The notes under the pieces were generated by a model. That model made no database searches. It had not been told where the DNA came from and saw only the letters and a program-made list of their open reading frames with translations. A stretch of DNA of 33,357 bases, taken from NCBI GenBank assembly GCA_012959985.1, contig DUCD01000115.1:1-33357 (forward strand), read 5' to 3'. Within the stretch, counting starts at the first letter, position 1. Each line of letters begins with the position of its first letter. A program made the position numbers and the translations under genes. Source of the DNA: Verrucomicrobiales bacterium (GTDB lineage: Bacteria; Verrucomicrobiota; Verrucomicrobiia; Limisphaerales; DUCD01). Positions 1-33,357 of this stretch are shown here, one piece after another.

Positions 1-2999
1 CAACGGGGAAGCGTCGGATCGGATTTCTCTACGCGATCAATGTTTTCGGAGCAGTCTTCGGTTGCGTTGGTGCCGGCTTATTTCTATTCCCCAATCTGGG
101 TCTGGCAAACACCCAATGGGTTGCTATCTTTCTGAATTTAATTTCCGCTCTGGGCGCATGGCTGATCGCAAGGAGGTATCCCTCCCCCACTCTAACACCT
201 TCACCGAAAATTGAAGAGTCCCTGACTTCGGTTTCCCCTTCACTCCAATCTTCGGCACTTACCCGCCTGAGTGTAAAAACCGTCATTCTGATCACCATCT
301 ATTCACTTTCTGGATTCACAGCTATGCTGTATGAAATCAGTTGGAGTCGTATACTGGTGCTGGTACTGGGGTCTTCCACCTATGCCTATACCATTATGCT
401 GACTACTTTCCTTTTCGGACTGGCTCTCGGCGCGTTTTTCGGATCCAAACTTAAAGCTTCCATGTATTCATTAGCCACGGTTGGCATAGCTCAACTCGTG
501 GTCGCCATCACCACTTATTTCAGCATGTTCAGTGTCGAAGAACTTCCTTACATTTTCACCCAGGTTCAGGGCAGTTTCGGGGCCAGTCCCAAGGGTCTGT
601 TGCTGGTGCAGTTCATTCTGGCAGCCTGCCTGATGATACTGCCCACGCTCGGTTTGGGAGCCATGTTTCCATTGACAATCCGATGTCTGAACCCCGATGC
701 CACGTCCACCGTGAAGTGGGTCGGTTGGGCTTATGCCTTCAACACCTTCGGCGCCATCGCCGGTTCCCTTGCGGCCGGGTTTTGGCTGCTGCCCTGGCTT
801 GGCAGCCGTGCAACCATCGTGGTGGGGATTTTCATCAATACCATCGCCGGAAGCGTGGCAATGGTGAGTGACAAGTCTCGGCTGCCCACAAAATTGCGAA
901 TCCTGGTTATTGGGTTTATTGGAGTATTCTGCCTTAATCTCGCCATCAGCCCAAAGACATGGCAACCGTACATCATGTCCAGTGGAATCTTTCGTTATTT
1001 CCGGAATTACCAAGGGTTGAATCACCAGGAATTTTATTCAACCATAAAGAAAAACCGGGGGGATATCGTCTATTTTAAAGAGGGTCTTTCAGCCACAGTC
1101 AGCGTCACTCGAACTGTCAGAGATCTTTCCCTGCTGGTCAACGGCAAACCCGATGCCTCGGTTCCATCCAACCTGATTCATCCCTACGATACACCACGGT
1201 CGGATGAATTGGCTGACTTGCCCACCCAAACGCTTCTGGGGCAATTACCCCTGCTGCTTGCCGGCAACCAGCAGGATGTAATGGTCATAGGACTCGGCAG
1301 CGGTATCACCCTGAATTCTGTGCTAACTCATCCGGTCGATTCGGTGGAGTGTATCGAACTGGAAAAAGCCGTCGTGGACGCTTCGGTCTTCTTCCAGCAA
1401 TTCTGTAACGGTCTGGTCTCAGAACACCCGAAAGTGAGGATGGTCGTCAACGATGCCCGAAATCATTTAATCATGACGGACCGTTCCTACGATGTGATTA
1501 TCTCGGAACCCTCCAATCCCTGGATTGCCGGCGTTTCCAGCCTCTTCACTCGCGAGTTTTTTCAAATCGTGAAGTCCCGCCTGAAACCGGACGGTTTATT
1601 CTGTCAGTGGGTTCAATTGTACGAAATGGACGAGGAGGATTTTCAGGTGATTCTACGATCCATCTTGACCGTTTTCCCCCATGCCGAGTTATTCCGCGTC
1701 TATGAGGATGCCTTGATATTGTGTTCTCTGGAACCTCTCCTATTCGATTTGAATAAAATCCAAACACGCTGGACTGATTCGGTTGCCACCGATCTTGCTC
1801 GGATCAAAATCGAAGGTCCAGGAGATCTGCTGGCTTACTACCGTACCGAAACAAGCATCCTCAAGGAAATCACAGGCTCCGGACCGATCAATACAGATGA
1901 CAATATGTGGATCGAATACATTGCTCCGCTGCGACTTCAATCAAGGGATCTTTATAATGTCAGAGAATTATGGAAACATTTCAAACTGAATTCTCCCGAG
2001 AGTCTTTCCAGAAAAATCGTCTGGCAAAACAATTTGGAAAAAGATAAAGCCCGATTCTGGGCTGATCTCGCGGTTGGTTTTGACCGGTTGAAGCAACCGG
2101 AGGAGGCCATCCTATTTGCTGAGCACTCAGTCAGGATCGCTCCGAATCCTCTGGCAGCTCAAATCCAGACAGAAGCCTTATTGAAAATAGGCTCTATCAA
2201 CCAAGCGTCGGAAGTGCTGGAATCTTCACTTGTTCATTTCCGCGATGATTTGAGTCTGAGAAACTTAAAGACAAGCATTTTACTGCTCCAGCAGTCGGTT
2301 GATGCCGCTCTGGAACATGCCAGAGAATCGATAAAAATAAGACCGGATGATCTCCAATCGCAGTATCTGCTGGGGCAATGTCTTTATTCAAAAGGAGACG
2401 TCGATGAGGCCTTGGAAACTCTAAATTCCCTGCAACCCGCCCCATTGAGTCGTGAAGACCGTCAGCGATACTATTACATGACCGGAATGCTGAATCGAAT
2501 GAGTGAGGAACACCAGAAAGCAGCGGCAAATTTCAACTCCTTTCTCCTGGCAGACCCAAAGAATCCAGCCGTGTTGAAAAAATACGCTCAGTCACTTGAA
2601 CAAATAGGCCGTCCGGAAGAAGCCCTCCAGCAATGGCAGATTCTGGCAACACTGAGATCGAAAGCAGCCGAGGATGAATATGCAAAAGGTGTCGTTTCCT
2701 GGAATTCCAACCATCGGGATAAGGCCCGAATCCATTTCAACAATGCCATCAGCCTAAACCCCAACCATTCCGATGCCACACTGTTTCTTGTTCGCCTATT
2801 GAGATTGGATAAAAACTATTCCTTAGCCACAACAACCCTCGCCCGTTTTCTCAAGATTAACCCCGACATTCCCTGGGCATTAGGTTTTCAAGGGCAGATT
2901 CTGTTCGAAACGGGTGACGAATACACCTCAACGAAATACTTCCAACGTTATCAGGCATTAACCGGAGAACCCTGGATTCCCGTTGATCTTGAAGAATAG
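1..2999 (+). CDS. Membrane-bound spermidine synthase-like protein with C-terminal TPR repeats (5'-truncated)
   Basis: The reading frame is open from base 3 with no stop upstream of the first internal ATG (324), so the true start lies outside the window. The first ~960 bases encode many hydrophobic helices. A class-I methyltransferase/aminopropyltransferase-like fold follows: a glycine-rich nucleotide loop (GLGSG, about 1290-1304) with an acidic residue in the next strand (ECIELE), and the hallmark SEPSNPW block (about 1502-1522) of spermidine/spermine synthase-like proteins. The last ~900 bases encode helical TPR-like repeats ending at TAG 2997-2999. Known for the family: transporter-like membrane helices fused to a spermidine-synthase domain are common in environmental bacteria, and their substrate is usually unproven. 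Inference: an inner-membrane enzyme or scaffold; polyamine synthesis itself is not shown. It is convergent with the HAD gene. Confidence 0.88.
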   Translation, partial: TGKRRIGFLYAINVFGAVFGCVGAGLFLFPNLGLANTQWVAIFLNLISALGAWLIARRYPSPTLTPSPKIEESLTSVSPSLQSSALTRLSVKTVILITIYSLSGFTAMLYEISWSRILVLVLGSSTYAYTIMLTTFLFGLALGAFFGSKLKASMYSLATVGIAQLVVAITTYFSMFSVEELPYIFTQVQGSFGASPKGLLLVQFILAACLMILPTLGLGAMFPLTIRCLNPDATSTVKWVGWAYAFNTFGAIAGSLAAGFWLLPWLGSRATIVVGIFINTIAGSVAMVSDKSRLPTKLRILVIGFIGVFCLNLAISPKTWQPYIMSSGIFRYFRNYQGLNHQEFYSTIKKNRGDIVYFKEGLSATVSVTRTVRDLSLLVNGKPDASVPSNLIHPYDTPRSDELADLPTQTLLGQLPLLLAGNQQDVMVIGLGSGITLNSVLTHPVDSVECIELEKAVVDASVFFQQFCNGLVSEHPKVRMVVNDARNHLIMTDRSYDVIISEPSNPWIAGVSSLFTREFFQIVKSRLKPDGLFCQWVQLYEMDEEDFQVILRSILTVFPHAELFRVYEDALILCSLEPLLFDLNKIQTRWTDSVATDLARIKIEGPGDLLAYYRTETSILKEITGSGPINTDDNMWIEYIAPLRLQSRDLYNVRELWKHFKLNSPESLSRKIVWQNNLEKDKARFWADLAVGFDRLKQPEEAILFAEHSVRIAPNPLAAQIQTEALLKIGSINQASEVLESSLVHFRDDLSLRNLKTSILLLQQSVDAALEHARESIKIRPDDLQSQYLLGQCLYSKGDVDEALETLNSLQPAPLSREDRQRYYYMTGMLNRMSEEHQKAAANFNSFLLADPKNPAVLKKYAQSLEQIGRPEEALQQWQILATLRSKAAEDEYAKGVVSWNSNHRDKARIHFNNAISLNPNHSDATLFLVRLLRLDKNYSLATTTLARFLKINPDIPWALGFQGQILFETGDEYTSTKYFQRYQALTGEPWIPVDLEE

Positions 3000-3084
3000 T
3001 CACACACAAGCTCCTGTAGCATGCGTGGTTTCCAACACCTTATTGAAAATTACCCTAATCTCTATCCTCCCAAGAAAACCGACC

Positions 3085-3684
3085 CTACAGAGACCGGCTA
3101 GGCAAAATGTGTGATTTTCCAATCACGTCACGAACGTGAACCGCTTCCATTCCAGCTGAACGAATGGCCTGCATTCCTAAATCTGTGTCTTCATAGCCAC
3201 GACAACTTGTTGGATCAACACCGATGCGTTCGGCAGCGAGAAGGAAGATATCGGGCGCCGGTTTCTGATTCACGATGTCTTCACTTGTCACGAGTGCGTC
3301 AAACAAATGCGCAATCTTCAAATGCTCAAGCACAAGGGTGATGATTTTTCGGGTACCGCCGGTTGCCACTCCCATGGGAAGTTTTCCATGGTATTCCTTT
3401 GCTATGGCAACGACATCGTGGATCGGTTGTACTTGAGAAAGCAGGGGGAGGTAATCAAGTTCCTTTTCGTGTGCCACTGCGACAGGGTCGAGTTTCACAT
3501 TTTGTTCCTCACCGAGCATTCTGAGGATGTCGGCAGAAGGCACTCCGCCGAGGGCGTAAAACCTCTCCTCCTCAAAATGAATGCCATTTTTCTCCGTCAC
3601 GGCCTGCCAAGCTTGCCAATGAAGCGGCATGGTATCCGCCAATGTCCCATCACAATCAAAAACGATTCCCTTAACATTGTTCAT
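3085..3684 (-). CDS. HAD-superfamily phosphatase, YqaB/beta-phosphoglucomutase-like
   Basis: A 199-residue protein with the full HAD signature set: motif I DCDGT with nucleophile Asp10 and acid/base Asp12, motif II in VATGG, the motif III lysine in QKPAPD, and motif IV in YEDTDLG. The helical cap between motifs I and II (residues ~17-85) is of the beta-phosphoglucomutase type. Length and several segments (KPAPDIFLL, the AGM near the C-terminus) resemble E. coli YqaB, a fructose-1-phosphate phosphatase. The expected role is cytoplasmic dephosphorylation of a small sugar phosphate; the exact substrate cannot be read from sequence. It stands alone, tail-to-tail with the spermidine-synthase-like gene. 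Confidence 0.9.
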   Translation of the reverse strand: MNNVKGIVFDCDGTLADTMPLHWQAWQAVTEKNGIHFEEERFYALGGVPSADILRMLGEEQNVKLDPVAVAHEKELDYLPLLSQVQPIHDVVAIAKEYHGKLPMGVATGGTRKIITLVLEHLKIAHLFDALVTSEDIVNQKPAPDIFLLAAERIGVDPTSCRGYEDTDLGMQAIRSAGMEAVHVRDVIGKSHILPSRSL

Positions 3685-3721
3685 TCAATTAAAATTATAT
3701 ATTCGGCGACCACTCTTTACA

Positions 3722-3870
3722 TTATGAGGATTCCATAGCAAGTGGATAATCCTGAACTTCACGAACTTCCGGAATGCCTCCCATCATTTCACTGCGTTCT
3801 GAATACGCAGCATTTAATGAATGTCCATGTATCCTGGAAATCTTGTCACCGTTCCCCGTTTTGTATAGGG
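3722..3870 (-). pseudogene. Possible C-terminal coding remnant upstream of the HAD gene
   Basis: On the minus strand a frame open for about 50 codons ends at a TAA (complement of 3722-3724), 37 bases before the HAD start. Its translation has protein-like character (for example MMGGIPEVREV near the end, then DYPLAMESS) but no start codon before a double methionine in mid-frame. I do not recognise the family. It could be the tail of a deleted gene or a chance open frame; confidence is low. Confidence 0.2.
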
Positions 3871-3940
3871 TTTTACAGAATTATGTAGGATCTGTTCTGT
3901 AGGAATCCATTTTAGGTTCCCGTTTAACTGATTGCCTTGA

Positions 3941-5482
3941 ATGACTGAAAAAATGAAATCAATATTCCGAATCATTTCGATTCTCGTGGCCTGTTTGAGT
4001 ATTTCAAACGATTGCAGCACTGCTGAAGCTCGCCCTAACATTATCTTTTTCTTCACGGATGATCAGGCCTACGACACGCTGGGTTGTTATGGCAACCCCA
4101 ATGTAATGACTCCAAATATGGACAAACTGGGGCGTCAGGGTGTGATCTTCGATCGGCATTACGATACTACGGCAATCTGCATGGCGAGTCGGGCCAGCGT
4201 AATGACCGGATTGCTCGAATACAAAACAGGATGCAATTTCATGCATGGGGCTATGACAAAGGAAATCTGGCGCTCTTCTTTTCCAGTGCTACTCAGAAAA
4301 TCAGGCTATCGAACTGGTTTTGGTGGTAAATTCGGTTTCGCAGTTAAGGAACACCCAAAAGATCCCGGATCGGAAAACACCTACAATAATCTACCGGTGG
4401 ATGACTTTGATTTCTGGGTCGGAGGCATTGGCCAAACATCCTATGAAACTAAAAAGAACAAATACCTGGCCAGCTACGCCAAGGATTATCCTCATAGTTC
4501 CAGGGCTTACGGGGCAGCGGGAATCGACTTCATCCGCGAATCAACTAAGACCAAAAAGCCATTCTGCCTGACACTGTTCTTCAAAGCACCGCACCGTCCC
4601 ACGACACCCGATCCGATTTTCGACGAGATCTACCAAAATACTGTTTTCCGAAAACTCCCCAACTACGGACGTAAAGCAGGTGAACACTTGGCTCCGCAAA
4701 GTAAAATGGGACGTCAGTATCCTCGCTTCGTTGATTGGGGCTATCATACTGACAAATCCTACCAGAAAGCCCTGCGCACTTATAATCAACAGATTTATGG
4801 CGTCGATTTTGCGATGGGTATGATTATGGAAGAACTCGAACGACAAGGAGTATCGGACAATACGGTCATCATCTTCTCATCGGACAATGGTTTTTTCAAT
4901 GGATCGCACGGTCTCGGCAGCAAGGTGCTCCCGTATGAGGAAGGCGCCCGGGTTCCACTGATTATTTATGATCCCAGGCAATCAAAGAGTGGTCGTGAGG
5001 GACGTCGATGTGACCGTGTCACCGGCAGTATTGATATCACAGCAACGATACTGGACCTGGCAGGTTTGAAGCTTCCTTCGAACATGGATGGTCAGAGCCT
5101 GATGCCCATCGTAACTGGAAGGAAACCTTCCATCCGCGAATCGCTACCGCTCATTCAGGTTTGGGGACCTGCCGGAACATTGTCATTGAGCGTGGTCACA
5201 CAAAGTCACAAGTATATTTACTGGTTTTACGGAGAAGGCATGCCCCCCGTTGAAGAACTCTTCGATCTTAAGAACGATCCCTATGAAATGGTCAATATCG
5301 CAGAGCAAACCCGAAGCAAGATCATTTTGAATTCCATGCGGCAGCTGTATGATGCGGAGGTGGATAAATGGGAGAAACACGCCGTGCCTTACAATGCCTA
5401 CCAGCCCTTCAGCACTCTTTTCGATCGCAAGGTTTCCTGGGAAAATAAGAAGAAACTGATCCCAAGGCAGTTTGGCCGATGA
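3941..5482 (+). CDS. Secreted sulfatase with CxAxR active-site motif
   Basis: A 513-residue type I (formylglycine) sulfatase. An N-terminal signal-like hydrophobic segment (residues ~8-20) precedes the mature start RPNIIFFFTDD, where Asp40-Asp41 are metal ligands. The modification site is Cys80 in CMASRASVMTG, which has Ala where most sulfatases have Pro. A later SSDNG segment supplies the remaining Asp/Asn ligands. The role is hydrolysis of sulfate esters outside the cytoplasm; the substrate is unknown, with polysaccharide sulfates likely given the neighbours. Two starts four codons apart are possible (ATG 3941 or 3953); the second leaves a more typical signal peptide. No formylglycine-generating enzyme is in the window, so maturation must be supplied elsewhere. 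Confidence 0.93.
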   Translation: MTEKMKSIFRIISILVACLSISNDCSTAEARPNIIFFFTDDQAYDTLGCYGNPNVMTPNMDKLGRQGVIFDRHYDTTAICMASRASVMTGLLEYKTGCNFMHGAMTKEIWRSSFPVLLRKSGYRTGFGGKFGFAVKEHPKDPGSENTYNNLPVDDFDFWVGGIGQTSYETKKNKYLASYAKDYPHSSRAYGAAGIDFIRESTKTKKPFCLTLFFKAPHRPTTPDPIFDEIYQNTVFRKLPNYGRKAGEHLAPQSKMGRQYPRFVDWGYHTDKSYQKALRTYNQQIYGVDFAMGMIMEELERQGVSDNTVIIFSSDNGFFNGSHGLGSKVLPYEEGARVPLIIYDPRQSKSGREGRRCDRVTGSIDITATILDLAGLKLPSNMDGQSLMPIVTGRKPSIRESLPLIQVWGPAGTLSLSVVTQSHKYIYWFYGEGMPPVEELFDLKNDPYEMVNIAEQTRSKIILNSMRQLYDAEVDKWEKHAVPYNAYQPFSTLFDRKVSWENKKKLIPRQFGR

Positions 5483-5583
5483 TCAAATTCAGGAGCTGGT
5501 AAATCCAATGAGTTGAAATTACTAAGTTTCTTTCTTTTTCTCATGAAAATTTGCTGAAGACAGAGCGTACGCCAACAAAATTA

Positions 5584-5595
5584 AATTGCGCAATT
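5584..5595. promoter_or_regulatory. Perfect 12-bp palindrome upstream of the toxin-antitoxin pair
   Basis: AATTGCGCAATT is a perfect dyad 50 bases before the antitoxin ATG. A TTGACA hexamer (5611-5616) lies between, with only a weak -10 candidate. It may be a binding site for the autoregulating antitoxin-toxin complex, but this is position-based inference. Confidence 0.3.
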
Positions 5596-5622
5596 GGAAA
5601 GAACCCACCATTGACAGAATTC

Positions 5623-5632
5623 TGTACGTGCA
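5623..5632. promoter_or_regulatory. Near-palindromic TGTACGTGCA, possible YefM operator half
   Basis: The decamer is symmetric except for one base pair and lies 13 bases before the antitoxin ATG. The E. coli yefM-yoeB operator uses palindromes with a TGTACA core, and this element shares TGTAC. A single imperfect copy is weak evidence. Confidence 0.3.
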
Positions 5633-5645
5633 TTAGTTGTAGCTT

Positions 5646-5897
5646 ATGCAGACGATATCCTACACAGAAGCAAGAAATGGACTGTCCGCTCTGATGGACG
5701 CCGCGGTTCGCGATAGAGAACCGATAACCATCACACGCAACGGAGAGGGAACCGTTGTATTGCTAGCTGCAGACGAATACGCCGCCATGGAGGAAACACT
5801 GCATTTGCTCTCCACCCCAGCCAATGCAAAACGGATTAGGCAGGGACTAGCCGATCACGGAGCTGGAAACATTCACTCCGGGGAACTATGCGATTGA
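5646..5897 (+). CDS. yefM: Antitoxin, Phd/YefM family
   Basis: An 83-residue protein with the compact YefM fold signature: an N-terminal YTEARNGLSALMDAAV helix, then EPITITRNGEGTVVLLAADEYAAMEET, and a variable C-terminal toxin-binding tail. It neutralises the adjacent YoeB toxin and typically represses its own promoter through the N-terminal DNA-binding half. The ATG at 5646 has no clear Shine-Dalgarno sequence. The toxin frame overlaps the last 10 bases, consistent with translational coupling. The pair sits between a sulfatase and the glucarate dehydratase with no evident functional link, as is usual for mobile or addictive TA modules. Confidence 0.93.
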   Translation: MQTISYTEARNGLSALMDAAVRDREPITITRNGEGTVVLLAADEYAAMEETLHLLSTPANAKRIRQGLADHGAGNIHSGELCD

Positions 5898-6148
5898 TGT
5901 GGCTACCCGGCGGTTGGGCGGACTACCTCTATTGGCAGGAAAACAACCCAAAAGTCTTGGCTCGAGTCAATGAATTAATCCGAGATACATTGAGAAACCC
6001 TTTCTCGGGAATCGGAAAACCGGAACCGCTTAAAAGTAATCTAAAAGGCTGGTGGTCGCGGCGAATAACCAAGGAACACCGCTTGGTCTATCGAGTTGAA
6101 GATGAAATAATCATCATCATGCAGTGTCGATTCCATTATAGCTCTTAG
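5888..6148 (+). CDS. yoeB: Toxin, YoeB/Txe family ribosome-dependent mRNA interferase
   Basis: An 86-residue RelE-superfamily toxin close in length to E. coli YoeB (84 aa). The catalytic residues described for YoeB fall at the same numbers here: Glu46 in GKPEPLK, Arg65 in KEHRLVY and His83 in CRFHYSS. The GWWSRRI core and the terminal Phe-His-Tyr segment are diagnostic. Known activity: cleavage of mRNA at the ribosomal A site during stress when the antitoxin is degraded. It starts within the antitoxin gene (10-base overlap), so the two are cotranscribed. All visible catalytic residues are intact, so the toxin is probably functional. Confidence 0.95.
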   Translation: MRLMWLPGGWADYLYWQENNPKVLARVNELIRDTLRNPFSGIGKPEPLKSNLKGWWSRRITKEHRLVYRVEDEIIIIMQCRFHYSS

Positions 6149-6211
6149 ACGCTATTTTCTAAAATCTTGACGAGGTGTTATCCTATTTTAGTGATTTCTG
6201 GCATGGATGAT

Positions 6212-7552
6212 TCATTTCCGGACTAGGCAAGGTTTTTTCGGATCGAATGTCCAGTTAGGGATTAAGCTTTGCATGGCCCTTGAGTCGTCTCTGCCGGTTC
6301 GTTTATTGGCAAGGTATAGTCGGTGAGCCGTTTCAATTCGGTCCATATTTATTTCAATACCCAGTCCGGGTTTATCCGGAAGCGGAATAAATCCCTTCTC
6401 GATTTTCAGTGGATCCAAGGTGAGTTCCTGGCCGGTCTGCCAGATCCAATGAGTATCGAGTGGAGTGATCTCACCCGGCGCTGCTGCACCGACTTGGGTC
6501 ATCATGGCCAGAGATATGTCGAAGTGATTGTTGGAATGGCTACCCCAGGTCAAATTCCATTCGTCGCACATCATGGCGACTCGGATCGCTCCCTGCATCG
6601 TCCAGAAGTGACAATCTGCGAGAGGAATATCCACGGACTGAAGTCGGATGCTGTGAGCAAGTTGTCGAAAATCAGTCGCGATCATGTTGGTAGCCGTAGG
6701 CAATCCCGTACGTTGCCGGAATTCAGCCATGATTTCTCTGCCGGAAAATCCGGACTCGCCTCCGCAGGGATCCTCGGCATAGGTCAATATGCCTTTCAAC
6801 GGTTTCATCCAACGCACGGCCTCTTCAAGACTCCAGCAACCATTGGGATCCACCGTCAGGCGCGCCTCGGGAAAAGCTTCGTGAAGTGCATGAATGCAGT
6901 CCACTTCCGCAGGCCCTTCCAGGACACCCCCTTTAAGTTTCAAATCGTTGACTCCAAAGGCAGCCATTACAGCAGAGGCCTGGCGAACGATGGATGCAGG
7001 ATCCAGGGCACATTGATGCCGCACTTTCTCCCACTCACTGACAGGAGCATCGGTGAGATGGTATTCCAAATCCGACTGTTGATGATCACCGACAAAAAAC
7101 AGATATCCAAGATAAGGGATCTGATCACGTTGGCACCCATTCCCCAGCAGATCCGCAACGGGCACATTCAGAAATTGCCCCAACAGATCCAGTAAAGCCC
7201 CTTCCAACGCCGTCAGGGCATGAATCATGACCCGGGAATCAAAAGTTTGCAGTCCTCGTCCTGCTTGGTCCCGATCGGCAAAATTCACCTGAACCTCATT
7301 CAGAATCGCATTGAACCGTCCGACTTCCTTTCCAACAACCAACTCTACAGCATCTTCCAAAGTTCTGCGAATAGCCTCGCCTCCAGGCACCTCCCCTGCA
7401 CCGATATTTCCAAGGCTGTCCTTTAAGATGACAATATTCCGGGTGAACACCGGTTCATGGGCTCCGCTTAAATTGAGCAACATGCTGTCATACCCGGCTA
7501 CCGGAATAACCCGCATTTCATTGATTTTCGGTAATCCAATATAGCGGTTCAT
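6212..7552 (-). CDS. gudD: Glucarate dehydratase (enolase superfamily)
   Basis: A 446-residue protein, the same length as E. coli GudD and colinear with it. It begins with [20 protein letters not shown] and ends with the [14 protein letters not shown] segment. The enolase-superfamily catalytic set is in register: Lys205-x-Lys207 (base), metal ligands Asp235, Glu266 and Asn289, and His339 in [10 protein letters not shown]. The reaction is dehydration of D-glucarate (or L-idarate) to 5-keto-4-deoxy-D-glucarate in the cytoplasm. No aldolase or reductase for the next steps is adjacent. Its position between sulfatases suggests a link to uronic-acid-containing glycan breakdown, but that is inference. 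Confidence 0.96.
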
Positions 7553-7748
7553 TTTTTATATTTCCAGAATTGCTCAACTGAGAAAAGTTGATTACACACT
7601 CCAATTGAAGTCAATGCAGTTTTTAGCTGAAACAAAGTAAGCTTGGAGGACATGTGGCCCGTGCATTCGAATTCGATCTGATAGTTTTCCAACTCCTAAT
7701 CAGCCAAATTCATTGCTGAAATACTGGCACCTGAAGAGATGGCCGTCT

Positions 7749-9191
7749 TCATCGCAATTCTATCGCATTTTCCGGAACCCATGTTTCATTATCACGCCTC
7801 CGTTTGATCTGCCACGCTTCCTTAGCACGTTTCGTGTGTAACTCGGTTCGTCGATTGAGCGGCCAGTTGGGATCGGAGCGATGAGCTTCTTTGAAAATGT
7901 TTTGCGCTTTTAACACGAGATCGGTTCGGGATTGGGCCAGATTCTTCGACTCGGCTGAATCGTTACGCAAGTCATAGATCTCAATCGGCTTGTCGATGCC
8001 ATTGCGCACGGCTTTCCACTCACCAAATCGCGCGGCTTGGATGGGCTCATTGCCGAGATGTAATTCCCAGTAGAAATACTCACGCTTGGGCACATTCCCA
8101 CCTTTCAGATACTCCACCAAAGACAAACCGTCGGTTTCGTATCCTTTAGGATGATTGGCTCCACTAAGTTCCACAAACGTCGGCATCAGATCCCAAAATG
8201 CCCACGGTTGATCATCAACACGTCCTGCCGGAACCGTACCCGGCCACCAAGCTAAGGCAGCCTGCCGAAGCGCACCCTCATACATACCGCGTTTGTATCC
8301 ACGCAACCCATTGCTCGCTTGGTCGAACCGTTTTCCTATCTCGGATTCCGGACTGAACGACGATCCATTATCCCCCGAGAAAATGATCAGAGTATTTTCA
8401 GCAATACCGAGTTCTCGCAGGGTATCCACTAATTCACCCATGTCCGAATCAATCCGGGTGACTTGCGCCGCATAGGCCTTCTGTTTATCCGTCCACTGTT
8501 CGTTGCGGTAGATTCCGTAATCGTCTATCTCGTGCCGGCCATGAGGCAGTGTAATGGCATAGAATAAAAGGAACGGTTGATCTGCGTGCTTGCGCAGCCA
8601 ATTAATCATATCGCGTTGAATTAATTCCTGGGCGTAGGTTTCACCAACCTTCCGGCCGTCATTTCCCGGCAGGATGAAGGGTTGTTCATCGTCATATAAA
8701 TAGGTTGGAAAATAGGAATGCGCATGACGTTGACAGTTGTAGCCAAAAAAATGATCAACCCCCTGATTAAATGGGCTGCCTGTGGAATCGAAGAAACCCA
8801 TACCCCATTTTCCGAAGGTGGCGGTTGCATAGTCCGCCGTCTTCGCCACCTCTGCCATTGTGACTGTTTCATCAGGCAACGGCAGTTGGCCCTCAGGAGG
8901 AACCTCATAGTTGCCTCGAATCGGACAATGACCGGTGTGCAAACCAGTGAAGAATGAAGAACGGCTCGGCGCGCAAACACTGGTGCCACAGTAGGCTTGC
9001 AGATAGCGTGTTCCTTCGGTCGCCATTTGATCAAGACGAGGCGTTTTGATCAGTTTCTGTCCGTAGCAGCCTAGATCGCCTTGAGCAATATCATCGCTGA
9101 GAACAAAGATGAAATTCACCTTTCGGTCGGCAGAAGTGGCTTGAAGAAATAAGGGAATCAGACCGATGATGACGTAGAGAATATGTTTCAT
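7749..9191 (-). CDS. Secreted arylsulfatase-type sulfatase (CAPSR)
   Basis: A 480-residue sulfatase with a clear signal peptide (residues ~1-20). The first metal ligands are Asp33-Asp34 in [15 protein letters not shown], and the formylglycine site is Cys73 in [23 protein letters not shown] supplies further ligands, and a C-terminal sub-domain runs from about residue 390. It is shortened relative to many arylsulfatases but has all active-site blocks. It follows the 9233-10690 sulfatase after a 41-base gap on the same strand, so the two probably form an operon with the larger protein first. Substrate not determinable from sequence. Confidence 0.95.
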
Positions 9192-9232
9192 GTTATTTGC
9201 ATCCTGGTTGATAAAGAGTTTATGTTAAATGA

Positions 9233-10690
9233 TCAGAAGTCCTTAAACGGTCCCCGCGGTTCTGCGTCAATCATGGTCTCCTGATACCAATCGTCAAACA
9301 TTGATTTGATCATAACAAGGATTTCGGGTCGTTCTTCAGAGAGGTCCTTTTTCTCCCCTATATCTTTTGAAAGATCAAAGAGCCCACCACTTTCTCCTTC
9401 CATGTCCACCCATTTCCAGCTACCTACCCGAGCCGCCAACCGGTTCTTACGTTTCCAGAACATTTCAGTTCGTGGACTCTCTGTTTCCCCACGCAGCGTC
9501 GACCACCAATCGTATCCATCGAGAATAACACCTTTGGGCAACTCGGCTCCAGTTACAGCCGCCAAACTTGGAAACAGCTCCAAGCTCGAAAGGAAGGCGT
9601 CGTTTACAACTCCAGCAGGGATCCCGCCCGCGGGCCAACGAATCATGGAAATCACACGAATTCCTCCTTCCCAAGTTTCCGATTTGTGACCGTGCAGAGC
9701 CCCATTGTTTGCTCCACTGCTACCGCCGTTATCCGAGAAGAAAACCACCAAAGTATTTTCAGTAAGGCCCTTTTCATCGATCACACGTAATAACTTTCCA
9801 ATCGACGCATCCATACAGCTAACTGCCGCTCGGTAATCCCGATAACGCTTTTCCCGGCTTGGCACCAGCGCCTCTTCACCATAACGTGAACCCTTCCGGT
9901 AATCTTTCTCCACCGGCGGATACAGCTTTTGAAACTTTGCCGGTGCTTGCACCGAACCGCGGATCTTTGGATCCAGAGAGGAAGAACCATGCGGTGCGTT
10001 GAAAGGCACATAGAGGAAAAAGGGCTCTTTGCCCGCATAGTCACCGAGAAATCGCAGTGCTTCTCTCTCAAACAGGTAAGTGGCATAGGTTCCGCGATCT
10101 TTCTCAGTGCGAGTATTCTTCCGATACATACTATGTATGCCATAGCGTTCGTGGGTGTAATAATCGATACCGGTGTTTACTAATCCATAAAAATCGTCGA
10201 AGCCGCGTGCCAGAGGTAGAAACCGTTTATGAATTCCAAGATCCCATTTCCCATAAATGCCTGACTTGTATCCCAAGGGTTTCAGTATGGCCGGTAACAA
10301 TATCTCCCGCAAATCCATCCCTCCTATACGTTCCCATGTAACGGCGTATTCTTCGGTTTCATACCGGTGGCCATAATCCGGCGCTTCATTTCGAATCATG
10401 TCATAAATACCGTTCCGCTGCGGATAACGGCCCGTGAGAAAAGCAGCCCGTGAGGGAGTGCACGCCGGCCATGCAACATAAAAATTGGTGAGCCGTGTTC
10501 CTTCCGTGGCGAGTCGATCAAGATTCGGTGTATGAATTTCGGGGTTGATCAATCCCAAGTCCCGGTAACCCTGATCATCTGAAACGATCAGCAGGATGTT
10601 CGGTCGTTGAACATCGGCGAAAAGACTGAGGCCAATCATCGAAAACAACACCGCACACACAGCAAGCCTCCGTGGAGTCAATCTGATCAT
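9233..10690 (-). CDS. Secreted sulfatase (CTPSR)
   Basis: A 485-residue sulfatase. Residues ~8-25 are a signal peptide (AVCAVLFSMIGLSLFA). RPNILLIVSDDQGYRDLG carries metal ligands Asp38-Asp39, and Cys77 lies in the canonical CTPSRAAFLTGRYPQRNG. The FFSDNGGSSGANNG stretch and HGHKSETWEGGIRV complete the active site. It is the upstream member of a two-sulfatase operon. Its sequence differs enough from the two other sulfatases here to suggest different sulfate positions or sugars rather than a recent duplication. Exported sulfatases of this kind desulfate polysaccharides before uptake. Confidence 0.95.
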   Translation of the reverse strand: MIRLTPRRLAVCAVLFSMIGLSLFADVQRPNILLIVSDDQGYRDLGLINPEIHTPNLDRLATEGTRLTNFYVAWPACTPSRAAFLTGRYPQRNGIYDMIRNEAPDYGHRYETEEYAVTWERIGGMDLREILLPAILKPLGYKSGIYGKWDLGIHKRFLPLARGFDDFYGLVNTGIDYYTHERYGIHSMYRKNTRTEKDRGTYATYLFEREALRFLGDYAGKEPFFLYVPFNAPHGSSSLDPKIRGSVQAPAKFQKLYPPVEKDYRKGSRYGEEALVPSREKRYRDYRAAVSCMDASIGKLLRVIDEKGLTENTLVVFFSDNGGSSGANNGALHGHKSETWEGGIRVISMIRWPAGGIPAGVVNDAFLSSLELFPSLAAVTGAELPKGVILDGYDWWSTLRGETESPRTEMFWKRKNRLAARVGSWKWVDMEGESGGLFDLSKDIGEKKDLSEERPEILVMIKSMFDDWYQETMIDAEPRGPFKDF

Positions 10691-11024
10691 TGCCAGATCC
10701 TACCTGAACACTACCATTACTTTCAAGTAATTCAATAATTACCTTATGGAATGAAAAAACCGTTGATGCGGGATAGGCACTGATTCCTTGGAAACTCGCC
10801 TTTAATCGGACGTGTTAGAATTCAAACAACGATTGCCAATTCCCTAACAATAATGCTCTATTTGAAGCACGAGTCGAAGAGGAATTCTCCAACGGCGTGA
10901 GGACCCAGCCCGGAGACCGTCTAATTGACATGCGCATTGCGAAGCATGACCAGAGGCCGTGCAGCATGAGTAAGGAAATACCGCCTCATATGTCCGTCAC
11001 CACTGAAAAAAAGAAGCCTAATGA
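10691..11024. other. Intergenic region before the MoxR operon
   Basis: 334 bases between the divergent sulfatase and MoxR genes. A plus-strand frame open from about 10828 ends in a TGA at 11026-11028 that overlaps the MoxR ATG (ATGA). It has no good early start, only internal ATGs (10930 and later), and no recognisable family. Both promoters should lie here; I could not pick convincing hexamers. Confidence 0.4.
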
Positions 11025-12214
11025 ATGACAGCGAAATGTGATTGTAAACATTGCGGGCAGGCAATTGAGTTTCCTTCGGAAATGGAAGGACAACAAACAG
11101 AGTGTCCCGCCTGTTCGAAGCAGGTCTTGTTACGGACGATAAGCATTGTTTCCGAAAAAACCACCGACTCTTCGAGGAAGAATGATCCCATCGTTGAGAT
11201 TCCTCACGCGACGGAGAAAGGGGTGCCGAATGAATTTGTTGGCAACGAGAGTTCTGCGGCCGTGGTGCGGACAGTGATGGGGAAATTGATTCAAAATATC
11301 GAAGAAGTAATTGTCGGAAAGACTGGAGAAATCACACTGACACTTGTGGCGTATCTGGCAGAAGGGCACGTATTGCTCGAAGATGTTCCCGGCGTAGCGA
11401 AAACCATGTTGGCGCGGGCGCTGTCCCGAAGTGTGGAATGCGGCTTTCACCGGATTCAATGTACGCCTGATCTGCTTCCCAACGACATTACGGGTGCTTC
11501 CATTTTCAACCCGAAGACCTCACAGTTTGAATTCCGCCCAGCCCCCTGTTTTCTCAGATCGTATTGGTCGATGAAATTAACAGGGCGACTCCCCGATCTC
11601 AATCAGCGCTGCTAGAAGCGATGGCGGAGAAGAGAGTCACGGTGGATAGTAAGGAATATGATCTCGACGATCCTTTCTTTCTGATAGCCACTCAGAATCC
11701 TGTAGATCATGAGGGCACCTTTCCCCTGCCCGAAGCCCAGCTGGATCGTTTTCTTATTCGATTGAGCCTTGGTTACCCAACGGCTAAGGAAGAGGCCGAT
11801 CTCCTCGATCGCATCCATCTGGAACATCCGATCGACCGGATCGAACCCGTCACCGATTCAGCCGAAATTATTCAATGCCGTAACAGGGTCCGCGGCGTGT
11901 ATGTGGATCCGTTGGTCAGGTCCTACATTGTTGACTTGGTAAGAGCCACCAGAGAAAACACCGAAGTGGCGCTTGGCGGCAGCCCACGTGCCTCGATTTC
12001 ATTGTACCGGACGGCTCAGGCTTATGCGGCAATTCGCGGCTATGATTACATTCTCCCCGATGATGTGAAACGAATGGCGCCTTACGTTCTACCACACCGA
12101 ATCATCATTCGTCCGGAAAGCCGGATTCGCGGCATCCAATCCGAGGACATCGTCGAACAGGTTCTGCAGCAGGTTTCTGTACCCATAATAGGGTCGGATG
12201 GAGGTCCAGGATGA
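11025..12214 (+). CDS. MoxR-family AAA+ ATPase with N-terminal zinc ribbon, frame broken by one base
   Basis: The N-terminal part encodes a zinc-ribbon-like module (Cys5/Cys7, Cys10, Cys27, Cys30) followed by MoxR sequence with Walker A VPGVAKT (residues ~121-127). The frame then switches from the 11025 frame to the frame of 11564-12214 at the C5 run 11542-11546. On the other side come Walker B LVDEIN, sensor ATQNP and the AAA lid. One extra C would give a continuous FRPAPLFSQIVLVDEIN, as expected for MoxR. MoxR ATPases act as chaperones with DUF58/VWA partners, and the next two genes fit that. As written, the 11025 frame ends at 11615 and lacks Walker B, so this is either a base-calling/assembly error or an inactivated gene. 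Confidence 0.9.
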
Positions 12215-13581
12215 GGTGGCTGGCGGGAATGATCTTTATTCTGATCGTTGGAATGGTGTTTCAACTCGGCCTGTTGGTCTATGCCATGTATGTCCTTCTC
12301 TTCCTGCAACTCATTAATCGCATGATCTCCAGCCGATGGATCCGCTGCGTCAGTGCGGTGAGGAGTTGCGACCGCGAAAAAGTCGAAATCAACAATACCA
12401 TCGAAATAACAGTGACGCTTCGCAACGAAGGAAACCTTCCTATTATTTGGCTGCTTGTCGAAGACCTTCTTCCCCATGATGCTCTTGCCCACAGACCACC
12501 GCGACTCGAGGTGAACGGGCGACGGATGGCCATCACTTACCTTGGAGCAGGTCACGAAAAGGAAATTCGATACCGCCTTGGTTTCAAACAGCGTGGATAC
12601 TATCAAATCGGCCCCATGGTTATCGAAACTGGAGACTTATTCGGTCTCCATCGACGGTTTAGGGTGGTTTCCGATCCACGTTTTATTCTTGTTTTACCGA
12701 AGATCACCACAATGCAGGGTTATGATCTGATGTCCCGTCGCCCCGTCGGTGAAGTTCGTGTGACACACCGATTGTTTGAGGATCCTACGCGGATCAACGG
12801 CATTCGCCGCTATTCTATGGGGGATCCCATGAACCGGATTCATTGGCATGCCACGGCAAGAACCGGTACGCTTCATAGTAAGGTGTTCGAGCCCTCCTCC
12901 GTCGTCGGGCTGACCCTGCTGTTTGACTTTCATGTGAATGGATATCCAGGATCCTTTGCCGAATTCCATTCTGAACTTGCGGTGAGCCTTGCGGTTTCTC
13001 TGGCTTATTCAGTGCAAACCATGGGGCAACCGCTCGGTTTTATAAGTAACGGACGAGATGCTGTCGACCGAATTGCGGTCAATGACCGGGAGATCGACTA
13101 CAGAAACCGAACCACCGCCTTTCGACAGGCGTCCATGCGGACATCCAGCGAAAGGCTACGACCGGTAACCATTGAAACACGCCGAGGATCGGCCCAGTTT
13201 ACACGGGTTCGAGAAATGCTCGGTCGGTTGGAATTGACCGACGGCATGGAGTTTCACCAGCTTGTAGGCGAGGTTATTTCCCAAATGCCCCGTGACGCTT
13301 CTGTAGCCGCAATTGTTTCATCGGTATCGACAAAATCCGCTCTGGCTCTAAGTGAGCTGAAACGGGTGGGATTCGCGGTCATTTGTTTTGTCGTAACCGG
13401 AGAGGAGACTGTGTTTTCGGACAGTGCCCGGAAACTGATCGCCGAAGGAATCGAAACCCGATGGCTTGAAAACGAAGAAGGAATTCCCGAAATCTGTTCC
13501 TCTCAAATGATGCGTTCTGTAGGACGGTTTCGTCCGAAACCGGGATCGTCAAGAATGGCAGAAAACGTATGGCGAGGATGA
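12211..13581 (+). CDS. DUF58 domain protein, MoxR partner
   Basis: 456 residues. Two hydrophobic N-terminal segments (residues ~5-35) are followed by a beta-rich region. The diagnostic DUF58 block RRYSMGDPMNRIHWHATARTG lies at ~199-219, and a VWA-like C-terminal part follows. Its ATG overlaps the MoxR stop in ATGA, so translation is coupled. DUF58 proteins almost always accompany MoxR ATPases and are thought to be membrane-associated partners in assembly or signalling; the substrate is unknown. It overlaps the next gene by 13 bases. Confidence 0.93.
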   Translation: MRWLAGMIFILIVGMVFQLGLLVYAMYVLLFLQLINRMISSRWIRCVSAVRSCDREKVEINNTIEITVTLRNEGNLPIIWLLVEDLLPHDALAHRPPRLEVNGRRMAITYLGAGHEKEIRYRLGFKQRGYYQIGPMVIETGDLFGLHRRFRVVSDPRFILVLPKITTMQGYDLMSRRPVGEVRVTHRLFEDPTRINGIRRYSMGDPMNRIHWHATARTGTLHSKVFEPSSVVGLTLLFDFHVNGYPGSFAEFHSELAVSLAVSLAYSVQTMGQPLGFISNGRDAVDRIAVNDREIDYRNRTTAFRQASMRTSSERLRPVTIETRRGSAQFTRVREMLGRLELTDGMEFHQLVGEVISQMPRDASVAAIVSSVSTKSALALSELKRVGFAVICFVVTGEETVFSDSARKLIAEGIETRWLENEEGIPEICSSQMMRSVGRFRPKPGSSRMAENVWRG

Positions 13582-15161
13582 ATCGACAGATCTCATTAAG
13601 AAACCATTACACGCTTGCAGATTACCTGGTAATGGCAATCAGTCCAGTCCTGATCATGGCTCTTGTTGGCAGCCTCATTTTCTTCCTACTCGAATTAGCT
13701 TACGAAGGACAGTTTGAATCACGAATAAGATGGGTTTTCTTCTGGTTTGTGTTCGGGTCGGTTCTGGTTGTTCGCATTGCTGTTGAAAGGACACCGCAAT
13801 ATGCTTCTTTCCTGGGTCTATTGCTGACATGTGCCTGCTTAATGACCTTAATGCGTTACATCGATTTGCCTGCGCTGATGATCGTCTTTTTCATTATCAT
13901 CTGGTGGTGTGTCAGCAAACTCGTATACGACTGCACGGTCATTGATGACGATGAAGACGCGTCAGGTCAGGGACTGCTGCAAACGGTGGGATGGGACGGG
14001 ACACCTTCAAAAGTTGCCGAAACAAGGAGGCCGTGGAGTTGGAATCGGTTTTGGAAATTCGCCTTCGGAAATCCCTCGAAGTCTTATGGTCGCAGTCATT
14101 CTCCCGGGCTTTGGGTGGTCTGGTTTTCACTTGCAGCCCTACCATTATTCGGGCTGGGGCAGGTCTTTCTATCAACGGAAGCTCCGGATTCAAGGCAATA
14201 CGCTTTTCGAATGCTGTGGGTCTATCTAGCAGCAGCCGTCGGACTGCTGCTGACAACGAGTTTCCTCGGTTTGCGCCGATACCTTCGTCAGCGAAATGCC
14301 CAGATGCCTTCGATAATGGTTGGCGCATGGCTGAGCAGCGGCGCCACCGTTGCGCTGGGCGCCCTGCTCTTCTGCCTTTTGATTCCACGTCCTGACTCCA
14401 GCCGGGACATCGCAGCCATCGCAGGCCAATTCGGGTCAACATTGCGATCTGCAGCGAAAGCTGCTCTACTGAAAGATAACGCGGGCTCAGGCAATTCCAT
14501 GAGCCAGTCTGAGACAGACTCTGAAGAAGGAGAAGGCACCCTTGAGGATGGAAACCAAGAATCCGATTCCAATAGACGTGCAGGCAACGATCAGTCTGAA
14601 GGATCATCAAGGTCATCGAATGAAGAAAATCAAAGTGGTAAGGCTACTCCACCTAATGCCTTTTCATTCGCTTGGCTGAAATATCTGATTTTTGCGATTG
14701 CCCTGCTGTGGTTACTCTTCATATTTCGCAGTGAAATTGCCACCCGTCTGAGCCGATTCTTCGACTGGATTCGGAATCTGTTTCGCCGACCTCAATCACT
14801 CATTACTCCTTTCAACAGCACGAAATGGCAAAAGCGAAAACCATCCCGAAGTTTCTCCGATTTTGTGAACCCCTTCACTCAAGGCAAAATGAAGTCACCG
14901 GATGAACTCGTTTGCTACACGTTCGCAGCATTGGAAGCATGGGCACAGGATTGTGAAGCCCCTCGCTCTATGGACCGGACTCCTGTTGAATTCATCGACG
15001 ACCTCAAGGCCCACCTTATCGTCCACCCCGAAGATACAGAATTTCTCGCCCAAACTTACTCGCAATTGATCTACGCACGAATCTCTCCAAACAGGGACAA
15101 ACTAAAACCACTGAAACGAATTTGGCAAGCCATGGAAGACTCAGCGGTGACCGTGAGCTAG
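13569..15161 (+). CDS. Multi-pass membrane protein with C-terminal DUF4129 domain
   Basis: 530 residues. Several transmembrane helices lie in residues ~20-120, and more at about 180-275. A long Ser/Glu/Asn-rich hydrophilic loop (~305-365) precedes another helix (~370-385). The cytoplasmic C-terminal ~90 residues (from SPDELVCYTFAALEAWA through MDRTPVEFIDDL) match the DUF4129 pattern. In TgpA-like proteins a transglutaminase domain sits between the helices and DUF4129. Here the low-complexity loop is in its place and I see no Cys-His-Asp triad. It overlaps the DUF58 gene, so MoxR-DUF58-DUF4129 form one transcription unit. Function unknown. Confidence 0.85.
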   Translation: MARMNRQISLRNHYTLADYLVMAISPVLIMALVGSLIFFLLELAYEGQFESRIRWVFFWFVFGSVLVVRIAVERTPQYASFLGLLLTCACLMTLMRYIDLPALMIVFFIIIWWCVSKLVYDCTVIDDDEDASGQGLLQTVGWDGTPSKVAETRRPWSWNRFWKFAFGNPSKSYGRSHSPGLWVVWFSLAALPLFGLGQVFLSTEAPDSRQYAFRMLWVYLAAAVGLLLTTSFLGLRRYLRQRNAQMPSIMVGAWLSSGATVALGALLFCLLIPRPDSSRDIAAIAGQFGSTLRSAAKAALLKDNAGSGNSMSQSETDSEEGEGTLEDGNQESDSNRRAGNDQSEGSSRSSNEENQSGKATPPNAFSFAWLKYLIFAIALLWLLFIFRSEIATRLSRFFDWIRNLFRRPQSLITPFNSTKWQKRKPSRSFSDFVNPFTQGKMKSPDELVCYTFAALEAWAQDCEAPRSMDRTPVEFIDDLKAHLIVHPEDTEFLAQTYSQLIYARISPNRDKLKPLKRIWQAMEDSAVTVS

Positions 15162-15233
15162 AGTGAGATGTGCCGGCACACGCATTTATGGGTAATCGGA
15201 AAACAGCCGGGACTGATGGGTAAGGCTCGCTGT

Positions 15234-15249
15234 CCACAGTGCACTGTGG
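15234..15249. promoter_or_regulatory. Perfect 16-bp palindrome
   Basis: CCACAGTGCACTGTGG is a perfect dyad 73 bases after the DUF4129 gene and 237 bases before the NrtR gene. It may be an operator, a weak hairpin at the operon end (no T-run follows) or part of a dispersed repeat. A second dyad, TGTGCCGGCACA, lies at 15169-15180 just after the DUF4129 stop. Confidence 0.35.
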
Positions 15250-15340
15250 GCAATTTTACTCAAACAGGTTTAGAAAAACTGCGGGGTAACAAACGAAACC
15301 GGGCAAATCAGAAAACTAGATAGCCTTCGGATAAATATCA

Positions 15341-15355
15341 TTATTACAATAATAA
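15341..15355. promoter_or_regulatory. Candidate NrtR-type operator palindrome
   Basis: TTATTACAATAATAA has perfect 6-base arms around CAA. It lies 15 bases before the ATG of the pncB-like remnant (15371) and 115 bases before the NrtR-type regulator start. Nudix-related repressors bind AT-rich palindromes overlapping promoters of NAD or sugar genes and often autoregulate. Position and symmetry are the only evidence. Confidence 0.35.
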
Positions 15356-15370
15356 GCTGTTGCGGAAATC

Positions 15371-15445
15371 ATGAAAAGTTCAGCGGATAGTGATTTGTAT
15401 CAACTGACGATGAAGCGAGCGGTTCGAGAGAACTTTCCACAGTGA
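15371..15445 (+). pseudogene. pncB: Remnant of the N-terminus of a nicotinate phosphoribosyltransferase
   Basis: ATG at 15371 opens a 24-codon frame ending at TGA 15443-15445. Residues 7-23 read SDLYQLTMKRAVRENFP. This matches the conserved N-terminal block of PncB-type enzymes, where an Asp-x-Tyr-x-x-x-Met motif is followed by a helix ending in -FP. No continuation is found in any frame before the NrtR start at 15471, so nearly the whole gene is missing. Alternatively it is a short leader peptide that happens to match. The adjacent NAD-type regulator supports the remnant reading, because nrtR commonly neighbours pncB. Confidence 0.45.
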
Positions 15446-15470
15446 CCGAACATCTGAATCTGGAAGTTCA

Positions 15471-16124
15471 ATGAAAAACACAAAGATCAATCGCTATGTC
15501 GTTTCAGTGGATGTCGTTGTTTTCGGTTATCGGGATCGTCAACTCTATATACCCCTGTTTCTCAGAAACGACCGCGTACCGAATGAACCTTCCTCCGAAT
15601 GCTGGAGTCTGACCGGTGCCCCCATTCAACCACAGGAATCTCCGGAAGAAGCCTGTATGCGAAAACTCGAAGAAGACATCGGACTCTCTATACGCTATTT
15701 GGAGCAACTCCATACCTTCGCCGATCCGAATCGGGACCTTCGTCAACGAACTTTCAGTATTGCCTATTATGCTTTAATGGAATTCAAATTAAAAACGCTG
15801 ATTGGGGAAGAGAATGCAAAATCTGCAGAATGGTTTCCATTGAATAAACTGCCAAAGGGCCCATGGGCATTCGACCATCGCCGCATTCTCGAAATGGCGG
15901 TGACCCGATTGAAAGGAAAATTGCTTTATGAACCGGTGGGATTTCATCTGCTGCCACACGAATTCAGTCTGGCCGACCTATTGTGTCTCTATGAAACCAT
16001 CCTAGGAAGAAATTTCGACCGAAGAAATTTCTATAAAAAGGTCAAGGCCTCAGGGTTAATCCAGTTCATCCGCGAAGTGCCAAGCCGTCGCGGCTACCCC
16101 ACACAAATCTTCAAATTCGATTGA
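15471..16124 (+). CDS. NrtR-type transcriptional regulator (degenerate Nudix domain plus winged helix)
   Basis: 217 residues. The N-terminal Nudix fold (residues ~8-140) has its Nudix box at 49-72 (GAPIQPQESPEEAC, then MRKLEEDIGL). The catalytic REUxEE core is altered to R-K-L-E-E-D, consistent with a ligand sensor rather than a hydrolase. The C-terminal ~70 residues (GFHLLPHEFSLADLLCLYETILGR, then NFDRRNFYKKVKASGLI) form the winged-helix domain typical of NrtR/AraR-like regulators. Known members sense ADP-ribose or related NAD derivatives, or sugars, and repress nearby genes. The pncB-like remnant directly upstream favours NAD control, but the present target is unclear because no intact NAD gene is in the window. 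Confidence 0.87.
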   Translation: MKNTKINRYVVSVDVVVFGYRDRQLYIPLFLRNDRVPNEPSSECWSLTGAPIQPQESPEEACMRKLEEDIGLSIRYLEQLHTFADPNRDLRQRTFSIAYYALMEFKLKTLIGEENAKSAEWFPLNKLPKGPWAFDHRRILEMAVTRLKGKLLYEPVGFHLLPHEFSLADLLCLYETILGRNFDRRNFYKKVKASGLIQFIREVPSRRGYPTQIFKFD

Positions 16125-16482
16125 AAACGCTACCGGCAAATAAGAAAATCAGGGATGTCATTCGATATTTTCTGAAAATCCGTAACGGATATGCCAATAA
16201 GATCTTTGTTACATCTGTTACATTCCCCCCTGACCTTTGGAAAGTTCGAGCTCATTCAATCAGAGCGAAAGGAAAGCATCAGAAACAGGATTGGATTGAA
16301 TGAAATTCACATCACGATGATTTAATTACTTCCGGTATACTCTTCCTCGCTGTAGGGCATTTTTCCTGAGAAAAATAATTCTGGGCCAAATCTCTCATTG
16401 CCCAGCTCACAAGAAATCAGTAAAATGGATTGGTAATCAAAGATTACCAATCCAAGCTACCATCAGAAACAACTAAATCATC
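16125..16482. other. Intergenic region with two hairpins
   Basis: 358 bases between the regulator and the VOC gene. A TTG-initiated 60-codon frame (16121-16303) has no recognisable homology or ribosome site and is probably not a gene. A 7-base-arm hairpin (ATTTTTC, loop CTGA, GAAAAAT) lies at 16359-16376, and the 12-base-arm hairpin at 16427-16453 is listed separately. Confidence 0.5.
16427..16453. promoter_or_regulatory. Perfect 12-bp inverted repeat with 3-base loop before the VOC gene
   Basis: GGATTGGTAATC, AAA, then its exact reverse complement ending at 16453, 29 bases before the TTG start of the VOC protein. No T-run follows, so it is not an obvious intrinsic terminator. It could be an operator or an mRNA 5' hairpin controlling the VOC gene. 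Confidence 0.55.
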
Positions 16483-16884
16483 TTGAGTGAAGAAGGCTGC
16501 AACAAAGAAGACAAAACACCAGGAATTTTCAGTTGGCGCGAGCTGATAACCCAGGATCCCGAGGACAGCGCCAAATTCTACACCGACCTGCTCGGCTGGA
16601 AAACGGACACAATGGAGATGCCTGGCGGCATGAACTACACGATGTTCATGGCCGGCGAACGTCCCATCGCAGGCATGATGAAATCACCCTCCGATAAGGG
16701 CGAAGTGCCCACAACATGGATCAGTTACATTACGGTCGAGGACCTCGACGCAACCGTTGCCAAAGACGAGGAACTTGGCGCATATCTTTGTATGCCGATC
16801 ACTGAGATTCCCGGCAAAGGTCGTTTTGCCGGTGTAGCAGACCCACAAGGCGCACCCATCGCGTTCTGGGAGTTTGAGAAGTAA
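16483..16884 (+). CDS. VOC/glyoxalase-fold protein
   Basis: 133 residues with a vicinal-oxygen-chelate pattern: FSWRELITQDPEDSAKFYTDLLGWKTD in the first beta-alpha-beta unit, then IAGMM, WISYITVEDLDATV, and the closing GRFAGVADPQGAPIAFWEF. Members include glyoxalases, dioxygenases, resistance proteins and many uncharacterised stress proteins, so no substrate can be assigned. The only start between the upstream stop (TAA 16474-16476) and conserved sequence is TTG 16483; the next ATG would remove the first strand. The perfect hairpin upstream suggests individual regulation. Confidence 0.85.
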   Translation: MSEEGCNKEDKTPGIFSWRELITQDPEDSAKFYTDLLGWKTDTMEMPGGMNYTMFMAGERPIAGMMKSPSDKGEVPTTWISYITVEDLDATVAKDEELGAYLCMPITEIPGKGRFAGVADPQGAPIAFWEFEK

Positions 16885-17258
16885 TCGAATCTCCCGTCCA
16901 CAAGGTTCAGTGAAAAAATTCATTGGATCTTGTCTCCCTTCATACAGAACCTGTAACCGACTACATAGTTTCCATTCCGATTCAATACCGTCTGAAATCA
17001 CAGGGGACTATAATTCAGCACACCTGTTACATGATTTCAGGGACAGGCTTGGAACGGAATCCACATCACGGCAGCTTGAATACTCTAGAAAACCTTACCT
17101 CCCTGTTTCCTCTGCGGTGCATCTCTCCTGATTTCAAGTTTCGCACTATTCCGGATTTAAAGCTTCATTGAGTCCCGCCGACGGGTTGTCTTCGGAGGCT
17201 CCAAAAGCCCAAGGTGCAAATCAATGGTCCTTATACACTGGAGAAAGACATCCCAATC
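16885..17258. other. Gene-poor intergenic stretch containing a degenerate repeat copy
   Basis: No convincing coding sequence. The overlapping plus-strand open frames here have no start context and low-complexity translations. From about 17076 to 17190 it resembles the leader of the CehA-like gene (see the paired repeat entries). Confidence 0.5.
17076..17166 (+). repeat. Degenerate direct repeat, copy A
   Basis: Aligns with copy B at 18273-18364. The blocks TTGAATACT, ACCTCCCTGT, ATCT and TCAAGTTTC occur in the same order. From 17097 to 17166 the alignment is ungapped with 49 of 70 bases identical, and weaker similarity runs on to about 17190. Confidence 0.6.
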
Positions 17259-17789
17259 TTACTCACTCTGAACTGTATCCTTGGTCCAATCGCTTCTCTT
17301 CTGAATCGCGTTCAACTCTTTCTTTCTACGTTCGCGGATTATGTTTATATTTCTTGTCTGGACTTTCAACCCTCCGTTCTCTAGATGAAACTGAACCTTT
17401 TGGTGGTTTCGTTCCTTTACTATATTACCGACACCGGGGTAAGAAAATTTATAGAACAGCCACTCCTGACCAGTGGCTGATTCTCGTATGAGATGGTAAG
17501 TTTCAATATCATGTCCGCCTTCAGCAGAATGAGACTGTAAACCAATGGTGACGTGGGTTGGCTCAACCGACCAAAAATCAAGTTTCTTGAATTTATTGAC
17601 TCGCCCGGATTGAATATCCTCTTTCGACAGAGTAAACCCCTTGGCTTCGGCCACTAAGTATAATCGGCACAAATCTTCTGCACGAACTTCCGTCAGGTAT
17701 TCACTGATGCTCAACAGGACGCCTACAAACATAAAAACAACAACAACAATGCTGATGAGAAATTGTCCCGGATTGTATTGAGTTTTCAT
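17259..17789 (-). CDS. Membrane-anchored hypothetical protein
   Basis: 176 residues. One N-terminal transmembrane helix (residues ~9-28) is followed by a mixed alpha/beta soluble part and a strongly basic, charged C-terminus (RERRKKELNAIQKRSDW). I do not recognise the family. The soluble part (LCRLYLVAEAKGFTLSKEDI, then QEWLFYKFSYPGVG) would lie outside the inner membrane if the N-terminus is cytoplasmic. It is isolated between two copies of a degenerate repeat and next to a dispersed inverted repeat, so it may be accessory DNA. Confidence 0.65.
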   Translation of the reverse strand: MKTQYNPGQFLISIVVVVFMFVGVLLSISEYLTEVRAEDLCRLYLVAEAKGFTLSKEDIQSGRVNKFKKLDFWSVEPTHVTIGLQSHSAEGGHDIETYHLIRESATGQEWLFYKFSYPGVGNIVKERNHQKVQFHLENGGLKVQTRNINIIRERRKKELNAIQKRSDWTKDTVQSE

Positions 17790-17975
17790 CTGAATTTCAA
17801 TGGACTACGATAACACCAGTAGAAAAAGCCACACCGAGAGCACCAACGATCCTGTACCGCTTTACAGACTGGGGCGATTCCACTTTTCCAATATAACCCA
17901 ATTGATCTCATTTATAAAGCAGTACCGAATCAACTCCACTCAAGGGGTGCAACTAAAAGTGCAGGAAATGATTTG

Positions 17976-18051
17976 CTGTAGCGTCGGCTGTCCTCAGCCG
18001 AAAATACCGCTGGTTTCACTGGAAATGCGCTGAGGACAGCGCACGCTACAG
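17976..18051. repeat. Dispersed-type inverted repeat, 23-base arms
   Basis: Left arm 17976-17998 and right arm 18029-18051 are reverse complements with two adjacent mismatches (21 of 23 paired), separated by 30 bases. The arm core GCTGAGGACAGCGCACGCTA resembles short intergenic repeats I recall from verrucomicrobial genomes. It may be a REP/MITE-like element or a transcription-end hairpin. Confidence 0.75.
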
Positions 18052-18396
18052 TTCAAGGTGTCAACCTGTCCTATCCCCGCATTTTTTTCGCAATCCACAT
18101 CAAATGTCAGCAGTCATCACAATGGGCGGCAGGTCAAGACTGAACTAATCGGATGGACGAGAAAATACATTGTTGCAATTTTTAGTGACCTTCTAAAAGT
18201 CACAATTCCTTCGATAATAATGAAAGGAAAGCAACTAGGATCCTGATGACAATGGAATTCCGAACAGCCGATTTGAATACTGGTAGAACACCCCACCTCC
18301 CTGTGACCACTGTGGGGGATCTTTCCCATAATCAAGTTTCACGGTATTTCAAATTCAATCCTTCCATGGATTCTGTCGACCGGATAGGATGCTGTT
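18052..18396. other. Leader region of the CehA-like gene
   Basis: 345 bases with no supportable gene; short open frames on both strands lack start context and recognisable sequence. It contains direct-repeat copy B. Any promoter of the downstream hydrolase must lie here, but no clear hexamers were identified. Confidence 0.5.
18273..18364 (+). repeat. Degenerate direct repeat, copy B
   Basis: Partner of copy A at 17076-17166, offset about 1198 bases. It ends 32 bases before the CehA-like start, so the duplicated sequence is part of that gene's leader. Confidence 0.6.
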
Positions 18397-20907
18397 ATGA
18401 GATTCGCTCAAGCTCGGCAATTCAATTTCAAGCCTTACAGTATACAGTTCCTGTTTGCCTTCTACGTGTTAACGAATCCCATTTCCCCACCTCGTTCACT
18501 TGCCGATAAAATACCCGTAGACGGACAACCACTGGGAGCCAATATCAGACGTGTTATTCGAACGATGGAGTTCATTGGATTCCCCTATTCTCCAGAAAAA
18601 GGAAGATCATTGGAACAAGCCATCCAATCACGGGATTCCGACACCTTGCAGGCTCTGATGGATGATGAAGTTCTTTTTGTCATCACCATTAATCCTGAAT
18701 CACGGGTAAAAGTCAGACGTGGAAATTCTGCCGCTGTTTTACAACAGAACGGATACACTCCGGTGCTGATTAAGATTGTCAATCAGGCTGAAGTGACATC
18801 CAGATTGAACATGACCAGCCCTCAATCCGGACCGGTGTATGCCGGGCCCAGTGAATTCATCCTCAGGAGACAAGCTCAGACCGAATTGATACAGAACGAA
18901 AACCTAAAACAGATTACGGATCGTTTTTTGGACCTGGACATATACCGAGAAACTCCAATGACCCCCAATTTAAGCGGCCTGGAAGTCGAATATCTCATCG
19001 GCTTGATCTATTCAAGTGAATCTGGAAAAAGAGAGGCGACCCTTCAATTCGATGTAGGTCAAGGAACGCAGGATCTCGGATTCCGAAGTGAAGTCCCTAT
19101 TTTATTTAAAGTCCACCCAGCGATTCCGGTCCAGTTCAGAATTCTGGATTACGATGAATCTCCAACGACCGCGAGATTGCTGATTAAGGATGCTTCCGGT
19201 CGGGTCTATCCACCTCAACCGAAAAGGCTGGCTCCCGACTTCTTTTTCCAGCAACAGATTTACCGGAAAGATGGAGGCATCGTTTATCTGCCATCCGGAA
19301 AATTCATGGTTACTTATAATCGTGGCCCCGAATACCTGAACCTCCGTCAAACTATTGAGGTGACTGATGAATCACACACTCTCATTACCCTCAAGCTCAA
19401 ACGCTGGATCAACCCTGAAGTGTACGGATATTTCTCAGGAGATCATCATATTCACGCAGCTGGATGCAGCCACTACAATCTTCCAACTCAAGGCGTTTCT
19501 CCCGAAGATATGTTTCTGCAAGTTAAGGGAGAAGGACTGAATGTTGGATGCGTCCTTACCTGGGGACCGTGTTTTGATTTTCAACGGCAATTTTTTGCTC
19601 CGCAGATTCATGGCCTCAGTCAGGCGAAAACCCTATTGAAATATGATCTTGAAATAAGCGGATTCGGATCCCAATCCCTTGGCCATGTCTGCTTATTGAA
19701 TCTTAGGAACCAGACCTATCCCGGATCGAAAGGTAGTAAGCACCAAGGATGGCCCTCATGGACTGTCCCCGTCATGCAATGGACCAAGGATCAAGGTGGC
19801 TTCACAGGGTACGCTCATTCTGCCAGTGGAATGAAGGTTGAACCTGAAACCGAATCGACTCGTTTAATCAATCTTTGGGATGCGGACACCAACAAAGTCT
19901 TGTCGAAGAAAGAAACGAAATCCCGCTTGCTGCCGGAGCCATTTGAATCCATAGATCAAAACAAAGATGGAACATTGAGCAGACGGGAGTTGGAAGAAAG
20001 TCTGGACCGCATTGCTGATGAATTACCCAACTATGCCATCCCGGGCATGAACGGTGTTGGTGCCATGGAAATATTTGTCAGCGCACCGTTGGGGGCGTGT
20101 GATTTCATCAGCGCGATGGATACAGCCAGAATTCAGGAATGGAACACCTTCTACCACCTCCTGAACTGTGGTCTACCGATAAAGATAAGTGGTGAAACCG
20201 ATTTCCCCTGCATGAGCAGCACTCGTGTAGGTCAGGGGCGGGTCTATGTCAAACTGGGACCGCAGAAAACCCTCTCCTATTCAGACTGGTGTCAAGGCCT
20301 TGCTGAAGGCAGATCCTATGTTTCCGATGGTTATGCTCATGCTCTCAACTTCAAGGTGAATGGCCAAGCTCCGGGAAATACGCCCCTTAATCTTAACCAA
20401 TCGGGTAAGGTTCACATCGCAGCTGAAATTGCATTTGCTCCGGAAATTCCCATTGCTGTTGCCTATGGCACTCTGCCTGATCAGGAAATTCGAAGATTGA
20501 CCGGAGACACAGTAGATCTTCACGCTGAAAAACGATTCGATTTTGAATCGGAACAAATCAAAACGGTCGAATTGATCGTTAATGGATTCCCCGTTCGCGC
20601 CGCTTCCATCACAGCTGATGGATTGTTACATAAAATTGAATTCAACGTTGAAATCAAACAGAGCAGTTGGATCGCATTACGGCATTTCCCTCAATTCCAT
20701 ACCAATCCGGTAACGGTCACCATCGACGAAATGCCGATCCGGGTTTCGCGCAAAAGCGCCCAATGGTGCATCGAATCCATTAACAAACTCTGGAAGAATC
20801 GACACCATTCCATTGCAGACGATGAACGGAAACAAGCGGCAACGGCCTATCAGAAGGCACGTGAATATTATCAGTCGGTCATTGAAGAATCCGCACCTGG
20901 AACCTGA
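18397..20907 (+). CDS. CehA/McbA-type secreted metallohydrolase (PHP-like) with EF-hand insert
   Basis: 836 residues. An N-terminal signal-like segment (residues ~14-27) and a beta-rich region precede the metallohydrolase domain, which starts at YFSGDHHIHAAGCSHY with metal-binding His350, His351 and His353. Later metal-site segments include GYAHSASG and SGETDFPCMSS. Inside the domain, residues 520-531 (DQNKDGTLSRRE) form a canonical EF-hand calcium loop in a longer insert (~485-550). The C-terminal part looks like a beta domain plus a helical tail. CehA/McbA-named proteins include carbaryl hydrolase-like enzymes, but most PVC members have unknown substrates. It stands alone; the downstream region carries an inverted repeat. 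Probably exported and calcium-stabilised. Confidence 0.85.
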   Translation: MRFAQARQFNFKPYSIQFLFAFYVLTNPISPPRSLADKIPVDGQPLGANIRRVIRTMEFIGFPYSPEKGRSLEQAIQSRDSDTLQALMDDEVLFVITINPESRVKVRRGNSAAVLQQNGYTPVLIKIVNQAEVTSRLNMTSPQSGPVYAGPSEFILRRQAQTELIQNENLKQITDRFLDLDIYRETPMTPNLSGLEVEYLIGLIYSSESGKREATLQFDVGQGTQDLGFRSEVPILFKVHPAIPVQFRILDYDESPTTARLLIKDASGRVYPPQPKRLAPDFFFQQQIYRKDGGIVYLPSGKFMVTYNRGPEYLNLRQTIEVTDESHTLITLKLKRWINPEVYGYFSGDHHIHAAGCSHYNLPTQGVSPEDMFLQVKGEGLNVGCVLTWGPCFDFQRQFFAPQIHGLSQAKTLLKYDLEISGFGSQSLGHVCLLNLRNQTYPGSKGSKHQGWPSWTVPVMQWTKDQGGFTGYAHSASGMKVEPETESTRLINLWDADTNKVLSKKETKSRLLPEPFESIDQNKDGTLSRRELEESLDRIADELPNYAIPGMNGVGAMEIFVSAPLGACDFISAMDTARIQEWNTFYHLLNCGLPIKISGETDFPCMSSTRVGQGRVYVKLGPQKTLSYSDWCQGLAEGRSYVSDGYAHALNFKVNGQAPGNTPLNLNQSGKVHIAAEIAFAPEIPIAVAYGTLPDQEIRRLTGDTVDLHAEKRFDFESEQIKTVELIVNGFPVRAASITADGLLHKIEFNVEIKQSSWIALRHFPQFHTNPVTVTIDEMPIRVSRKSAQWCIESINKLWKNRHHSIADDERKQAATAYQKAREYYQSVIEESAPGT

Positions 20908-20945
20908 ACAGCACTGGGAACACTGTTAATGTCAGTTCGACTTGT

Positions 20946-21000
20946 TGGAGTTTACGCTTTGCGTGCTATCGCGGCTGGACACGCTAAAGCGTGAACTCCA
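20946..21000. repeat. Imperfect inverted repeat between convergent genes
   Basis: Left arm 20946-20965 and right arm 20980-21000 pair as TGGAGTT-x-ACGCTTT-GCGTG against its complement, with one mismatch and one bulged base around a 14-base loop. It lies between the convergent CehA-like and adenylosuccinate lyase genes, so it may end transcription from either side. Its style matches the 17976-18051 repeat, though the sequence differs. Confidence 0.7.
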
Positions 21001-21078
21001 GCGGGCACTCTGCCAAGACACAAGGGATCAAAAGACTTTAGGAACCGATGCCTTAGATTAATTCCAAAACAAACATTC

Positions 21079-22395
21079 CTATTTGATCCCGACTTTGCGG
21101 AAACGCTGCTTCACATTTTTCAGATGAAAGTCCAGATTACAGATTCGGTCGAGATCGCCCTTGGTCAAATGTTTCCTGACGTCTGGATCCTCCAACAATT
21201 GAGTCTTGAAATCCGCTTCGCCTTTTCCGGCATGTTTTGCCTTCCATGTCAGCATGGCGCTGCGTTGCACCAATTCATAGGCATTTTCCCGAGACAATCC
21301 TTTCCGGATCAACTCAAGAAGCACGGATTGGGAATTCCACATACCAAGGGAAATCCCCAGATTTCGTTTCATGTTTTCTGGATAAACGATCAAGCCCTTG
21401 ATTAGGCCTTCCAGCTTATGAAGCATGTAATCCAGCAATGCACAGGAATCCGGAAAGATGACCCTCTCCACCGAACTGTGACTGATATCACGTTCGTGCC
21501 AAAGGGCAACGTTTTCCATCGCCGCCAAAGCGTTCCCCCGAATGACTCGAGCCTGTCCGGTCAACCGCTCCCATGTGATCGGGTTGCGTTTGTGCGGCAT
21601 GGCACTGGAACCCTTCTGCCCTTTGGCAAAAAACTCTTCCGCCTCGAGAACTTCCGTTCGTTGCAGATGCCTGAATTCAGTGGACCATCGTTCGATGCTC
21701 GCCGCTACCAGAGCCAATGTAGTCATAAACTCAGCATGGATATCCCGCTGAATAACCTGGGTCGTCAATGGAGCCGCCGTAAGGCCCAGTTTACGACAGA
21801 CAAAGGATTCGACCTTTGGAGAAAGATGGGCATTGGTCCCCACCGCACCTGAAATTTTCCCGAGGGAAGCCGTGCGCTTGACGGATTCCATTCGTTTCAA
21901 GGCCCGCCCAAATTCGTCATACATCAAAGCCAGCTTCAGACCGAAGGTTGTCGGTTCTCCATGAATACCATGACTTCGTCCGATCATCGGTGTCATTTGA
22001 TATTTCTTCGCCTTGACGGCAATGACCTTTCTGACCTTCTTGAGATCATCAATCAGAATATCTGCAGATTCCTTAATCTGGACTCCAAAGGCCGTATCCC
22101 CTATATCGCTGCTGGTCAGCCCGAAATGGAGCCAGCGGGAGGCCTTGTGATTGATATTTTCAGCAACATTAGTCGTAAACGCAATGACATCATGGTTCAG
22201 GGTTTTCTCAAGTTCCCGGCATCTCTCCAACTTAAAAGAGGCCCGTTTCTTCATGATACGAAAATCCTTTTCCGGAACGATTCCTTCTTTGCTCAGAGCC
22301 TCAGCTGCCAGGAGTTCAATCTCCAACCAGATTTCAAGCTTTCTTTGATCCGTCCAAATGGATCGCATCTTCTCACGTGAATAACGATTTATCAT
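21079..22395 (-). CDS. purB: Adenylosuccinate lyase
   Basis: 438 residues of the fumarase/aspartase superfamily. The family signature GSSAMPHKRNP is at 262-272 (catalytic Ser263). GRSHGIHGEPTTFG carries the general-acid His142, and LTSSDIGDTA lies at ~93-102. It catalyses two purine steps in the cytoplasm: SAICAR to AICAR and adenylosuccinate to AMP. Length and motifs match short bacterial PurB. It lies 40 bases after the FAD/Fe-S oxidase on the same strand and is probably the last gene of that unit. The basic C-terminus (NVKQRFRKVGIK) is a minor peculiarity. Confidence 0.97.
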   Translation of the reverse strand: MINRYSREKMRSIWTDQRKLEIWLEIELLAAEALSKEGIVPEKDFRIMKKRASFKLERCRELEKTLNHDVIAFTTNVAENINHKASRWLHFGLTSSDIGDTAFGVQIKESADILIDDLKKVRKVIAVKAKKYQMTPMIGRSHGIHGEPTTFGLKLALMYDEFGRALKRMESVKRTASLGKISGAVGTNAHLSPKVESFVCRKLGLTAAPLTTQVIQRDIHAEFMTTLALVAASIERWSTEFRHLQRTEVLEAEEFFAKGQKGSSAMPHKRNPITWERLTGQARVIRGNALAAMENVALWHERDISHSSVERVIFPDSCALLDYMLHKLEGLIKGLIVYPENMKRNLGISLGMWNSQSVLLELIRKGLSRENAYELVQRSAMLTWKAKHAGKGEADFKTQLLEDPDVRKHLTKGDLDRICNLDFHLKNVKQRFRKVGIK

Positions 22396-22435
22396 GGGGG
22401 CACATTGAAGAAGTGTCTTTCAATTTAAAAGTCAA

Positions 22436-25309
22436 TTATTGAGGAACCACCAGTGAGCGACAAAGAATCTCTGCGGTATGGACCGGTCTGCGCTCAGTCA
22501 AGTGCTCGATTTGATGGCGGCAGCTGGCGCCGCAGGCAACGATGGAGCTGCGATCAGGTTCCCGGTCCAATGCTTCAATCAGGGGGGTCGCCACTTGGAC
22601 CGAAAGCTCATAATTCTTATCCCAGTAACCGAAGGCACCGGCCATGCCACAGCAACCGGTGTTCAACTCTTTTACTTCACCTTGAGGGAGATGCCCCTTG
22701 GACCAGAAACCCTCCCCAGATTCAAGCAGGACTTGCGAATGGCAATGTTGGTGAACAAGGACAGGTTCTGAGAGAGGATTGAAAAGAAGAGAATCGGGTT
22801 CATTTGCCAGTAACTCCCCGATAAAGGATTCGAAAAGAATGCAGTGCTTCGAAATCTCCTCTGAATCGGGGATTCCCAGTTCAAGATAGTCATCTATGAA
22901 CATGGACCAACAGGATGGTTCGAGAAAAAGGATCGGAATATCCTGATCAGAAGCATTTTCTTCCTGAAGAGATTTCAGCAGATTTTTCAACAATCCGACA
23001 TTGTATCGTCCGTCTTGATCAACGCTATCCAGATAGCCCTGACTGAATGCCGGACGTCCGCAACACCGTCTTTGCACCGGGAGATGGACTTCGAATCCTG
23101 CCGCCTCAAGGACCGTGACCGCCGCCTGCCCAATAGTTACATCGTGATAGCGCACAAAGGTATCATCCCACAGAATGATTGGACCGCGGCTTTTTGGAGC
23201 ACCCTTTGATCTGGCGTTAAACCAATGGTCAAACCGTTCAGGAGCAAAACTCGGAAAAGAGCGCTGAGGGGTTATTTTCATCAAGGCCGAAACGGTTTTT
23301 TTGATAATTTTCTGATGGAGTAATCTGTTGCTGAGTCGCGGCATCAAGGAGGCAATTCGGCAGGCTTTATCATAAGAAGCCACGGCCCATTCCCTGTAAT
23401 GTGGGCCGTGGTTTTTATGATATTCATACAGAAGTTCGGCCTTCAGCGAAGCCAGATCCACGCTGGACGGACATTCCCGGGCACAAGCTTTGCAGGAAAG
23501 GCAATGTCCTAAAATGTCAAGTAGCTGGGTATTTAATAATGTACCCTGAGCGGAGGAGTGGCGGGAAAGAGCAGAAGAAATAATGTTCGCTCTACCTCGT
23601 GTGGACATCCCCTCCTCTCCGGTCGCAGAAAAAGTGGGACACATGGTCGGCGCATCCTTTCGGCAATGTCCACAGCCATTACACTGTTCCAGATTTCCCT
23701 GGAACGAATGATCTCTTTTTCTAAACAGTAATTTTCCAGAGGGTAAACCAACGACTTCCCTACCCTCTGGATCGTGACGGAGATTACGGTCAATCGAATA
23801 ATTTTCACCCTCCAGGATTTTGCCTGGATTCATGAGATTATTTGGGTCAAAGACGGACCTAATATCACGATGCAAGTTAAGGATTTCTTCTCCCAAATGC
23901 CGTTTCATGTAAGCGCTGCGCGCGATACCGATTCCATGCTCACCGGCAAGGGAACCCTTGAATTCCAAGGTCAGTTGAGAAACTTCGTCCGCAAGTGCTT
24001 TCAAATGAACAACATCTTCCCTGCGGTGAAGATTCAGAACGGGTCGAACGTGAAGCAGACCCGATGCAGCGTGTCCGTAAAAACTGGCTTTCAGGCCGCG
24101 CGCATGAAGCAGGCCTTTCAATGCCCGAGCATAGGCAGGAAGTTGTTCCGGTCGCACGACGACATCTTCGATTCCAGTGGTTGGTTTGGCTGGCCCGGGA
24201 CAACTCGTCAATAATGACAACCCGGCTTTGCGCAAGAACCATATGGCATTCATGTCATCGGGTTTACGAAGAAGCACGCTCCGCACCCCCGGATACAGCT
24301 GCTGGACACCATTTAAACCCGGCTCAACCTGATGGTCATAAAACTCAACCATCAACAGTGACTCACAGGGACGTTCGTCGAGACTCATCAGGCGTCGAGC
24401 CTGTTGAAAACCCGGCAGACCTCGCGTCTGATCGAGCAGGATTCGATCAATATGTTCGATGGCAACCGGATCAAGATGCTTCAATTTTACTGCGGCTTCC
24501 ATGGCGGGTTCAAGATCATCAAAAAACACCAAGGCAAGAGCCTTTTTTTCAGGTAATGGGCTAAGCGCCAATTCCGCTGAAAGAACCGATGCAAGAATCC
24601 CTTCACTACCCGCCAACAGGTGACATAGATTTCCAGGATCGTTTAAGAAGGGTTCCAGGGAGAATCCAGGCCACCGCTTCACCAGAGCTGCTCGGGGTCG
24701 CTGCCTGATTGCCGAGTCTGAGCGAAAAGCTAGACGTTGAAGCTGTTCGACTTTTTCATCAGGAAAATCGGATTGCTTACCGATACGGTGAATACGACCA
24801 TCAGAAGTCAGAATATCAAGGGATAAAACATGATCTCCGGTGCATCCATAAAACGGGGCACGGGCACCGGAAGAGTTATTAGCGATCATCCCACCAAGGG
24901 TGTCCCGTGAGCTTGTAGCCACATCCGGGCCGAAACATAGCTTAGTGGGCTGGAGAAACTGATTCAATTGGTCGAGGACGACACCTGCATCCACCCTGAC
25001 CGAACCACACTCACGATGGAATTCGGTGATGTTCCGGTTATGTTTCGAATAATCGATCACCAGCCCCTTACCAAGTGCCCCGCCGGCCAGTCCAGTTCCA
25101 GCACCTCGGGGAACAACCGGAATCCCAGCGGCGGCAGCGCCTTCAACGGCGGATGCGGCTTCATTCTGACCATTGGGAAAAGCCACCGCTGCGGGTCGAA
25201 TGCGGTAAATCGAGGCATCGAAAGAATAGAGTTCCCTGGACGTTTCATCCCAACGGATATCGCATTCGGTCGATGATAATTGCTTACGTTGTGATTCTGA
25301 AAGCTCCAC
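22436..25309 (-). CDS. FAD-linked oxidase fused to Fe-S/CCG reductase module (YdiJ/GlcD-GlcF-like)
   Basis: 957 residues. A PCMH-type FAD-binding domain (~38-215; PRGAGTGLAGG at 67-77) is followed by the FAD-oxidase C-terminal domain (~230-495, GEHGIG at 456-461). Next come two 4Fe-4S sites (Cys543/546/549/557 and Cys603/606/609/613), then two CCG domains (RRCCGRPAFSQG and NTGCCGMAGAFGYWD). This is the architecture of YdiJ-like D-2-hydroxyacid dehydrogenases (D-lactate, D-2-hydroxyglutarate or glycolate), which pass electrons to the membrane quinone pool. The exact substrate is unknown. It starts 15 bases after the LRR gene and is followed by purB, all on the minus strand. Confidence 0.94.
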   Translation of the reverse strand: MELSESQRKQLSSTECDIRWDETSRELYSFDASIYRIRPAAVAFPNGQNEAASAVEGAAAAGIPVVPRGAGTGLAGGALGKGLVIDYSKHNRNITEFHRECGSVRVDAGVVLDQLNQFLQPTKLCFGPDVATSSRDTLGGMIANNSSGARAPFYGCTGDHVLSLDILTSDGRIHRIGKQSDFPDEKVEQLQRLAFRSDSAIRQRPRAALVKRWPGFSLEPFLNDPGNLCHLLAGSEGILASVLSAELALSPLPEKKALALVFFDDLEPAMEAAVKLKHLDPVAIEHIDRILLDQTRGLPGFQQARRLMSLDERPCESLLMVEFYDHQVEPGLNGVQQLYPGVRSVLLRKPDDMNAIWFLRKAGLSLLTSCPGPAKPTTGIEDVVVRPEQLPAYARALKGLLHARGLKASFYGHAASGLLHVRPVLNLHRREDVVHLKALADEVSQLTLEFKGSLAGEHGIGIARSAYMKRHLGEEILNLHRDIRSVFDPNNLMNPGKILEGENYSIDRNLRHDPEGREVVGLPSGKLLFRKRDHSFQGNLEQCNGCGHCRKDAPTMCPTFSATGEEGMSTRGRANIISSALSRHSSAQGTLLNTQLLDILGHCLSCKACARECPSSVDLASLKAELLYEYHKNHGPHYREWAVASYDKACRIASLMPRLSNRLLHQKIIKKTVSALMKITPQRSFPSFAPERFDHWFNARSKGAPKSRGPIILWDDTFVRYHDVTIGQAAVTVLEAAGFEVHLPVQRRCCGRPAFSQGYLDSVDQDGRYNVGLLKNLLKSLQEENASDQDIPILFLEPSCWSMFIDDYLELGIPDSEEISKHCILFESFIGELLANEPDSLLFNPLSEPVLVHQHCHSQVLLESGEGFWSKGHLPQGEVKELNTGCCGMAGAFGYWDKNYELSVQVATPLIEALDREPDRSSIVACGASCRHQIEHLTERRPVHTAEILCRSLVVPQ

Positions 25310-25324
25310 CGTGATTCCGTTTGT

Positions 25325-26155
25325 TCAATAGGCAATCCGACAACCCGGCAACTTGCGTCGAAGTTTCTTGACCCCTTCAATCGTCAAGTGGGTCCTTTGA
25401 ATGTTGAGTTCGCTTAGAGACTTAAATCCAGCAAGGACATCTACGATTTCATCTGTGATCCGAGTGTTTTGCAACCAGAGTTTCTTTAATCGGACGACAC
25501 CCTTAATTTCTCGGATTCCACGATTCGTCAGATTCGTAAATCCAAGATGAAGACCTTCCAAACGACGCAGACCTTTGAGATGTAACATCCCTTTATCCGT
25601 AATTCCGTTTCCTCGGAGTCCGAGAAACTTCAATTGCTCCATTGCTGAAAGATGTCGGAGTCCTTTATCCGTAATAAATGTTTCCCCCAAAGGCAGATGC
25701 TTTAGCGATTTCATGGCTTTCAGGCATTCCAGCGCTTTATCATCAATTTTGGTTTGATATAGGTTCAACCATTCCAATTGGGATAAATTTTTCAGCTGGC
25801 AGATTCCCCTACTGGTAATCTGAGTTTTCTCAAGGGACAGATCGGTAATTCCGATTAATTTTCCAATACTCTTCAGATCCTCATCAGCAACTTCGGTATT
25901 GTGGTTGAAGTTTATTTCTATAACCCGCCCGTCCTTCTCGAATACGTGAGCCCCCTTGCTCTTCATATTCTTAAGAATACGCCCCTCCAATGCTTCATCA
26001 ATCCTCCCATCGGACTCCTCACCGAGGAAACTCAATTCTGCCCGACACCAAGTTTGGGCTCCCCCCCCAATCCAAACATACAAAATCATTGGAATGACAA
26101 CCCTCGGCAGGAATCTCCAAAGAGAAAAGGATGGTTTTCCGAAATTGAACATCAC
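25325..26155 (-). CDS. Secreted leucine-rich-repeat protein
   Basis: 276 residues. A signal peptide/anchor spans residues ~14-38. From about residue 75 to the end run roughly eight tandem ~24-residue LRRs of the bacterial/cysteine-containing-like type (L-x-x-L-x-x-L-x-L-x-x-T-x-I-T-D-x-G), for example LEWLNLYQTKIDDKALECLK and LKFLGLRGNGITDKGMLHLK. Such proteins are abundant in Planctomycetes and Verrucomicrobia and probably mediate protein binding at the surface; no partner is known. It is the first gene of the minus-strand run that leads into the FAD oxidase. Confidence 0.9.
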   Translation of the reverse strand: MMFNFGKPSFSLWRFLPRVVIPMILYVWIGGGAQTWCRAELSFLGEESDGRIDEALEGRILKNMKSKGAHVFEKDGRVIEINFNHNTEVADEDLKSIGKLIGITDLSLEKTQITSRGICQLKNLSQLEWLNLYQTKIDDKALECLKAMKSLKHLPLGETFITDKGLRHLSAMEQLKFLGLRGNGITDKGMLHLKGLRRLEGLHLGFTNLTNRGIREIKGVVRLKKLWLQNTRITDEIVDVLAGFKSLSELNIQRTHLTIEGVKKLRRKLPGCRIAY

Positions 26156-26386
26156 GGGCCAAGTTTAAGGAAAGACCTTACCATGTAAAGCCCCAGATTC
26201 GACCTGTAGGGCGCCCTTTCAATCAGGCCCAACCTGAGCTTCATTCCCGTCGCACCTAAGGACCCACCGAATGCCAGGAACACCGCTAAAGCAAACGATT
26301 CGAAGCACTCGTATTCACACCCAATGAAAGCCAAAGTATAACTGGAGCCTTGAATTGAACGCTCCACTTCGTCAGTCTCTTACGAA

Positions 26387-27595
26387 ATGAACAGGATGAA
26401 GTCATTATTTAGAATTTCAAACGGTGTGTTGAGTTGTATCGCCATTTTATTTTACGTCTCAGGTCTTTCGGGGTTTTCGCAGGAAACAGAGGGGCTTTTT
26501 GTCTCAATCCAAACCAATCTCGGAACCTTTGAATGCCGTCTTTTCCATGAAAAAACGCCCATGACCGTGGCCAATTTTGTTGGACTCGCGGCAGGAACCC
26601 AGTCCTGGATGAACTTTAAGAACGGAGAAGCGGAAGCAAGGCCCTATTATGATGGCATTATTTTCCATCGAGTCATCAGCGGCTTCGTTATTCAAGGGGG
26701 TTCGCCTAAAGGCGATGGTACCGATGGTCCGGGTTACTCCTTTCCGGATGAGTTTGACCCGACTCTAAGGCATTCCCGAGCCGGGCTTCTATCGATGGCG
26801 AACTCGGGTCTCAACTCAAACGGGAGTCAGTTTTTTGTAACTTTAGCTCCGACTCCCCACCTTGATGATCTTCATTCCATTTTTGGTGAAGTCAGTCTGG
26901 GTATGGATATCATTGAACAAATTGGCCAAGTACCCACGGATGCTGCGAGCAAACCCGTCACCCCGGTGGTAATCGAACATATTGAAATCATTCGCCGAGG
27001 TCCGGCCGCAGAAGCATTTGATCCTTCCCAACACAACCTGCCTTCAATTGAGGATGCCAAGCCTGTGCCGTCGATTCTTGAATCCGGAATCATCTTGAAT
27101 TTTGAACAAAGTGCCGATACCGCCTACTACGTTTTTCAAACTCCTAATTTTGGCAACTGGCAAAACGGACGAATTGCCTTGTTTCCGGAGACTCCTGAAC
27201 CGGCAAGTTTCGTGCCGGTTCCCGAAACGTTAAATCAACCTGCATATTTTTATCGGATCACCAAGGTCGCATACGGCCTGTCGGTTCATACTCCTCAGTC
27301 TCTGGCGGGGCGTAAAATCACCATGACTTTGGGCAGTGGCCAGATTCTCGAATGTAGTTTTGTTGACGAATCAACCGGAACATTCATTCTGGATCAGGAT
27401 ACTCCAGGTAATATTACCAACTATACCTGGAGGCAGGAAGCCCACCGTGGAGTTTCCGTAATTTCCTACGACACCCTGGCAACCATGCAGCTTGACTTCG
27501 CATTCAGCGAAGTCGATCAGGGTAATTTTTCAGGAACAGTTTTCAGCCAATCTAATTTTAAAATTATGGGACCCTTCACTTCTGAAGACCTTTAA
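26387..27595 (+). CDS. Secreted cyclophilin-type peptidyl-prolyl isomerase with extra C-terminal domain
   Basis: 402 residues. A signal peptide (~12-31) is followed by a cyclophilin domain (~37-205) with active-site segments HRVISGFVIQGG (94-105, catalytic Arg95), SQFFVT (147-152) and LDDLHSIFGEV, where the usual Trp is replaced by Leu. The remaining ~190 residues form a beta-rich domain I do not recognise, with two similar halves rich in Thr/Gly. The role is proline isomerisation during folding of exported proteins; the C-terminal domain may anchor it or bind clients. ATG 26387 or 26396 could be the start. The AI-2E permease starts 9 bases downstream, so the two are cotranscribed. Confidence 0.9.
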   Translation: MNRMKSLFRISNGVLSCIAILFYVSGLSGFSQETEGLFVSIQTNLGTFECRLFHEKTPMTVANFVGLAAGTQSWMNFKNGEAEARPYYDGIIFHRVISGFVIQGGSPKGDGTDGPGYSFPDEFDPTLRHSRAGLLSMANSGLNSNGSQFFVTLAPTPHLDDLHSIFGEVSLGMDIIEQIGQVPTDAASKPVTPVVIEHIEIIRRGPAAEAFDPSQHNLPSIEDAKPVPSILESGIILNFEQSADTAYYVFQTPNFGNWQNGRIALFPETPEPASFVPVPETLNQPAYFYRITKVAYGLSVHTPQSLAGRKITMTLGSGQILECSFVDESTGTFILDQDTPGNITNYTWRQEAHRGVSVISYDTLATMQLDFAFSEVDQGNFSGTVFSQSNFKIMGPFTSEDL

Positions 27596-27603
27596 ATACT
27601 CCT

Positions 27604-28905
27604 ATGCTTGAACGCCTCTCACGCACGAAACGCAATTTGGCCCTCGGCGTGCTTGCCTTGGCAGTTCTATGGTTCTTCTGGACGGTGCGCTCCGTCCTCA
27701 ACCCTCTCATACTAGGCTATCTGCTGGCCTTTATCGTCCATCCGGTCGTTCTCAAGCTCGAGCATCGCGGCTGGAAGCGACGTAAAGCGGTTAACTTGAT
27801 TTACCTCGGAGGGGGCTTGAGTCTTTCCCTGATGCTGTTCCTGATCGTGGCGCAGGGTTTCTCACTGGGCGAAAAGATTTCGCAGGAGAACAAGCACCTG
27901 TTGGACAATGCGGGAGACAGAATTCAGAGCTTTCTTGATGATCAGACATGGCTCACAAGCTGGCTGCTTGATGACGAACCAGTGACAGACGAAACGGACG
28001 GAGAGGATCCGTTCAAGCCTGTGGTCGAAGAAACAAGGAAGCAGGTTGAATCTGGTGAGATATCGCCTTCCGAAGAAGAATCCCGGGAGGTGATCAATTC
28101 GGACAACATGCAAGCACTGACGCCGCTGCCTGAGAAAGCCCAGGAGAAAGAACTCACACCGTTTGGCTTCATCAGAGCCCTCATCGACAAAATCGGAGTG
28201 GAACAGCAAAGTGGCAACCTTGCACTGGAGGGCGGACGCACCGCCTTGGCACTGGCCCAGAGCTGGTTCGGCTCGATCATGGCACTTGTCACGCTGTTCG
28301 TGTTAACGCCGATCTACGCCTATTTCCTGCTCTTTGAATTGGGACACATCCACGCATTTGTGCGACGCTACATTCCCAAACGCGAGCGCAAACGCATGTC
28401 AAACATCAGTCGCCAGATCGGAGAGGTGCTGGCAAACTTTTTTCGTGGTCGTCTGACCGTTTGCCTTATCAAGGGGACTATACTAAGTCTCGGGTTGTGG
28501 ATTGTTGGTGTCGACTACGCCCTTCTGCTTGGGATGTGCAGTGGTTTCCTCGCTCTCATCCCTTTTGCTGGTCCCTTTATGGGGTTCGCATTCGCCTTCA
28601 TCGTTGGCTTGTTCGATCAAGATACGGGTCTCATGAGAGCGCTTCTTTCCACGGGAATCGTCTTCGCGATCGCGGAAGTGATGGAAGGCTATGTCCTCGT
28701 ACCCAAAATACTTGGCGACAGTCTGGGGCTGCATCCCGTAGTCGTCTTCGTTACCGTGTTTGTCGGCGGTGCCTCTCTTGGCATGTTCGGCTTCCTCCTC
28801 GCTTTACCCATTATGGCCTGCATTGTCATTCTTGTCCGCGAACTCGTCCTACCGGCATTAGCCGACTTCGCTGACGAAGACGAAGTAGATGAAAGTCCCG
28901 CCTAG
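27604..28905 (+). CDS. AI-2E family membrane permease with acidic insert
   Basis: 433 residues with the family topology: N-terminal helices (~13-50, 62-84), a long hydrophilic segment, then five or so C-terminal helices from ~205. Conserved C-terminal segments are present (FFRGRLTVCLIKG, ALIPFAGPFMGF, VPKILGDSLGLHPVVVF). Residues ~122-183 form a very acidic, Glu/Ser/Asp-rich insert not seen in typical members of ~350 aa. Family members export autoinducer-2 (TqsA) or act as Na+/H+ antiporters, so specificity is open. It follows the cyclophilin directly, and its GC looks higher than that of its neighbours. Confidence 0.92.
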   Translation: MLERLSRTKRNLALGVLALAVLWFFWTVRSVLNPLILGYLLAFIVHPVVLKLEHRGWKRRKAVNLIYLGGGLSLSLMLFLIVAQGFSLGEKISQENKHLLDNAGDRIQSFLDDQTWLTSWLLDDEPVTDETDGEDPFKPVVEETRKQVESGEISPSEEESREVINSDNMQALTPLPEKAQEKELTPFGFIRALIDKIGVEQQSGNLALEGGRTALALAQSWFGSIMALVTLFVLTPIYAYFLLFELGHIHAFVRRYIPKRERKRMSNISRQIGEVLANFFRGRLTVCLIKGTILSLGLWIVGVDYALLLGMCSGFLALIPFAGPFMGFAFAFIVGLFDQDTGLMRALLSTGIVFAIAEVMEGYVLVPKILGDSLGLHPVVVFVTVFVGGASLGMFGFLLALPIMACIVILVRELVLPALADFADEDEVDESPA

Positions 28906-29054
28906 CCACACCGGGTAAGACCCTACTTTTCCATTGATGCTGATTGTTAAGACCTACCCACCTCCTTGGTGACAGACTAGCCTTACTCAAAACGTTTTTG
29001 CGTCCTTGTCTTCGTAATCCTGTAAGATCCTTTACCGCAAAACGTGTTGACAAC

Positions 29055-30563
29055 TCAGTGACCCGGGCCATCCATTTTGACATTATCAATATCAACCACA
29101 GATCCTTCCACTCCCTTAAATATTACTTTGATCTGAAAAACCGGCTTAGCCCCACCGGTCGGTGCGGTTGCTGAAATCGAATACTTCTTCCAGTCGGTCG
29201 TCAGTGCGACCTTTTGGCTGTTTACCTCAAGTGGATTGGTCCACATTTTCTGATCCTTGAACTCAATGGAAATAACGCCTTCATCCCCTGCTTTTTGACC
29301 ACGCATCCAAACCGAAACGGCAAACTTTTCGCCCCCATTGGCGGGATTGGGTTGATGAACATTGTCACCATGACTCAGGCGAACATAGCAGGTCCCGTCC
29401 AGTGCATCATCCGCATCTGAAATCCGACTCACCCCCTTGGCACTGATATAGCGCCAACCATACCCTCCAAAAGGAGCGATTTCTTCAAAACTGCCATTGG
29501 CAACGTCACCATTTCTTCCAAAACCATTCATGACATCGCTCGGTTTCTTTTCCCAGCCTATCAGATCAGACAAATGATCCGCCAGCATATTGGCCATCCC
29601 CGAGTGATCATATTGACAACCATGCCACTTTTCAAAGACCCAGGGAAAATGGAGAACGCTCATATTCGGATCATTCCGGGACTTCACTATTTCCGCTGTA
29701 TAATTTGCAGGTTCGTTATAAGCCCAGCCATATCCATTCATGACAACAATGTGGGCTTTGGCATGGGTTTCTCGTAATGCATTTAGAAACTTGTGGTATG
29801 CCTTCTTGATATCCGGAACCTTGCTCCGTACATCGTTGGCACCAATATTTACCACAACCACTTCCGGCGAGTTTCTCGTGAAATCCCATCGTTCTTCACT
29901 CTCGGGATAATACCGATCCCAATAACGAGCCATGATCCCCTGGACTCTTCCCCCACCCTGTGAATTATTGTGATATTCCGCATCCAGCATTCGTGAAGCA
30001 ATGCCCACCGCACAATAATAACTGTCACGGAATTCCAGATTGCCCTTATTTTCCTCATGTCCAACCGAATTCCCCGCAAAGTTCGAATCGCCGTAGAATT
30101 CAATCTTGTGCTTCGGTCGTGCTGGGGGATCAAGTAATCCCCCTCCCTGGATCACAAACCCGTGAAACGTAATAACCCTGTCCTTCCAGGCATTGGATTT
30201 TTTGACAATCTCAACCTTATGTTCGCCATCAGCAAGCCCCGAAGCCAATACGTAATCCTTCTTTCCTCTATCCAATGCGATCGACTTGGCATGGACAACA
30301 TCGTTGTCAATGATCACAAAAATAATATCTTTCCCCACATCAACCGCCTCCAGAGTAACAACGATGCCGGTCCCCTCGAATTTTGCGATAATCGAACACC
30401 CCTGCCAACTGCACCATGGTTGGGAGACATCCTCCCTATTCCACCGTCCCGTAAAAACAATCTTTTCATCGGTCGGGGCAACAACGACCTCTCCAGCGGT
30501 CACAGCTCCCATGTTCGTTGCCATACTCGCAAGGGCAATTGTCAACATCATCGTCCGCACCAT
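29055..30563 (-). CDS. Secreted SGNH/GDSL esterase, CE2-like, with C-terminal carbohydrate-binding-like domain
   Basis: 502 residues in three modules after a signal peptide (~1-23). First is a beta-sandwich (~28-145) of the kind preceding CE2 esterases. Next is the SGNH domain (~153-335) with nucleophile Ser160 in FYGDSN, oxyanion Asn in GAND (241-244) and the catalytic Asp319/His320 in CQYDHSG. Last is a jelly-roll, CBM4/9-like domain (~350-500; NGSFEEIAPFGGYGWRYI onwards). It probably removes acetyl groups from plant or algal polysaccharides outside the cell. Start choice is uncertain: the ATG at 30563 is followed by two more Met at codons 5-6. It is divergent from the small gene at 30991. 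Confidence 0.88.
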   Translation of the reverse strand: MVRTMMLTIALASMATNMGAVTAGEVVVAPTDEKIVFTGRWNREDVSQPWCSWQGCSIIAKFEGTGIVVTLEAVDVGKDIIFVIIDNDVVHAKSIALDRGKKDYVLASGLADGEHKVEIVKKSNAWKDRVITFHGFVIQGGGLLDPPARPKHKIEFYGDSNFAGNSVGHEENKGNLEFRDSYYCAVGIASRMLDAEYHNNSQGGGRVQGIMARYWDRYYPESEERWDFTRNSPEVVVVNIGANDVRSKVPDIKKAYHKFLNALRETHAKAHIVVMNGYGWAYNEPANYTAEIVKSRNDPNMSVLHFPWVFEKWHGCQYDHSGMANMLADHLSDLIGWEKKPSDVMNGFGRNGDVANGSFEEIAPFGGYGWRYISAKGVSRISDADDALDGTCYVRLSHGDNVHQPNPANGGEKFAVSVWMRGQKAGDEGVISIEFKDQKMWTNPLEVNSQKVALTTDWKKYSISATAPTGGAKPVFQIKVIFKGVEGSVVDIDNVKMDGPGH

Positions 30564-30581
30564 AATTCGATGTAAATAGTT

Positions 30582-30990
30582 TTGTTCTGTTATGAGCCTA
30601 TTTCGAAAAGAGCATCCGCACTGCCCCTACAATCATTAAACCCGTCTGAAAATTTTGCAACATCGTACATGGATAAGCCCATGCGAAACAGCATTAATGA
30701 ACTTTGTTTAGGAGGGAAGAACACTACAGGCTCCAATCCATTCAAGTTTGCCCGCTGTGTGGGAAAAGTTCAGAGACAAAGCCCGACAAACCGACAATGG
30801 CCCGGACACCGGGAAATACATCTGGTCTGATGAAATTGATTCACACGGATTCGGCACCTGAAAGCGGAGCGCCCTCGGATGTTATTTTTGTTTTGGTTTG
30901 AACCGTTGCCTCCCCCCGGCATCAGCATCGCATTTTTCCATTTGTTTCGGATTGCTATCCGTTCCGGTGGGGTGATGGGATTGGTATACC
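30582..30990. other. Gene-poor stretch upstream of the small membrane peptide
   Basis: About 410 bases. The only protein-like signal is the short remnant at 30712-30861 listed separately. No Shine-Dalgarno sequence precedes the 30991 ATG. Confidence 0.5.
30712..30861 (+). pseudogene. Possible coding remnant, unknown family
   Basis: A 49-codon open frame bounded by TAG (30709-30711) and TGA (30859-30861), without a start codon. Its translation contains PAVWEKFRDKARQTD and then GPDTGKYIWSDEIDSHGFG, which look like folded-protein sequence. The PDTGKY-x-x-SDEI pattern faintly recalls RHS-repeat C-termini, but that is weak. It could be a decayed tail of a gene or chance. Confidence 0.2.
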
Positions 30991-31212
30991 ATGAAAACCA
31001 ATATTGACATTAAATCGGCGTTTATCGAGGCTCTGTTAACTGTTGTGGTCATTTTCGGAGTTGCGGCGGCGACGGACAAAGATGATCAAATCGGGAGAGA
31101 CCAGATCGCACTAACTGATCGATATATTGTAATATTGGATTCAGCCACGGGTGAAATGTGGAGGAGATACCCAACCAGCCCCCAAATTAAACAGATAAAC
31201 GAACGGCCATAG
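30991..31212 (+). CDS. Small single-pass membrane or exported protein
   Basis: 73 residues. A hydrophobic helix (~11-27, ALLTVVVIFGVAAA) follows a short MKTNIDIK start. After it comes a beta-like segment with RDQIALTDRYIVILDSATGEMWRR. Small proteins of this layout (anchor, then a YxI-x-LD-x-x-TGE-x-W motif) are familiar from Verrucomicrobia and Planctomycetes, but their function is unknown. It ends at TAG 31210-31212, inside a hairpin (31201-31218: GAACGGC, CATA, GCCGTTC) that could help end transcription. Confidence 0.6.
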   Translation: MKTNIDIKSAFIEALLTVVVIFGVAAATDKDDQIGRDQIALTDRYIVILDSATGEMWRRYPTSPQIKQINERP

Positions 31213-31889
31213 CCGTTCTCCTGACTAGAACGTCGATTGACTTCTGGTAATCTGAAGGAGTCTTGGACGGTTTCTGCAGCGAATGCAACGCCACCATTTA
31301 CCCTCGAGGTTGGTGTTCGATCAGAATATCAAGGGAGGCACGACAGAACATTGTGGGCGAATGGAACCATGGGCGACACTTAGCTCAAACGGGTCGTCCA
31401 ATGGTCGATGGCGTCATTGCCGACTGTAGGCGGAATTGGATGAAGCTGGAATCTTCTTCCTGCTGACATACATCAATAATGCGATAAACGCAATGATTAC
31501 AAATCTGGAAATTTGTGGATAAGAAATGCCAATAATTAAGCCGGAAACTGTGAACGAAATGATGAGACACGCCTCACATGGATTTACATTTTTTACAATC
31601 ACAACATAACTTATGTTCACCACCAAGTCAATCTACCGGTCTGGCTCCGGCCTTTTAACGGTAAAGTTTTACCGTAGCTACCGTAGCACCCGATTTGCCT
31701 TGCCACAGAAATTTTCAGAACAAGCTACTACAGTAAAATTATGAATATTCCAGAATTCAGTCCAACAGGATTCGCCCAGATCGTCGGAATCGACCGGCAG
31801 ACAATTAACCGGGCGCTTTAATGACTGGGGCGATTTCCGAATCGGTGAAGGTGGCGGGGATGATGTTTGGGAGGAAGTCGTGCGTTTAC
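31213..31889. other. Decayed or gene-poor region
   Basis: No confident gene. Contents: a hairpin with 8-base arms around GT (ACGGTAAA/TTTACCGT, 31658-31675), a possible small membrane peptide on the minus strand (31414-31626) and a broken helix-turn-helix frame (31741-31936), both listed separately. Confidence 0.5.
31414..31626 (-). CDS. Possible small membrane peptide, low confidence
   Basis: A 70-codon frame with a TTG start and GTGs following. The translation has two hydrophobic segments (ACLIISFTVSGLIIGISY and RFVIIAFIALLMYV) followed by SRKK, as in small inner-membrane proteins. There is no ribosome-binding site, homolog or partner, and AT-rich spacer can give such translations by chance. 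Confidence 0.25.
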   Translation of the reverse strand: MVVNISYVVIVKNVNPCEACLIISFTVSGLIIGISYPQISRFVIIAFIALLMYVSRKKIPASSNSAYSRQ

Positions 31890-31936
31890 TCAAGGTAAAC
31901 TCTTCTTTTTCTCAAACACCTCAATCCTTGAAATAA
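31741..31936 (+). pseudogene. Broken helix-turn-helix-like ORF
   Basis: ATG 31741 opens FAQIVGIDRQTINRAL, a helix-turn-helix-like sequence that stops at TAA 31819-31821. In the next frame, from 31814, the sequence continues as RFNDWGDFRIGEGGGDD, VWEEVVRLLK and beyond to TAA 31934-31936. Joining the frames by a single-base change gives a ~64-residue protein like small DNA-binding proteins. It has no recognised family and no upstream ribosome site. Confidence 0.3.
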
Positions 31937-32564
31937 CCCATTTAGCCGTTTTTCGAAATTGTTGAGTTTCACTCTTATCTACTGAAATTTTTTTCAACGC
32001 CGGTAACGCGGGTATTGCTATTTCGTCGAGGTCTCCCAGAATCAATAAGGCATTTTGGCGACGTGATTGTTGACTTAGTGGTCGAGGCAATTTTCTTTTA
32101 ATTGAATTGGGTAAGCGCCTTGCGATCTTATAGTAAATATCTATCAGGTGAACCTCTTTTCGGTTGAGAATTGCAACCAACTCTTCAATGGGTTCAAGGC
32201 CCGATTCTCTTAAAGATGAAGCGCTTTTTTCAATGTTGCTTGACCCAACTTTGAATCGGAACGATCCGTTTGAAATGCTCTCTCTAAAAGCATTGCGCAA
32301 AACATGTTCTGAAATTAACTAAGATTTAATACCGCCTTCAAGCCCTGGGTAATCGACCCACTCTTTGAGCGTTTTTCCCGAGTAGTTTTTTTGGTTTTTC
32401 AGGTTGATGCTGATGACTACAATAAAAATCATCGTGATCGCTAAAGCCAAAAGAATCAAGCGGGGGCCAAGAAGTAGAATGGTTCGGGCTTTTCGCAGAG
32501 AGTTGGCTTTATGGTTGGAGACCATCCATTCAGCATCAAACATTTTTATTGGGTTTGCAAACAC
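31890..32564 (-). pseudogene. Membrane-anchored HEAT-type repeat protein interrupted by an in-frame TAG
   Basis: Minus-strand codons from 32564 (GTG; better ATGs at 32543 or 32525) to 31890 are one frame, broken only by TAG at 32319-32321. Before it is a transmembrane helix (LILLALAITMIFIVVISINL) and then NYSGKTLKEWVDY, a segment common in verrucomicrobial HEAT-repeat proteins. After it the frame continues as LISEHVLRNAF with alpha-helical repeats (ALLILGDLDEIAIPALPALKKI). A single C-to-T change from CAG would explain the stop. The family's function is unknown. It may be a recent pseudogene or a sequencing error; the second half alone has no good start. Confidence 0.6.
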
Positions 32565-32680
32565 GATCGCTACCTACTGCGGATGCCGAATCAATCGAAG
32601 TTTCAGTCAGGAATCACGTGAGTTGAACGATCCAAGGTTGACCGGCTGCGGTCGGCAATGGTTTAAAGCCTTTTTTGTGA

Positions 32681-33357
32681 TTCACGATCCTGATTTACAA
32701 TCCTCAAACTGTGGTTATAATCCCGAATTATGACCCAAATAAAGATGATTACATCCCTGGCATCAGAAATTTCTATGCAGACTCAGATGGAAAAATGATT
32801 GGAATTCCTTTTAACAGCTCAACTTGTTTAATGTACGCTAACATGGACATTTTAGAAGCAGCTGGTGTTGAAGTGCCAACAACTTATGAAGAGTTTGAAG
32901 GTATTGCTCAAAAAATTAGGGATGCCGGATACATACCATTGTTACAAAGCCATAGCCCTTGGATTTGGACTGAAAACTTCTTTTCAAGACATAATCTTTT
33001 AATGACTGATGGAAATAATGGTTATGATGCTGTCCCAACAACAACACTTTTCGCTGACACTCCAGAGTTTATCACTCACTGGGAAAAAGTTAAAGAGTGG
33101 AAAGATAAAGGATGGTATGATTACAAAGGACGTGCGTGGGGTGACAACCAAGCTCCTTTCATTGCAGGCGAAGCAGCATTTTGGCTTGGTTCTGCAGCAT
33201 CATTTAGTGGCATGAAGGGTGTTGTTCCAAACTTTTCTGTTAATCACATTCCTTATTGGAACTCAATGACTGGTGGGAAAGCATATCCAACGTTTATTGG
33301 TGGTGCAGCAAATTGGATCTTATCTGGTAAATCAGATGAGGAATATGCAGCGCTAAT
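32681..33357 (+). CDS. UgpB-like extracellular solute-binding protein, internal fragment
   Basis: The frame is open from after TGA 32678-32680 to the window end, with no credible start and no signal peptide. Recognisable sequence starts near 32720: DGKMIGIPFNSST, then LMYANMDILEAAGVEVPTTYEEFEGIA, TENFFSRHN, NNGYDA, GEAAFWLGSAASFSG and FIGGAANWILSGKSDEEY. These align colinearly with the middle of glycerol-3-phosphate-binding UgpB (PFNSSTPVLYYNKDAF and IIGGASLWVMQGK in E. coli). Such proteins deliver sugar phosphates or sugars to an ABC importer. The sequence is AT-rich (hand count of 32761-32880: 45 G/C of 120), unlike the genes to the left. Missing both ends, it is a fragment or the edge of a join. 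Confidence 0.8.

Follow-up and report, generated by a model that had tools for sequence, protein, structure and literature searches.

Signs of a lost nicotinate-salvage operon in decay: a pncB stub ahead of a truncated nrtR

The window, the whole stretch of 33,357 nucleotides that was analyzed, very probably carries the remains of a lost nicotinate-salvage operon, in which pncB would have been cut to a stub of 24 codons and the regulatory gene nrtR would be the next to decay. The locus is an ordinary gene loss with an unusually legible scar. As such, it offers a readable case of the loss of a regulated salvage pathway, with the enzyme going by internal deletion and the local repressor decaying afterwards. 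It also carries a warning for annotation, in that the presence of nrtR in this genome should not be read as a sign that NAD is salvaged or that the regulator works. Further, a pair of nrtR with an E. coli-type pncB was probably once present here, this type of PncB being rare among genomes of the class (a search with the PncB of the related locus L103 found it in 3 of 384). Literature searches on NrtR with pseudogenes or Verrucomicrobia yielded nothing on such a case. The elements of the locus are as follows.

15334-15352, no strand assigned: possible eroded NrtR box AAATATCATTATTACAATA, with 3 mismatches to WAGTGT-N7-ACACTW; overlaps the palindrome
15341-15355, no strand assigned: palindrome TTATTA-CAA-TAATAA with AT-only arms; operator role not supported
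15371-15445, forward strand: 5' remnant of pncB (MKSSADSDLYQLTMKRAVRENFPQ), 24 codons from the original ATG start codon to a TGA; nicotinate phosphoribosyltransferase, E. coli type
15446-15470, forward strand: putative deletion scar, the interval from the stub to nrtR, recognized from the sequence
15471-16124, forward strand: nrtR, truncated, 217 codons, encoding a Nudix-like domain and an NrtR winged-helix domain
16122-16124, forward strand: in-frame TGA ending nrtR ahead of the conserved tail, recognized by comparison with homologues
16125-16175, forward strand: relic of the C-terminal tail of NrtR, not translated, reading KRYRQIRKSGMSFDIF up to a TGA in the frame of nrtR and aligning with the family tail

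The palindrome, the 24-codon frame, the 15-base spacer between the end of the palindrome (15355) and that frame, and the regulator all lie where the first-pass annotation had placed them. The relic lies between two terminator-like stem-loops, one at 15231-15252 (CCACAGTGCACTGTGG core), 3' of a DUF4129-like gene, and the other at 16426-16454 on the minus strand, ahead of a glyoxalase-family gene. Elsewhere in the window, a gene for a MoxR-type AAA ATPase is split over two overlapping frames (11025-11615 and 11564-12214, matching positions 1-62 and 67-131 of the AAA_3 model, respectively). The switch of frame falls close to a CCCCC run and is either a genuine frameshift or a fault of the assembly; DUF58 and DUF4129-like genes lie downstream of the split gene. 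The window also contains three sulfatase genes within 7 kb (3941-5482, 7749-9191, and 9233-10690).

The 24-codon frame and the fate of pncB

By its sequence, the 24-codon frame is the start of an E. coli-type (TIGR01514) nicotinate phosphoribosyltransferase. In whole-library scans, its top family is TIGR01514 in NCBIfam (E=0.011, with residues 2-24 covering positions 3-25 of the model) and PF17767 in Pfam (E=0.025), and its matches in the PDB are exclusively nicotinate phosphoribosyltransferases (1vlp, E=0.22, KSLLDTDMYKITMHAAVFTNFP against KSSADSDLYQLTMKRAVRENFP). The pattern D-x-D-x-Y-x-x-x-M, found shortly after the start codon in TIGR01514, is present. When aligned without gaps from the start codon, the stub is identical in 10 of 24 residues to the PncB of L103 (MTTLLDNDLYKFTMMQAVWAKYPE; score 53) and likewise in 10 of 24 to that of L104 (score 51), against maxima of 24 and 18, respectively, among the 1616 control 24-mers taken from the other start codons of the window (z=7.6 for the score of 53). 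The earlier suggestion that the stub matches the start of nicotinate phosphoribosyltransferase is thereby borne out, as is the PncB identity read from the motif DLYQLTM; the subfamily is refined to the E. coli type, which matches the whole stub. A TIGR01513-like PncB, the commoner type in the window's own order (L035 and others), was rejected as the source, its N-terminus matching DLYQLTM only and then diverging (e.g., SYGYW). Similarly, a fusion junction within the stub after LTM is ruled out, the likeness to TIGR01514 continuing over all 24 codons. Consisting of 24 codons only, the frame lacks the catalytic core (PF04095, about 385 residues) and is a remnant rather than a member of the PncB family. 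That a mere 24 residues are compared, with E-values of 0.01-0.2 across whole libraries, might suggest a chance likeness in a frame unrelated to pncB. This we find hardly credible, given that one family tops both curated libraries and provides the sole kind of PDB match, that the score lies far beyond the control distribution, and that the stub stands at the right place, on the right strand, and beside the right partner gene.

The gene order in relatives points in the same direction. A search of genome contigs with an alignment of NrtR recovered 80 loci (the window protein alone recovered none), and the NrtR comparison set comprised 125 sequences, namely, that of the window and 124 homologues. 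The best homologues in the taxonomic order of the window are mostly 38-45% identical, and many of them are preceded on the same strand by pncB, alone or together with nadE; several genomes of this order carry the other PncB subfamily (L035 and others), arranged as pncB-nrtR or pncB-nadE-nrtR. The closest NrtRs (50-52% identical) come from other families of the class, and the window NrtR groups with the NrtRs of L103, L104, and L105 in a single clade (support 1.0). In L103, pncB directly precedes nrtR on one strand, with pncA after nrtR, and the order in L104 (also catalogued as L124; Coraliomargarita sp. SDUM461004, NZ_JARXIC010000035.1) and L109 is pncB-nadE-nrtR-pncA. The comparison with related nrtR-pncB loci that the first-pass annotation had called for thus shows L103 and L104 with pncB ahead of nrtR in the same orientation. 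The closest relatives accordingly have an E. coli-type pncB before an nrtR of this type, and the window retains only the first 24 codons of such a pncB.

Several neighbors of nrtR in these loci deserve mention in their own right. The genes farther downstream in L103 are read as encoding a Nudix protein, an ADP-ribosylglycohydrolase (L103:1577-2566), PnuC, and NadR. In L105, in which neither pncB nor pncA was seen, two genes read as ADP-ribosylglycohydrolases (L105:4983-6994) adjoin nrtR; such neighbors would fit a regulator that senses ADP-ribose. We also found a conserved gene pair near nrtR (L105:2274-4256, also in L033, L036, and L106), of which the first gene product starts like MxGIxFIKVQPTxYLLQYRxGxVVREGxGLSFFYYAPTTS and the second like TENKIVLVTRPTRLAEL.

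We propose that the ancestor had pncB, possibly followed by nadE, ahead of nrtR in the same orientation, and that an internal deletion, starting at about codon 25 of pncB, took away almost all the rest of that gene. The deletion would probably have been out of frame, leaving 24 codons that read into a TGA, with the start of nrtR 25 bases on. With PncB in relatives being about 385 codons long, we infer that about 360 codons (about 1.1 kb) are missing, or more if nadE was included. In a different frame, 15446-15470 reads TVTEHLNLEVQ*, its TGA overlapping the ATG of nrtR. These may be the final codons of pncB or of nadE, but the likeness to PncB or NadE C-termini is not significant (14-52% of control 11-mers equal it), so that a C-terminal remnant here is no more than conjecture. 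The nearest NrtR compared is 52% identical, and the deletion is thus not polarized within its own lineage. The proposal of the first-pass annotation that pncB was deleted, with its first codons left before nrtR, is well supported by the homology of the stub, the gene order in relatives, and the lack of PncB in the genome.

Two other explanations of the same layout were weighed. The deletion might be an artefact of an assembly that joined two parts of the locus, with the organism keeping an intact operon. The genome is indeed a draft of 524 contigs, and elsewhere on this contig the moxR-like gene appears to be frameshifted close to a C-run. However, no trace of the missing parts was found on any contig, pncA is missing as well, and the changes in nrtR are not explicable by assembly error; we therefore judge an artefact improbable. 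Alternatively, the frame could function as a leader peptide, which was the second reading of the first-pass annotation, or as a translational coupler, governing nrtR expression and retained by selection after the loss of pncB. The original start codon and the open frame are kept, and only 25 bases separate the frame from nrtR. Descent from PncB, however, accounts for all 24 codons, there is no terminator-like attenuator between the stub and nrtR, and in none of the loci examined (with no close relatives among them) does a stub occur without full pncB. A leader peptide thus finds no support and appears very unlikely.

NAD genes and operator sites in the genome

The reading of a lost salvage operon extends beyond the locus. 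Profile searches of the genome of the same organism recovered neither the N-terminal domain of nicotinate phosphoribosyltransferase (PF17767) nor its core (PF04095, at E<=1), the L103 PncB used as a query found no match, and the same Pfam searches gave matches in E. coli as a positive control. The search for an intact pncB elsewhere, proposed in the first-pass annotation, accordingly found none by any of the three routes. Likewise, no pncA (nicotinamidase) was recovered by NF008623 and no PnuC or NadR by sequence search; nadC, nadA, and nadE (or a nadE-like protein) were found. The genome (7.5 Mb) is 94% complete, so that an intact pncB or pncA could sit in a gap, and a gene of the pncB/NAMPT family is likely absent. 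With pncA and other salvage genes not found elsewhere in the genome, NAD is most likely made de novo; salvage of nicotinate and nicotinamide has probably been lost, with the organism depending on NadA and NadC.

The sequence and position of the palindrome are as first described; its role as an operator is not upheld, given the different box in relatives, its single copy in the genome, and the ease with which it arises by chance. Among shuffled 60-bp stretches of the same composition, 18% contain an inverted repeat with 6-bp arms. The first-pass annotation had suggested looking for further copies, but TTATTA-CAA-TAATAA occurs exactly once in the 7.5 Mb, its near matches do not exceed those of the control, and a role as a genome-wide operator is not supported. 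In L103 and L104, boxes of the form WAGTGT-N7-ACACTW lie 12-13 bases before pncB, with further sites before pncA, and similar boxes are found in other loci of the window's order. No such box with up to 2 mismatches occurs anywhere in the window. The best match in 15162-15480, the one overlapping the palindrome, is equaled by shuffles in 3.6% of 60-bp stretches and may be an eroded NrtR box. Across the genome, the box of the relatives is not enriched (24 matches versus 42 for a reversed-pattern control). NrtR motifs vary widely among lineages (PMC4666351, PMC6800001), and a shifted motif is possible in the window. One could carry this further and suppose that selection maintains both the stub and the shortened NrtR, with the former pncB promoter and start serving as a short translated leader that tunes an orphan regulator of NAD status with the shifted site TTATTA-CAA-TAATAA and new targets; we would accord such a scheme very little probability.

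State of the NrtR regulator

The regulator is of the NrtR type, as its clade membership and its matches to the NUDIX (PF00293, 47.8 bits) and NrtR_WHD (PF21906, 55.2 bits) domains, both above the cut-off, indicate; it scores 103.5 bits with the NCBIfam equivalog NF050029, below the cut-off of 400. Its Nudix motif (GX5EX7REUXEEXGU; PMC4666351) is impaired, with A50, K65, and D69 replacing G, E, and E. R91 is kept, being invariant in all 124 homologues, and would correspond, according to alignments and the numbering in PMC4666351, to Arg98 of SoNrtR, which contacts ADP-ribose. The basic residues of the wing are also retained.

Beyond the stop at 16122-16124, the frame continues up to the next TGA as a relic that aligns with EARYHELKEQGYAFGF of L103 and RAKYRQLEKKGFNFEI of L130. 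In the family, the tail is typically like KKYxxLKKxGFxFEI, and 120 of the 124 homologues extend by 14 residues or more beyond the position of the stop; the window NrtR has lost a 16-residue tail. As this same-frame relic is the C-terminal tail of the family, nrtR carries a premature stop. Further, six changes at near-invariant positions (P48T, G50A, Y81H, G84A, P90L, and R209Y) are seen in none of the 124 others. This is the highest count of such private changes among the 125 sequences; the next is 3, and L105, which is just as isolated, has none. The window NrtR also forms the longest terminal branch of the 125, and its distance from the ancestor of its clade is 0.90, compared to 0.58-0.61 for its sisters. 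By alignment, the counterpart of G50 in BtAraR would be Gly48, a residue lining the ligand pocket (PMC4666351).

Taking these findings together, nrtR is probably decaying, rather than proven dead, and NrtR may have lost its function. Without an adjacent target, nrtR would itself have begun to decay, with the stop removing the conserved tail and conserved residues changing. The single-base stop could itself be an assembly error. One possibility is that, pncB having been deleted, NrtR persists as a working, slightly shorter orphan repressor of itself and perhaps of other NAD genes. Its 217 open codons with both domains matching, the retained R91 and basic wing residues, and the disorder of the last residues in one chain of BtAraR (PMC4666351), by analogy with which the tail may be dispensable, all speak for this option. 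It remains doubtful, however, in view of the stop ahead of a tail so widely kept, the G50A change in the GG motif of the ligand pocket, the fastest branch of the set, the lack of enrichment of the relatives' box, and the palindrome having no second exact copy. The orphan regulator that the first-pass annotation proposed is at odds with the stop before the conserved tail and the signs of relaxed constraint.

Comparison with known systems

The closest counterparts are the pncB-nrtR-pncA and pncB-nadE-nrtR-pncA loci of the Coraliomargarita lineage (L103 and L104), which resemble the window in PncB subfamily (TIGR01514), strand, order, and NrtR clade. In those loci, pncB, nrtR, and pncA are intact, with boxes before pncB and pncA, whereas the window has a stub and a truncated nrtR, and pncA was not found. 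Of NAD genes linked to nrtR, the window contains the pncB remnant only; intact pncB, nadE, and pncA stand beside nrtR in the closest relatives.

With the NrtR repressors of NAD genes, such as that of Shewanella oneidensis (3gz5/3gz6) and MsNrtR of M. smegmatis (PMC6800001), the window NrtR shares a Nudix-like domain with an impaired motif and a winged helix, and, by alignment, the ADP-ribose-binding arginine of SoNrtR is conserved. It departs from that family in having no C-terminal tail, a changed GG motif, and no intact NAD gene adjoining. BtAraR (5bs6, PMC4666351), an arabinose-responsive repressor of the NrtR family, has the same domain architecture and is the best PDB match (E=2.8e-30). 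However, BtAraR has Gly89 where the window NrtR has R91, this glycine of the AraR branch being absent from the window NrtR, and the close relatives of the latter adjoin NAD genes, not arabinose genes. On these comparisons, the window NrtR is probably a truncated and decaying descendant of the NrtR family.
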